Shown here in pieces: positions 1 through 64,000 of a DNA stretch of 64,000 nt. How positions within the stretch are numbered: position 1 is the first letter of the stretch; the number at the start of each line of letters is the position of its first letter. The position numbers and the translations under genes are program-made. Where the stretch lies: positions 765,069-829,068 of the forward strand of contig CANLZP010000001.1 of NCBI GenBank assembly GCA_947495695.1, in the 5' to 3' direction. The notes under the pieces are model-generated. The model saw nothing but the letters and a program-made list of their open reading frames with translations. It ran no database searches and was not told the DNA's origin. Source of the stretch: an uncultured Erythrobacter sp. GTDB lineage: Bacteria; Pseudomonadota; Alphaproteobacteria; Sphingomonadales; Sphingomonadaceae.

Positions 1-1386
1 TCCGCGCCATAGGCCGAATTTGCGCTCCAGCGCGCGCGGTGTGTGCACCTGCCGGTGCAACACCAGATCGCCGAAACCGGGTGCATGGCGTTCTATCGTC
101 GCAAACACTGCTGCGACCGCATCTTCCTCGCGAGTTTCGGGCAGATCGGGATCGACATGTTGGCAGAACAGGCTGGCGACGTGATGGCCAGCAGGGGCAA
201 GACTGTCATCAACCAGGCTGTCATCGACGAGGCTGGGGATGAGCATCTCGACAATCGGCTCGGTCGAAAAACCGTTTTGGCGCGCTTGCTGATAGGCCCG
301 ATCCATATAATCGAGCGAGGGCGCCATGATGATACCCGAGCGCAAATGGCTGTCGCCCGCAGGCGCATGGGTGAACTTAGGAAGGCCTGACAAGGCAACA
401 TTCATCCTGAGCGAGCCCGACCCGCCGCGATAGCTGCGCATCGCGCTTTGCAAAGACTGCGGTTGCTCAGCGGCAGGCACCAGACGACCGAACAAGGGCT
501 TCGGGCCAAGATTGGCAATCACCCGCTTTGCGCGGATCTCTTCCCCGTTATCCAGTTGCACACCTACGGCTTTGCCGCGCTCCATGATGACCTGTTTGAC
601 CGGAGCGTCGCAGCGAATGTCGACGCCGCTTTCGCGTACCGCTTCGCCCATCATCTGGGTGATTGCGCCCATGCCTCCTATGACATGGCCCCAGCTTCCC
701 TTATTGCCATTCACCTCGCCAAACACATGGTGCAACAAGACATAGGCGCTGCCCGGCGTATCGGGGGAAGCGTAATTGCCCACACAGGCATCGAAGCCAA
801 AAGCAGCCTTTACAATGTCGCTTTCAAACCAGTCATCCAGCACTTCGCGGGCAGAGCGGGTGAACAATTGCAGCACGGCTGCCTGGCGAACGACCGGCAG
901 TTTCGCAAACCCCTTGGTTTGCAGCGCAATGTCGATCAAGGATCGCAAGCCACCTTCTGGATTGGGCGGGATCTTGAGCGCGAGCGCACGCAAAACATCG
1001 GCAGCATCCTCCAGCATTGCGTAATATTCAGGCAGGGCCTCGGCGTCTTTCTCGCTATGCTGGGCGACCGCTTTCTGGCTGGCCGAGACCTCGCCCCCAA
1101 TCGCGAGATACCCCCCTTCAAACGGGAGATAGTTTGAAACAGGCCGCTCTATCACGCGGTAACCGCGAGCTGGCAGCGCCATATCGGCGATGATTTTGGG
1201 CTGAAGCAGGCTGACGGTGTAACTGGCGGTTGAGTTGCGATAGCCGGGCGCAAATTCTTCAGTGACAGCGGCTCCGCCAATCACGTCGCGCGCTTCCACG
1301 ATGCCCACCTGCATTCCCGACCGGGCGAGATAAAAGGCACATGTCAGGCCGTTATGGCCCGCCCCGATGATCACTGCATCCAACAT
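1..1386 (-). CDS. NAD(P)/FAD-dependent oxidoreductase (phytoene-desaturase/PYROXD2-like), C-terminus beyond window start
   Basis: Reverse-strand translation from ATG at 1386: MLDAVIIGAGHNGLTCAFYLARSGMQVGIVEARDVIGGAA (Rossmann GxGxxG); open to window edge, so missing from ORF track. Confidence 0.85.
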   Translation of the reverse strand, partial: MLDAVIIGAGHNGLTCAFYLARSGMQVGIVEARDVIGGAAVTEEFAPGYRNSTASYTVSLLQPKIIADMALPARGYRVIERPVSNYLPFEGGYLAIGGEVSASQKAVAQHSEKDAEALPEYYAMLEDAADVLRALALKIPPNPEGGLRSLIDIALQTKGFAKLPVVRQAAVLQLFTRSAREVLDDWFESDIVKAAFGFDACVGNYASPDTPGSAYVLLHHVFGEVNGNKGSWGHVIGGMGAITQMMGEAVRESGVDIRCDAPVKQVIMERGKAVGVQLDNGEEIRAKRVIANLGPKPLFGRLVPAAEQPQSLQSAMRSYRGGSGSLRMNVALSGLPKFTHAPAGDSHLRSGIIMAPSLDYMDRAYQQARQNGFSTEPIVEMLIPSLVDDSLVDDSLAPAGHHVASLFCQHVDPDLPETREEDAVAAVFATIERHAPGFGDLVLHRQVHTPRALERKFGLWRG

Positions 1387-1540
1387 TCGAGAAACACCGT
1401 AACTATTTTTGAAGTTCCTGCGAACACTCAATTACAAGTGCAATTTCAAATGGCGCGTTCAGCTGGTCGAAAGCGATCAAGTTTATGTCCAGCGACCTAA
1501 GATTAGCCGCCCAACCAGACCTACGGATAGATGAAACCAT

Positions 1541-1697
1541 GATGAGCCTGTTTAGATCTGACATTTCCCGCAATTTCGGCCTTGGCTTTGTGCTGGGTGC
1601 GGTAATCGTAATGGGCAGCTTTGCGACCCAAGGTCAGCAAGATCTGGTCGCACCGGTGCAGGCGTCAACGGTTCAGGCACCCGGAGTTTCCAACTGA
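1541..1697 (+). CDS. small predicted membrane protein
   Basis: MMSLFRSDISRNFGLGFVLGAVIVMGSFATQGQQ...; one TM segment; stop overlaps msrA start (TGATG). Confidence 0.5.
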
Positions 1698-2374
1698 TGG
1701 CGCGCAAGCTCGCTCTCGTTCTGGCGATCAGCCTTGCCGCCTGTCAGCCATCTATGGCGGCAGGAGAAGAAGCGGTCAGAGCGCCGGTTGCAGAACGCCA
1801 GTCTGCCGAAGAGGGCGGGCTGAAAGTGGCGATATTTGCGGGCGGATGCTTTTGGGGCATCGAAGGTGTTTTCAGCCATGTGCGCGGCGTGAAAAGCGCA
1901 GTGTCAGGCTATCATGGCGGTCGTTCGGCAACCGCCAAATACAGCACCATCATCACCGGATACACCAAGCACGCAGAATCCGTACGGGTCGTCTATGATC
2001 CCAAGATTGTGCGCTATGACGAATTGCTGCGTATCCTGTTCTCGGTTGGTGCGGACCCCACGTTGAAGGACCGCCAAGGCCCCGATGTTGGCGCGCATTA
2101 CCGCTCGGCAATTGTACCCATGAATGCAGAGCAAAAGGCTGTCGCCGCCGCCTATCTGAAACAGATGGGAGCCTCTGGCATTTGGGATGCACCGATTGTG
2201 ACCCGGATCGAACCGTTCAAAGCCTTTTATGAGGCCGAGGAGTATCATCAGGACTACATGGCCCGGAACCCTAACCAGCGATATATTGTCCGCTGGGACA
2301 AGCCCAAGGTGAAGGCGCTGCAACGGCTGTACCCGACCCATTACAGGTCTACTTTCCTGCGCGAAACAAGTTGA
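1697..2374 (+). CDS. msrA: peptide-methionine (S)-S-oxide reductase MsrA, predicted lipoprotein
   Basis: GGCFWG active site, GYxGG and EEYHQDY motifs; N-terminal LAISLAAC lipobox. Confidence 0.93.
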   Translation: MARKLALVLAISLAACQPSMAAGEEAVRAPVAERQSAEEGGLKVAIFAGGCFWGIEGVFSHVRGVKSAVSGYHGGRSATAKYSTIITGYTKHAESVRVVYDPKIVRYDELLRILFSVGADPTLKDRQGPDVGAHYRSAIVPMNAEQKAVAAAYLKQMGASGIWDAPIVTRIEPFKAFYEAEEYHQDYMARNPNQRYIVRWDKPKVKALQRLYPTHYRSTFLRETS

Positions 2375-2455
2375 TCGGCGCGTTAGCCGCGCCAAGCTGA
2401 GGCAATTTGCGTTCTACCGCTGGCGCAAGCGGCATGGCATCGCTATATCTGGGGT

Positions 2456-2920
2456 ATGGCGGCACATAAACACGCACATCACGAACACACTGGCCAGACC
2501 CTGGTCGAGGCCGCACGCCAATCGCTGACCGAAGCGGGCGAGCAATGGACCGGCATGCGCGAATCGGTATTTGCCGAACTAGCAAGGCATGAACGCCCCA
2601 CATCGGCCTATGATATTGCGGACAATCTTTCCAAGGCGCGGGGCAAACGTGTTGCGCCCAACAGCGTCTATCGCATTCTGGATTTGTTTGTGAGCAACAA
2701 CCTGGCGATGCGAGTGGAAAGCGCCAACGCCTATCTCGCCAACAGCCATCCGGGCTGCGAGCATGATTGCATCTTCCTGGTGTGCAATGAATGCGGCGAA
2801 GCAACCCATGTTGACGATGATGAGGTCAGCCGCAGCGTGCGCAATATCGCGCAGGGCCGCAGCTTCAAGGCAGAGCGACCCATCATCGAAATTCGCGGCT
2901 TGTGCCGCTTGTGCGCCTAA
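2456..2920 (+). CDS. Fur family transcriptional regulator (Zur-like)
   Basis: Winged-helix Fur N-domain, CNEC and CRLC zinc motifs, His-rich N-terminus. Confidence 0.85.
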   Translation: MAAHKHAHHEHTGQTLVEAARQSLTEAGEQWTGMRESVFAELARHERPTSAYDIADNLSKARGKRVAPNSVYRILDLFVSNNLAMRVESANAYLANSHPGCEHDCIFLVCNECGEATHVDDDEVSRSVRNIAQGRSFKAERPIIEIRGLCRLCA

Positions 2921-3000
2921 TAAAGCAACGACAGAACGTGCATTTTTATCGATGATCCGTTCATCGACAGTCTCTATTTTCAAGTGTAAGACCTGACCTC

Positions 3001-4938
3001 ATGAGTGAACGACCCAAGACCCCGCTGCTCGACACTGTCGACACCCCCAAGGATTTGCGCGCCATCCCCACCGCCGATTTGCGGCAATTGGCGGATGAAT
3101 TGCGCACGGAAATGATCGACGCTGTGGGATCGACCGGCGGGCATTTGGGATCGGGCTTGGGCGTGGTCGAGCTGACCGTGGCCCTGCACTATGTGTTCAA
3201 TACGCCGGAAGATCGGTTAATCTGGGACGTTGGCCATCAGGCTTATCCGCACAAGATTTTGACTGGTCGCCGCGATCGGATTCGCACTCTGCGTCAAGGC
3301 GGTGGCCTGTCTGGCTTCACCAAGCGCAGCGAAAGCGAATATGATCCCTTTGGCGCGGCGCATTCCTCCACTTCTATCTCGGCAGCCCTGGGCTTTGCCG
3401 TGGCCAATAAATTGCAAGGCAAGTCGGGCCGCGGGATCGCGGTGATTGGCGATGGCGCGATGAGTGCGGGCATGGCTTATGAGGCGATGAACAATGCCGA
3501 GCAGGCCGGCAATCGGCTGGTTGTGATCCTGAACGACAATGACATGTCGATCGCTCCGCCAGTGGGCGGCTTGAGCGCCTATCTGGCGCGCATGGTGTCT
3601 TCCAGCGAGTATCTCGGCCTGCGTTCCCTGGCCTCGAAAGTGGCCAAGAAATTGTCGCGCCGCATCCACTCCACGCTGGATAAGGCCGAAGAATACACCC
3701 GCGGCATGGTCACCGGCGGCACCCTGTTTGAAGAACTGGGCTTTTACTATGTTGGCCCGATCGACGGTCACAATCTGGATCATCTGATCCCCGTTTTGGA
3801 AAATGTGCGCGATGCCGAAGAAGGCCCTGTGCTGATCCATGTCGTGACCACCAAGGGCAAGGGCTATGGCCCGGCAGAAGACAGCGCTGACAAATATCAC
3901 GGTGTGCCCAAATTCGATGTGGTGACGGGCGAAAAGGCGAAGGGCAAACCTGGCCCACCGGCCTATCAAAATGTGTTTGGCGATACTCTGGCCAAACTGG
4001 CCGAGAGCGATGACCGGATCTGCGCCATCACGGCTGCCATGCCGTCGGGTACGGGTGTCGATCGCTTTGCCAAAGCGCATCCAGAACGCACTTTTGACGT
4101 TGGCATAGCCGAACAGCACGGGGTCACCTTTGCCGCCGGATTGGCAGCCCAAGGCATGCGTCCTTTTGCAGCGATCTATTCAACATTCTTGCAGCGCGCC
4201 TATGACCAGGTGGTGCATGACGTTGCGATCCAGAATCTGCCGGTGCGCTTTGCGATTGACCGGGCGGGGCTAGTCGGTGCCGATGGAGCGACCCATGCCG
4301 GCAGCTTTGACATCACCTATCTCGCCACACTGCCCAATATGGTGGTGATGGCCGCTGCTGACGAGGCTGAACTGGCCCATATGACCTATACTGCGGCCGA
4401 GTATGACGATGGGCCCATTGCGCTGCGTTATCCGCGCGGCGGCGGTGTGGGCGTGCCGATCCCCGAAACGCTGGAAAAGCTGGAGATTGGCAAAGGCCGG
4501 GTCGTTCGCGAAGGCAGCAAGGTTGCGATTTTGTCGCTTGGTGCGCGGCTTGAAGAAGCGAAGAAGGCAGCCGACCAATTGGAGGCCAAGGGGCTTTCAA
4601 CAACAGTGGCGGACATGCGTTTTGCCAAGCCGCTGGACCGAGATTTGATCGCCAGACTGATGCGCAGCCACGAGATTGTTCTGACGGTTGAAGAAGGCGC
4701 GATTGGCGGGCTGGGCGCGCATGTGCTGACCTATGCCAGCGATGAAGGGCTGACCGATGCCGATGGCGCAGGTGGTGGTTTGAAAGTGCGTACGCTGCGC
4801 TTGCCAGACATCTTTATCGATCACGATGCGCCTGAAAAGCAATATGATCAGGCTGGCCTCAATGCGCCGCAGATCGTCGAGACGGTTCTAAAAGCCTTGC
4901 GGCACAATTCGGCAGATGTGGAAGAAGCGCGAGCTTAG
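3001..4938 (+). CDS. dxs: 1-deoxy-D-xylulose-5-phosphate synthase
   Basis: Full-length [44 protein letters not shown]. Confidence 0.97.
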
Positions 4939-4941
4939 CAA

Positions 4942-5775
4942 TTGGTCGATGGTACAGGTGGCAAGGGGAAACGCGCGGTGAGCACGTTTCTGCTCGCCAT
5001 CGCAATTGCCTATGCAACGGTTGCCGCAGTTCTGTACTTTTCGCAGCGCAGCTTCATCTATCCTGCGCCGGCCGGTGAAAGGGCTGCCCCGGCCGGATTT
5101 GAACCCATCACCTATCGCACGGCAGACGGGCTGGATTTGCGCGCGGGATATCGCCGCGCAGCAGATGGCGCGCCGACCATTCTCTATTTCCATGGCAATG
5201 CCGCCGATTGGCAAAGCTCGGTTGTGGCAACCGACCGTTTGGTACCGGCAGGCTTTGGCGTGCTGGCGGCAGAATATCGCGGTTATCGCGGCAATCCTGG
5301 CACCCCCAGCGAGGCTGGTCTGTATGCCGATGGCAGAGCGGCAATTGCATGGCTGGGCGCACAGGGTGTGGACCCGTCTCGATTGTTTATCATCGGCAAT
5401 TCGATTGGGTCAGGGGTGGCGACGCAAATGGCTGCCGAGACCTCTGCGCGAGGACTGGTGCTGATCTCTCCTTTCGCCAGCCTGCAGCAATTGGTGCAGG
5501 AAAAACTACGGTTCTTGCCAGCGGCATTGTTGCTGAAAGATCGCTATCGCAATGACGAGAAGCTGCCGGAGATTAGGGCGCCAATTTTGATTTTGCATGG
5601 AACGGCGGACACATTGATTCCGATTGATCATGCGCGCCAACTCGCCCAGCAATCCAGCCATGTCCAATTGACCGAATTTGCGGGCATTGGCCATGATCTG
5701 GCATGGCATGACGGTGCCGAACTTGCGACGCTGCGATTTATCGAAAGCATTTTGGTTTTGGAGACGATTGAATGA
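4942..5775 (+). CDS. alpha/beta hydrolase
   Basis: YFHGNAADW, GNSIGSGVA nucleophile elbow, ILHGTADTLIP; TTG start, alternative GTG downstream. Confidence 0.85.
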   Translation: MVDGTGGKGKRAVSTFLLAIAIAYATVAAVLYFSQRSFIYPAPAGERAAPAGFEPITYRTADGLDLRAGYRRAADGAPTILYFHGNAADWQSSVVATDRLVPAGFGVLAAEYRGYRGNPGTPSEAGLYADGRAAIAWLGAQGVDPSRLFIIGNSIGSGVATQMAAETSARGLVLISPFASLQQLVQEKLRFLPAALLLKDRYRNDEKLPEIRAPILILHGTADTLIPIDHARQLAQQSSHVQLTEFAGIGHDLAWHDGAELATLRFIESILVLETIE

Positions 5776-6569
5776 GCCTGCTCACCATCACGCGCGAAGG
5801 GCATGTCACAACCCTTACCCTTAATCGGCCGGACATGATGAATGCGCTGGGGGCTGATGGTGATGGCGATGAATTTGTCGCTGCATGTGATGCGATCAAC
5901 ACCGATATGGAGGTGCGCTGCGTGATCCTGACGGGTGCGGGCCGCGCTTTTTCTGCCGGTGGTGATGTGAAAGCGATGAAAGAACGCAGCGGCAATTTTG
6001 GCGGCACGCCTCCCGGCATCTCGGATGGTTATCGCAACAATATCCACCGCATCCTGCGGGCGCTGCATGGCCTGCGCGTGCCTCTGATCGCTGCGATCAA
6101 TGGTCCCGCGATTGGTCTGGGGTGTGATCTGGCTTGCCTGGCGGACATTCGGATGGCGAGCGAAAAGGCCAAATTCGGCGTTACCTTTCTAAAGCTCGGC
6201 ATAATTCCGGGTGACGGTGGAACATGGATATTGCCGCGCGTTATTGGCCAGTCGCGCGCCGCAGAACTGTTCTATACCGGCGATGTGATTGATGCTGCCA
6301 AAGCACAGGAATGGGGCTTGATTGGCCGGATTTGCGCTCCCGATGATCTGGCGGCCACTGCCCAAGAGCTCGCGCAGAAAATTGCCCAGCAACCCCCGCA
6401 CGCTTTGCGCCACACCAAGAACCTGCTGCGCCAGGGACAGTCGATCACCTATGATACAGCGCTGGAAATGGCAGCAAATACGCAGGCGCTGATGCATCTG
6501 ACCGATGATCATATGGAGGGCATTGACGCCTTGCTGGAAAAGCGCCCGGCTCAGTTCAAAGGCAAGTAG
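5772..6569 (+). CDS. enoyl-CoA hydratase/isomerase (crotonase) family protein
   Basis: Crotonase motifs GAGRAFSAGGDVKAM, INGPAIGLGCDLA; overlaps upstream stop (ATGA). Confidence 0.92.
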   Translation: MSLLTITREGHVTTLTLNRPDMMNALGADGDGDEFVAACDAINTDMEVRCVILTGAGRAFSAGGDVKAMKERSGNFGGTPPGISDGYRNNIHRILRALHGLRVPLIAAINGPAIGLGCDLACLADIRMASEKAKFGVTFLKLGIIPGDGGTWILPRVIGQSRAAELFYTGDVIDAAKAQEWGLIGRICAPDDLAATAQELAQKIAQQPPHALRHTKNLLRQGQSITYDTALEMAANTQALMHLTDDHMEGIDALLEKRPAQFKGK

Positions 6570-6596
6570 ACCGACTGGTCGACCTAACGCATTCGC

Positions 6597-7745
6597 TCAG
6601 ATCGGCTGAACGACTTCTTCGCTGACATAAATGATCGCTGGTGCGGGCGGCGGCGCAGCGGGCTCTGACGCGGTGGCTGGTGCCGCAGCGGCATCCGCGG
6701 GCGCCATTGCCGCTTCCAATTCCTGCTGGGTCAGATCGGCGCCAACCCCGACCAGCGGCGCGCCTTCGGACATCAAGGCCTCGATGCTGCAATCACGCGG
6801 CGGAGGCCTGTTCTTCAGCGCGGCGATATCAGCCTCGCGATTGCACAAATAGGTCTCGCGCATGGCGAAATAGGGATCGTCAGATTCGCGGATGGATTCC
6901 AGCTTTTCGTCAAATTCAATCCGAAACTCGAGCGAATTCACTGTGTAGGCGGGGATGGCGTAATAGGGCGTTCCGAACGGCTTACCAACCACTGCTGGCA
7001 AGAAGGATTGATCCAGCAAGCTGCCGACCAGATCGCGCAGTGTGGTTGCGCCAACCAAGGGAACAACCAGGAACGGACCGGGGCCGACCCCGTAATAGCC
7101 CAGCGTGTTGGCAAATCCGTTGCGGCGATAGGGCAGATTGAACGGCTTGCTTTTAGCGACATCGATGAAACCGCCCAGGCCAACTGTGCTGTTGATCGTA
7201 AACCGACCCAGTGTCTCAAACGCCTTGCCTGGCTTGAATTGGAGCAGATAGTTCAGGAAATTCACCGGCTCGAGCAGGTTACGGAAGAAATTGCGCAAAC
7301 CCTTGCGGACCGGCTTGGGCAGGCCCTTCTCATAAGCATCAGCGACCGGCTCGACAAAGGCCTGATCAACATCCTGGGTGAGATCGAAGGCGGCCTCGTT
7401 CAGCTGGACCAAGGGGTCACGGCCAATTGCTTCTGACGATCCGGTGACCACAATGGTGCCGGGGGCCACAACCTCTGTTTGCTCTTGCGGCTCGGTGGTG
7501 ACAGGCTCCGCCAAATCATCGGGCGCATCTTGTGCCTCAGCGGGTTGCGGCTCGTCTGCTGGCTCGGATGCAGTCTGAGGCACAGCTTGGGCTAGGGCAT
7601 CATCCGCTTGGTTCTGAGGCGCAGATTGAACAGAGCCAGCCGCCTGCTGGGCTGCAACAATTTGCGCCAACATGGTCGGTTGCGGCATTTCGGCCGGTAA
7701 AGGTGATGTCGCCAAACCTAAAGAGGCGGCAATCGACAAAAGCAT
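6597..7745 (-). CDS. MlaA (VacJ) family protein
   Basis: MlaA core: EPVNFLNYLLQFKPGKAFETLGRFTINSTVGLGGFIDVA...GYYGVGPGPFLVVPLVGATTLRD; P/A/Q/E-rich N-terminal extension. Confidence 0.9.
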   Translation of the reverse strand: MLLSIAASLGLATSPLPAEMPQPTMLAQIVAAQQAAGSVQSAPQNQADDALAQAVPQTASEPADEPQPAEAQDAPDDLAEPVTTEPQEQTEVVAPGTIVVTGSSEAIGRDPLVQLNEAAFDLTQDVDQAFVEPVADAYEKGLPKPVRKGLRNFFRNLLEPVNFLNYLLQFKPGKAFETLGRFTINSTVGLGGFIDVAKSKPFNLPYRRNGFANTLGYYGVGPGPFLVVPLVGATTLRDLVGSLLDQSFLPAVVGKPFGTPYYAIPAYTVNSLEFRIEFDEKLESIRESDDPYFAMRETYLCNREADIAALKNRPPPRDCSIEALMSEGAPLVGVGADLTQQELEAAMAPADAAAAPATASEPAAPPPAPAIIYVSEEVVQPI

Positions 7746-7871
7746 TCTGTTTCCTTAGCGCATCGGGCTAGCGGCAGTCATGAACATATTCATCTGCCAA
7801 AACAATTAAAAGCGTCTTGCACCAGCCTCTTTCTGCCGCATTGATTATAACAGGGCTGATAGAGCAGCTTG

Positions 7872-8552
7872 TCAGAACCAGCGCCAAATGCCGGCGGGGA
7901 TGCCGCCAAGGGGCAGATGCAGCCAGCTGATCAAAACCCACAGCATCAACGCGATCACCCAGGGTAACAGACCAACGGCGAACATCTTGTGCCAGCACGG
8001 CCAATAGGATGTGCGACTTTGCCACATGTCCCATGCATCACCCAACTGCACGCGCTTCTTGCGGTCTTGCATATGCGCACCAATCAGCGCCAGTGCGCCA
8101 ACGGTTGTCGCCACAATCATGGTTCGCCAGCTCCACAACAAAATGATGTGCGACAGTGCCCAGATGGCGAAAGACCACATCATCGGGTGGCGCGTGACCA
8201 GAAATACACCCTTGGGCTCGGCTCGGGCTTGCGTCGCGGCACCGGGAGTGGGCAGGGCAGGATTGCCAGAGAACGACCCTGCATAGAGGACCAGCCCCGG
8301 GATCAGAATCAGGCTGGCAATGATCCAACCTGTCTCACCCGATCCGGGCAAATCGCCCGTCGGGGCAGCCTTGAACGCAAAGTAAATCCACACAATCGCC
8401 GCCAGACTGACCAGCGAATAGACCCCCTGGAAACCTTTGGGCCCAAACACGCGCTCCATCGGTCCCCGCAAGGGGTGCGACATAGCGAAATGGGTTCCAA
8501 TCAGCGTGAGGCTAGCTGCAGCGAGTTCAGTGAGGGCGTGATCCATGCCCAA
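7872..8552 (-). CDS. NnrU family membrane protein
   Basis: GTHFAMSHPLRGPMERVFGPKGFQGVYSLVSLAAIVWIYFAF and VTRHPMMWSF motif. Confidence 0.82.
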   Translation of the reverse strand: MGMDHALTELAAASLTLIGTHFAMSHPLRGPMERVFGPKGFQGVYSLVSLAAIVWIYFAFKAAPTGDLPGSGETGWIIASLILIPGLVLYAGSFSGNPALPTPGAATQARAEPKGVFLVTRHPMMWSFAIWALSHIILLWSWRTMIVATTVGALALIGAHMQDRKKRVQLGDAWDMWQSRTSYWPCWHKMFAVGLLPWVIALMLWVLISWLHLPLGGIPAGIWRWF

Positions 8553-8636
8553 ACCTTATCACCACAGGGGCGATTGCCGCAAATCCTGGCGCGGCCAGCA
8601 CTCGACTTGCGCCAATTTGCCTTTGCCTTTGCCTTG

Positions 8637-9923
8637 CTACCAATCATAAGCCTTTGGCAGATCGCTTTCGTCCAGATCGCGATAGCGTTCCCGCAGGCGG
8701 GTTTGGTGATTGTCCAACGGCTGCTCGACACCCTCGATATAAACTCTGACCGGTGTTGACGAGACCTCCAGGGGATCACCATCCCACACCACCAGATCGC
8801 CCATCGCACCCGGTGCCAGAACACCAATTTTTCCGCCCATTCCCATCGCTTCGGCAGGGCGCGAGGTAATCGTAGCGAGTGCCTCGCCCCAGGACAGCCC
8901 TGTTGCACGCGGGACCCGGGTCAAAGCGACCAAATTGCCAGCATGCTGGGTCAAATGGTGGATGTTTCTGATGGTATCGGCATTCAGAGCCACTGTGACG
9001 CCAGCAGCCTGCATGCGCCCGATATTGCTTTGCGTGGCGGCCAATTGTTCAAACCGCTCGGGCAAATCCTGCAAACTTTCCGCGATGACCGGAATGCGCG
9101 ACTGCGCCAGTTCTGCGGCAACGGTCCAACCTTCTGTTGCGCCAACCAGTACGATGTCCAATGCGCCAAATTCTTTCGATAAGGCGATAACCGCGCGAAT
9201 ATCGGATGCGCGGTCGACATGGATGAGCAGCTTTTGCCGGCCAGACACAATAGGAACCAAGGCCTCGGCATCGGCGCGGGTAAGCAAGTTTCCATCACCG
9301 CTCCATCGACCGGCAGCAAAGTCGCTCGCCTCGCGCAGGGCATTGCGCAATTCGACATGGCTGGCGGTTCGGCTCCCTCCGGCGATACGTGCGCCGCGCT
9401 CAGCCAGTGTGACATATTGAAACGCTTTGCTGCGGGTGATGGGATCGGGGTCTGCTCCCGTATCGATGATAGCGCCTTGCCCCCCGAAGATGGCTCCGGA
9501 CGGATCACTCATCACGACAGCCCTGGTGACCCCTTCGCCCCGGCTGACCAGCATGTGCTGTGAGGCCGGGTTAATCGCTGGCGTCACATCGAGTGCTGCA
9601 TTGAAGCGGGAAGAGCTGGCTGCGGCGTCATTGCTTTCGCTGACTGCACGAACGTCAACTAGGCCCAAATTGGTGACAGCAGCAACCAGGCCAGGTGTAA
9701 CCCAGGTGCCGGTTCCATCCAGCACCGGTAGCGACGGATCGGGCCGCAATTCTTGGCCTACGGCGACAACTTTGCCGCCGCGTATGATGACGGTAGCACC
9801 TTCGATCGGCTCGCTGCCGTCACCCGTGCCAATTGTTGCATTGGTGATGACCACATCTTGTGCTGCAAGAGGGCTGGCGATCAGAACGATGGCGCTGGCG
9901 GCGAGTGTGAGGAGCATTCTCAT
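8637..9923 (-). CDS. amidohydrolase family protein (secreted)
   Basis: Signal peptide; amidohydrolase C-terminus TSRPAEAMGMGGKIGVLAPGAMGDLVVWDGDPLE. Confidence 0.87.
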   Translation of the reverse strand: MRMLLTLAASAIVLIASPLAAQDVVITNATIGTGDGSEPIEGATVIIRGGKVVAVGQELRPDPSLPVLDGTGTWVTPGLVAAVTNLGLVDVRAVSESNDAAASSSRFNAALDVTPAINPASQHMLVSRGEGVTRAVVMSDPSGAIFGGQGAIIDTGADPDPITRSKAFQYVTLAERGARIAGGSRTASHVELRNALREASDFAAGRWSGDGNLLTRADAEALVPIVSGRQKLLIHVDRASDIRAVIALSKEFGALDIVLVGATEGWTVAAELAQSRIPVIAESLQDLPERFEQLAATQSNIGRMQAAGVTVALNADTIRNIHHLTQHAGNLVALTRVPRATGLSWGEALATITSRPAEAMGMGGKIGVLAPGAMGDLVVWDGDPLEVSSTPVRVYIEGVEQPLDNHQTRLRERYRDLDESDLPKAYDW

Positions 9924-11308
9924 TTCACGTCTCCTTCACCAGGCTGGCCCAGTTCGAAATCTGCCACCGGACGGCGCTTGGGATCCAGCGCATCAAACAG
10001 CAATGCGCCATCGATCCAGACCTTTTCCGGCCGCGAGTAGACGCTCAGCGGGTCACCATTCCACAGAACCACATCGGCCATTTTGCCCGGTTCGAGGCTT
10101 CCGGTCATATCGGCAATACCCATGGCTTTGGCCGCATTCAGAGTTATCCAGCCGATCGCTTGCGCGTCGGTAATGTCGATGCCCATCCGTGTACCGGCAG
10201 CCTGAGCTTTTGCCGCAGCTTGGTTGAGGCGTTGAATGACTTGGTCGCTATCGGAATGGATCACCACGCAGGCACCAGCCTGATGCAGCAACGCTGCATT
10301 CTCGGGAATGCCGTCATAGCTTTCCATTTTGAATCCATACCAGTCGGCCCAGATCGCGCTGCATACGTCATTTTCGCGCAGCAGATCACCAATCTTGTAG
10401 CTTTCGACGGCGTGGTGGAATGCGGTGACGCGATATCCCATCTCCTTGGCCATATCCATCACCAGCGCCATTTCATCAGCGCGATAACAATGGTTGTGGA
10501 CCAGAATTTCACCCTTCAAAACGCCGACAAGTGTTTCATTCTCCAAGTCGCGGTCGCGGTCTGCATCTTCGGCATAGGCGCGCGCGTCCAGCCACGTCTG
10601 GCGGTTGACTGCAAAATTGCCCATCCGTGTGCTGGGTTTACGGCCCTTACGACCATAAACACGCTTGGGGTTCTCACCGCAGGCCATCTTAAAGCCATAG
10701 GGCGCACCCGGAAATTTCATGCCTTGTACCGTGCGAGCAGGCACGTTTTTCAGCGTGACAGAACGGCCACCCATCAAATTGGCTGAGCCGGGAAGGATTT
10801 GCAGCGATGTCACGCCGCCATTCGCCAGCGCCCGGCTAAACCCGGGGTCTTGTGGCCAGACTGAATGCTCGGCCCAGACATCGGGCGTTGTTGGGCTGGT
10901 CGATTCATTGCCATCACTATGTGCAGTTACGCTGGGCGAAGGATAATCGCCCAGATGCGAGTGAATATCGATGATGCCCGGAGTAACGAATTTCCCCGTG
11001 CCATCGATCAAGGTGTAGCCGGCCGTATCCAGGCCTGTGCCGATAGCCTCGACCTTGCCATCGCGAAACAACACTGTGGTGCCATCAAATTGGCGACCCG
11101 TTCCATCAAACACAGTTGCTCCGACCACCGCGGTGGGTGCGCCGGGATAGGCCCGATAAGTGGAGGGATACGGCACATCTGGTGTGTCGGGCAGATTGCC
11201 AGAGGTAGCAGAAGCGCTCTTAGGTGCGCCGGCCTCTTCAGCAGTGGCGGTTGTGCATGCGCCAAGCGCTAGCGCAACCATGGCGGTTAAAGTTAAACGT
11301 GTGACCAT
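9920..11308 (-). CDS. amidohydrolase family protein (lipoprotein)
   Basis: ALGACTTA lipobox; FVTPGIIDIHSHLG metal motif; overlaps downstream amidohydrolase start by 4 bp. Confidence 0.9.
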   Translation of the reverse strand: MVTRLTLTAMVALALGACTTATAEEAGAPKSASATSGNLPDTPDVPYPSTYRAYPGAPTAVVGATVFDGTGRQFDGTTVLFRDGKVEAIGTGLDTAGYTLIDGTGKFVTPGIIDIHSHLGDYPSPSVTAHSDGNESTSPTTPDVWAEHSVWPQDPGFSRALANGGVTSLQILPGSANLMGGRSVTLKNVPARTVQGMKFPGAPYGFKMACGENPKRVYGRKGRKPSTRMGNFAVNRQTWLDARAYAEDADRDRDLENETLVGVLKGEILVHNHCYRADEMALVMDMAKEMGYRVTAFHHAVESYKIGDLLRENDVCSAIWADWYGFKMESYDGIPENAALLHQAGACVVIHSDSDQVIQRLNQAAAKAQAAGTRMGIDITDAQAIGWITLNAAKAMGIADMTGSLEPGKMADVVLWNGDPLSVYSRPEKVWIDGALLFDALDPKRRPVADFELGQPGEGDVK

Positions 11309-11385
11309 CTTGGTACGACCCTTTATGGTTGGGCATAGCCCGAAATTTTTGCGGCGCTCGCCAATAAGCAGCGCCCGAATTTTCC

Positions 11386-13047
11386 TTAGCGGCTGGCGGG
11401 ATGGACTCCTGCTTCCTGTGCTTCAAGGCCTGCTGCTGCAGAACCTTCGAGCCCGTCGTCGGTTAATGTGTCAAGATGCATCAGCTTCTTGATGAATGGG
11501 CTTACCAGAACGACGGCCACACCAACTCCGACAGCCACAAGACCCATGGCCCAATAGGCCTCAAGCGCGCCTTCGCGAGTCATGTCTCCGCCTTCGCCTT
11601 CGCCCATCAGGGAACCCATGAAGCCTGCGACATAATTGCCGCCTGCTGTGCCGAAGAAAAATGCCGCCATCATCAAGCTGGCCATATGTTTCACAGAAAG
11701 CCGGTTCATGGCGCTGAGGCCAACCGGGGATAGACAAAGCTCGCCCGTGGTCGACAACAGGTAAAACAGGAAGAGAAACAGAACCGGCATCATCAACGCG
11801 CCGGCGTCATTGCTGCTGCTGAAGCTTTCTGCCCCCCAGACCATAACCACAAAGGCCAGCCCCATCTGGACAATGCCGAGGCCCATCTTCGCCGGGGCAG
11901 ACGGTTCCTTGCCGACACTCGCCAGCCAATGCCAAAGCCCGGCAAACAGTGGTGCGAGCAGGATAATGTAGATCGGATTGATCGACTGGAAGAAGGTGGT
12001 CGGAATTCCGCCCCGATCCACATGACGGTCGGTAAACAGGTTGAGTGAACCGCCAGCCTGTTCGAACAGACCCCAAAATAGCGGCATCAGCAAGATCAGG
12101 AAAATCATCGCAAAAACACGGTCGCGCGCTTCATTGTCCAGCTTCAATGCCTCTTTCACGACATAGAGAAGAAGCACGATGCCAGATACCAACAGGATCC
12201 CACCGACTGCGGATTGATATTGGATCAGCAGCCAAATCACGCCAACTCCGGCCAACCCGACCGCATAGAGGAGCCATTCGAGGTTCAAACCGGCGAATTT
12301 CTCTTTCAGCTTGGCAGGCACGGGCGGCTCTCCATTGCCTTTGAGCAGCGGTTTGCCGAGAATGAACACAATCAGGCCGAGCAACATGCCGATGCCAGCC
12401 AGCCCAAAGCCATAAGCCCAGCCAATCGTCTCACCCAGATAGGCGGCGATCAGAACGCCGGTCGCGGCCCCCAAATTGATCCCCATATAGAAGATCGTAT
12501 AGGCGCTATCGCGGCGCACATCTGTTCGTGGATAAAGCTGACCGACCAGCACGGAAATATTGGCCTTTAGGAAGCCAGAGCCAACGATGATGAAGGCAAG
12601 CGCCAGCCAAAAGACATTGAGGGTTGGATCATTTTGATATCCCGATCCATCGCCTTCAAAGGCCATAAACAAGTGGCCAAGGGTGAGCAGGACGGCCCCA
12701 AACAGAACCGCTTTGCGTTGGCCAAGATAACGGTCGGCCAGCCATCCACCTAGCACCGGCGTGATGTAGACAAGCGAACCATAAGCACCATAGATCAGAT
12801 TGGCTGTTCCATCTGAATACATCCAATGCTTGACGAGATACAATGTTAGCAGAGCGCGCATGCCGTAGAAGGAAAACCGTTCCCACATCTCGGCAAAGAA
12901 CAGCATGTATAGGCCTTTGGGGTGGCCGAAGACTTCTTCTTTGGGGCGGGTGATCGCCCACGCGCCGACGATCAGAAAGATGATCAAGACAGCGGATGCC
13001 ACCAGTGCTGCCCAGTCGGCATAATTCCAAAGTGCGATATTTTTCAC
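11386..13047 (-). CDS. proton-dependent oligopeptide (POT) family MFS transporter
   Basis: FAEMWERFSFYGMRALLTLYL, GGWLADRYLGQRKAVL, MGINLGA; likely GTG start. Confidence 0.92.
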   Translation of the reverse strand: MKNIALWNYADWAALVASAVLIIFLIVGAWAITRPKEEVFGHPKGLYMLFFAEMWERFSFYGMRALLTLYLVKHWMYSDGTANLIYGAYGSLVYITPVLGGWLADRYLGQRKAVLFGAVLLTLGHLFMAFEGDGSGYQNDPTLNVFWLALAFIIVGSGFLKANISVLVGQLYPRTDVRRDSAYTIFYMGINLGAATGVLIAAYLGETIGWAYGFGLAGIGMLLGLIVFILGKPLLKGNGEPPVPAKLKEKFAGLNLEWLLYAVGLAGVGVIWLLIQYQSAVGGILLVSGIVLLLYVVKEALKLDNEARDRVFAMIFLILLMPLFWGLFEQAGGSLNLFTDRHVDRGGIPTTFFQSINPIYIILLAPLFAGLWHWLASVGKEPSAPAKMGLGIVQMGLAFVVMVWGAESFSSSNDAGALMMPVLFLFLFYLLSTTGELCLSPVGLSAMNRLSVKHMASLMMAAFFFGTAGGNYVAGFMGSLMGEGEGGDMTREGALEAYWAMGLVAVGVGVAVVLVSPFIKKLMHLDTLTDDGLEGSAAAGLEAQEAGVHPASR

Positions 13048-13228
13048 GTGTGCTTCCCCGTACTCTCGGGGGCGTTTCTGCACACCTCCCTTAAGCTGGC
13101 GCACACTAACGCCGAATTTGAAAGTGTGAAGCGCAAGTTTCAATTGAAACGGCCCTTGGGCAATTGCACCTCAAAACTTGACGCGCCCCGCTGTATTATG
13201 GCACTGATGCACCCTGCAAGGGACAACT

Positions 13229-13567
13229 ATGAGCCAAAATCGACCTGTATATCTCAAACTGCGTGATCAGATCGCAGCGGCCATCATCGAAGGCGACTAT
13301 GCCGAAGGCGCAATGTTGCCATCGGTCCGCGCGCTCGCGGCAGAGCAAGGGGCCAATCCTTTGACCGTCGCAAAAGCCTATCAACAGTTCCAAAACGACG
13401 GACTGGTGGAAGTCCAGCGTGGCGTTGGAATGTATGTTGTCGAAGGAGCGGTGGAGCGGCTGGTGCATGCCGAGCGCGAACAATTTCTGAAAGAAGAGTG
13501 GCCAGAAATCCGGGCGCGGATGGCGCGGCTGGGAATCAAGCTCGCGGAACTGTCTGAAGACGCTTAA
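13229..13567 (+). CDS. GntR family transcriptional regulator (YtrA-like, short)
   Basis: PVYLKLRDQIAAAIIEGDYAEGAMLPSVRALAAEQGANPLTVAKAYQQFQNDGLVEVQRGVGMYV. Confidence 0.9.
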   Translation: MSQNRPVYLKLRDQIAAAIIEGDYAEGAMLPSVRALAAEQGANPLTVAKAYQQFQNDGLVEVQRGVGMYVVEGAVERLVHAEREQFLKEEWPEIRARMARLGIKLAELSEDA

Positions 13568-13758
13568 GAATCTGGTGGTTTCTTGATTTGGGACTAACCA
13601 AACTTATTTTGCACTTGTCAGCTTGCGATATGTCGCTGCCTCTGGCACCATCGTAGATCTGGAAACGAGCTGTTTTCGGGTCGCTAGATGGTGGAGACGA
13701 ACTGCGCGCGAGATCGGAAGTCCGATTGCCAAAGTGGGTCGCGATCCGGGAGGAAAAG

Positions 13759-14040
13759 ATGATTAGATCCGAATTGTTACAAGCACTTCAGGACGACAAT
13801 CCCGATTTGCGAGCCGAAGAAATCGAGCAAGTGGTCGATCTGTTCTTCGATGAGATTGCTCAGCGATTGTCTGAAGGCGGCCGGGTAGAGCTGCGCGGCT
13901 TTGGTGCTTTTTCGACCCGAGAGCGCGCCGCACGTACTGGCCGCAACCCTCGTACAGGCGAGTCTGTCGATGTTCCGGCTAAGCGCGTTCCGTATTTCAA
14001 AGCGGGCAAGGACATGCGTCGCCGCCTCAACGACGATTGA
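13759..14040 (+). CDS. ihfB: integration host factor subunit beta
   Basis: [11 protein letters not shown]...[51 protein letters not shown] family. Confidence 0.93.
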
Positions 14041-14137
14041 GCCCATTTGGTCAGCTACTGTTTGAAGCTACCAACAAATTCCAAGCTAATTGATTGTCCC
14101 GAGCGGGTTGTGTCGCTAGGGCTCGCATCGCTGCGCT

Positions 14138-14224
14138 GCGGGTGTGGCGGAATGGTAGACGCCGGGGACTTAAAATCCCCTGATCCTATAGATCGTGCGA
14201 GTTCGAGTCTCGCCACCCGCACCA
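14138..14224 (+). tRNA. tRNA-Leu(UAA) with encoded CCA
   Basis: Acceptor GCGGGTG/CACCCGC, anticodon arm GGGGA-CTTAAAA-TCCCC (anticodon TAA), long variable arm, GTTCGAGTC T-loop, A-CCA end. Confidence 0.95.
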
Positions 14225-14278
14225 CATAACGTAGGCTGAATTGTGATCGCCAATAAGGCCGGTGACGCCTGACCTACT

Positions 14279-14887
14279 TTACAAATTGTGCGGCGCTGGT
14301 TGCGTTCGGTATGAGCCTTTTACCAGCACCCACCAAACCCCAATCAACCACAATGCGATTAGCGCATGATAGATGTGCCAACTGGCATCCATGCTCAGCA
14401 AGGGTGATCGGCGGATCAGCAGCACATTCACCAGAAAGCTCGCAAAGACGGCTGCCCTTGCCAAGCGCAGCCTCATGCCGGGTGCCGGTAGGGCCGCACA
14501 CCCAATTGCCCCCACGATCAGCCACGCCAAAAATGCCGGGACACTCGCGCTTGGCTCTAATAGACCCAGCGCCAGGGTCGCTACGGCGAGCATCGTGGCG
14601 AGGCCCAACCGCCAGCCAGACCATATTCTCATTGCGCCCATGCAGCATTGCAAGGCCACCAAAGCCATGGCTGTCGCTCCGCCGATTTGCGCGAAGGCCT
14701 GATGGAAATCCGCAAGTTGTTCAATTCGGCCAAAGCCAAAGCGAATGACGCCAATTCCCGCGGCGAAACCGAAGGTCGCAACGCCCAGCGCGCCGGGCCA
14801 GCCGCCACCCCGCGCCATTTTCCACGCAACCCATAATGCCGCAAACACGATCAGCGCTTCGGACAAGGCGTAATGCGGTGCGGGCAT
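14279..14887 (-). CDS. multi-pass membrane protein, unknown function
   Basis: MPAPHYALSEALIVFAALWVAWKMARGGGWPG..., several hydrophobic segments; start lies 1 nt after the stop of the upstream desaturase gene. Confidence 0.65.
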   Translation of the reverse strand: MPAPHYALSEALIVFAALWVAWKMARGGGWPGALGVATFGFAAGIGVIRFGFGRIEQLADFHQAFAQIGGATAMALVALQCCMGAMRIWSGWRLGLATMLAVATLALGLLEPSASVPAFLAWLIVGAIGCAALPAPGMRLRLARAAVFASFLVNVLLIRRSPLLSMDASWHIYHALIALWLIGVWWVLVKGSYRTQPAPHNL

Positions 14888-14888
14888 C

Positions 14889-15848
14889 TCAGCTTTCCGC
14901 CAGCGCTGTGGCCGCGTCGCGATCGGTCTTGGATGGACCAGCAGCGCTGTCAGCATGCGCCGCGTAATGTTCAGCCTTAATCTGCTCTGATGTCAGACGC
15001 GATCCGTCATGGCACCAGCCCGGAGGCGCCAGCACATAAAGCATGCGCTGCCAAAGGCTGAGGCCGCGTTGCGATGCGTCCTTCAAAATGCCCCAATATT
15101 CATGGAAGATGATGATGAAGGGATTGAGCGTTTCGAGGTTCTTGACCAGGCCGTAATCGACCTTCTCTTGCTCAGCGACGAATGTGCCGAACATCTTGTC
15201 CCAAATGATCAGCGTGCCGGCATAATTGGCGTCGAGATATTGCGGGTTGCGCCCATGGTGGACGCGGTGGTGCGAGGGCGTATTGAACACCGCTTCGAAC
15301 CAACGCGGCATTTTGTTGACCAGCTCTGTATGCAGGAAGAATTGGTAGGTTGGATTGATAACCCCGCAGAACAGCACGACAACTGGATCAAAGCCAATCA
15401 ACACCAATGGCACTTTGAACATCATTGTTCCGGTGAAATGCTTGGTCCAACCCTGACGCAGTGCAACCGAGAAATTGTACTGCGTGCTGGAATGATGGGT
15501 CACATGCATGGCCCACACCCAGCGCACCCGATGCGCGATGCGGTGGTGCCAATAGTAGCGCAGATCATCGAGGATAAAGCAGATGACGAGCGAGGCGATG
15601 GTGAGTGGGATGGCGTAGAGTTGGAACTGCTGGACCCAGAACAAGACGCCCACAGAGATGAAGGCGGTTGCGCCATTGGTCACTGCGCTGACCAGACCCA
15701 TCCCCATCGACACGCCATTGTCCTTCATGTCGCCAACGCCGCGTTCATGGAAGAAATGGTTGAAAATTGACTCGCCAAATATTGCCGCGAAATAAAGCGG
15801 GATCACGATCATTGCGATGTTCGAACTGATGATGTTCTCAAGCGTCAT
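14889..15848 (-). CDS. sterol desaturase / fatty acid hydroxylase family protein
   Basis: Histidine clusters HHRIAH, HVTHHSSTQYN, HHRVHHGRNPQY. Confidence 0.93.
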   Translation of the reverse strand: MTLENIISSNIAMIVIPLYFAAIFGESIFNHFFHERGVGDMKDNGVSMGMGLVSAVTNGATAFISVGVLFWVQQFQLYAIPLTIASLVICFILDDLRYYWHHRIAHRVRWVWAMHVTHHSSTQYNFSVALRQGWTKHFTGTMMFKVPLVLIGFDPVVVLFCGVINPTYQFFLHTELVNKMPRWFEAVFNTPSHHRVHHGRNPQYLDANYAGTLIIWDKMFGTFVAEQEKVDYGLVKNLETLNPFIIIFHEYWGILKDASQRGLSLWQRMLYVLAPPGWCHDGSRLTSEQIKAEHYAAHADSAAGPSKTDRDAATALAES

Positions 15849-15912
15849 GGCAAACCTCTCCGAATCTCTTCAGTTCGCTATATCCAGGCGGTGTGCTGAG
15901 AAAAATTGAATA

Positions 15913-15935
15913 ATAAGGCCAATGTTGTTACTTAT
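15913..15935. promoter_or_regulatory. candidate LysR-type operator in divergent intergenic region
   Basis: Dyad ATAAG-N13-CTTAT between sterol desaturase and LysR genes. Confidence 0.3.
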
Positions 15936-15943
15936 ATTCACAA

Positions 15944-16816
15944 ATGGATGATCTACGCCTCATGCGGCACTTCGAAGCCGTCTATCGGCTGCTCAGCTTC
16001 ACAGCTGCTGCAGAAGAGCTCGGGCTGACCCATTCGGCGATTACCAAGAGCATCAAGACGTTAGAAGCCGATTGGGAAACGCAACTGTTCCATCGCACCA
16101 CTCGCACGGTGGTGGCGACCGAAGCTGGCAAAAAGCTCTATCCGCAAGCGGTCGATCTGTTGGCCTTTGCGGCGAGCGTTCGCGGCTCGGTTGCTGCCGG
16201 TGAACACGAGCTTAGCATCGTCAGCGGCCCTGGTGTGATCGAAAGCATGATCCATCCAGCTATCGTGAAATTTGCCCGGCGTTATCCCAGAACGCGAATC
16301 AATGTTGCCACCATGCCGCCGCATCTTGCTGCCGAAGAATTGGTCCAGCGCCGTATTCATCTTTTGGTCTATCACGAAGCCAGTTTGGCGGGCCTGCCTC
16401 ACAAAGACCGCATGAAGGTCACCAATGTAATCGACGAGCCCTATTGGATGATCCATCGCCCAGGCCATCCGGCCGCATCCCGCCCGCACACATTCGAAGA
16501 GGTCGCACAATATGATTGGGCGCTGGCTGGATATGACCGCCTGTTCGAACAATCTCTGCCTGATCATGTGCGCGTTATGCTCGAAAAGAATGGCGTCCCG
16601 CATTATCGGCTGCTGAGCCAGGCGGCCTGCATCGAACTGGCCAAGCAAACCGACATATTGACGACTTTGCCCCAATCTGCAGCGCAGGCGATGACTGCCG
16701 AAGGCAATGTTGAGGGCGTTCCGCATCCCGGCGGCTTTCGTTTCTCGATCGGTGCGGCTGTGCTGTATGATGCGGGCCGCGAGCCAACGGTAGAGCACTT
16801 CATCGATTGCCTTTGA
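15944..16816 (+). CDS. LysR family transcriptional regulator
   Basis: MDDLRLMRHFEAVYRLLSFTAAAEELGLTHSAITKSIKTLEADWETQLFHRTTR HTH. Confidence 0.92.
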   Translation: MDDLRLMRHFEAVYRLLSFTAAAEELGLTHSAITKSIKTLEADWETQLFHRTTRTVVATEAGKKLYPQAVDLLAFAASVRGSVAAGEHELSIVSGPGVIESMIHPAIVKFARRYPRTRINVATMPPHLAAEELVQRRIHLLVYHEASLAGLPHKDRMKVTNVIDEPYWMIHRPGHPAASRPHTFEEVAQYDWALAGYDRLFEQSLPDHVRVMLEKNGVPHYRLLSQAACIELAKQTDILTTLPQSAAQAMTAEGNVEGVPHPGGFRFSIGAAVLYDAGREPTVEHFIDCL

Positions 16817-16993
16817 CGCGCGCCAAAGCTGGCGATTACTCAGCAGGAAGCAGCTCTTGCGCGCTCTCCTATCTGGACATCCCTTAAAGCTGTTTACCGT
16901 GTTAGCTCAGTCTTAACTCGTAGCGCGATATAGACATCGCGTTAGGCACAGCTGGTCTAATACGTTCTGGAAGGTCAATCGGGGCCTTTCAGC

Positions 16994-17638
16994 ATGGGGT
17001 ATGCAAGTATGGATCATGCGGTGATCAAGCCGGAATCCGATAATGATGGATCAAATGGGGCGACCGATCTTCGGCGCGCACCGCGCTTTACGTTGCTCAT
17101 CCGCTCTGCAAAGCTGATCAGCACGCAAGGCGAATTTGTATGTGTGATCAGAGATGTCTCCGCGACCGGGATCAGCATGAAGCTGTTTCATACACTACCC
17201 CAAGGCAATGAGTTAACCCTCGAGCTCCAATGCGGCGAAACCTACCAGATCAAGCGCGTATGGGAGCGCGAAGGCGAAGCCGGATTTGAATTTGTCGAGA
17301 ATGTGGATGTCGAGCAATTCGTTTCCGAGGTCGGTCAATTTCCCAAACGTGGCTTGCGCCTGAATATCCGCATTCCAGCCATTATGACCGCGTCATTGAA
17401 GCGCGCAGCCGTGGAGATTCACAACATCTCCCAGCAAGGCGCCCTGTTCGAAGCAGATACGCTGTTGGCCATGGATCAAAATTTGCGGATTGAGAGCAAG
17501 GGCCTGGGCGAGTTTTACGCCAAAGTACGGTGGCGCGATGACAATCGCTATGGGGTGGTGTTTGACGATGTGATGACCTTGGGCGATTTCGCGAGAATGG
17601 CTGCAAGATTGCGGGCCCCGAGCCTCATCACCGGTTGA
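16994..17638 (+). CDS. tandem PilZ domain protein
   Basis: RRAPR...DVSATG PilZ motif; second, weaker PilZ-like repeat RLNIR...NISQQG. Confidence 0.78.
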   Translation: MGYASMDHAVIKPESDNDGSNGATDLRRAPRFTLLIRSAKLISTQGEFVCVIRDVSATGISMKLFHTLPQGNELTLELQCGETYQIKRVWEREGEAGFEFVENVDVEQFVSEVGQFPKRGLRLNIRIPAIMTASLKRAAVEIHNISQQGALFEADTLLAMDQNLRIESKGLGEFYAKVRWRDDNRYGVVFDDVMTLGDFARMAARLRAPSLITG

Positions 17639-17743
17639 ACGCACGATAACTTGGGTGCCAATCCCAAACCATTGAGCCCTTTGTTTACTTCTCGCTAACC
17701 ATTTTCGTTCATTCCCGTTAAGAATATTTCTACGGGGGCTTGA

Positions 17744-19336
17744 ATGAACACGAATGTTACCGAGCAAAATGGCGTTTTTGACGTCGATGTTGTCATTGTC
17801 GGGGCCGGACCAGCCGGGCTGACGGCTGGTTATCTGTTGACCAAGCGTGGCAAATCGGTGGCGATCATCGAGAAAGACGAGACCTATGTCGGCGGGATCA
17901 GCCGCACGGTTGAGCACAATGGCTATCGCTTTGATATTGGCGGCCACCGCTTCTTCTCAAAAAGCCAACAAGTGGTTGATCTGTGGAACGAGATCTTGCC
18001 AGATGATTTCATCCAACGCCCTCGGATGAGCCGCATCTATTATGAAGGTAAGTTCTATTCTTACCCGCTGCGGGCTTTCGAGGCTCTGGGTAATCTTGGC
18101 ATCCTGCGCTCGACCGCGTGCATGCTCAGCTATCTGCGTTACAAGCTGTTCCCCATCAAAGACGTGAAAAGCTTTGAGGACTGGACCACCAACCAGTTTG
18201 GCAAAAAGCTTTATTCCATCTTCTTCAAGACCTATACCGAAAAGGTATGGGGCATGCCCTGTGACGAGATGAGCGCTGATTGGGCGGCTCAACGGATCAA
18301 AGGCCTGTCCTTGTGGAACGCTGTTACAGACGGTTTGAAGCGCTCGCTGGGCCTCAACAAAAAACCTAATGACGGGCAGGAAGTGAAAACCTTGCTCGAG
18401 ACATTCCGCTATCCTCGGCTTGGGCCGGGCATGATGTGGGATGCGGCGCGCGACAAGATCCTGGCGTCTGGCAAGGGCCAGGTGTTCATGGGACGCGCAC
18501 TTTCTCAACTGGCCAGCGATGGCAATGGCGGATGGATATTGAGCGCCCAGGGCAAGGGCGGTGATGTGCAGATCCGGGCCAAGCATGCGATCAGCTCGGC
18601 TCCGATGCGCGAGCTGGCCAAACGTTTGCATCCCTTGCCGCAAAGCACTTTGCAGGCCAGCAATCTGAAATATCGCGATTTCCTCACAGTTGCTCTGATG
18701 GTGAAATCGGAAGATCTGTTCCCGGACAATTGGATCTATATCCATGATGACCGGGTCCAGGTTGGACGGGTCCAGAACTTCCGCAGCTGGTCACCCGAAA
18801 TGGTGCCGGACGAGGACATGGCATGTGTTGGCCTCGAATATTTCTGCTTTGAAGGCGACGGTCTGTGGTCCTCGGCTGACGATGATTTGGTGGCTCAGGC
18901 TGCCAAGGAAATGGAAATCCTTGGTCTGTGCGATCCCAAGCAAGTGGTCAGCGGCGCTGTGGTTCGTCAGGAAAAAGCCTATCCGGTTTATGATGACGAA
19001 TATGAAACCAATGTTGAAGCCATGCGGCTTGAGCTGGAAGAGAAGTTTCCATCGCTTCACCTGGTCGGTCGCAATGGCATGCATCGCTACAACAACCAGG
19101 ATCACGCCATGATGACCGCGATGCTGACGGTCGAAAACATCATCGCAGGCGAACGTGTGTATGACACATGGTGCGTTAATGAAGATGCTGAATATCACGA
19201 GGCAGGCGATGAAGGCGAAGCTAAGGTCTTGCCGGCTCAGGATGGTAATGGTGCTACATCAGCTGTAACCGAAGATCAGGCTGCAGCGCTGAAATCGGTT
19301 CGCGATGTACCTGAGCGGATCAAAAAGTCTGCCTGA
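17744..19336 (+). CDS. NAD(P)/FAD-dependent oxidoreductase (UDP-galactopyranose mutase/amine oxidase-like)
   Basis: DVVIVGAGPAGLTAGYLLTKRGKSVAIIEKDETYVGGISRTVEHNGYRFDIGGHRFFSKS. Confidence 0.88.
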   Translation: MNTNVTEQNGVFDVDVVIVGAGPAGLTAGYLLTKRGKSVAIIEKDETYVGGISRTVEHNGYRFDIGGHRFFSKSQQVVDLWNEILPDDFIQRPRMSRIYYEGKFYSYPLRAFEALGNLGILRSTACMLSYLRYKLFPIKDVKSFEDWTTNQFGKKLYSIFFKTYTEKVWGMPCDEMSADWAAQRIKGLSLWNAVTDGLKRSLGLNKKPNDGQEVKTLLETFRYPRLGPGMMWDAARDKILASGKGQVFMGRALSQLASDGNGGWILSAQGKGGDVQIRAKHAISSAPMRELAKRLHPLPQSTLQASNLKYRDFLTVALMVKSEDLFPDNWIYIHDDRVQVGRVQNFRSWSPEMVPDEDMACVGLEYFCFEGDGLWSSADDDLVAQAAKEMEILGLCDPKQVVSGAVVRQEKAYPVYDDEYETNVEAMRLELEEKFPSLHLVGRNGMHRYNNQDHAMMTAMLTVENIIAGERVYDTWCVNEDAEYHEAGDEGEAKVLPAQDGNGATSAVTEDQAAALKSVRDVPERIKKSA

Positions 19337-19791
19337 TGCAAAGCGGTGAAAGCGTATCTGCTGGGAGGGGGATGCCAGTGATGTCGATGATTGCCAAACT
19401 CAGCGATGTGCGTTTCTTGCGCTATATTCTGGCGAGCGTAGGCGCTTTAGCAGTGGATTTCGGGATATTCCTGATGATGCTGTCCAGCGGCACGCAGGCG
19501 GCCGTGGCGTCTGTATTTGGCTATACTTTCGGAATTCTGGCCCATTGGCTCCTGTCGAGCAGGGCGGTGTTCCGCGATACGGTTGCGCATGAGCAACGGG
19601 CGCGAACCAAGCAGAAAGCGCTGTTTGTCATCTCGGCCCTCGTGGGCCTGGTGCTGACGGCCGCTATCGTGGGCATTGGAGATGCCAGCGGTTTGGATGC
19701 ACGCATTGCCAAATTGGTCGCCATCGTGGTGAGCTTTGCTGCGACCTATATCTTGCGGGCCCGCGTGGTCTTTGCAAGCGGATCAGATTGA
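19336..19791 (+). CDS. GtrA family protein
   Basis: FLRYILASVGALAVDFGIFLMML...GYTFGILAHWLLSSRAVF; TGATG coupling to the upstream gene. Confidence 0.85.
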   Translation: MQSGESVSAGRGMPVMSMIAKLSDVRFLRYILASVGALAVDFGIFLMMLSSGTQAAVASVFGYTFGILAHWLLSSRAVFRDTVAHEQRARTKQKALFVISALVGLVLTAAIVGIGDASGLDARIAKLVAIVVSFAATYILRARVVFASGSD

Positions 19792-21638
19792 TGGAACCCG
19801 ATCGCCGCTTACGCACCAATGAAAAGCCCAATCGGGCGATCTTCTTTTCGTGGTTGGCGGTTGTTTGCGTATTGTTGGCGATGACTGGCCCCTTCATTTT
19901 GGAAGGCCGTTTCCCTGGCCCCGATGACTCATTGCGGCTTGTTCAAGTGCGCGATCTTTTGGCCGGTCAAGGCTGGTACGATCTCCATCAATACCGGATG
20001 ACGCCGCCCGACGGGACATTGATGCATTGGTCTCGGCTGGTTGATGCTCCAATCGCTGCGTTGATCTGGTTCTTCTCCGTATTTTTCGAGCAAGCCTTGG
20101 CCGAGCGGATTGCGATGGTCATCGTTCCGCTGGTCATCCTGTCGTTCATCATGCTTGCCATCGGTCGCTTGGCCTGGCGGATTTTCGACCGTCAGATGGC
20201 GAGCTTCTCATGCCTCGTTCTGGCAGCTTTGCCGCCCATTGTGATGCAAATCCAGCCGCTCAGGATCGACCATCACGGATGGCAGATATTGGCGGTGGCA
20301 TTATCTGTCTGGGCCTTGTCATGGCGCTCGCCTGGCAAGGGTGGCGCACTGGCGGGCATAGCGATGGGCGTTGGCATGATTATCTCGCTCGAAGTGCTTC
20401 CAATGAGCGCAGCTTTCGCTTTGGTCTTGGGTCTGCGTTGGATGCGCAGCGACAAAGATCGCTGGTGGCTCGTCAGCTATATGCAAGCCTTGGCCGGGAC
20501 TATGGTTGTGGCGTTTCTGATAGCGCGCGGATCGGCCGATCTGGCGCAACATTGCGACGTCATTTCACCGGCGCATCTCGGGCTATTTTTGATCACGGCC
20601 TTGGCGACAGGTCTGTTCGCTGCGGTGCCATCGATGCCGCGGGTGCTGCTGGTGTTGGGTATGGCTGCAGCAGGAGCGCTGGGTGTTGGGTTTATGGCCT
20701 GGTCTGCGCCGCAATGCATCGGCAATCCCTTTACAGATCTCGATCCGGTTGTGCGTCAATTTTGGTATGATGGGGTGCATGAGGGATTGCCTGCGTGGCA
20801 CGGCAATGTTGACCGGTGGTTGCCTGCATTGATCCAGACGTTGGCGGCGCTGGCTATTTCCATCAGATTTGCATTGAAGAGCCATGACTGGGCCAGAGTG
20901 TGGTGGTTTGAATATTCGCTGCTCTTGGGCTTTGCGATTGTTGGAGGTTTGCTGACCGCACGCTCCATCGCCTTTGCCTCGGTGCTGTCTGCAATTCCCT
21001 TGGCGTGGTTGCTGCAACGCTTTTTCCGATTCTGGAAGGCGACCAGCGACATCGGCCCGAAGATTGTAGCTGCGCTGGCTCTTTATGCTGTGTTTCTTTC
21101 GGCAGGGCCAATCACTTTGATCCGTACCCAGATATTGTCGGCATCACAGACTTTTTACGAGGGCGATGCCACGACAACACGCGAATCAAATTGCGAATTG
21201 CGCGAGCATGCGCCGGTTCTTAATCAGCTTGAACCCAGCACTTTGTTCGCGCCGCTGGATATTGGCCCATCCCTGTTGCTGAAGACCCACCACAGTGTTG
21301 TGGCATCGGGCCATCACCGCGCGAATGAGGCGATGCGCGATGTTCTGGTCGCCTTCACCAGCGAGCCAGAGGTCGCGCGACCGATGATTGCCCAAAAGCA
21401 GGCGGACTATGTAGTGGTTTGCGTAGACCTGATCGAGGCAAGCAATCTGGCATTAGCAGGCGGTCCGCAGTCGTTGATTTACAAGTTGGTGGAAGACGAC
21501 GCACCAGCTTGGCTGGAGCGGGTGGATATCGGCGGCCCCGATGAATTGAGGGCGTGGAAGTTTATCCCGCACTCGGCTGATCAGGCGCAAAACTCACCAG
21601 CGGATGTCCAGCCAGCCTCGTTGACTATGCCGGAATAA
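19791..21638 (+). CDS. multi-pass membrane protein, GT-C/STT3-like candidate glycosyltransferase
   Basis: GPDDSLRLVQVRDLLAGQGWYDLHQYRM acidic loop, RIDHHGW, many TM segments; TGATG coupling to GtrA. Confidence 0.55.
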   Translation: MEPDRRLRTNEKPNRAIFFSWLAVVCVLLAMTGPFILEGRFPGPDDSLRLVQVRDLLAGQGWYDLHQYRMTPPDGTLMHWSRLVDAPIAALIWFFSVFFEQALAERIAMVIVPLVILSFIMLAIGRLAWRIFDRQMASFSCLVLAALPPIVMQIQPLRIDHHGWQILAVALSVWALSWRSPGKGGALAGIAMGVGMIISLEVLPMSAAFALVLGLRWMRSDKDRWWLVSYMQALAGTMVVAFLIARGSADLAQHCDVISPAHLGLFLITALATGLFAAVPSMPRVLLVLGMAAAGALGVGFMAWSAPQCIGNPFTDLDPVVRQFWYDGVHEGLPAWHGNVDRWLPALIQTLAALAISIRFALKSHDWARVWWFEYSLLLGFAIVGGLLTARSIAFASVLSAIPLAWLLQRFFRFWKATSDIGPKIVAALALYAVFLSAGPITLIRTQILSASQTFYEGDATTTRESNCELREHAPVLNQLEPSTLFAPLDIGPSLLLKTHHSVVASGHHRANEAMRDVLVAFTSEPEVARPMIAQKQADYVVVCVDLIEASNLALAGGPQSLIYKLVEDDAPAWLERVDIGGPDELRAWKFIPHSADQAQNSPADVQPASLTMPE

Positions 21639-22137
21639 AGTCCATCGCTACGCCATTGATGCAATGCCGCTGACCAGTGGGTTTGGGTCCATCTTTGAAG
21701 ATATGGCCCAAATGTCCGCCACAATCCGCGCAATGCACCTCGGTCCGCGGATATCCGATCTTATAATCAGTTGAGGTGCCGACGGCGCCCTTCTCGATCG
21801 CGGCGTAAAAGCTGGGCCAGCCGGTGCGGCTGTCATACTTCGTTCGGGAAGAATAGAGCCTGTTTCTGCAACCCGCGCACACGAAAACGCCTTTTCGCTT
21901 TTCGTCATTGAGAGGCGAGGAAAACGGGCGTTCTGTTCCTGCCTGGCGCAGGACGTAATACTCGCCTTTGGTCAGCAGGCGTGACCACTCCGCTTTGCTT
22001 TTCGAGATGGGAAAGCGCTTTCCTTTGGCGCTCGCGCTGCTGCCGACGGGCAAAAAGCTCACGCTCAACCCCGCTCCGAGCGCGATGCCTATCCCAGCGC
22101 CCAGAATCGTCCGGCGGTTTGCAATTGTCTCGCGCAT
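21625..22137 (-). CDS. msrB: peptide-methionine (R)-S-oxide reductase MsrB, predicted exported
   Basis: CAGC/CADC zinc motifs, TGWPSF, RHCINGVAMDF; N-terminal NRRTILGAG twin-Arg-like signal. Confidence 0.93.
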   Translation of the reverse strand: MRETIANRRTILGAGIGIALGAGLSVSFLPVGSSASAKGKRFPISKSKAEWSRLLTKGEYYVLRQAGTERPFSSPLNDEKRKGVFVCAGCRNRLYSSRTKYDSRTGWPSFYAAIEKGAVGTSTDYKIGYPRTEVHCADCGGHLGHIFKDGPKPTGQRHCINGVAMDFIPA

Positions 22138-22223
22138 GAAGGTCTCCGGCAGAAATATTCACGTTCTTACTATGAAGTACGTGAGACTTGGCCGAAAGGT
22201 TTCACCCTAGGTGCAAAGCGGAC

Positions 22224-23552
22224 CTAAAATTCGGAGACTTCGACTTCCAATTTGCGGAATCCGTGCACGAAATTGGCTCGCACTCGCTCGACTTCGCCGA
22301 CCACATTCACGCGCATCCGACGTTTGTGCATTTCTTCCAGCAAGACGCGCAGTTGCAATTCAGCAAGGCGGGCACCGACGCAGCGGTGAATGCCATAACC
22401 AAAGGCAATATGCCGTCGTGCATTCTCGCGGGTGATATCAATCGCGTCACCGTTTTCGAAGACTTCTTCATCGCGATTGGCAGACAAATACCACAAGACC
22501 AGCTTGTCACCTTTTTTGATCTTCTGACCAAATTGTTCGGAATCTTCGGTGGCGGTGCGTCGCATGTGCGCCAGTGGCGTCTGATAGCGGATGCATTCCT
22601 GTACCGCATTAGGGATCAGATCGGGGTTTTCCTCGAACAGTTTGCGCTGATCGGGGAATTTGTCGAAGGCATGAACAATGCCGGACATGGTGTTACGGGT
22701 GGTGTCATTGCCGCCCACGATCAGCAAGACCAGATTGCCGATAAATTCGCGCGGGCCCATCTGGCTCATCGCTTCTGAATTCAGCATCATCGAGATCAAG
22801 TCACTGCTCGGTTCGGCCTGCGAGCGTTCTTGCCACAGCATTCCGAAATACTGGGCCATCTCCTGCTGAATGGCGTCGCGCGTGTCATCCAGGGCGGGGG
22901 CCAATGCCAGCTCAGTATCGCCCGACCAATCGGACCAGAATGTCAGTAAGCGACGGTCTTCCCACGGAAATCCGAACAGCAGCGCCAGCATGCCCGTTGT
23001 CAGCTCGATCGAGACCGTATCAACCCAGTCAAATTTTTCACCGCGAGGCAGCGAATCCAGCACTTCGCCTGTGCGGGAACGGATTTCCGCTTCCATATCG
23101 GCCATATTGCTGGGCGTGAATTTGGGGGCAACGGTACGGCGTTGGCCGGTATGCTCTGGCCGGTCCATCGCGATAAACATGGGCAGTTCGCGGCCCTCTT
23201 CTGCAGGGCGCGGTTCCAAAATGGTGATGCCGCCATATTCCCAACTGGAAGAGAACAGATCGGGCAAAGCCTCAATATGCTGGATAGCCTTGTGGCCTAC
23301 CACATTCCAATAAGGGCCAAACGGGCTGTCAGGCACGTAATGCAGCGGACCCTTGGACCGCATCTCGGCAAAAATCGGCTGCCAGCGATCTTCTTCATAG
23401 ATGTCTGATCGGCTGACGTCATAGGGATGGGAATGCTGCGGGCGTTCTTCAGGGTGCTCAGCAAAATACTGGGTGAGCGCTTCATGGGCCTGCGGGCTGG
23501 TGCGCCACTGCGGCTTTTCCTGAGCAATCGTCGCCATCATTCTCTCCATCAC
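22224..23552 (-). CDS. cytochrome P450, CYP153-like
   Basis: IVGGNDTTRNTMSG I-helix, FGYGIHRCVGARLAELQLR heme loop; resembles CYP153 alkane hydroxylases from memory. Confidence 0.9.
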   Translation of the reverse strand: MMERMMATIAQEKPQWRTSPQAHEALTQYFAEHPEERPQHSHPYDVSRSDIYEEDRWQPIFAEMRSKGPLHYVPDSPFGPYWNVVGHKAIQHIEALPDLFSSSWEYGGITILEPRPAEEGRELPMFIAMDRPEHTGQRRTVAPKFTPSNMADMEAEIRSRTGEVLDSLPRGEKFDWVDTVSIELTTGMLALLFGFPWEDRRLLTFWSDWSGDTELALAPALDDTRDAIQQEMAQYFGMLWQERSQAEPSSDLISMMLNSEAMSQMGPREFIGNLVLLIVGGNDTTRNTMSGIVHAFDKFPDQRKLFEENPDLIPNAVQECIRYQTPLAHMRRTATEDSEQFGQKIKKGDKLVLWYLSANRDEEVFENGDAIDITRENARRHIAFGYGIHRCVGARLAELQLRVLLEEMHKRRMRVNVVGEVERVRANFVHGFRKLEVEVSEF

Positions 23553-23637
23553 ATGCGACTCGTTTTGTCGCTTAAATTCTCACCCGTCATCCTGCGACTA
23601 TTAACAGTCTTGTCAATAGTGAGTTGCGATTTGCGAC

Positions 23638-24906
23638 CTAACTGGCGGCCCGCCGCAGTCCAAACCAGCGTCGCTTGTTCGGATTGTGGCCGCCGCCGCC
23701 CGATTTCATCACCCGTTTGCGGAACAAAGTGGAGCCCATCTTGATAAAGATCGCGACCCACATGGCCTGGTATCCAATGGCGAGCAGGATCGGCCACAAC
23801 TCCTCGCTCTGCGCCGCGCGCGCGGTCATCGCAAAGGGCGAGCTCAACGGGAACAAGATGGCCAGCATCTCCAGCAGCGGAGCACCGTCAATCAAGGTGA
23901 AGCTGGCAAAGAAGAAGATGAACAATTGCAGCATTGTGACCGGCATCGACAGTGTCTGCACTTCGCGAACGGTGCTGGCCAGCGCGCCAATTGCCAGAAA
24001 GATCGAGCCGATCAGCAAATAGCCCATCGAGAAATTCACGACAAACAAGACGCTGAACAAGGGCCAGCCCACGCCCGGATCGGGCATGCCCATCAGTGTT
24101 TGCTTGACCCCGCCAAAGTCGCTGCCCGACAAGATTACCAGGCCAATCAGAGAGAACCATACGCCAACGCCAACCAATGATACCGCCAACATGGCGAACA
24201 ATTTGCCCAGGAACACAGCCTCCATCGGCAGCGCAGCTGCCAAGATTTCGATGATCTTGTTGGCCTTTTCCTCGACCAGATTGGACAGCACCATTCCGGC
24301 CAACAGCATCATCAGCAGGAACAATAGAGTCATGGAAATCTGTGCTGTATCGCGGCGCTGATCCTTGACCGTCGCCCCGCTGCTGGTGACCAAACTGGTG
24401 GCCAGGGCGGGATAGGAAACATCCGCCCCAGTGCGCGCCAACGCCAGATGCATGGTAACCTGGCCGCTCCACGCTCGCAATTTGTCGCTGGTCCCGGTCA
24501 ACACCGGATTTTCCAGCGTCCCGGTCAACACAGCGCCATAGATGCCGCTCTTGTCTGCGATCAATGCCTCTGGATCGATCGGATCATGCCCCTCGGCTGG
24601 ATCGAACAGATAGAAATGGGGTACGCCGCCTCGACCAAGCTCATTTTCCAAGCGGGTATGGGCATCCATCAAGGAGGCCATGTCTTCGCTCGGCATCTGC
24701 AGGGCTATGCGCACATCGGGTGCGTTTTGATTGGCCGCCGCGCCCAGGCCGCCCGACATGGCAAACACCACGGCAGGGAACAACGGTCCCAACAGAAAGA
24801 ACAGAAAGCTGCGGCTGAACAAGATCGCCACAAAGTCACGCCGCGCCACTACCAAGGCTGCCTGCAAATTGGACAGGCGCGCCTTCTCGCTCATGTCGAT
24901 GCTCAT
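23638..24906 (-). CDS. ABC transporter permease (ABC-2/NatB-like)
   Basis: Large extracytoplasmic domain after TM1, ABC-2 membrane region; coupled to ATPase gene. Confidence 0.85.
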   Translation of the reverse strand: MSIDMSEKARLSNLQAALVVARRDFVAILFSRSFLFFLLGPLFPAVVFAMSGGLGAAANQNAPDVRIALQMPSEDMASLMDAHTRLENELGRGGVPHFYLFDPAEGHDPIDPEALIADKSGIYGAVLTGTLENPVLTGTSDKLRAWSGQVTMHLALARTGADVSYPALATSLVTSSGATVKDQRRDTAQISMTLLFLLMMLLAGMVLSNLVEEKANKIIEILAAALPMEAVFLGKLFAMLAVSLVGVGVWFSLIGLVILSGSDFGGVKQTLMGMPDPGVGWPLFSVLFVVNFSMGYLLIGSIFLAIGALASTVREVQTLSMPVTMLQLFIFFFASFTLIDGAPLLEMLAILFPLSSPFAMTARAAQSEELWPILLAIGYQAMWVAIFIKMGSTLFRKRVMKSGGGGHNPNKRRWFGLRRAAS

Positions 24907-25910
24907 TGGCCGCCCTCCAATTGGCTGTCGGCCTCTAACTGACGTGCAGCAGCCTCGCCGGCGATATGGACAAAGGCGTCATGCAATCCCGCGCGTTCGA
25001 TCGAGAGCGACAGAATACCCGCGTCTCCTTCAATCAATTGTCGCAACAAAGGTTCGACGCCTGTTTCGGGTAGCGAGAACATGAAGAAGTCACCTTCTCG
25101 GCGTGCATCTTGCGGCAATGCAGCAAGCCATGCACCTTCTCTGGCACGAGTTTCCAGCCGGACTTGAGCAGGAATGCGGTCGCGTGCAGCCTCTACCGAT
25201 CCAGCATAGGGTACCTTGCCCCCAGCGATGATGGCCACGCCTTCGCACAAACGTTCGGCATGGTGGATCACGTGGGTGGAGAAGATTACGGTTGTACCTT
25301 CATCGGCCAAGGTGCGGATCATCCGCTCCAACTTGCCCTGATTGATCGCATCAAGCCCCGAAAACGGCTCGTCCAGGACCACCAATTTGGGGCGGTGGAT
25401 CAACGTGCCGAGCAATTGGACGGTTTGGGCCATGCCTTTGGACAATTGGCGGATTTGCCGATCGGCTGCATGAGCCAGATCGTGCCGTTCCAGCAATTCC
25501 AATCCGCGTTTGCGGCCCTCGGGCAGGGTCAATCCGCGCAAAGCTCCCATAAAGGCAATCGCCTCGATCGCTTTCATCGAAGGATAGAGACCGCGCTCTT
25601 CGGGCAGATAGCCAATCAAGCGCGCGATATCATGCGGGCGATCATGGCCGAACACGCGGCGAATACCCTCGTCGGGGTCAATAATGCCCAGCAGCATCCG
25701 CAAGGTTGTGGTCTTGCCTGCGCCGTTTGGACCCAGAATGCCATAAATTGCGCCTTGCGGCACCGATATGTCGACCCCATCGACCGCTAGCGTTCCGTCG
25801 AACCGTTTGACCAATCCGCGTGCCTCGATGGCGAGCGGACGGTCTACACCGTCATTAGAGTTGTGCGCGGCATTGCCCGCCTGCTTTTGATCGCTTACCG
25901 CCATATCCAT
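24903..25910 (-). CDS. ABC transporter ATP-binding protein (NatA-like)
   Basis: GPNGAGKTTTLRMLLG Walker A, QLSKGMAQ signature, LVVLDEPFSGLD Walker B. Confidence 0.93.
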   Translation of the reverse strand: MDMAVSDQKQAGNAAHNSNDGVDRPLAIEARGLVKRFDGTLAVDGVDISVPQGAIYGILGPNGAGKTTTLRMLLGIIDPDEGIRRVFGHDRPHDIARLIGYLPEERGLYPSMKAIEAIAFMGALRGLTLPEGRKRGLELLERHDLAHAADRQIRQLSKGMAQTVQLLGTLIHRPKLVVLDEPFSGLDAINQGKLERMIRTLADEGTTVIFSTHVIHHAERLCEGVAIIAGGKVPYAGSVEAARDRIPAQVRLETRAREGAWLAALPQDARREGDFFMFSLPETGVEPLLRQLIEGDAGILSLSIERAGLHDAFVHIAGEAAARQLEADSQLEGGQ

Positions 25911-25954
25911 GACGCCCGATTAACCTTAGGGCATGAACGGGAGCAACCCCAAGC

Positions 25955-27031
25955 GTGGTTAATGCCGCTGAAACTGATCAATTGCGTAGCGCTTTGCTGG
26001 CCGAAGCCGAACGGCTAGGATTTGCGGCCATTGGTATAGCGTCGGCGCAAGATGATCCCGTCCGGACCAAGCGATTGGAGGCATGGCTGGGTGACGGTCG
26101 TCATGGATCGATGGAGTGGATGGAAGACAGGGCCGATGTGCGCCGTGGTCCGCAATCCATGTGGCCCGAGGCCAACAGCGTGATTGCCTTGGGGATGAGT
26201 TACGCTCCGCCTGATGATCCGCTCGCCTTGGAATCACACCCCGAAAAGGGGCGGATTTCGGTCTATGCCCGGGGCAAGGATTACCACGATACGGTGAAAA
26301 AGCGGCTCAAGGCATTGGCCCGCTGGCTGGTCGCGCAACAGCCGGACAGTGAATTGAAGGTGTTTGTCGACACCGCCCCGGTGATGGAGAAGCCGCTGGG
26401 TGAAGCCGCCGGGATTGGCTGGCAGGGCAAACATACCAATTTGGTCAGCCGGGACGAGGGCAATTGGCTGTTCCTGGGCGCGATCTACACCACTATCGCC
26501 TTCACCCCTGATGCCCCCCACCAGGATCGGTGCGGGTCATGCGATGCGTGCCAGCAGGCCTGTCCCACAGATGCATTTCCGGCGCCCTACCAATTGGATG
26601 CACGACGCTGCATTTCCTATCTCACGATTGAGCACAAAGGCCCCATTGCAGAGGAATTTCGAGCTGCCTTGGGCAATCGCATCTATGGCTGCGATGATTG
26701 TTTGGCCGTGTGTCCGTGGAACAAATTTGCGCAAACCGCTGCCAGCCATGCAGACTTTTTGCCGCGTGCAGAGCTGGTGGCACCGCGGCTGAATGATTTG
26801 CTGCAATTGGATGACGCAGGTTTCCGCAAGCTGTTCTCAGGCTCTCCGATCAAGCGGATTGGCCGGGACCGGTTCGTGCGCAATTGTCTGTATGCGGCCG
26901 GCAACAGTGCGCGCGCCGATTTGGCCGAGCCAGTTGGCGCCTTGCTCGATGATCCCGATCCAGCCGTGAAGGATGCAGCGCAGTGGGCGCTGGCCCGTCT
27001 TAAACAGTCCAGTCTTAAAGCAGAGATTTAA
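25955..27031 (+). CDS. queG: epoxyqueuosine reductase
   Basis: Two 4Fe-4S motifs [16 protein letters not shown] and [14 protein letters not shown]. Confidence 0.93.
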
Positions 27032-28244
27032 GCGGAATTTCCGGGTCTGCCAGAGCGTCCAGATCGACCGCTTCGACCCCGCTTTCGATCAATTTTCGCC
27101 CCTGGACGTAATCCTTGGTGTTGTTAACGCAATCAAACGCAATCGGCCGCCCTTCTTTTAGGTACACGACCGTGAACTTGCGGTCTTCCGGATCGCCGCG
27201 CAGCACGGTGGCGTCAAAGTCCAGCGATAGACCGGCGGTTTGCAAGCGAAGGTCGTACTGATTGGACCAGAACCATGGCAGAGCGTGATAGGGTTGCTTG
27301 TCCCCCATGATTGCACGCGCAACGGTGTTGGCCATATCGTTTGCATTCTGGACCGATTCCAGCCGGATGATGGCCTGCCCGGCAAAGGGGTTGGCATGCG
27401 CCGCACAATCCCCAATGGCATAGATATCGTCCAGTGTGGTGCGGCAGAACACGTCCACATCCACGCCATTTGATCCGGCTGCGCCCGCTGCTATCAGCGG
27501 AGCAACCGAAGGCACGACGCCGATTCCCACAATCACCATATCGCAAGCGACGCTTTCGCCATTGGTCAACGTGACGGATGTTGCCAGCCCGTCTTCGCCT
27601 TCAAGCGCCTCGACACCCGTTTCGAGCAAAATCTCGACGCCCTGACGGCGGTGCTCGTCCTGATAGAATGTCGACAAATCTTCGCCTGCTACGCGGGCCA
27701 GAACGCGCGGCAAGGCCTCGATCAAGGTCACTTCACAGCCCAGCTTGCGCAGCACTGCGGCCGCCTCCAGGCCAATATAGCCACCCCCGACGACCGCCAC
27801 TTTCTTGGCGCCCGATTCCAACTCCGCCATGATGGCATCAACATCGCGTCTATTGCGGACCGAATGAACGTTTTTGAAGTTGCCACCGGGGCAAGACAGC
27901 CGTCGCGGATCGCCTCCACCGGCCCAGATCAGCTTGCGATAGCCGATCCTTTCGCCACTGGTCAGCACCACCTCATGCGCCATAGGATCCACTTCAGCGA
28001 CGGCGCTTTGCAGTTGCAGATCAATGTTCTTGTCGGCCCAGAATTGCGGCGGGCGGATCATGATCCGCTCAAACGGCTTGTCTCCGGCCAGATATTCTTT
28101 GGACAAGGGAGGGCGCTCATAAGGCGGCTCATTATCCCTGCCCAGCATCAGGATGGTATCCTCATGCCCCTGTTGCCTAAGCGCAATGGCGGCTTGTGCG
28201 CCTCCGTGCCCGGTTCCAACGATCACCACGTCTGCTGTTTTCAT
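27015..28244 (-). CDS. FAD-dependent oxidoreductase (ferredoxin/rubredoxin reductase type)
   Basis: [65 protein letters not shown]. Confidence 0.92.
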
Positions 28245-28324
28245 GCGCGTGTGGGTCGTCGCAAAATCGGTCTGCGTCAAGTTTCGATCGTCAGGAATTG
28301 GGACCAAACGGGGCCAAGCAGGGC

Positions 28325-31300
28325 TCAGCGTTCGAGCAGATTACGCGCCTGACTGGCGATTTGGGCGAGCATCACCGGGGCGACCGGCGTGTGCTCCTGG
28401 GCCCGGCCAATCATGGTGCGGAACTGCTTTACACTGTCCTGATTGTCCGAAGTCCAGTCATTCACAGCGGCCACCGGATCGTCTTTGCCTGCCTTCCGGC
28501 GAAGCAAACGGCGCAAGAAATCAAGCCGCATCTGCTGGAAGTCACGGGCCAAGCCGCTGACCAAAGGTCGCTCCCAAATGTCCGACGGGTTCATCAAGGC
28601 GGCCGTGCTTTGCGCCCAATCGAGGCCCAGCGCCTCGCCGACTTGTGTAAATGCCTGGGTCAGCTCGCGCGGTTTCATGTCGGTGTCATGCGCCAGTCGG
28701 GCAAGGCCAATCGCGCCATCCAAATCGAACATATGGCTGACCTTGTCGGCCAGTTTTGCTGGTGCACCAGCCGCTACCAGCCGCTCGCACAGACGGGTGG
28801 ATTGGCGGCGCGCTTGATCGGCTAGCAATGTTCCCGATGCATCGGACAGGGTGCGGACCGCTTTGCCCAGATCGGTGACCAAGGCCTGCGTGTCGATGCG
28901 ACCAGCAGTGGTGCGCAACATATCGGACATCAGATTGGCGATGGCAGCAGCCAGCCTATCAAACAGCTGCAAGCGTGGTTGCTCGGCCATGTCAGCCTGA
29001 TCAATTTCGCTCCATAGTTTGTCCAGATCGAACATCGCCTCAACCGCCACAAAGGCAGCGGCAACTGTGGCCAAATCGACCCCTTCTTCGGCGGCCAATT
29101 CAAACGGGTGGATAATCCCCAACCGGTTGATCATGCGATTGGCCAGCTTGGTGGCGATAATCTCGCGCCGCAGGCGGTGATCTGCGATTTGTTGCTTGAA
29201 CTTGCTGCGCATCGGGCTGGGGAAGCTGGCAAACAGCAGCGGTTCCAGCGTCACAGCGTCAGCCAGCGGGCTTACCTCGATGGCGTCCTGCAGAACCAGT
29301 TTGGTGGAAGAAATCAGCACGGCCAGCTCTGGCCGGGTCATGCCCGCATGGTCTGCTGCACGCCGGCTGAGCACCTGATTGTCGGCGATGCCTTCGGTCC
29401 GTCGGTCCAGCGCGCCGCGCTCTTCCAATTGCTCAATCAGATGCAATTGGGCCGCCATCGCTTTGGCGCCTCCAGCCTCGGCCACCGACAGAGCGAGTGC
29501 CTGCAACCGGTTGTTTTCCAGTACGATCGCCGACACTTCATCGGTCATATCGGCCAGCAAGGCATTGCGCTTTTTGGCAGAGATCTTGCCAGCTGCCCGA
29601 GCCGCGGCGAGCGCGATCTTGATATTGACCTCGTTATCCGAGCAATCGACCCCGGCCGAATTGTCGATAAAGTCGGTGTTGATCCGGCCTCCGCCCAGCG
29701 CAAATTCAATCCGCCCGGCTTGGGTTACGCCCAGATTGGCCCCTTCGCCGATGACCTTGGCTCGCAGGTCCTTGGCGTTGATCCGCAAAGCATCGTTCGC
29801 GGGATCGCCAACGGCTGCGTTATTTTCCGCCTCGCTCTTGATGTAGGTTCCGATGCCGCCGAACCAGACCAAATCGACACTGGCCCCGATGATGGCGCTC
29901 ATCAGCGCTTCTGGTTCCAACTCCTTGGCATCGATGCCCAGTGCTTCGCGCGCGGCTTTGGACAATTTGATATGTTTGGCATCGCGCGGGAACACCCCGC
30001 CGCCCTTGGAGATCAACTTTTCGTCATAATCCTGCCAGCTTGATCGAGGCAGCTCGAACAGACGCTTGCGCTCGGCCCAGCTTTTCGCCGGATCAGGGTC
30101 TGGATCAATGAAGATGTGGCGGTGGTCAAAGGCCGCAACCAGCTTGATTGCCTTGGACAGCAGCATGCCATTGCCGAACACATCGCCCGACATGTCTCCG
30201 CAACCAACCACACTGACAGGATCGGTCTGAACATCCACGCCCATTTCAAGAAAATGCCGCTGGACCGAAACCCATCCACCGCGCGCGGTGATGCCCATGG
30301 CTTTGTGATCATAGCCGTTCGATCCGCCGCTGGCGAAAGCATCGTCCAACCAGAAATTAGCTTTTTCTGCGATGGCATTGGCAACATCGGAAAAGCGCGC
30401 CGTGCCCTTATCAGCCGCGACCACGAAATAGGGGTCTTCGCCGTCGGTCACGACCACTTGGTCTGGATGCAGGACCTTTCCGTCGACAATATTGTCGGTA
30501 ATCGACAACAGGGTGCGGATGAAGATTTCATAGCTGGCCTGCCCTTCCGCAGCCCAACCGTCGCGATCTTTAGCGGGCGAGGGAAGCTGCTTGGGATAGA
30601 AACCACCCTTCGCACCGGTTGGCACGATCACGGCATTTTTGACGCGTTGCGCCTTCATCAGGCCAAGGATTTCTGTGCGGAAGTCGTCGCGCCGGTCTGA
30701 CCAACGCAGGCCACCACGGGCAATCGGTCCGGCGCGCAAATGGATGCCTTCAACCCGGCGCGAATAGACAAAGATCTCGCGCCACGGAACCGGTTTGGGC
30801 AGATTGGGCACCAAGCTGGAATCAATCTTGAACGCCAGCGCTTCCTGGGCCGCAGGAGCAAAGGCATTGGTGCGCAGAATGGCTTCGATCAAGGAATGGT
30901 ACAGGCGCAGCAAGCGGTCATCATTGATGGCGCTGACTTTGCTTAGGCCCCGCTTGATCGCATCCTTGGCGGATTTTGCAGCCGCGTTTCTGTCACCGAT
31001 AAAGCCGGGGTCATGACACGCAATCAGCAAGTCCAACATCGCCCGTGTGACATGCGGCGCCGCGCTGAGCGCATCGACCACGGTGTAGATCGTAAAGCCC
31101 ATCCCGGCCTGACGAAGATAGCGATAGATGGCGCGCAACCAGTCAGCTTCCTGGGCGCTCAGACCGGCTTCAACCACCAATCGGTTGAAGGGATCATCCT
31201 CGCCATGCCCCATCAGAACCGACGCGATTGCCTGTTCGACTGCGGTGACCCTTTCCAGCAGTGGTTTGACCTTACTTTCATCAGATAGGCCAACCGCGAA

Positions 31301-33097
31301 ATCATGGATCGTACCCAGCGCACCGTCGCTCAGCTGCGTTGGTATCTCGGTCAGCACGGTGAATCCGAAATTCTCCAGCGCCGGCACGGCATCGGACAAG
31401 GGCAGGTCGCCTTCGTTCTGGTAGACTTTAAGCCGCAGCCTATTGTGTCCATCGCTTGCGTGGTGGAATATCCGTACATCGCGTAAATGCGCCTGATCTC
31501 CGGCCGCAACCCCGGTCTCATCCCCGGTCATCGCGTTCAGTCGAAGGATGTCCTTGGCGGCTTCTGTTGGCCCGTCGCTGGAGCGATAGCTCTGTGGGAA
31601 GGCAGCGGCGTAGCGCTTGGCCAGGCTGGCTGCGAGTGCAGTCGTTTCACGCTCGGCAATCTGCCGCTCGATCGCCTCGCCCCAGCCGCGCAGCATATCT
31701 TGCAAGCGCGCCTCCAATTGGGCTTCATTCGGTAGCCCGAGGGGCAAATCACCAGACGAGCGAATATCCAGGACGAAACGCAGCAGGGCAAGATTGCCGC
31801 CCTCGACTTGCAAGCTCCAGTCAAGCATCTGGGCGCCGCATGCGCTGGTCAGCAGTTCCTGAATCTCGATCCGTGTTTGGGTCGAGAGCAAGTCTCTTGG
31901 TAGCCAGACAAAGCCGAACATATGGCGCGCCAGAGGCGCCTCGACCAATGCAAGGCGCGGCCGAGGCCGGTCGACCAGACCCATCATAATCGTCGCTACG
32001 CGGGCGATGTCGGGCGCGTTAAATCCTACCAGCAAATCGTGTGGCAAGACGGTTAGAGCATGGACCAAAGCCTTGCCGGCATGGCCGCCGCGATCAAACC
32101 CAAAGGATTGCGTCAGGCTTTCCAGATCGGTGCGCAAATGGGGTATCTTGTCGGGCGGGCTGGTCAGCGCGGCGCTGGTCCAAACGCCTGCATGAACCGA
32201 CAGAGCTTCGACCTTGCCCTGATTGCGGATCGGCACGATAAACAGATCCAGCGGTACGCGCCGGTGGACATGCGAAATGCGGTTCGCCTTGACCACCAAC
32301 AACTCGCGTGGCTCGCCATTTTCGGCAGCACTTTCAAACCAATCAAAGGCGCGATCATAGGATGCATCGGCCAACAATTGACGCGAGCTCTTGCGGCAAA
32401 TCCCCAAGACATTGGAATGGCTACCATCTTGCTTACGGGTCAAATGGCCCAGCTGCGTTAGCATTCCGTCATTGAACCAATGCAACAAAGCGGCATCTTC
32501 TGCATTGCTGATGTGATCGGCATCTTCGCGCATGGCGGCTTGAGTTTTGGGCCAATCTTCCACGGCTGCGCGGACATCACCCAGCGTGGTGCGCAACCCC
32601 TTCTCCAACTGGCGCAACTGGCTTTCGTCGGCTCGCTCTGTCTCGATGTAGATCATCGATTCGCGCGAATCATCGCCCCAGTGCTTGGCATTCAGATCGG
32701 TCAGCATGCCCTTGGCGTTGCGCCGCACCGGGATAATAGGATGGACCAGCCGCTCGATACCCAGACCTAGCTCTGCAATGACTGCGGCGATGGAATCGAC
32801 CAGAAACGGCATGTCATCATTGATAATGGCGATGCGCTGGCAGCGGTTGTCATCACCTTGCGATTGAATAGCTAGGGACGAGCGGCGCGGCTCGCGCATC
32901 TCGGCCGCCGACAGCACAAATTCGGCTGCGGCAGTCAGCGCTGCACTTTCAAACGGAGTATCGCCGGGCAACACAGCATCGCGCATGTGGCGCGTCATGG
33001 TCTTTTGCCAATCGGTGGGTTTGCTCTTGCGTGACTTGCTCTTGCCAAGTTTGGCGTCAGAAGCCCCAGATCGCGAGTTCATAGTCATGCTCCACAC
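28325..33097 (-). CDS. large NAD-dependent glutamate dehydrogenase
   Basis: 1590-aa [57 protein letters not shown]. Confidence 0.94.
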
Positions 33098-33310
33098 GCT
33101 ACAGCAATAATATTATGTTCGGCTGTAGTAATAATTCATAGATACGCCTGCTTCGCCGGTCGGGCAAGCAGGGAATCGCCTAGCCTCGCCCGCAAAGATT
33201 GGGGACGGTCTATATCATAAGGGCGAGGGTTGCTCTGCCCTCCCTTCTGGCCCCTGAGATCGCTCAACGGTCTTCGGTGTAAACCAGCCCGCGCATCCGG
33301 GTCTGTTTGC

Positions 33311-34294
33311 TTAGTTGGCGATTGCGTTGATCGTCAGCTCGAGCGAGCGGACCCGGAAATCCGGGTCGTAACTGGCCCCGGCAACGATTATCTCGTCAGC
33401 CTGGGTGCGTTCGATGAAGGCATGAACAGTTTGGCGGACCTGACCGGGGGTGCCGACAGCTGCGGCTTGGCCCACATGATCCAGCATGGCGCGCGCTTGC
33501 GCAGGCAAAGTATCCAAATAGTCCGCAATGGGGGGCGGCAGTTTGCCCGGCTCTCCGGTGCGCAATCTGACAAAGCTTTGCTGTTGGCTGGATGCGGCCA
33601 GCACGGCATCGGCTTCGCTGTCGGCGGTAAACACATTCATCGCCACCATCACATGCGGCTTTTCCAGCCATTGCGAGGGCTGAAAGTCACGCCGGTAAAG
33701 CTCCAGCGCGGCGTCCAGATGAGCAGGGGCAAAATGCGCTGCAAAGGCATAGGGCATCCCCAATTTGGCCGCCAATTGCGCCCCAAACAGGCTGGAGCCG
33801 AGCATCCAAAACTCGATATTGGCACCCAGCCCCGGGGTTGCCGTCAGCGGCAATTCGACATCGCCAGTGACCAGCGCGCGAAGCTCCATCACATCATTGG
33901 GAAACATCTCGGCTGCTTGCTGCAAATTTTTGCGAAAGGCGGCCTGAATGCGGCCATCGGCGCCAGGAGCGCGGCCTAGCCCGCAATCAACCCTGCCGGG
34001 AAACAGAGCATCCAATGTGCCGAATTGTTCGGCAATCACAAATGGGTTGTGATTGGGCAGCATGATCCCGCCCGACCCGATCCTAATGGACGAAGTGGCA
34101 TTGCCAATATGCGCCAACACCACCGATGTGGCGCCGCCAGCGATGCCCTCCATCGCGTGATGCTCTGCCACCCAAAACCGCTTGTAACCGGCCTTTTCTG
34201 CCGTCTGCGCCAATGTCACCGCGGCATCATAGGCTTGCGCCAAGGTGCCGCCTTCGCGAACGGGCACCAGGTCCAGCACTGATAGAGCAACCAT
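33311..34294 (-). CDS. LLM class flavin-dependent oxidoreductase
   Basis: LSVLDLVPVREGGTLAQAYDAAVTLAQTAEKAGYKRFWVAEHHAMEGIAG. Confidence 0.92.
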   Translation of the reverse strand: MVALSVLDLVPVREGGTLAQAYDAAVTLAQTAEKAGYKRFWVAEHHAMEGIAGGATSVVLAHIGNATSSIRIGSGGIMLPNHNPFVIAEQFGTLDALFPGRVDCGLGRAPGADGRIQAAFRKNLQQAAEMFPNDVMELRALVTGDVELPLTATPGLGANIEFWMLGSSLFGAQLAAKLGMPYAFAAHFAPAHLDAALELYRRDFQPSQWLEKPHVMVAMNVFTADSEADAVLAASSQQQSFVRLRTGEPGKLPPPIADYLDTLPAQARAMLDHVGQAAAVGTPGQVRQTVHAFIERTQADEIIVAGASYDPDFRVRSLELTINAIAN

Positions 34295-35137
34295 CTATTG
34301 GCCCGCCGGACCCAATTGATCGAGATATCCCCGCGCGGTTTGGGCAGCGGGATGATCGGGGTTGGTCGCGACAACCAGCTCCCAATGCGATCGGGCGGTG
34401 TTATCGCGGTTGTCCAGCACGGCAATCACCCCGGCCTCCAACAGAATTTCTGCATCATCGGGAGCCAGCTTTAGTGCCTGATCGATCTGCATTTGCGCGG
34501 CACTCAATTGCCCTTGGCGGCGATAGAATGTGGCCGATAATAACCGTGTCTCAGGATCGTTGGGGCGCAGGTTCAGCGCCTCTGCCAACAAAGGTCCGGC
34601 CTGTGCCATTTGGTCCATGCTCACCCAAACGCGGGCCTGGTCGAGCGCAACTAAGGCCGCCAGATCACCCGAATTGCTGGCCAATGCGTCAGCCCGCGCC
34701 GCATCGAACAAATTTATAGCCATGGCAGTGTCCTTGCGAGCCAAGGCGGCGTTTCCAGCCATGGCTCCCATCCGGGCGCGCAGGGGCAATTCTTCGGCGG
34801 GAACCTCGTCGCGAGCGGCGATAAAGGCGGTTTGCGCCTGATCCCACAGTTCCATCTTGGTGGCCGCCAGTCCCAGACAATGATTGGCCAAAATGCGCTC
34901 GGTTCCGCTGGTGGAATCGCGCTTGATCTGGGCGATAGAATTGGCCCGGGCCGGATCCGTATCGACCAGCTCAAAGCATTCGCTCAGCCATGCTGTTTGC
35001 GGCAACACAGGGGCTTCTGCTTGGGTTGTTTCACGCGGGGGCCTGCCGCGCACCAAATCATGCGGGTCGCCCACCGGGCCAGCCTGGCCGCCGGGGCCAA
35101 CCTGCAGCATCATGAGAAGGGCAATGCTAAAAGACAT
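34295..35137 (-). CDS. tetratricopeptide repeat protein
   Basis: TPR-like repeats; secretion-signal-like N-terminus. Confidence 0.75.
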   Translation of the reverse strand: MSFSIALLMMLQVGPGGQAGPVGDPHDLVRGRPPRETTQAEAPVLPQTAWLSECFELVDTDPARANSIAQIKRDSTSGTERILANHCLGLAATKMELWDQAQTAFIAARDEVPAEELPLRARMGAMAGNAALARKDTAMAINLFDAARADALASNSGDLAALVALDQARVWVSMDQMAQAGPLLAEALNLRPNDPETRLLSATFYRRQGQLSAAQMQIDQALKLAPDDAEILLEAGVIAVLDNRDNTARSHWELVVATNPDHPAAQTARGYLDQLGPAGQ

Positions 35138-35989
35138 CTATGCCTCTGCTTTCTGTGTTTCGAGCATGCTCCAGACGGTCCGCAGCAACAGCTCAATATC
35201 TTGATCGCGCGATAGGCGATGATCGCCGTCTTTGACCAAGCTTACCTGTACATCATCGGAACGCAATTGCCGCGCGATTTGCATGGAAATATCCCACGGC
35301 ACGTCCGCATCGCGCTGGCCATGCAACAAGCGAACGGGTGCGTTGATTTCTATCGGCTTGTCGAGCAGGCGGTGGGCTTCGGCATCTTGCCAGAATTTGG
35401 CATAGGTCGGCGTCGGTTCGGGGCCATAAGGGTTGTCCTCGAACACGGTTTCACCTTTGGCTAAGGCCGCTTTCTGTTCGGAGGTGAAACCCCAGTTGGA
35501 AAAGTCGGGTGCAGCGGCAATGCCAATGACCCCGGCCAATTGTTTGCTCAAGCTTTGCGCCACCAGCAACATCAACCATCCGCCCATGGACGATCCAATC
35601 ACGATCACCGGCCCGTCAACATGCGCCTTGATCAAGGCCAGCACTTCATCCCGCCAAATGCTGAGCGAACCATCGGCAAACTCGCCCTCGCTCGACCCAC
35701 AGCCCGAATAATCCAGCAGCAGGCAGGCTTGCCCTGTTTCTTTTGCGCGGAGGTACAGCGTGGTCGCCTTCCCCCCATCCATGTCGGACATATAGCCGGG
35801 CAGGAAAACCAAAGTGGGGCCTGCGCTCGCCACTGCTGCCGGGGTGTAGCGGTAGGCGATGCGGCGCCCGTCGGGCATGGTGTGATAGGAAATGTCGGTC
35901 ACAGCCGCATCATGACCAAGCCTGGAGCGTAAATGCAAGAGCGGGTCGGAAAGTTCGGCGCGATCTTGCAGATTGTCGCAGATTGTCAT
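35138..35989 (-). CDS. alpha/beta hydrolase
   Basis: VIGSSMGGWLMLL nucleophile elbow, LLHGQRDADVPW, DGDHRLS. Confidence 0.87.
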   Translation of the reverse strand: MTICDNLQDRAELSDPLLHLRSRLGHDAAVTDISYHTMPDGRRIAYRYTPAAVASAGPTLVFLPGYMSDMDGGKATTLYLRAKETGQACLLLDYSGCGSSEGEFADGSLSIWRDEVLALIKAHVDGPVIVIGSSMGGWLMLLVAQSLSKQLAGVIGIAAAPDFSNWGFTSEQKAALAKGETVFEDNPYGPEPTPTYAKFWQDAEAHRLLDKPIEINAPVRLLHGQRDADVPWDISMQIARQLRSDDVQVSLVKDGDHRLSRDQDIELLLRTVWSMLETQKAEA

Positions 35990-36024
35990 TGTCTAACTTT
36001 ATTAAAAGCGCAATTCTGCGCGCC

Positions 36025-37698
36025 ATGACACAATCAAAAGCCACATTGCCTGCCCGCTCCTCGCTCCCGGTCGCTCCGGTATTGTCTCGCCGGGGGCTGT
36101 TCCAATTGGGGGCCGTTTCGGCAGCGCTTGTCGCCAGCCCTCTTGCCGCGCGCGGCTTTGGCAGTGGCTTCACGCATGGCGTGGCCAGTGGCGAGCCCGG
36201 GCAAGACAGGGTGCTGTTGTGGACCCGCTTTGTGGCAGAGCAGGACACGCCGCTTGATTGGCAAGTCAGCGAGAGCGAAGACTTCTCCAAACCCATTTCC
36301 GAAGGCCGCGTTATGGCCTCGCCCCACCGCGATTGGTGCTGCAAAACCTGGGCCAACGGCTTGAAGTCTGACGCGTGGTATTTCTATCGATTTGTTGCAC
36401 CCGATGGCTCTGTATCAATCACCGGACGCACGCGGACATTGCCGGCAGGATCGACTGCGAAATTCCGCATGGCGGTGTTTTCCTGTTCGAATTTCGGGTT
36501 CGGCTGGTTCAATTCCTATGCCCATGCAGCGCAGGCCAATGATGCTGATTTGGCGGTGCATCTGGGCGACTATATCTATGAATATGGTCGCGGAACCTAT
36601 CCTTCGGCCGATGCGGCCAATCCGCACCGCGTGTTGTGGCCCGATCACGAAAGCTTGGCCTTGGCGGATTACCGCCTGCGCTATGCAACCTATCGCACAG
36701 ATCCCGATTTGCGCCGCTTGCATCAGGTGATGCCGATGGTGGCCGTATGGGATGACCATGAAGCCGCGAATGACAGTTGGGAGAACGGCGCGGAAAACCA
36801 TCAAGCCGAAACGGAAGGTGATTGGGCGGTGCGCAAGGCAGCGGCGAAGCGGGCCTATCGCGAATGGATGCCCGTATCCGACGAGCCTTATGCGCAATAT
36901 GAGCTGGGAGACCTTGCCACGCTGTTCCGACTGGATACGCGGCTCGAGGGGCGCGAGGAGCAGTTTGACCTTGGCACGGTTCTCAAGGGCAAGACCGATC
37001 CACAATCAGCCATAGCGGCATTGTCAGCCTTCAAGGCAGGCGATTGGGCCAATCCCGAACGCCAAATGTTGGGTCAGACCCAAGAAGATTGGCTGTTCGG
37101 CGGCATGGCGGCCTCGCGCAGATCGGGTAAGCTTTGGCAAGTGTTGGCGCAACAGGTGTTGGTGGGCGAGTTAAGGTCTCCGCCTGCAATCCTGTCCCTG
37201 ATTGCAGATGATTTGCCACAATCGCTGCGCCAGCTCGTGCTGGCGGCTGCGGCGGCCAATGCGGCGGGGCTGCCTTCCAATATGGATGCCTGGGACGGTT
37301 ATCCCGCTGCGCGCGCGCGGTTGCTAGCGGCTGCGCAGAATGCTGACGCCAATCTGCTGGTGCTGGCCGGTGATACGCATAATGGTTGGGCGTTCGAACT
37401 GGAAAAAGATGGCGCCGGGGCTGGTGTCGAATTCGGGGTTCCCGGTGTCACTTCTCCAGGCCTTGAAACGTCATTGAGCAGCATTGCGCCATCCGATTTC
37501 GCCAAGGCGGCGGTGGACCACAATGCGCAATTGGTTTGGGCCGATACATCCCAGCGCGGTTATATGAATGTGGAACTGACACCTGAGAGCGCCACCACAG
37601 AAATGCGCTTTGTTGAAACGGTGAAGATCCGATCGATCCGCCTTGCCGGCACAAAACGGCTCTCCACCCAAGCGGGATCGCAACGGGTTGACGTTTGA
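36025..37698 (+). CDS. alkaline phosphatase D family protein (Tat signal)
   Basis: SRRGLFQLGAVSAALVASPLAARGF Tat-like signal; GVASGEPGQDRVLLWTRF, HLGDYIYEYG, VWDDHEAANDSW. Confidence 0.93.
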   Translation: MTQSKATLPARSSLPVAPVLSRRGLFQLGAVSAALVASPLAARGFGSGFTHGVASGEPGQDRVLLWTRFVAEQDTPLDWQVSESEDFSKPISEGRVMASPHRDWCCKTWANGLKSDAWYFYRFVAPDGSVSITGRTRTLPAGSTAKFRMAVFSCSNFGFGWFNSYAHAAQANDADLAVHLGDYIYEYGRGTYPSADAANPHRVLWPDHESLALADYRLRYATYRTDPDLRRLHQVMPMVAVWDDHEAANDSWENGAENHQAETEGDWAVRKAAAKRAYREWMPVSDEPYAQYELGDLATLFRLDTRLEGREEQFDLGTVLKGKTDPQSAIAALSAFKAGDWANPERQMLGQTQEDWLFGGMAASRRSGKLWQVLAQQVLVGELRSPPAILSLIADDLPQSLRQLVLAAAAANAAGLPSNMDAWDGYPAARARLLAAAQNADANLLVLAGDTHNGWAFELEKDGAGAGVEFGVPGVTSPGLETSLSSIAPSDFAKAAVDHNAQLVWADTSQRGYMNVELTPESATTEMRFVETVKIRSIRLAGTKRLSTQAGSQRVDV

Positions 37699-37780
37699 TC
37701 CAGGCCTATCCCAACCATGCACGCGAACTATCTCGGAACATCGCGTCGATTTCTCCGTTGAACTAGCAAAGGAGATTGAA

Positions 37781-38065
37781 ATGTTTGGTAAAATTATTGG
37801 AGCTGCCCTTGGCAGCAAGCTAGCGCAGCAGACGAAATCGGTTGGTGGCAATACGGGTGCTATGATTGGTGCCGCGGCGCCGTTCGTCCTTCGCAAGATG
37901 AGTATTCCGGCTATGGTCGCTCTGGGTGTCGGGGGCTACTTCACCAAAAAGTATTTCGACAAGAAGGATCAGAGCCTGCCCGAGCCGACCGATGCCAAGA
38001 CCGCACCGGTGGCCAGCATTCCGCAGCCCAAGGCTAAAAAAGCGGCGAAACCAGCGGCTGCATAG
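37781..38065 (+). CDS. small hypothetical protein
   Basis: 94-aa ORF MFGKIIGAALGSKLAQQ..., ends KKAAKPAAA; followed by intrinsic terminator. Confidence 0.6.
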   Translation: MFGKIIGAALGSKLAQQTKSVGGNTGAMIGAAAPFVLRKMSIPAMVALGVGGYFTKKYFDKKDQSLPEPTDAKTAPVASIPQPKAKKAAKPAAA

Positions 38066-38093
38066 CGCGGGTTTAAGAGTTTAGGCTATCAGG

Positions 38094-38127
38094 AAGGGGT
38101 GGTGCATTTTTTGCGCTGCCCCTTTTT
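38094..38127 (+). terminator. intrinsic terminator separating the small ORF from the thr leader
   Basis: 10-bp stem GGGGTGGTGC/GCGCTGCCCC (with wobbles), loop ATTTTTT, then TTTTT. Confidence 0.65.
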
Positions 38128-38143
38128 GCTGGGCGGTAAGGTA

Positions 38144-38172
38144 ATGACATTGAAAGAATCCCTGCCTATATC
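38144..38172 (+). promoter_or_regulatory. candidate sigma70-type promoter for thr leader/thrS
   Basis: ATGACA (5/6 of TTGACA) - 17 bp - TATATC; predicted TSS about 38179-38180. Confidence 0.4.
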
Positions 38173-38179
38173 CCTGCCC

Positions 38180-38251
38180 ATGGCACACATGCTGACCACC
38201 ACGACCACCACCACAACCTCGGTTTTCCGGGGGCGGTTGGTCACGCGTTAG
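38180..38251 (+). CDS. threonine-rich leader peptide of thrS (attenuation)
   Basis: ATG..TAG encoding MAHMLTTTTTTTTSVFRGRLVTR, 8 consecutive Thr codons; an in-frame upstream ATG at 38144 would give 35 aa. Confidence 0.7.
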   Translation: MAHMLTTTTTTTTSVFRGRLVTR

Positions 38252-38299
38252 TCGCAGATCCAGCCACCCCCGGTTTGATCCGGTTTCGGGGTGGCTTGG
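38227..38299 (+). promoter_or_regulatory. attenuator with alternative antiterminator and terminator-like hairpins upstream of thrS
   Basis: CCGGGGGCGGTTGG (38227-38240) pairs with CCAGCCACCCCCGG (38260-38273), one mismatch; competing AGCCACCCC (38262-38270)/GGGGTGGCT (38288-38296). Confidence 0.65.
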
Positions 38300-38399
38300 G
38301 TGTCAGCTTCCCGAAAAAGTGCAGAATAGATGACACCGCCCTTCCGGCGCGTGCCTGCTTGTGGCAGGGCGTCGGTCAAACAGACGGTATGAGATTGCA

Positions 38400-40400
38400 A
38401 TGACACAACTTCTGAAAATCAGCCTGCCCGATGGCTCCGTGCGCGAAGTCGAAGAAGGCTCCACGCCAGCGGACATTGCGGCTGCGATCGGTCCGGGCCT
38501 TGCCAAGGCGGCGCTGGCGGCGCGTGTGGACGGGGAAGTGCGCGACATCGGCCGCCCGTTTGAGGGCGATGCTCAGCTGGAGTTGATCACTGCACGCGAT
38601 GAAGAGGACGCGCTGGAGCTGGTCCGGCACGACTATGCCCATATTCTGGCCGAGGCGGTGCAGGCGTTGTGGCCGGGTACGCAGATCACCTTTGGCCCTG
38701 CAACCGATGACGGGTTTTACTATGACGTGATGGCCCCGGCTGATCGCGATCCGTTCAGCATCGACGATCTGCCCGCAATCGAAGAGAAAATGCGCCAGAT
38801 CATTCAGGCCGACAAACCACTGCGGCGCGAAGTGTGGTCGCGCGAGGCGTTGATCGAGAAATGGTCTGCTGATGGCGAGGCATTCAAGGCAGAATGGGCC
38901 AAGGAACTGCCCGGAAATGAAGAGCTAACGGTGTATTGGTCGGGCGATGACTGGCTCGACATGTGTCGCGGGCCGCATCTGGCCAGCACCGGCAAACTCG
39001 ATCCGCAAGCGTTCAAGCTGTTGCGGGTGGCAGGAGCCTATTGGCGCGGCGATCAGCGCAATGCCCAGCTGACGCGGATTTACGGCACGGGTTGGCTGAA
39101 CAAGAAACAGCTCAAACAGCACCTGCATAATCTGGAAGAGGCAGGCAAGCGCGATCACCGCAAACTGGGCCGCGAGATGGAATTGTTCCACCTTCAGGAA
39201 GAAGCGCATGGCAGTGTTTTCTGGCATCCCAAGGGCTATATGATCTGGCGCGAGCTGGAAGCTTATATGCGCCGCGCGATTGATGAAGGCGGCTATCAGG
39301 AAGTCAAAACTCCGCAGGTGATCGATGCTCGCCAGTGGGAGAAATCGGGCCATTGGGGCAAATATCGCGAGAATATGTTCGTGGTGCCGGACGAGGTTCC
39401 CAACACCGAGGATGAAGGCGGAGTTATCTCTGGCGATGCCGATTGGATGGCGATCAAGCCGATGAATTGTCCGGCCCATGTGCTGGTCTTCAAGCAGGGC
39501 ATCACATCCTATCGCGACCTGCCCTTGCGCATGTATGAAAATGGCTGCTGCCACCGCAACGAGCCTCATGGTGCACTGCATGGATTGATGCGCGTGCGCC
39601 AATTTACGCAGGATGATGCGCATATCTTCTGCACCGAAGACCAGATCATCGACGAGGTGCAAAAGTTCTGCCAGCTGGCGGACCGGGTCTATAAGGACTT
39701 TGGCTTCACCTATAAGATCAAGCTCGCGCTGCGGCCCGAGCAAAGATACGGTTCTGACGAAGATTGGGACAAAGCCGAGTCCGAGCTGCGCCAGGCAGTG
39801 GTTGATGCCGGTATGGCGACCGAGGAATATGGTTGGGGCGAATTGCCCGGCGAAGGGGCGTTTTACGCACCCAAGCTGGAATGGCATTTGACCGATGCGA
39901 TCGGCCGCACATGGCAGGTCGGCACAATCCAGTCAGACCGCGTTCTGCCCGAGCGTTTGGACGCGACCTATGTCGGCGAAGACGGTGGTCGCCATCGTCC
40001 CGTCATGCTTCACCGCGCCATCTTTGGTTCCTATGAACGGTTTATCGGCATCCTGATCGAGCATTTTGCGGGTCGTTTGCCGGTATGGCTGGCTCCGGTC
40101 CAAACGGTTGTCGCGCCGATTGTCACCGACGTGGATGGATATGCCCAAGAGGTTGAGGCCAAGCTGAGAGCAGCGGGCATCCGGGTGGAAACCGACCTGC
40201 GCAACGAGAAGATCAATTATAAGGTGCGCGAACACAGCCTTGCCAAGGTTCCGCATCTGCTGGTTGTAGGCAAGCGTGAGGAAGAAGAGCGCACGGTTGC
40301 GATGCGAACGCTGGGCGAGAAAGAACAGCGCGTGCTGTCGCTTGATGATGCGATTGCATTTTTAACCGAAGCAGCAACACCGCCAGATCTGCGCGGATAA
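38400..40400 (+). CDS. thrS: threonyl-tRNA synthetase
   Basis: TGS domain, class II motifs: [64 protein letters not shown]. Confidence 0.97.
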
Positions 40401-40452
40401 GCCTCGCGCAGCTGCATTTATTCGGGATGTCGGTTGGATAGTCTGGCGAAAG

Positions 40453-40590
40453 TCAGAAAGGAAACGCGCGGCCTGCGGCGATAAGTGCCAAGGCGCATGA
40501 ACACACCAGAATGGAGCGAATTGCTTCCATTTGGTGAGCCGCCAATGGTGCCGCAGTGCGCGCGCGTGAAAGGGTAATGACTTTGGACAT
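40453..40590 (-). CDS. possible 45-aa small membrane protein
   Basis: MSKVITLSRARTAAPLAAHQMEAIRSILVCSCALALIAAGRAFPF; below ORF-track cutoff; fills an otherwise empty gap. Confidence 0.3.
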   Translation of the reverse strand: MSKVITLSRARTAAPLAAHQMEAIRSILVCSCALALIAAGRAFPF

Positions 40591-40681
40591 GCCGCTATTA
40601 TCGCGGCCATATCCTAACGCGGGGTTAAGGCGAGTGCGGCGCAGCCATGCCCCGCGCTCTCATGCGCGCAAAGCCGGATCG

Positions 40682-41443
40682 CTAAAGGTCCAAATATTGT
40701 GCCGCCAGAACCCTGCCGGCATCCTCTTCGCGCACAATAATGGCATAACGGTCGGCTCCGGCCACGGTAAATTGGTCTGCCTTGAGAACATGCGATTGCT
40801 GGCCACCATTCCAGCGCGCCAACCGATATTCAGAGCGCAATACATTGGTATAGCCCAGCCGGTGGCCAGAGTTTTCACCCCGGCCGATATCCACTCTGGC
40901 GTGCGCGGTTAGGGCCAACACGATCAGTTCAGCAGGGGCATCGCTCTCACCGCCCAATCCGATCCGATAGCCACCATCGCCCAATTGTTTGACTCGGATC
41001 GCAGCGGATTGCCGGTGGCTGGCTTGATGGATCAAACTGCGCACTTGCTGTTCTTGCGAACCGACCACACCAAAGGTGCCATCCACCACAATTTGCGGGG
41101 TATAGACTCCGTTACGGCCGTTCAGCCCGCGCCAAGCATAGCGCCGCTGAAGGTCGGTGTTTACCTCAAGCGCGAGCGTATCTTTCCAGCCCAACCGATC
41201 CCAATAGGTTACAGGACGAGAGACAATCACCAGATCGGGGTTGGATACCAGCTTATCCGCCAATCGATCGGCTGGCGGACACGAAGAACACCCTTGGCTG
41301 GTGAACAATTCCAGCAAAACAGGCTCGGCATTGCTGCGCAGACCAGGATCTTGACTCAATGCTACGCCCGGCTTGGTCAGGGACGCCAATGCGATTGAAA
41401 GCGCCAGAACGCCCGCCACTATCGCTGCATATGTTTTGAACAT
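40682..41443 (-). CDS. DUF1223 domain-containing (thioredoxin-like) protein
   Basis: LLELFTSQGCSSCPPADRLADKL...VTYWDRLGWKD; signal anchor. Confidence 0.88.
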   Translation of the reverse strand: MFKTYAAIVAGVLALSIALASLTKPGVALSQDPGLRSNAEPVLLELFTSQGCSSCPPADRLADKLVSNPDLVIVSRPVTYWDRLGWKDTLALEVNTDLQRRYAWRGLNGRNGVYTPQIVVDGTFGVVGSQEQQVRSLIHQASHRQSAAIRVKQLGDGGYRIGLGGESDAPAELIVLALTAHARVDIGRGENSGHRLGYTNVLRSEYRLARWNGGQQSHVLKADQFTVAGADRYAIIVREEDAGRVLAAQYLDL

Positions 41444-41538
41444 GGCGTGCTCTCCCGATGAATGTCTCTGTGACTTATTCGGTGCAAACGGGCTGGACGT
41501 TACATGCTAAACCGGGGGGCTCGGCTGCGGATCTGCTC

Positions 41539-42513
41539 TTAGGCAAGTTGCGGCATTTGCTGGCTGGCGCAGTGAAACCCACCGCCTCCGGCCAGGACAG
41601 CGTCAGCGGGCAGGCCGATTGTCGCACGATCGGGGAATAACTCGGCGATGGCAGCAACCCCCGCCTCGTCTTGGTCCGAACCGAAAGTGGGAACGATCAC
41701 GGCATGGGTGGTGATCGCAAAATTGACATAGCTGGCCGGTTCGATCGCACCATCGCGCAAGATCAGCCCGGGCGAGGGAATGGTGACCACCTCGACCCCA
41801 AAGCTTTCGGCCCGATATCTTGCATCGGCATAGATCGCTTCATTGGGGTCATCATGGCTCGATGCCTCGGGAACGGCCAGTCGGTTCTCTCCGACAAAGC
41901 GCGCCAGATTGTCGACATGGCCATCGGTGTGATCATTGATCAAACCCTCGCCCAACCACAGCACGCGGTCAAAACCCAGATCGGCTGCCAGTGCGGCTTC
42001 AATATCGTCAGCGCTCATCGACGGGTTACGATTGGGGTTGAGCAAACATTGCTGGGTGGTGACAACCAAGCCGGTGCCGTCCCCATCAATGGCGCCGCCT
42101 TCCAGCACATAGTCTGCCGTTTCAACCGGCAGGTCTGCCGATTGGGCAAGGTCATCTCCGATCGTCTCGTCGCCCGCCATCAGGTATTTCTCGCCCCAGC
42201 CATTGAAGGCAGGGCGCAATGCAGCGCCATCGCTGCGAACCAGCGGTCCGGTGTCGCGCAGCCAGATATCGCCATAGATATGGCGCTCCAGCCGAACCTT
42301 TTCGCTGACCAATTGTGCCGCGCGTGCTGCATTGGCCTCGTCACGAACGACCAACCGCACTTCCTGCCCGCTATCGGCCACCGCATTGGCGAATGCCGCA
42401 ATCTGGCGCTGAGCTGCGTCTAGGAAACTGGGCCATTCCTGCTCGAGATGAGGGAAGCCGATCCACAGCCAGCTCTGCGGCGCCCATTCGGGCGGCATCA
42501 ATGCACCGGACAT
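41539..42513 (-). CDS. aguA: agmatine deiminase family protein
   Basis: MPPEWAPQSWLWIGFPH, DIWLRDTGPL, EGGAIDGDGTG, NDHTDGHVDNLARFV, GGGGFHCASQQMP. Confidence 0.92.
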   Translation of the reverse strand: MSGALMPPEWAPQSWLWIGFPHLEQEWPSFLDAAQRQIAAFANAVADSGQEVRLVVRDEANAARAAQLVSEKVRLERHIYGDIWLRDTGPLVRSDGAALRPAFNGWGEKYLMAGDETIGDDLAQSADLPVETADYVLEGGAIDGDGTGLVVTTQQCLLNPNRNPSMSADDIEAALAADLGFDRVLWLGEGLINDHTDGHVDNLARFVGENRLAVPEASSHDDPNEAIYADARYRAESFGVEVVTIPSPGLILRDGAIEPASYVNFAITTHAVIVPTFGSDQDEAGVAAIAELFPDRATIGLPADAVLAGGGGFHCASQQMPQLA

Positions 42514-42532
42514 AATGTGCTTCCCGACCGGT

Positions 42533-44239
42533 CTAGCAGCCGCTGTCGTTGGCGGCGCAGCTTTCATCGCGGGTGGCTTTGAACTCGTCACCATCTACCC
42601 AGTTTGGCCAGCTGGTGCTTTGACCCAGCATCTGGCCCAAGATTGATAACAAGCGCAAATTGCTCATCACCCCCGACCAGTCCCAATTCTCGTCAAATTC
42701 ATCTTTGGGACCGTGGTAGGCGTCCGCATAATAGGCCGCAGAAATAGCCGCACCCGCTTCACTACCTCCCTCCAGCAAATCTTCGCCATCGCGCAGATAG
42801 AACATCGGGACGCCTCGCTTGGCCAAGGCAAAATGGTCGGAACGGTAATAGAATCCGGCCTCGGGCGTTGGGTCCGGCGTGGCAGTCTTGCCGGTCTTGG
42901 CTAGGGCTTTCTGCAGGAAAAGATCGAGCTGCGATTTGCCGCCGCCAACAACCGTCACATCGCGCGCTTCGGGCATCACCTTGAAGGCATCCATGTTAAT
43001 TCCACCTGCCGTTTGAGCCAGCGGGAAAACCGGATTGGCAGCGTAATAATCTGCGCCCAGCAGGCCTTGTTCTTCGGCGGTCACCGCCAGATAAACCATC
43101 GACCTGCGTGTTGGGCCTGCCTTGGCTTGAGCCTCGGCCAACGCCACCAGTGCGGCAGTGCCGGTCGCATTGTCGATCGCGCCATTGCAGATATCATCGC
43201 CATCGGGCGCAGCGGGGCAACGGCCCAGATGGTCCCAATGCGCGGTGTGGATGACATATTCATCGGGGGCCTCAGTCCCTGGCAACATGCCGATGACATT
43301 TTGCGAGGTATAGGTGCGCACATCGTTGCGGAAACTGGTCGAGGCGGTCAGTCCCAGCGGCACCGCGACAAAACCTCGCTCCCGCGCCGCCTCGCTCAAA
43401 GCGTCCAGATCCTGTCCAGCGGCGGCCAGCACTTCGCGCGCGCTTTCTTTCTGTAGCCAACCGTTCATCTGCGTCATCGCAGGCGGGTTTTCACCGCGCT
43501 GGGCATAGGCCTGCGGGCCAGACCACGAACTCGACACAACATTCCAACCATATGAAGCGGGCGCAGTATCGTGCACGATGATCGCGCCAGCGGCACCTTG
43601 GCGCGCGGCCTCTTCGTATTTGTACGTCCAGCGACCATAAAAGGTCATGGCTTTTCCGTTGAACGGACCTTCTAACCCGACTGTTTCATAGTCGGGATCA
43701 TTGACCAGAATGAGGGCAGTTTTGCCCGTCATGTCCAGCCCTTCATAATCGTTCCAGCCGCGCTCTGGCGCGTTGATGCCATAGCCGACAAACACCAGCT
43801 CGCTATCCTCGAGGCGGGTCTGCACCTGTTCCTGATAGGTAATGCCCACCCAATCATCGAAGTAATAATAGGACAGATCGACATTCTCGCCAGCGAAGCT
43901 TAGCGGCGCGAAATCCTTACCAGTGATTTCCACCAGAGGAACTTCCTGAACCCATGAGCCATTGTTGCCCGGCTCAAGACCTGCAGCGGCAAAGCGCTCC
44001 TTTAAAAAGGCGACCGTTTTCTCCTCGCCAATGGTGCCAGGCATCCGTCCCTCGAACTCATCCGAAGACAAAATGCGGGTCACGTCTTTCAAGGTTGCTT
44101 CGGACAATTCACCGGCTTCCACCTCGGGCATGTCAAGCTGCTGCCCTGCATCACTCGCCATATCGCATCCAGATAGCGCCAACATTGATGCAGCCAGTGT
44201 GATAGCCAATGTGCTGATGGGAATATTGTGTTTGAACAT
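42533..44239 (-). CDS. M28 family metallopeptidase (lipoprotein)
   Basis: LALSGC lipobox; VIHTAHWDHLG, GAIDNATGTAALVALAEA, VTAEEQGLLGADYY. Confidence 0.92.
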   Translation of the reverse strand: MFKHNIPISTLAITLAASMLALSGCDMASDAGQQLDMPEVEAGELSEATLKDVTRILSSDEFEGRMPGTIGEEKTVAFLKERFAAAGLEPGNNGSWVQEVPLVEITGKDFAPLSFAGENVDLSYYYFDDWVGITYQEQVQTRLEDSELVFVGYGINAPERGWNDYEGLDMTGKTALILVNDPDYETVGLEGPFNGKAMTFYGRWTYKYEEAARQGAAGAIIVHDTAPASYGWNVVSSSWSGPQAYAQRGENPPAMTQMNGWLQKESAREVLAAAGQDLDALSEAARERGFVAVPLGLTASTSFRNDVRTYTSQNVIGMLPGTEAPDEYVIHTAHWDHLGRCPAAPDGDDICNGAIDNATGTAALVALAEAQAKAGPTRRSMVYLAVTAEEQGLLGADYYAANPVFPLAQTAGGINMDAFKVMPEARDVTVVGGGKSQLDLFLQKALAKTGKTATPDPTPEAGFYYRSDHFALAKRGVPMFYLRDGEDLLEGGSEAGAAISAAYYADAYHGPKDEFDENWDWSGVMSNLRLLSILGQMLGQSTSWPNWVDGDEFKATRDESCAANDSGC

Positions 44240-44320
44240 GGAAATGCCGATCCTCTTGCCCTTCATTTATGGCCCCTTCCATTGCAGAGCTGTTCGCCAT
44301 GGGCAAGCCGAGCGCTGTTA

Positions 44321-44382
44321 GCGGGCACTTTGCCCGCATGTGCGCTCAGTGCTTGCTCTGCATGCTTGTGCTGAGTGCGCAC
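44321..44382 (+). repeat. tandem inverted repeats (hairpins) immediately upstream of glnE
   Basis: GCGGGCA-CTT-TGCCCGC (44321-44337) and GTGCGCTCAGTGC...GTGCTGA-GT-GCGCAC (44340-44382). Confidence 0.6.
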
Positions 44383-44401
44383 TGAGGGCAGGAAGGCGCC
44401 G

Positions 44402-47110
44402 ATGGAGCATGATTGGACAAATGCACTGGCCCGCGCAAATGCGCATGCCCCGTTTCTGGCGCAGGCTTTGCGCCGTCTGCCCGAGCTGCAGCAATTGTTG
44501 GAAGCGGACGCGGGCGACGATGCGCTGGCTTTGGCCAAGCGTGCCGGCGAAGGGGCGGAAACCGTCTCCATTGCTTTGCGACGCGAGAAGCTGGCGCTGG
44601 CCACGGCCCTGGCCATAGGCGATCTGGCAGGAGCGTTTCCGCTGGCTCAGGTCATGGGCGAATTGTCCGAATTTGCCGACCGCGCGCTGACCCAGGCGAT
44701 CAATGCCGCGATTACCCGCAGAGTGCCGGACGCTAATCCGCAAGGCATGTTCGGCCTCGCCTTGGGCAAGCATGGTGCGGGCGAGCTGAACTACAGCTCG
44801 GATATCGATCCCATCTTGCTGTATGATCCGGAAACCCTGCCGCGCCGGGCGCGCGATGAGCCGGGCGAGGCGGCGCAAAGATATGCCCGCGATGTGGTCA
44901 GCACTATGAGCGACAACACACCAGAGGGTTATGTCTTCCGGATCGATTTGCGTTTGCGCCCAGCAGCAGAAGTCAGCCCTTTGGCAATTTCCTGCAACGC
45001 CGCGCTGAGCCATTATGAAAGCTCTGCCCTCGCTTGGGAACGCGCTGCCTTCATCCGCGCGCGCGCTGCATCTGGTGACATCGCAGCAGCAGAGGAATTT
45101 CTGGCGGCGATTGGCACATTCGTGTGGCGCAGCAGTTTGGATTATGGCGCGGTAGAGGAAATCCGCAGCCTGACAAAGCGCATTCGGGCCAATTATGATG
45201 GGCCGCCAATACCCGGGCCGGGCTTTGATATAAAGCATGGCCGCGGCGGCATCCGCGAAATCGAATTCTTCGCGCAAACCCATCAGTTGATCCATGGCGG
45301 GCGCGACCATTCCTTGCGTCTGCGCGGCACGCGGGCGGCCTTGGACGCTTTGGCCGCGTCGGGGCGGATTGCGGCTGAAGAAGCCGCCTCTCTGGGCAAT
45401 GCCTATGACCGCTTACGCTGTATCGAGCACCGCTTGCAGATGGTAAATGACCGGCAGACCCATGCATTGCCATCGGGCGACAAGCTGGACGGTGTCGCGC
45501 GGCTGGATGGCCTAGATGATGGCGCGGCTCTTCTGGCCGAACTGATCGATATCACCAATGGTGTTGCGGCCTCATATGACACTTTGATTGGCGAAGATGA
45601 AGTTTCGGCTTTGACGGAAGACAAGCCTACCCCGCTCAAGCAGCAATTAGACGATTTGGGCTTCGCTGATCCTGGCCAATTGGCCCAGCGCATCGAAGGC
45701 TGGCGCGATGGCCGCTATCGCTCGCTACGCAGTCCCGCCGCGCTCACAGCGTTTGACGCGATGCTGCCGATGCTGATCGAAGCTTTGGCCGAAGCAGACG
45801 AGCCTGAGCGTGCCTTACTAAGATGGGAAAGCGTGCTGACCAATGCCTCCTCGGCGATCAATTTATTCCGCTTGCTGGAGGCTCGCCCGGCACTGCTGGA
45901 TCAATTGTTCGCGGTGCTCACGCTTGCACCTACGCTGGCAGATGAATTGGGCCGTCGGCCCGTTTTGCTCGATACGTTGATCGATCGCACGGCTTTGGAT
46001 CTTTCCGGAACTGTCGAACAGCTGGCCATGCGAATGCGGGCTGGCGTGGTCGAGGGGGACTACGAAGCTCTGCTGGACCGGATCAGAATGGTGACCGGAG
46101 AGGAACGCTTCGCGCTGGGCGTGCAATTGATCGAGGCGCTGCATGATCCGCTGGAGATTGCCGAGGCGCTTTCGCGCACCGCAGAGGCAGCTTTGCTGGT
46201 CGCTCACCAGGCCACTTGTGCAGAATTTGCCCGCAATCATGGCCATGTCCAATCGGCGGGCGCGCAAAGCGAATTGGTGGTGCTGGGCCTCGGTCGGTTT
46301 GGCGGAGGGGCGCTGACCCATGCCTCTGATCTGGACATCATCTATTTGTTCACCGGGCAGTCGGGCGACGAATCCGATGGTGCCCGGCCTTTGGGCGCGA
46401 CACATTATTTCAATCGCTTGGCCCAGCGCATCAGCGGCGCATTGTCGGTCCCCACGGCGCAAGGCGCTTTGTACGAAGTGGACACGCGATTGCGCCCGCA
46501 AGGCACACAAGGACCGTTGGCTGTTACCTGCGAATCCTTCGCCAAATATCAGCGGGAAAGCGCGTGGACCTGGGAGCATATGGCTCTGACCCGCGCGCGC
46601 GTTCTGGTCGGTTCGGATGCGGTGAAGGCAGAGTTGGCGCAGGTGATCGACGATGTTCTGCATCAGCCGCGCGATCTGGAAAATCTGCGCGAAGCGGTGC
46701 TGACCATGCGCCACGATATGGCCAATCATAAGCCTTCAAAAGGGCCGCTGGATGCCAAATTGTTGCGCGGTGGATTGGTCGATCTGGAATTTCTGGTGCA
46801 CTATCTGCAGCTGCGTGAACGAACCGCTTTCTCGCCAGATCTCAGCAGCGCTATCGCGCAATTGTGCGAGGCGGGTTTGCTCGATCATGAAGTGATTGGC
46901 GTGCATCAGCTGATGACCCGGCTGTTGGTCTCAACCCGATTGCTTGCGCCTGATTTGCAGGCTCCGCCCGCTGCCTCTGCCCGGGCCTTGGCGCGGGCCT
47001 GTCAGCAAGAAAGCCTCGATGGCCTCTTGCATGCGCTGACCAAGGCACGACATGGGATCGCAACCGCCTGGCATAAGGCATTTGATAGTGAATTGGAGAT
47101 CGAGACATGA
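44402..47110 (+). CDS. glnE: bifunctional glutamine synthetase adenylyltransferase/deadenylylase
   Basis: Two nucleotidyltransferase motifs: GLALGKHGAGELNYSSDIDPILLYD and VVLGLGRFGGGALTHASDLDIIYLF. Confidence 0.95.
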   Translation: MEHDWTNALARANAHAPFLAQALRRLPELQQLLEADAGDDALALAKRAGEGAETVSIALRREKLALATALAIGDLAGAFPLAQVMGELSEFADRALTQAINAAITRRVPDANPQGMFGLALGKHGAGELNYSSDIDPILLYDPETLPRRARDEPGEAAQRYARDVVSTMSDNTPEGYVFRIDLRLRPAAEVSPLAISCNAALSHYESSALAWERAAFIRARAASGDIAAAEEFLAAIGTFVWRSSLDYGAVEEIRSLTKRIRANYDGPPIPGPGFDIKHGRGGIREIEFFAQTHQLIHGGRDHSLRLRGTRAALDALAASGRIAAEEAASLGNAYDRLRCIEHRLQMVNDRQTHALPSGDKLDGVARLDGLDDGAALLAELIDITNGVAASYDTLIGEDEVSALTEDKPTPLKQQLDDLGFADPGQLAQRIEGWRDGRYRSLRSPAALTAFDAMLPMLIEALAEADEPERALLRWESVLTNASSAINLFRLLEARPALLDQLFAVLTLAPTLADELGRRPVLLDTLIDRTALDLSGTVEQLAMRMRAGVVEGDYEALLDRIRMVTGEERFALGVQLIEALHDPLEIAEALSRTAEAALLVAHQATCAEFARNHGHVQSAGAQSELVVLGLGRFGGGALTHASDLDIIYLFTGQSGDESDGARPLGATHYFNRLAQRISGALSVPTAQGALYEVDTRLRPQGTQGPLAVTCESFAKYQRESAWTWEHMALTRARVLVGSDAVKAELAQVIDDVLHQPRDLENLREAVLTMRHDMANHKPSKGPLDAKLLRGGLVDLEFLVHYLQLRERTAFSPDLSSAIAQLCEAGLLDHEVIGVHQLMTRLLVSTRLLAPDLQAPPAASARALARACQQESLDGLLHALTKARHGIATAWHKAFDSELEIET

Positions 47111-47580
47111 GCGATTTTACCCAAGCTGGCGAGAAAATGCCCGATGTTGTGATGGAAACCCCCGAAGGTGGTACCGTCAAAGCGTCGGATTATGCCGGCC
47201 AAAAGCTGGTGGTGTTCTTCTATCCCAAGGACAACACGCCCGGCTGCACGACCGAAGCCAAGGACTTCACCGCCCTAAAGGGTGAGTTTGACAAGGCGGG
47301 CGTTGCTTTGTTGGGGGTGAGCAAGGATTCGGCGAAGAAGCACCAGAACTTTATCGCCAAGCACGATCTGAAGACGCCTTTGGCGACCGATGCGCAGGAG
47401 GACGGATTGTCCGATGCGCTGGGCATTTGGACCGAGAAAAAGATGTATGGCAAAACCTATCTGGGTATGGTTCGCTCCACCTATTTGGTCGATGCCAAGG
47501 GCGTGATTGCGCAAGTCTGGAACAAGGTGAAGGTCAAGGGCCACGCAGAAGAAGTGCTGGCCGCGGCTAAGGCGCTCTAA
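47107..47580 (+). CDS. bcp: thioredoxin-dependent peroxiredoxin (Bcp)
   Basis: VVFFYPKDNTPGCTTEAKDFTALK; overlaps glnE stop by 4 bp. Confidence 0.93.
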   Translation: MSDFTQAGEKMPDVVMETPEGGTVKASDYAGQKLVVFFYPKDNTPGCTTEAKDFTALKGEFDKAGVALLGVSKDSAKKHQNFIAKHDLKTPLATDAQEDGLSDALGIWTEKKMYGKTYLGMVRSTYLVDAKGVIAQVWNKVKVKGHAEEVLAAAKAL

Positions 47581-47613
47581 GGCCGTCTTCAGCAAGTCCA
47601 GGCCGCATATTCC

Positions 47614-48405
47614 ATGACCAGTATCGCCTCAGCCATCCGAACTGCATTGTTGACGGGGGATCCGCGCGCCAAAGTGATGGCGGCGCGCGATGTGGCGCGC
47701 CAATGGCGGCTGGGCCGATTGGACTGGCAGTTTGACGTGGCCATGCCCGATGCACCTGCTGCACCCGACAAGCCCGAACTGTTGGCGCCCAATAAAATGC
47801 CCAAGCGTTCCAAGGGCAGCTCTGCCCGTGGCAGGATCGCGCTGTGGCATGCCTTGGCGCATATCGAATTTGTCGCGATTGATCTGGCGTTGGATATGGC
47901 CGGACGGTTTGGCGAAGAGCGCGGCCGAGCCTTTGTGTCTGATTTTCTGGCTGTCGCCGCTGACGAGGCAATGCATTTTGCACTGCTGGCCCGCAAGCTT
48001 GAATCGATGGGCAGTTTTTATGGCGATCTGCCAGCGCATGGCGGGCTGTGGCAGGCCGCCGATGAAACCAGCCATGATGTGATGGCTCGTTTGGCGATTG
48101 TGCCCATGGTGCTGGAGGCGCGCGGCCTTGACGTCACGCCGTCAACTTTGGCGCGGGTCGAGGCACAGGGCGACCATAATGGCGCCAAGATTCTCAAACG
48201 AATCCTTGACGACGAAATCCGCCATGTCGCGATTGGGACAAGGCATTTTGTCAAAATTGCCGAGGGAAACGGCGAATCTCCGCAAAAAACGTGGCAAAAT
48301 CTGGTGGAAACCCACTTTAGAGGCGCATTGAAGCCACCATTCAACGACTCGGCGCGCGATGCAGCCGGTCTATCGCGGGACTTCTACGCCGGTATTGCTT
48401 TGTAA
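47614..48405 (+). CDS. ferritin-like domain (DUF455) protein
   Basis: HALAHIEFVAIDLALDMAGRF, DEAMHFALLARKLESMG, LDDEIRHVAIGTRHF. Confidence 0.87.
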   Translation: MTSIASAIRTALLTGDPRAKVMAARDVARQWRLGRLDWQFDVAMPDAPAAPDKPELLAPNKMPKRSKGSSARGRIALWHALAHIEFVAIDLALDMAGRFGEERGRAFVSDFLAVAADEAMHFALLARKLESMGSFYGDLPAHGGLWQAADETSHDVMARLAIVPMVLEARGLDVTPSTLARVEAQGDHNGAKILKRILDDEIRHVAIGTRHFVKIAEGNGESPQKTWQNLVETHFRGALKPPFNDSARDAAGLSRDFYAGIAL

Positions 48406-48543
48406 AGAATTCGGCCCTTATCTCACCAAACAACGAAACGCGGATTGGTTCCGTAGTTTTGGACAAGGGCCAAAAAAGTTTGCCAATCGGCAAATCAAAC
48501 GGCCCTCAAATTGGCGCATAGGCGCTGTGATAAGGACGGGTCG

Positions 48544-49242
48544 TTGATCGTATCATCAGGCATTTTTAAGCTGGCAAAAGGCTTGGCTGTGGCCGTTTTG
48601 GGCCTGGCCAGCATCGCTGCCAGTCCGGCACTTGCCAACAGCTCGGCAGCGGCGGTCGACATTACCGAGCCTGTGCGTCAGGCACAGTCCGACAATTTGA
48701 CGTCAGGTGACGCCCGGTTCCGCCAATTGTTCGTCAGCTGGGAATCGCTGGACAAGGGCCCTGCCGACGTCGTTTCTGTTCGCCCGACCATTTCTATTCC
48801 TTCGCAAATGCCCCTGCGCGGCGCGCGTTTGACCAGCGATTATGGCATGCGCACGCATCCGGTTCTGGGCAGTCGTCGCAAACATAATGGCATTGATCTG
48901 GCGGCTCCAACGGGAACACCTGTTTACGCCACGGCCGACGGAATCGTTGGCAAAGCACAATGGTTCTCAAGCTACGGTCTGTATATTCGGGTCGATCACG
49001 GCGCGGATCTGGAAACCCGTTATGCGCATCTGTCGCGTTTGGCAGTTGCTGCGGGAGAGCGCGTGAAAAAGGGCGACATCATCGGTTATGTCGGGTCGAC
49101 CGGCCGTTCAACCGGGCCGCATTTGCATTACGAAGTGCGGATCGACGGTGTGGCGGTCAATCCGGTCCCCTATATGATCGAAACAAAAGCCCAGCAGGAA
49201 TTTGCTCTTGTCACTGGTAAGGGTGGCAAGGGCGGCGAGTAA
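48544..49242 (+). CDS. M23 family metallopeptidase
   Basis: TSDYGMRTHPVLGSRRKHNGIDLAAPTGTPVYATADG...GSTGRSTGPHLHYEVR; TTG start uncertain. Confidence 0.92.
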   Translation: MIVSSGIFKLAKGLAVAVLGLASIAASPALANSSAAAVDITEPVRQAQSDNLTSGDARFRQLFVSWESLDKGPADVVSVRPTISIPSQMPLRGARLTSDYGMRTHPVLGSRRKHNGIDLAAPTGTPVYATADGIVGKAQWFSSYGLYIRVDHGADLETRYAHLSRLAVAAGERVKKGDIIGYVGSTGRSTGPHLHYEVRIDGVAVNPVPYMIETKAQQEFALVTGKGGKGGE

Positions 49243-49324
49243 CAGGCCGGTAAGGCAGCTGACTGCGCAAAAGAACACCGCTTGGAAGCGGGTATGGACG
49301 TTGGAGAGGATGTCCATTTTAATA

Positions 49325-49352
49325 GGCGGCGGGTCAAACCGTCGCCTTTTTT
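49325..49352 (+). terminator. intrinsic terminator after M23 peptidase
   Basis: GGCGGCGG-GTCAAA-CCGTCGCC-TTTTTT. Confidence 0.8.
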
Positions 49353-49444
49353 CTTGTCCATCCAATCAGACTGGTTAGGCTCTTTTCCAAAGCTGCCGGT
49401 GCCCGCTTGGGCCACGTGGCAGGATATGGAGAGAAGCCAGAACC

Positions 49445-50977
49445 ATGCATCCTATTCAACACGCCCAAACGCGCCCTGACCACCCAGCCATTATCATGGC
49501 CGGCAGCGGCCATACCGTAACCTATGGCGAGATGGACCAGGCGGCCAACCGGTTTGCGCAATTGCTGCGCGCGCGCGGATTTGCTCCCGACGATGCCTTT
49601 GCGGTTTTGCTGGAAAATACGCATCACTATTTCACCCTGGTGTGGGGGTCGCAGCGCGCCGGAACGCTGCTTGTACCGATTTCAACCCGGCTGACCGCGC
49701 CAGAGATTGCCTATATTCTCAAGGATAGTGAGGCCAAGCTGCTAGTCACATCGCGATTGTTTGATGGAGTCATGCCCGACATTCGTGCTGAGCTCCCCGA
49801 GCTCGATATTCTAACCATTGGCGCAGAGGACGACGAAGATTTCGAGGCGGCTCTGGCCCGCCACAGCGCCGATCCGATACCCGATCAGCGCGCCGGCCTA
49901 ACCATGCTCTACAGCTCGGGCACGACCGGCAGGCCCAAGGGCATTCGCCCCGCACCACCGGCCGATCCTGATCCCACCGCCATGGTTCCCTTTGTGGCTC
50001 TGGCCACCATGGGGGCGGGCATGCCAGCGGATGGATCGATGGTCTATCTGTCGCCTGCGCCGCTCTATCACGCTGCTCCTCTGGCCTGGTGTTCGTCGGC
50101 GCAAAGGTTGGGCGGAACCATAGTCGTCGTCGAGAAATTCGATCCCGAAACCGCGCTTGCCGCGATTGAGAAATATCGTGTGACGGACAGCCAATGGGTC
50201 CCGACCCATTTTGTCCGCATGCTGAAGCTGGATCCGGCCGTGCGCACCAAATATGATCTGTCCAGCCACAAGCGGGCATTGCATGCCGCTGCGCCATGCC
50301 CGGTTCCCATCAAGCAGGAAATGATCGAATGGTGGGGCCCGATCGTCAATGAATATTACGCTGGTTCAGAAGGGATTGGCATGACTATGATCCATGCGCC
50401 CGACTGGCTGGAGCATCCCGGCAGTGTTGGCCGCCCGATCCATGGCACTCTGCATATTTGCGGACCTGACGGAGAAGAGGTTGCGCAAGGCGAGGATGGC
50501 CTGATCTATTTCGAGAATGACATCCTGCCGACTTATCACAATGATGCTGCAAAAACCCAAGAGGCCATGCACCCCAAAGGCTGGATGACTTTGGGCGATA
50601 TTGGCCACACTGATGCTGATGGCTTTTTGTATCTGACCGACCGCAAGAGTCACATGATCATTTCTGGCGGGGTTAACATCTACCCGCAAGAAATCGAAAA
50701 CCTGCTCGTCAGCCATGACAAGGTGATGGATGCCGCCGTGATTGGCGCGCCCGATCCCGATTTTGGCGAAAAAGTTGTGGCAGTGGTGCAGCCCATCGAT
50801 ATGGCCAGCGCCGGCGATGAATTGGAGCAGGAATTGCGGGACTATCTCGAACCGCAGCTTGCTCGGCTAAAGATGCCTCGACTGTTCGATTTCCGGCCAG
50901 AGCTTCCGCGTGAGGCCAATGGCAAGTTGTATAAGCGCGAATTGCGCGATGAGTTTGCTGCCAAGGCTGAAGGTTGA
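49445..50977 (+). CDS. acyl-CoA synthetase / AMP-dependent ligase
   Basis: LTMLYSSGTTGRPKGIR, YAGSEGIG, GWMTLGDIGHTDADGFLYLTDRKSHMIISGGVNIYPQEIE. Confidence 0.93.
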   Translation: MHPIQHAQTRPDHPAIIMAGSGHTVTYGEMDQAANRFAQLLRARGFAPDDAFAVLLENTHHYFTLVWGSQRAGTLLVPISTRLTAPEIAYILKDSEAKLLVTSRLFDGVMPDIRAELPELDILTIGAEDDEDFEAALARHSADPIPDQRAGLTMLYSSGTTGRPKGIRPAPPADPDPTAMVPFVALATMGAGMPADGSMVYLSPAPLYHAAPLAWCSSAQRLGGTIVVVEKFDPETALAAIEKYRVTDSQWVPTHFVRMLKLDPAVRTKYDLSSHKRALHAAAPCPVPIKQEMIEWWGPIVNEYYAGSEGIGMTMIHAPDWLEHPGSVGRPIHGTLHICGPDGEEVAQGEDGLIYFENDILPTYHNDAAKTQEAMHPKGWMTLGDIGHTDADGFLYLTDRKSHMIISGGVNIYPQEIENLLVSHDKVMDAAVIGAPDPDFGEKVVAVVQPIDMASAGDELEQELRDYLEPQLARLKMPRLFDFRPELPREANGKLYKRELRDEFAAKAEG

Positions 50978-52278
50978 TGACGGGCGCTGCGACCCGCCCA
51001 ACTTTGTCGAGCGAAGATGCGCGGGCGGTGATCGATCCGCAAAGCTATGCCGATTGGGACCCTTTGCTCGACTTGTTTGACACCATTCGCGAAGCGCAGC
51101 CCATTGCCTTGGTCGAACCTGATGACGGAGAGCTGTTCACCCCGTTTTGGCTGGTGACGCGGTATGATGATGTGATGCAAATGTCGAAGGACAACGCCAC
51201 CTTCCTCAACAATCCGCAACCGGTCGTGTTCAGTTTCCGCCAAGCAATCGAATTTTCGCGCGCGGCGACGGGTTCTGACATTTTGGTCGATTCACTGGTG
51301 GTGTTCGATGCGCCGGTTCACCCCAAATATCGCAAGCTGACGCAAGATTGGTTCATGCCTCGCAATCTGGCCAAGATCGAGGGCGAGATACGCGCACTGG
51401 CCCAACAAACCGTCGACGCCATGATTGATGCCGGTCCAGAGGTGGATTTCGTCAAGACCGTCGCCGGACCCTATCCCTTGCATGTCGTCATGCAGATTTT
51501 GGGCGTGCCCGAGGAAGATGAGCCGCGCATGCAAATGCTGACCCAGCAATTGTTCGGTGGTCAGGATGCCGATCTGTCGGGGACTGGCATGGACAAGATG
51601 ACACCCGAACAGGTGGTCCAATTGGTGGCCGGAGCGGTCAAGAATTTTGAGGGTTATTTCGCCGATCTGGCCGAGCAGCGCCGCGCCAACCCAACCGATG
51701 ATGTGGCCAGCGTCATTGCCAATGCGACGGTTGATGGAAAGCCTTTGCCGCCGCGCGACATGGCCGGATATTACATCATCGTGGCCACAGCGGGCCATGA
51801 CACAACCAGTGCTTCAACCGCCGGGGCCATGTTGGCGCTGGCCCAAGACCCCGAACAATTTGCCCGCGTGAAAGCCGATCGGTCTTTGCTGCCCGGTATT
51901 GTCGAGGAGGCGATCCGTTGGACCTCGCCGGTCCAGCACTTCATGCGCACCGCCGCCAAAGATGTCGAGTTGGGCGGCCAGTTCATCAAGCAGGGCGATT
52001 GGTTGATGATGAATTATGTTGCGGCCAATCATGACCCTTCCCAGTTTGCAAACCCGCGCAAATTTGACGCTGCGCGTTCGCCCAATCGGCATCTGGCCTT
52101 TGGCGCAGGCGCGCATCAGTGTCTGGGCTTGCATCTTGCGCGGCTGGAAATGCGAATCTTGTTCGAGACTTTGTTGGACCGGATCGATGCCTTGGAACTG
52201 GCGGGCGAGCCCAAACGGGCAAAGTCCACTTTCGTTGGTGGGCTTAAAACTTTGCCATTGCGGATCAAAGCGAAATAG
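50977..52278 (+). CDS. cytochrome P450 (CYP108/P450terp-like)
   Basis: AGHDTTSASTAGAM I-helix, EEAIRWTSPVQHFMRTA, FGAGAHQCLGLHLARLEMRI; TGATG coupling to ligase. Confidence 0.92.
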   Translation: MTGAATRPTLSSEDARAVIDPQSYADWDPLLDLFDTIREAQPIALVEPDDGELFTPFWLVTRYDDVMQMSKDNATFLNNPQPVVFSFRQAIEFSRAATGSDILVDSLVVFDAPVHPKYRKLTQDWFMPRNLAKIEGEIRALAQQTVDAMIDAGPEVDFVKTVAGPYPLHVVMQILGVPEEDEPRMQMLTQQLFGGQDADLSGTGMDKMTPEQVVQLVAGAVKNFEGYFADLAEQRRANPTDDVASVIANATVDGKPLPPRDMAGYYIIVATAGHDTTSASTAGAMLALAQDPEQFARVKADRSLLPGIVEEAIRWTSPVQHFMRTAAKDVELGGQFIKQGDWLMMNYVAANHDPSQFANPRKFDAARSPNRHLAFGAGAHQCLGLHLARLEMRILFETLLDRIDALELAGEPKRAKSTFVGGLKTLPLRIKAK

Positions 52279-52315
52279 CCCGCAAACTGGTGCGCGCCCT
52301 TGAAGGGGGGCGAAC

Positions 52316-53197
52316 CTACCCCAGCAGCCGCTGCGCCATCGCGCGCACATCTGCCCCCATATCATCGCGCTCCAGCGCCAGCGCCAGTGTCGCCTCGACA
52401 AAGCCCAGCTTGCTGCCGCAGTCATAGCGTTTGCCGTCAAAGGTAACCGCGTGAAATGGTTGCGTGCCGATCATGCGGGCCATCGCATCGGTCAGCTGGA
52501 TTTCGCCGCCCGCGCCTTTGCCCTGGTCTTCCAGTGTCCGCATCACTTCGGGTTGCAGGATATATCGCCCTGAGATGATCTTGTTGGAAGGTGCCTCGTC
52601 AACGGGAGGCTTCTCTACCAGCCCGCGTACTTCGGTGAGTGCGCCCATTTCGGCGCCGGGGTCGATCACGCCGTAACTTGACACATCCTCATGCGGCACT
52701 TCCAGCACGCTGATCACATTTCCGCCGACCTCCTGATAGGCATCGACCATCTGCTTCATGCAGCCGGTGCCGCCCTTGTTTCCGATCATCAATTCGTCGG
52801 GCAGAAAAATGGCGAAGGGTTCGTCCCCTACAATGGCCCGCGCGCACCAGATCGCATGTCCAAGGCCCATCGGCACTTGTTGCCGCACGGTGATAATGTC
52901 TCCCGGCGTAGCGCGGGTCGGGTCCAGCACGCCCAAATCCTTGCCGCGCTCGCCCATCGTGCTTTCCAGCTCATAAGCGACATCGAAATGCTCAACGATG
53001 GCGGTCTTGCCGCGCCCGGTGACAAAGATCATCTGCTCGATCCCGGCTTCGCGCGCTTCGTCAACCGCATATTGGATCAGCGGCCGGTCCACTATGGGCA
53101 GCAGCTCTTTGGGGATGGCTTTGGTGGCGGGAAGGAAGCGTGTGCCGAGGCCCGCGACGGGGAAAACGGCTTTCTTGATTGGTTTGCGTGTGCTCAT
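52316..53197 (-). CDS. galU: UTP--glucose-1-phosphate uridylyltransferase
   Basis: KKAVFPVAGLGTRFLPATKAIPKELLPIVDRPLIQYAVDEA. Confidence 0.95.
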   Translation of the reverse strand: MSTRKPIKKAVFPVAGLGTRFLPATKAIPKELLPIVDRPLIQYAVDEAREAGIEQMIFVTGRGKTAIVEHFDVAYELESTMGERGKDLGVLDPTRATPGDIITVRQQVPMGLGHAIWCARAIVGDEPFAIFLPDELMIGNKGGTGCMKQMVDAYQEVGGNVISVLEVPHEDVSSYGVIDPGAEMGALTEVRGLVEKPPVDEAPSNKIISGRYILQPEVMRTLEDQGKGAGGEIQLTDAMARMIGTQPFHAVTFDGKRYDCGSKLGFVEATLALALERDDMGADVRAMAQRLLG

Positions 53198-53324
53198 AAT
53201 GCCAAGGGATAGGGTGACATGATCGCCAGCGTCAACCATCTGCTTCGGGCGAGCGGATCAGCAATTGCATGCGCCAGAGCCTTCAGCAACTTGCCAGTCA
53301 TGTCCAATCGGCTAAGAGCCATTT

Positions 53325-54605
53325 ATGGACAAACTTGTAATTCGCGGCGGCAATCGCCTTTCCGGAACCATTCCGATCTCGGGTGCCAAAAATGCCGCTC
53401 TTACGCTGATCCCCTGCGCCTTGTTGAGCGAAGAGCCGGTTACGTTGCGCAATCTGCCGCGCCTGGCTGATATCGATGGCTTTCAGCATTTGATGAACCA
53501 GTTCGGCGTCACCACCGCGATCCAAGGCACCCGGCCAGAAGATTTTGGCCGGGTGATGACGTTGGAGGCGACCCGGATCACATCCTCCGTTGCTCCCTAC
53601 GATCTGGTGCGCAAAATGCGTGCGTCGATCCTGGTGCTTGGCCCGATGCTGGCACGGATGGGCGAAGCAACCGTGTCGATGCCGGGTGGCTGTGCAATCG
53701 GTAACCGCCCAATCGATTTGCATCTCAAAGCGCTTGAGGCGTTCGGGGCAGAGATTGAGCTCACCCAAGGCTATGTCAAAGCCATGGCGCCCGATGGCGG
53801 ATTGCCGGGCGGCGAATTTGATTTCCCGGTTGTGTCGGTTGGTGCGACAGAAAACGCGTTGATGGCGGCGGTGCTGGCCAATGGAACCAGCCGTCTGTTC
53901 AACGCCGCGCGTGAGCCCGAGATTGTCGATTTGTGCAATCTGCTGGTCGCGATGGGTGCCGAGATTGAAAATATCGGCCAGTCCGATCTGACTATTCACG
54001 GGGTCAAGCGTCTGAACGGCGCCACCTATAAGGTGATGCCCGACCGGATCGAGGCGGGTTCCTATGCCTGCGCGGCGGCTATTACGGGCGGCGATGTCCG
54101 TCTGGAGGGCGCTAATGCCAACGATATGGCCTCGACTATTCATGCGCTTCGCAACATCGGTATCGAAATTGAGGAAGACGCCAAAGGCATTCATGTGCGC
54201 GCCAATGGAGCACTAAAGCCGGCCAATCTGACCACCGCACCCTTCCCGGGTCTGGCCACCGATATGCAAGCCCAGTTGATGAGCCTGTTGTGCAAGGCAG
54301 AGGGTACCAGCGTGCTGAAAGAAACGATTTTCGAAAACCGTTTCATGCATGTCCCTGAACTCAGCCGGATGGGTGCCGAGATCGAAACAGAAGGCCGTAC
54401 CGCTATCGTGAAAGGCGCGGTGGACCTGACCGGTGCAGAGGTTATGGCAACCGATCTGCGGGCCTCCATGAGCTTGATAATCGCGGCGCTGGCGGCCGAA
54501 GGTGAGACCACGGTGCGGCGCATCTATCACCTTGATCGCGGTTACGAACGACTGGAAGAAAAGCTGCAATTGGTGGGCGCTGATATCGAGCGTTTGGACG
54601 ATTAA
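53325..54605 (+). CDS. murA: UDP-N-acetylglucosamine 1-carboxyvinyltransferase
   Basis: [52 protein letters not shown]. Confidence 0.97.
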
Positions 54606-54838
54606 GCGGTTCGCTTCGATACGAGCCACACTCTGATTGCACTGGCGAGGCCCGGCGGTGTGTCCGCCTTGATCCGCTGTTCATCAATCCGCGCAACCAG
54701 CGCATTGATCGGCATGGCTTCAGCTTGTGCTGCCTCAACCAGCATGTCCCAAAACACCGGCTCCAAACTGATCGAGGTCTTGTGCCCGGCGATCTGGACC
54801 GAGCGTTTAACCGGAGGGTGAAAGGGTACATCGGACAT
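54602..54838 (-). CDS. ribbon-helix-helix domain protein
   Basis: [43 protein letters not shown]. Confidence 0.82.
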
Positions 54839-54886
54839 AGCGAGGCCTAGTGTTAGGCCGGTTTGGCCGCAGCGCAAGTGCGCTTG

Positions 54887-55669
54887 CTAGCGCCCGCCGG
54901 TGACATACAGACATTGCCCGGTGACCCAGCCCGACGCAGGCGAGGCCATATAGACAACCGCTGCGGCGATGTCTTCAGGCGTGCCATATCGGCCCAGTGG
55001 AATGCCGATCATATCGAGCAATTTCTCGCGCTGCTCGTCGGTTTCGGTTCCCATACAATCGTTGAAATTCTCGGTTGGCACCGGACCCGGCGCCACCGCA
55101 TTGACCCGGATCTTGGGGGCCAGCTCAACCGACAAGGTGGTGGTCAGGCTGTTCACCGCTGCCTTGGCCGCACCATAAGGGCCGTTCTTGACCTGAGCGC
55201 CAAAGGCCGAGCGCGACGAGATGTTGATGATCGCGCCAGCCCCATCATTGGCATCCACCATAGCCCGCGCCGCAATGGTTGCGCCCATCCACACCGCCTT
55301 CAAATTGAGATCGATCTGCGCGTCGAATTTGTCTTCTGGCGTGCGGGTGAGATAGCGCGGCGCTCCATCGGGGATGCCGCCTGCATTGTTGACCCAAATC
55401 GACAGTTTGCCCAACTTGGCCACGGTCTGCTCGGCCAGATGTTCCAGCGCCTGCATATCGGTGGCATCTGTCGCCAATGGCAGCGCGCGGCGGCCTAGCG
55501 CCTCTATCTCGGCAGCCACTGCATCCAGATCAGCCTGCGTGCGTGAGGCCACGGCTACATCAGCACCGGCTTCGGCCAGCGCGATCGCAATCGCCCGGCC
55601 AATGCCCTTGCCCGCGCCCGTCACAACGGCAACTTCGCCATCAAGCTTGAATGTATTGAGAATGCTCAT
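54887..55669 (-). CDS. SDR family oxidoreductase
   Basis: VVTGAGKGIGRAIAIALAEAG, NNAGG, YGAAKAAVNSLT. Confidence 0.93.
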   Translation of the reverse strand: MSILNTFKLDGEVAVVTGAGKGIGRAIAIALAEAGADVAVASRTQADLDAVAAEIEALGRRALPLATDATDMQALEHLAEQTVAKLGKLSIWVNNAGGIPDGAPRYLTRTPEDKFDAQIDLNLKAVWMGATIAARAMVDANDGAGAIINISSRSAFGAQVKNGPYGAAKAAVNSLTTTLSVELAPKIRVNAVAPGPVPTENFNDCMGTETDEQREKLLDMIGIPLGRYGTPEDIAAAVVYMASPASGWVTGQCLYVTGGR

Positions 55670-55886
55670 CGTGTCAGACCACACCTTTTGTTACTAATGC
55701 TTGAGCGCCGGTTTGGCCGCCAGCGGCGAAGATGAACACTGGCGGATAGACTAGGCCGGCTTTGCCAAGAAGCATGTCTGTAAGAAAGTGGGTCGGCTTG
55801 ACAGCTTGCGCATAGCCTCAGGTGTTCCTAGGCTCCTATTCCAAAGCGGGCTTCGCAAAATGAGGTTCGCACATTGGGAGAGCACG

Positions 55887-58178
55887 ATGCGCGTTTGGAC
55901 AATAGCCATGAGTTTGGCGGCAGGAATGCTGGGCCAGAACGTCGCGGCGCAATCCCAATATGATGCGACCATCACCCGAACCGATTTTAACATTCCGCAC
56001 ATCTCCTCGGAAAGCTGGGGCGGGGTCGGCTATGGAGTCGCCTATGCCTATGCGCAGGACAATATCTGCATGCTGGCAGAGGAATTTGCGACCGTCGCGG
56101 GGACACGTTCGCTCCATTTCGGGCCGCAGGAAAAATCGGTGCTCGGCTTTAGCGAGGTCGACAATCTAGCCTCCGATGTTTTCTACCGCAGCCAGATCGA
56201 CTTGGACACATTACGCGCTGGCTGGTCGGGCCAAAGCAGCCGAACGCAGGAGCTGGTTGATGGCTATATTGCGGGATACAACCGGTTCCTGCGCGACACC
56301 GGCATTGAGAATCTGCCCGAAGCCTGTCGCGGCCAAGCTTGGGTCAAACCCATTACGCGCGACGACATGCTGCGGCTGAGCGAGAAGCAGATGCTGCTGG
56401 CCAGTTCGCTGGCTTTGGCGCCCGGTATTGCCGGTGCAGCGCCGCCGAATTCCGAAGTCGCGCGCTCTGCTACGGAAAGCGCTGGGCCAACAGCAATGAT
56501 GGCCCATGCTTTTGAGCCGCATGAAGATCTGAAATTTGGCAGCAATGGCTGGGCCTTTGGTGCAGAAGCAACCAAGGATGGCCGGGGGCTGTTGATCGGC
56601 AATCCGCATTTCCCATGGGAAGGCCCGGCCCGCTTTTGGCAATTGCATGTGACCGGCCCGGATAATTATGACGTTATGGGTGTTGGCATTGCCGGAACGC
56701 CCATCCCAACGCTTGGCTTTAATCGTGATGTTGCCTGGACGCACACGGTGACGGCAGCGCGCCATTTCACGCTTTATGCGCTGGTGCTTTCGCCGGATGA
56801 CCCGACCGTTTACATGGTTGATGGTGAGCGCGTGAAGATGACCGCGCGCGATATCAGTGTGCCGATGCCCGATGGTGCAGCGCCTGTTACTCGCACGCTC
56901 TATTCGACCCAATTCGGCCCGGTGGTGACGGTGCCGGGAACGCCCATGGCTTGGAGCGGGGCGATGGCCTTTGCTTTGCGCGATGCAAATTCCGGCAATC
57001 AACGCGCCATTGACACCTGGCTTGGCATCGGAATGGCTCGCACTGTTGGCGAGATTGAAGGGACCATCAGCAAAACGCTGGGTATTCCGTGGGTCAACAC
57101 GATTGCCGCTGACCGCGATGGCAACGCGCTTCACGCAGATATCACCGCGGTTCCTAATGTGTCGGCTGACATGGCCCAGGTTTGCGCCACGCCGTTTTCG
57201 GGCATGGTGGCGGACCGGGTGATCTTGCTCGATGGAACACGCTCGGCTTGCGATTGGCGCAAGGGCGATGCCGCTGCTGCCAATAACTTGCTGCCCGCCA
57301 GCGATCAGGCATCGCGCACGCGGCGCGACTACGTGACCAACAGCAATGATAGCTATTGGATCAGCAACCCGCGCAATCCGTACCGCCAACTTTCGCCCAT
57401 CCTGGGCAAGTTCGAGCGCGAATTGTCGCTGCGCACGCGGTCAAATTTCATCGAAACCGAAGCGGCTTTGGCCACCGGCAAATTTGATCACGCTGCGGCC
57501 AAGCAATTGGTGTTTGGCAACAAAAGCCTGGCGGGTGACAAGGTGTTGGAGCCAGTATTGGCTTTGTGCGCTGGTCAGCAAGGCATGGGGGCTGCCTGCT
57601 CCGCCTTGGCGCAATGGGACGGTAGGTTCGAAGCTGACAGTCGTGGGGCCTATTTGTTCGCGACATTCTGGGAGAAAATTCGTCAGAACAAAGGATTGTG
57701 GCAAGTTGCGTTCGATGCCGCTGATCCGATCAACACACCGCGCGATTTTGTTGTGGCAGGCGCCAACGCCGACACGGCTCTGGCAGCGCTGGCAGAGGCT
57801 GCTGGCGATCTGAAAAAGGCGGGAATTGCTCTTGATGCGCCATGGGGCGAGGTCTTGGCTGTCCGCCTGACCGATCGCAACATCGCACTGCACGGAGGCC
57901 CCGGAGTGGCGGGCGTGCTAAATATGCAGCGGGGTCGCCCGGTCGAAGGGGGCATGGTTCCCCAGCACGGCTCCAGCTATATCCAGATCGTTAGCTTTGA
58001 TGATGACGGCCCGATAGCCGATGCGATCCTGAGCTACTCGCAATCTACCGATCCGGCCTCGCCGCATTTTGCCGATCAGACCGAGCTATATGCCGCCAAG
58101 CAATGGCATCGCTTACCCTTTGCTCCGGCAGAGATAGCGGCGCAACAGAAGGGTGACCCTGTCAGGATCGAGGAATAG
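55887..58178 (+). CDS. penicillin acylase / AHL acylase family protein
   Basis: Signal peptide; GSNGWAFGAEATKDGRGLLIGNPHFPWEGPARFWQLHV nucleophile-Ser context; VPQHGSSYIQIVSFD. Confidence 0.9.
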   Translation: MRVWTIAMSLAAGMLGQNVAAQSQYDATITRTDFNIPHISSESWGGVGYGVAYAYAQDNICMLAEEFATVAGTRSLHFGPQEKSVLGFSEVDNLASDVFYRSQIDLDTLRAGWSGQSSRTQELVDGYIAGYNRFLRDTGIENLPEACRGQAWVKPITRDDMLRLSEKQMLLASSLALAPGIAGAAPPNSEVARSATESAGPTAMMAHAFEPHEDLKFGSNGWAFGAEATKDGRGLLIGNPHFPWEGPARFWQLHVTGPDNYDVMGVGIAGTPIPTLGFNRDVAWTHTVTAARHFTLYALVLSPDDPTVYMVDGERVKMTARDISVPMPDGAAPVTRTLYSTQFGPVVTVPGTPMAWSGAMAFALRDANSGNQRAIDTWLGIGMARTVGEIEGTISKTLGIPWVNTIAADRDGNALHADITAVPNVSADMAQVCATPFSGMVADRVILLDGTRSACDWRKGDAAAANNLLPASDQASRTRRDYVTNSNDSYWISNPRNPYRQLSPILGKFERELSLRTRSNFIETEAALATGKFDHAAAKQLVFGNKSLAGDKVLEPVLALCAGQQGMGAACSALAQWDGRFEADSRGAYLFATFWEKIRQNKGLWQVAFDAADPINTPRDFVVAGANADTALAALAEAAGDLKKAGIALDAPWGEVLAVRLTDRNIALHGGPGVAGVLNMQRGRPVEGGMVPQHGSSYIQIVSFDDDGPIADAILSYSQSTDPASPHFADQTELYAAKQWHRLPFAPAEIAAQQKGDPVRIEE

Positions 58179-58220
58179 ATCCCGGCAGCGGGGACGAATC
58201 TTAAGCGCGTAGCTGCCCGC

Positions 58221-58943
58221 TTAATACATATGCTGGCCGCCATTGATGCTCATAGTGGAGCCTGTGACAAAGCCGCCATTTTCCGCACATAGGAAGGCCA
58301 CGCCGCGCGCGATTTCCTGTGCTTCGCCCAGTCGGCCTACCGGAATTTTGGCAACGATCTTTTCCAGCACCGGCTCAGGCACGGCGGCGACCATATCGGT
58401 GTCGATATAGCCGGGCGCGATGGCATTCACGGTAACACCAAATTTGGCGCCTTCCTGGGCCAAAGCCTTGGTAAAGCCGTGGATGCCCGATTTGGCAGCT
58501 GCGTAATTGACTTGCCCATATTGGCCGGCCTGACCATTGATCGAACCGATATTAACGATCCGGCCCCATTTACGCTCGCGCATGCCAGGAAAACAGGCCT
58601 TGGCCATGTTGAAGCAGCCACCCAGATTGATCCGCATCACTTCGTGCCAATCGTCATAGCTCATCTTGTGCAGCGTGCCGTCGCGAGTGATACCGGCATT
58701 GTTGACCACCACGTCAATCGGACCGAGAGCCTCGACCACTTTGGCGCAGCCTTCCAGGCAGGCTTCGTGATCGCCTACGTCGAATTTGAACGATGGAATG
58801 CCAGTGTCCGCTTTCAACTGGTCTGCGGCAGCGTCATTGCCGGCATAATTGGCGGCGACGGTGAAGCCATCGGCCTGCAATCGCTCGCAAATGGCGCGGC
58901 CAATTCCGCGGGTTCCTCCGGTAACGACAGCAACACGTGACAT
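58221..58943 (-). CDS. phaB: acetoacetyl-CoA reductase
   Basis: MSRVAVVTGGTRGIGRAICERLQADGFTVAANYAGND...GQYGQVNYAAAKSGIHGFTKALAQEGA. Confidence 0.9.
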   Translation of the reverse strand: MSRVAVVTGGTRGIGRAICERLQADGFTVAANYAGNDAAADQLKADTGIPSFKFDVGDHEACLEGCAKVVEALGPIDVVVNNAGITRDGTLHKMSYDDWHEVMRINLGGCFNMAKACFPGMRERKWGRIVNIGSINGQAGQYGQVNYAAAKSGIHGFTKALAQEGAKFGVTVNAIAPGYIDTDMVAAVPEPVLEKIVAKIPVGRLGEAQEIARGVAFLCAENGGFVTGSTMSINGGQHMY

Positions 58944-59008
58944 AATTGTTCTCCAGACAGGCGATGGGTTCTGCCTGCTATCTAGCCGTGCCGTAGCGTC
59001 ATAGATAC

Positions 59009-59035
59009 AAAAAACCCCGCCGAAACAGGGCGGGG
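59009..59035 (-). terminator. intrinsic terminator of the 59097-59858 gene
   Basis: On the minus strand: CCCCGCC-loop-GGCGGGG followed by TTTTTT. Confidence 0.85.
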
Positions 59036-59096
59036 CATACGAATTTATCCGGGCAAACTATCTTGAGGAGAGCAGGTTGCGCTCAGCCAAGCCAGA

Positions 59097-59858
59097 TCAG
59101 AAGCGGAATTGCGTTCCGACGTAGACGGCCTGGCTGTCTTGAGTTGGATCGGCCAGCGGGCTCAGGCGATCGCGCTGCTGCGACAAACGCACACCAGCGG
59201 TTACATCCAGATTGCGCGACAGGCGATAGGCGCCGCCAACATCAACCGTTTGCGATCCCAGACCTTCCAATGTGTCAGCCGAACGGCCAGCTTTGTCTTT
59301 GTCTTCCAAGGCAATGCGCGGCTGGAAGCGGCTTGGCTTGTCAGAGGCGGTTGCCTTGGACGGCGCGAAATTCGCAAGGTCGGGCATGCTCAGATTGCGG
59401 ACCGTATCTGGCAAAGCAGTTGGGGCAATCGGGCGCGCAAAACTTTGGTAATCGCGCGAGATGCCCAGATCGTAACGCGATGTGGCAATCGCGGCGATGC
59501 CCTGTCCAGCACCAGGTGCGGAGTCGATAGCCGAACGGAACGAAATGGCGCGGGCGGTATCATCGTCTACTCGAACAGCCACGGTCACCGTGCGTTCTTT
59601 GGCAGTGCCAGAACCAGCAGGGGTAAAGCGCATGCCTTTGGCGCGAGCCTGATCGGCAACGCGCTGCGCCAATTGAGGATCAACCGAAGCGGGTGTGAAA
59701 ATGCCAAAGCCCTGACCGGATGCCGTAGTAGCCCCATCAGAAAATGCGCCCAGCGCAAGACCGGCAGAAGGAGCAGCCAATGCCAAGCCAGCAGCAGCCA
59801 GCACAAGAGGCATGGAAAAGCCTCTCTTTGCCTTGCTGTTGGTTGCCGTGGACATCAA
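59097..59858 (-). CDS. exported hypothetical protein, possible outer-membrane barrel segment
   Basis: Signal peptide; C-terminal GGAYRLSRNLDVTAGVRLSQQRDRL...AVYVGTQFRF ending in Phe. Confidence 0.7.
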   Translation of the reverse strand: MMSTATNSKAKRGFSMPLVLAAAGLALAAPSAGLALGAFSDGATTASGQGFGIFTPASVDPQLAQRVADQARAKGMRFTPAGSGTAKERTVTVAVRVDDDTARAISFRSAIDSAPGAGQGIAAIATSRYDLGISRDYQSFARPIAPTALPDTVRNLSMPDLANFAPSKATASDKPSRFQPRIALEDKDKAGRSADTLEGLGSQTVDVGGAYRLSRNLDVTAGVRLSQQRDRLSPLADPTQDSQAVYVGTQFRF

Positions 59859-60395
59859 ACAAACGCCTTTACTAAAACTGCCGTCTTTTTACTCCGAAGC
59901 GCCTGAACGGTGAATGACCAAAAGTCATAGCGAACGTTCTGCGACTCGAACAACGAATCGGCTGATTAGGGCTTACCATATGATTATGCAGAGCGCCGAG
60001 GCAAATTAATCGGCGGTTTGAAGGCATTACGCGGCATGCCTGTTGCATCAGGCACACAGAATCGGTGCTCTGCCCGGGTAAAACCCGCCGCAAGGCCTCC
60101 TCAAACCCACCTTATGTCGGCCTCAAATCGGCCGGACGCGGTCTCTCCCAAGCATTTGTGCACCGATTCGCAGCCATCACAAATCAACGCGTTCAGCCAT
60201 GGTAAAGCGCCCAGCGGCTCAATCGGTCATCCGCCTGCGGCACAATGGTATGATCTATGGTGTGACGGGCTGCCTCCGATGCCTCGACCAAAGCCTTGGC
60301 CGAACGCAGCGGTGTACTCTCGCCTCTCTCTGCTTGCCGCACACGATGGGGCGGCTATAGAGCATAACGAACACCATTTAGGATTTCGAGGATTC

Positions 60396-60863
60396 ATGAA
60401 CGCCCACCAATCAATTTTTCGCCGCCCAAGCTTTACAGCCACGGCTCGCACCGTTCTTGCTGGTGCCGCGCTAGCTGCGTTGACGGCCTGTGGCGGGGGC
60501 GAACGGCCCAAGGCTGACTTGGCCGCCTCGCAAGTTTCCACCATTGGCGTGAATTCCTATCTGTGGCGCGCCTCGCTCGAAACGGTCAGCTTTGCACCAT
60601 TGTTGCAGGCAGACAGCGCGGGCGGTGTGATCGTAACCGATTGGTATTCCAACCCCAGCAATCCGGGTGAGCGGGTCAAGATCACCGTGGTCATTCTGGA
60701 TCAGGACCTGCGGGCTGACGCTCTGCGCGTTGCTGCAAGCCGACAAGTTGCCCAAGGCGGCGGCTGGGTCGATGCTCCGGTTCAGGCCGCAACCGTGCAA
60801 AAGCTCGAAGACATCATCCTGACCAAGGCGCGCGATTTGCGGCGCAAAGCGGTCGCCAGTTAA
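60396..60863 (+). CDS. DUF3576 domain-containing lipoprotein
   Basis: AALTACGGG lipobox; VNSYLWRASLETVSFAPLLQADSAGGVIVTDWYSNPSNPGERVKITV. Confidence 0.87.
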   Translation: MNAHQSIFRRPSFTATARTVLAGAALAALTACGGGERPKADLAASQVSTIGVNSYLWRASLETVSFAPLLQADSAGGVIVTDWYSNPSNPGERVKITVVILDQDLRADALRVAASRQVAQGGGWVDAPVQAATVQKLEDIILTKARDLRRKAVAS

Positions 60864-60887
60864 CCTTCCTTCCCTAGCGGGGATCAG

Positions 60888-63398
60888 ATGACCGATACGC
60901 GTTTCGATCCGTCCCAATCCGACGGCCGCTGGCAATTGGCCTGGGAGCAGGCTGGCACGTTCAACGCTGACAGCAATTCGGAAAAGCCCAAAAGCTATGT
61001 GCTGGAGATGTTTCCCTATCCATCGGGACGCATCCACATGGGCCATGTCCGCAATTATACCATGGGCGATGTGCTAGCCCGGTATAAAAGGATGCGCGGT
61101 TTCGAAGTGCTCCATCCGATGGGCTGGGATGCGTTTGGCATGCCGGCAGAAAATGCGGCGATGGAGCAAGGCGTGCATCCCGGCGGATGGACCCGGCAAA
61201 ATATTGAAACGATGAAGGCCCAGCTCAAGCGCATTGGATTTGCGCTCGACTGGAAGCGTGAGTTCGCGACCTGCGACCCTGAATATTACGGCCATGAACA
61301 GGCTTTGTTTCTGGACATGTACCAATCCGGACTGGTCTATCGCCGGTCGAGCGAGGTCAATTGGGACCCGGTCGATATGACCGTATTGGCCAATGAACAG
61401 GTCATAGATGGCAAAGGCTGGCGCTCTGGCGCAGAGGTTGAAAAGCGCAAGCTGGATCAGTGGTTCCTCAAGATTACCGAATTTGCCGACGACCTTTTGG
61501 AAGGGCTGGACGGTCTGAAAGACTGGCCTGAAAAGGTCCGCCTGATGCAGGAAAACTGGATCGGCAAATCTTCCGGTCTGGAATTTTCTTTCGACCTGTC
61601 AAATGGCGAGAAGCTGCCGGTCTACACCACGCGGCCCGACACGATCTTTGGCTCGAGTTTCTGCGCGATTGCGGCCGATCATCCCTTGGCACAATCGATC
61701 GCTGCCAATAATCCGGCGGCAGTAGAATTCATCGAAGAATGCAAACGCGGCGGGACAACAGCGGCCGAGCTGGAAACAGCCGATAAGCTGGGCTTTGACA
61801 CTGGCGTCACAGCCAAACATCCGTTCTCTAACGAGGCGCTGCCGGTCTTTATCGCCAATTTCGTGCTGATGGATTACGGCACCGGCGCGGTGATGGGCGT
61901 TCCCGGCCATGATCAGCGCGACTTTGAATTTGCGACCAAATATGGCCTGCCTATTGCCCGCGTAGTGGCCAGCGATATGGCTCAGGCAGATGCGCCGATG
62001 GGCGGTGAGGCAGAACCCGGCGACGGCGTCATCGTCAATTCCGATTTTCTCGATGGAAAAAGCGTAGAAGGCGCAAAGGCCGATGTCATTGCCCGCGCCG
62101 AAACAGGTGGATGGGGTCAAGGCACCACCGTTTGGCGGCTGCGCGATTGGGGTATTTCGCGCCAGAGGTATTGGGGTACACCGATCCCGTTCATCCATTG
62201 CGATGCTTGCGGTGTTGTTCCGGTGCCCAAGGATCAGTTGCCCGTTACTCTGCCCGATGATGTTGATTTTCAGACGCCCGGCAACCCGCTGGAGCGGCAC
62301 CCGACATGGAGCAAAGTGGACTGTCCGACCTGCGGCTCGGGCGCGCGGCGCGAGACCGACACGCTGGATACATTCACCAATTCGTCGTGGTATTTCCTGC
62401 GCTTTGCCAGCCAGCCCGATGATCGCCCGTTTGATCCCGAAGAAGTGGCCAAATGGCTGCCGGTCGAGCAATATATTGGCGGGATTGAGCATGCGATTTT
62501 GCACCTGCTCTATGCGCGCTTCTGGACCCGCGCCCTGCAGCATGTCGGCCTGCTGAATTTTGCCGAACCCTTCGCCAGCCTGTTTACTCAAGGCATGGTC
62601 ACGCATGAGACTTACGCCCTTGGCGATGGCAGCTGGCTTTCGCCCGACGAGGTGCGCAAGGACGGGGCCGACTGGACCCGAATTGAAGATGGCGCGCCGG
62701 TCACTGCCGGTCGCGTGATCAAAATGTCTAAGTCGAAGAAGAATGTCGTCGATCCGGACAATATTATCCACGCTCACGGCGCAGATGCGGCGCGCTGGTT
62801 CATGCTGTCCGACAGCCCGCCAGAACGCGACTTGCCCTGGTCAGAGGCTGGAATCGAAGGCTGCGGGCGGTTTGTCCAGCGGCTTTGGCGTCTGTTTGAA
62901 AGCGTCGATCCCAGCCAACAAGGCGATGACAAGGCGCTCGACCGAAAATCGCATCAGACTATCGCCGCAGTGGCTGGAGACATTGAGGCCTTGTCCTTCA
63001 ACAAGGCCGTCGCGCGGATTTACGAGCTGACTGCTGCTGCCGAAAAGGCAGCCCCGTCGGCCTCGCGCAATTTTGCCATTCGCACGGTCTTGCTGCTGGT
63101 ATCGCCGATGATGCCGCATCTGGCAGAAGAGGCCTGGTCGCGCACTGGATGTGATGGTTTGATCGCCGATGCGAACTGGCCCGAAGTGGACGAGGCCCTG
63201 CTGGTCGAGGATGAAGTGACCATCGCGATCCAGCACATGGGCAAGCTGCGCGATACCATTACCGCGCCCAAGGGAGCCGCGAAAGAGGATCTTGAGGCGC
63301 TTGCATTGGCCAGCGAGAAGGTTCAGCGTTCGATCGATGGAGCAGAGGTTCGCAAAGTGATCGTGGTGCCCGACCGACTGGTGAACATCGTCACCTGA
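60888..63398 (+). CDS. leuS: leucyl-tRNA synthetase
   Basis: [42 protein letters not shown], class I LeuRS. Confidence 0.97.
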
Positions 63399-63955
63399 TG
63401 GGAACGGCCGCTCGCCTTATTGCCCTGATGGCTCTCTCGTTGACGGCGGCGGCCTGTGGCAGCCTACAACCGCTGTATGGCAGCGTGGGTAGCGCAAGCG
63501 GAGCATCGGTAGCGCAGGGTCTGGCAGGCGTCGACGTGCCCCCCATTCCCGGACGCGCGGGATGGCTGGTGCGCAATGCCTTGACCGACCGGCTGGGCGC
63601 TGCGGGAGAGGCTTCATCGCGCTACAGGCTCGACGTGCAATTGGACGATTCCTTGCAAGGCCTTGGCGTGTTGAACGATGACACCATTACGCGTGAGCGG
63701 CGCGTTTTGCGCGCGCGATACCAGCTCACCGACACCACTACCGACACGATTTTGCTCGACGCCAGCACCGGCTCTGATGCGGGCATTGATGTTGTGTCTA
63801 GCGAATATGCCACCATTGCTGCCGAGCAGAGGGCGCTGGAAAATTTGGCGCTGAACATTGCTGATCGAATGGTCACGCAGATATCTTTGACCTTGCGCGA
63901 AAATGGATCCGATAATGATGCGCGAGCTGGCGCAGATGGGCCGGACCAACCGTGA
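63398..63955 (+). CDS. lptE: LPS assembly lipoprotein LptE
   Basis: AACGSLQPLYG lipobox region; directly follows leuS, as is usual. Confidence 0.85.
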   Translation: MGTAARLIALMALSLTAAACGSLQPLYGSVGSASGASVAQGLAGVDVPPIPGRAGWLVRNALTDRLGAAGEASSRYRLDVQLDDSLQGLGVLNDDTITRERRVLRARYQLTDTTTDTILLDASTGSDAGIDVVSSEYATIAAEQRALENLALNIADRMVTQISLTLRENGSDNDARAGADGPDQP

Positions 63956-64000
63956 AGGCGACCCAGCGCGACTTCGCCTCGGTGGCTCCTCGGGCTGCGC
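63952..64000 (+). CDS. holA: DNA polymerase III delta subunit, N-terminal fragment (truncated by window)
   Basis: GTG start overlapping lptE stop (GTGA), VKATQRDFASVAPRAA; conserved leuS-lptE-holA order. Confidence 0.45.
   Translation, partial: MKATQRDFASVAPRAA

Follow-up and report, generated by a model that had tools for sequence, protein, structure and literature searches.

The thrS gene of an uncultured Erythrobacter, encoding threonyl-tRNA synthetase, is preceded by a short open reading frame with eight consecutive Thr codons and by RNA strands able to form alternative hairpins, and this element probably represents a threonine-responsive, ribosome-mediated leader-peptide attenuator of thrS, as judged from sequence comparison. 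The same interpretation had been put forward in an earlier note on the window (the whole stretch of 64,000 nt from contig CANLZP010000001.1 analysed here), and comparative evidence now supports it. As the Thr-codon ORF and the switching hairpins are shared by roughly one third of the genomes sampled from the order Sphingomonadales, a stalling-based sensing of threonine shortage which raises the output of the enzyme is strongly suggested.

According to the model, in which leader translation, ribosome stalling and transcription termination are all inferred, transcription from a promoter P1 would begin at the leader AUG. Scarce Thr-tRNA would cause the ribosome to wait on the Thr codons, covering strand 1 and leaving strand 2 accessible for pairing with strand 3 (helix 2:3), so that helix 3:4 would be blocked and transcription would proceed into thrS. 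With plentiful Thr-tRNA the ribosome would reach the stop codon and cover strand 2, helix 3:4 would form beside a further helix, 4b:5, and the transcript would be halted before thrS. The features are listed in Table 1.

Table 1. Positions of the leader features and their surroundings within the window.
Feature	Position	Strand	Basis or remark
Upstream gene's intrinsic-type terminator hairpin, 5' of P1	38090..38128	+	strong fold, T5 tail
Predicted promoter P1 (ATGACA 38144-38149, 17-nt spacer, TATATC 38167-38172)	38144..38172	+	conserved layout
Leader peptide ORF MAHMLTTTTTTTTSVFRGRLVTR	38180..38251	+	stop TAG 38249-38251; peptide conserved in relatives
Control codons, eight consecutive Thr	38195..38218	+	single such run in the genome
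Strand 1, CCTCGG	38217..38222	+	overlaps last Thr codon; partner 38227-38232 (CCGGGG)
Strand 2, CCGGGGGCGGTTGG	38227..38240	+	encodes RGRLV
Strand 3	38258..38273	+	partner strand 2 (38260-38273) or strand 4 (core 38262-38270, extended 38258-38270)
Strand 4	38288..38301	+	core GGGGTGGCT at 38288-38296
Strand 4b, GGTGTCA, 5' arm of helix 4b:5	38299..38305	+	covariation with 38331-38337
Loop of helix 4b:5, C-rich and G-poor (pyrimidine tract CTTCCC 38307-38312)	38306..38330	+	composition over 48 relatives
Strand 5, TGACACC, 3' arm of helix 4b:5	38331..38337	+	covariation with 38299-38305
thrS-proximal conserved element, possible second promoter P2 (TTCCGG, 17 nt, CAGGGC)	38342..38370	+	by-eye counterparts
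thrS, threonyl-tRNA synthetase, 666 aa, regulated gene	38400..40400	+	start ATG 38400 confirmed by homologues

Leader peptide and promoter region

The leader ORF, its TAG stop and the eight Thr codons agreed base for base with the earlier description, and a short ORF with a codon run matching the downstream gene, a feature of the attenuator class, is found directly before thrS, whose ATG lies 148 nt 3' of the ORF end. When both strands of the whole genome (2,744,596 bases) were searched for (ACN)x6 or longer, the leader was the sole site. The Thr-rich ORFs of relatives comprise about 22-27 codons (e.g. MAKLLTTTATTTTRTTIRGRRRAG), end mostly 125-160 nt before thrS and share the consensus MAxxLTTTxTTTT..RGR... 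At their Thr positions all four ACN codons occur (ACC 217, ACT 64, ACG 55, ACA 27), indicating that selection keeps the amino acid threonine. ACT and ACA account for 18% and 7% of these leader codons, compared to 4% and 3% in thrS genes, and ACG is depleted; this bias may reflect a tuning of the tRNA-Thr that is sensed or the avoidance of unwanted pairing. The RGR motif, part of strand 2, is spelled CGG GGG CGG in 34 of the 38 leaders carrying it, although these codons make up only 15, 13 and 15% of the respective Arg, Gly and Arg codons in thrS genes, which argues for selection on the RNA. That the ORF instead encodes a functional small protein, with the helices as a mere intergenic terminator, would fit the conservation of the peptide including its C-terminal RGR. 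Of all explanations we consider this the least probable, as the conserved part consists of Thr codons of any spelling and of RNA-selected codons, length and remaining residues vary, and unrelated Thr-rich peptides occupy the equivalent place in other orders.

The predicted promoter P1, which had not been reported in the earlier note, has a -10 hexamer ending 7 nt 5' of the leader ATG. A comparable layout (RTGACW, 17 nt, TATNNN, with variants) was present in 47 of 47 leader-bearing relatives, with a spacer of 17 nt in 45 of them and a distance of 6-8 nt between the end of the -10 hexamer and the leader ATG in all; a Shine-Dalgarno-like sequence was seen in two only. From this spacing we infer a transcript start at the leader ATG or within 1-2 nt of it. 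A leaderless mRNA is the probable template for the peptide, by analogy with trpL (rnTrpL) of Sinorhizobium meliloti, where the attenuator mRNA starts at the leader AUG and translation was detected by ribosome profiling (PMC7298713, PMC10117765). Upstream of P1, the region 38085-38132 folds with -28.7 kcal/mol (z = -5.6) and a T5 tail, and the terminator located there is predicted to insulate P1 of thrS from the upstream gene. On the other side of the leader, the thrS-proximal element reads CTTCCGG, about 15-17 nt, TGTGGCAGGGC, and counterparts in CTTGCC or TTGACA versions are also seen ahead of thrS where relatives have no Thr leader. The Erythrobacter element showed no match to a promoter consensus; perhaps it is a second thrS promoter bypassing the attenuator, and such a bypass would count against the attenuator reading.

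Alternative hairpins of the leader RNA

The pairing positions given in the earlier note were borne out. Strand 2 (CCGGGGGCGGTTGG, 38227-38240) pairs with CCAGCCACCCCCGG (38260-38273) at 13 of 14 positions, with one wobble and one C.A mismatch, and the core of helix 3:4 pairs perfectly (AGCCACCCC at 38262-38270 with GGGGTGGCT at 38288-38296). A weak pairing of Thr-codon segments such as GACCACC with GGTTGGTC, also suggested there, does not correspond to the conserved 1:2 helix; it is CCTCGG (38217-38222) and CCGGGG (38227-38232) that form this hairpin, which was missing from that account. Folding predicted the 1:2 hairpin in 48 of 48 relatives with a mean of -11.2 kcal/mol, compared to -6.8 kcal/mol in shuffles, and with -10.2 kcal/mol at the Erythrobacter locus. 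For the same 48 leaders, helices 2:3 and 3:4 reached means of -24.9 (shuffles -19.0) and -30.7 kcal/mol (shuffles -25.8), respectively, and so exceeded the shuffles on average, although not in each single species. At the locus itself, the hairpin 38256-38304 has -26.1 kcal/mol, which corresponds to z = -3.2 relative to dinucleotide shuffles, and the entire leader folds with z = -2.4.

As is characteristic of attenuators, helices 2:3 and 3:4 are mutually exclusive, both from their overlapping coordinates and from masked folding in silico. With a ribosome masked at the first or fourth Thr codon the free RNA folded as 2:3, and with the mask at the stop codon as 3:4 together with 4b:5, in agreement with the switch by ribosome position proposed before. 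Two folding results count against the attenuator reading: masking up to the last Thr codon led to 3:4 and not to 2:3, and the minimum free energy structure of the ribosome-free leader was of a mixed 2:3 type instead of 1:2 plus 3:4. The pairing of the 3:4 core is retained in 94% of the cells, and 11 sequences show a G-C/A-U exchange, but its covariation comes from one pair alone, which likewise counts against this reading. RNAalifold on the full leader alignment gave 7 pairs only, which can be explained by strands that are nearly invariant or shift register.

Directly adjoining strand 4, helix 4b:5 had been absent from the first account. Its covariation was 0.320 compared to 0.181 in shuffles (as high in 0 of 500), with 33 cells altered on both sides, and the signal was lost upon sliding. 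Pairs of arms from within a species outscored pairs across species, with 0 of 2000 permutations to the contrary. Arm variants include GGTGTT/AACACC, GGCGTTT/AAACGCC, GGCATC/GATGCC and TGCGCATC/GATGCGC. The enclosed loop contains C and G at fractions of 0.38 and 0.15, with C exceeding G in 47 of 48 leaders. A 5:6 hairpin with a CTTCC loop appeared conserved by eye and was rejected after systematic examination.

Several hairpins in a thrS leader could also point to ThrRS repressing its own translation through tRNA-like structures, with an incidental Thr ORF, as there is a precedent for such autoregulation in E. coli thrS (cited in PMC2965389). The conserved attenuator helices stop about 60 nt short of the thrS ATG, however, and the RBS of thrS lies outside them; moreover, such a mechanism would not account for the conservation of the Thr run, of the stop position or of the codons in strand 2, which makes this possibility highly improbable.

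Distribution of the leader

A covariance model (R1) built from 48 leaders, all from Sphingomonadaceae, matched 91 of 301 genomes of the order (about a third), with one match each, in 21 of 80 genera and a single family. All 30 matches checked are located 55-87 nt upstream of thrS, and no second significant copy was found in the Erythrobacter genome. The position before thrS, together with the Thr run, the place of the stop codon and strands 1-4, is kept among the Erythrobacteraceae, most of the sampled Novosphingobium and scattered relatives: the leader precedes thrS in nearly all genomes of the same genus, in Croceicoccus, Altererythrobacter, Pelagerythrobacter, Parerythrobacter, Allopontixanthobacter, Parapontixanthobacter and Porphyrobacter, and in Blastomonas and a few others. 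Missing conservation of the run or the helices in related thrS leaders had been named beforehand as what would speak against the attenuator; the comparison was run and conservation was found instead. The nearest named record (L031) is also an uncultured Erythrobacter, with a thrS protein 99% identical. When mapped on a ThrRS tree with 80 named records, the leader is present throughout the main Erythrobacteraceae clade and has a patchy occurrence elsewhere; the distribution (24 rows) takes 8 changes, a number as low being found in 0 of 500 shuffles. The absence of the leader from most of the sampled Sphingomonas, Sphingobium and Sphingopyxis, and its loss in a close relative of the same genus (L003), count against the attenuator reading. 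In another record (L027) the Thr run is kept and the frame is shifted, reading through the hairpins, and in one MAG (L012/L038) the hairpin region is gone, possibly as an assembly artefact.

Outside the order, a class-wide sample revealed unrelated Thr-rich ORFs before thrS in three other families, with promoter-like sequence near the ATG; leaders of this kind had not been noted in the earlier account. In family f61, 7 of 9 genomes encode Thr-rich peptides (e.g. MTARTTTTATTTRTSCGGP), the RNA arms being GGAGGG/CCCTCC/GGAGGGTTTTTT, and by its sequence this arrangement is a textbook attenuator with a U-run terminator. TTTTTT after the hairpin was seen in seven of nine genomes of one order. In records L230-L235 and L138, from another order, independent leaders rich in Thr and ending in U6 terminators lie about 190-330 nt ahead of thrS, and the model R1 gave a weak score of 23 bits on L230. 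Short peptides ending in TTVRT or similar are common in family f62, with 3-5 Thr only, and a different control is possible for these leaders of weaker Thr content. A conserved ORF of this type with a GGCCGGG...CCCGGCC hairpin immediately behind it was observed before thrS in L136 and L239-L266. In family f48 a Thr-rich leader was detected in two genomes only. As far as these sequences indicate, control of thrS by Thr leaders has thus probably evolved more than once.

Mode of termination and relation to known systems

None of the 48 aligned leaders has a U-run after 3:4, with a maximum of 5 T in any 8 nt, so that the missing clean U-tract noticed earlier at this locus turned out to be general. 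For this reason the element was not assigned to the classical intrinsic-termination subclass, and Rho-assisted termination in the C-rich region 38306-38330 appears somewhat likelier than intrinsic termination. The C-rich, G-poor loop of 4b:5 would fit Rho loading, and in Zymomonas, likewise a sphingomonad, intrinsic terminators account for no more than about a third of the 3' ends (PMC7566282). Alternatively, sensor and switch could be the same with 3:4 as a degenerate intrinsic terminator, for which a pyrimidine tract would suffice in a high-GC genome, rendering Rho dispensable. The pyrimidine run after the stem is indeed longer than in shuffles (mean 7.8 compared to 5.0 in the 48 leaders), and a classical U6 terminator closes the Thr leaders found in another alphaproteobacterial order, but the tract consists of T to 38% only, and true U-runs are used elsewhere in the same genome, with clean examples at 49324-49347 and 38090-38128. 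We regard this alternative as rather unlikely. Less probable still is a post-transcriptional action, in which the Thr-dependent ribosome position would alter leader stability, processing or sRNA release, like rnTrpL in Sinorhizobium. The pair of neighbouring stable hairpins at the 3' end and the leaderless attenuator sRNA known from alphaproteobacteria (PMC7298713) would be in line with it, but the conserved exclusivity of 1:2, 2:3 and 3:4 is what a termination switch requires, and no processing site was identified in the leader. The more complete proposal, with Thr-dependent stalling controlling a Rho-type termination via 3:4 and 4b:5 around the C-rich loop, a leaderless mRNA, and thrS leaders acquired independently in several alphaproteobacterial orders, is put forward tentatively and is, as a whole, judged rather less likely than not.

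In the Rfam scan of the leader no family, T-box included, reached its gathering score, and Thr_leader (RF00506) gave 15.5 bits (gathering score 55; E = 4). The pheM leader of E. coli pheST is an attenuator controlling an aminoacyl-tRNA synthetase gene. Like E. coli thrL of thrABC (RF00506) and pheM, the Erythrobacter leader combines a short ORF rich in cognate codons with strands 1-4 and the alternative of 2:3 or 3:4, and like pheM it precedes a synthetase gene. In contrast to these classical systems, it would control thrS, contains Thr codons without an Ile mix, is predicted to be leaderless, lacks a U-run and has the extra helix 4b:5. The proposed thrL-thrS of Streptomyces lividans is also a Thr leader before thrS that is predicted to be leaderless, with a hairpin without U-rich sequence (PMC8079986); it has two Thr only in 18 aa (MKRVRPFLETTPGFVPAR), belongs to the Actinobacteria and shows no sequence resemblance that we could see. 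S. meliloti trpL shares the alphaproteobacterial background and the mRNA start at the leader AUG, which is predicted here, but senses Trp, controls trpE(G) and is drawn with a transcription terminator. For Caulobacter crescentus, again an alphaproteobacterium, a small translated leader CDS is reported before trpS (PMC4117421), which likewise encodes an aminoacyl-tRNA synthetase, with Trp in place of Thr. E. coli thrS autoregulation and the Firmicutes thrS T-box likewise tie thrS expression to the threonine-charging state, but rely on protein-RNA or tRNA-RNA binding without a leader peptide. No thrS leaders from Alphaproteobacteria were found in the literature, although Lopatovskaya et al. 2010 (cited in PMC4833913), reportedly a comparative study on attenuation of aminoacyl-tRNA operons, may contain an earlier prediction. 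Apart from helix 4b:5, all deviations from the textbook scheme therefore have a precedent. New are helix 4b:5, the length of the Thr run, the breadth of conservation and the way in which the features are combined, part of which that study may have predicted.

Control of thrS has so far been known to occur by ThrRS binding to its own mRNA or by T-boxes. The conserved poly-Thr leader would add a third, ribosome-based route in Alphaproteobacteria, which would allow thrS to respond to the charging level that thrS itself creates. A classical layout without a U-run but with a second covarying helix offers a testable case of attenuation without intrinsic termination, and as one lineage has the U-run and another does not, a direct comparison is possible.
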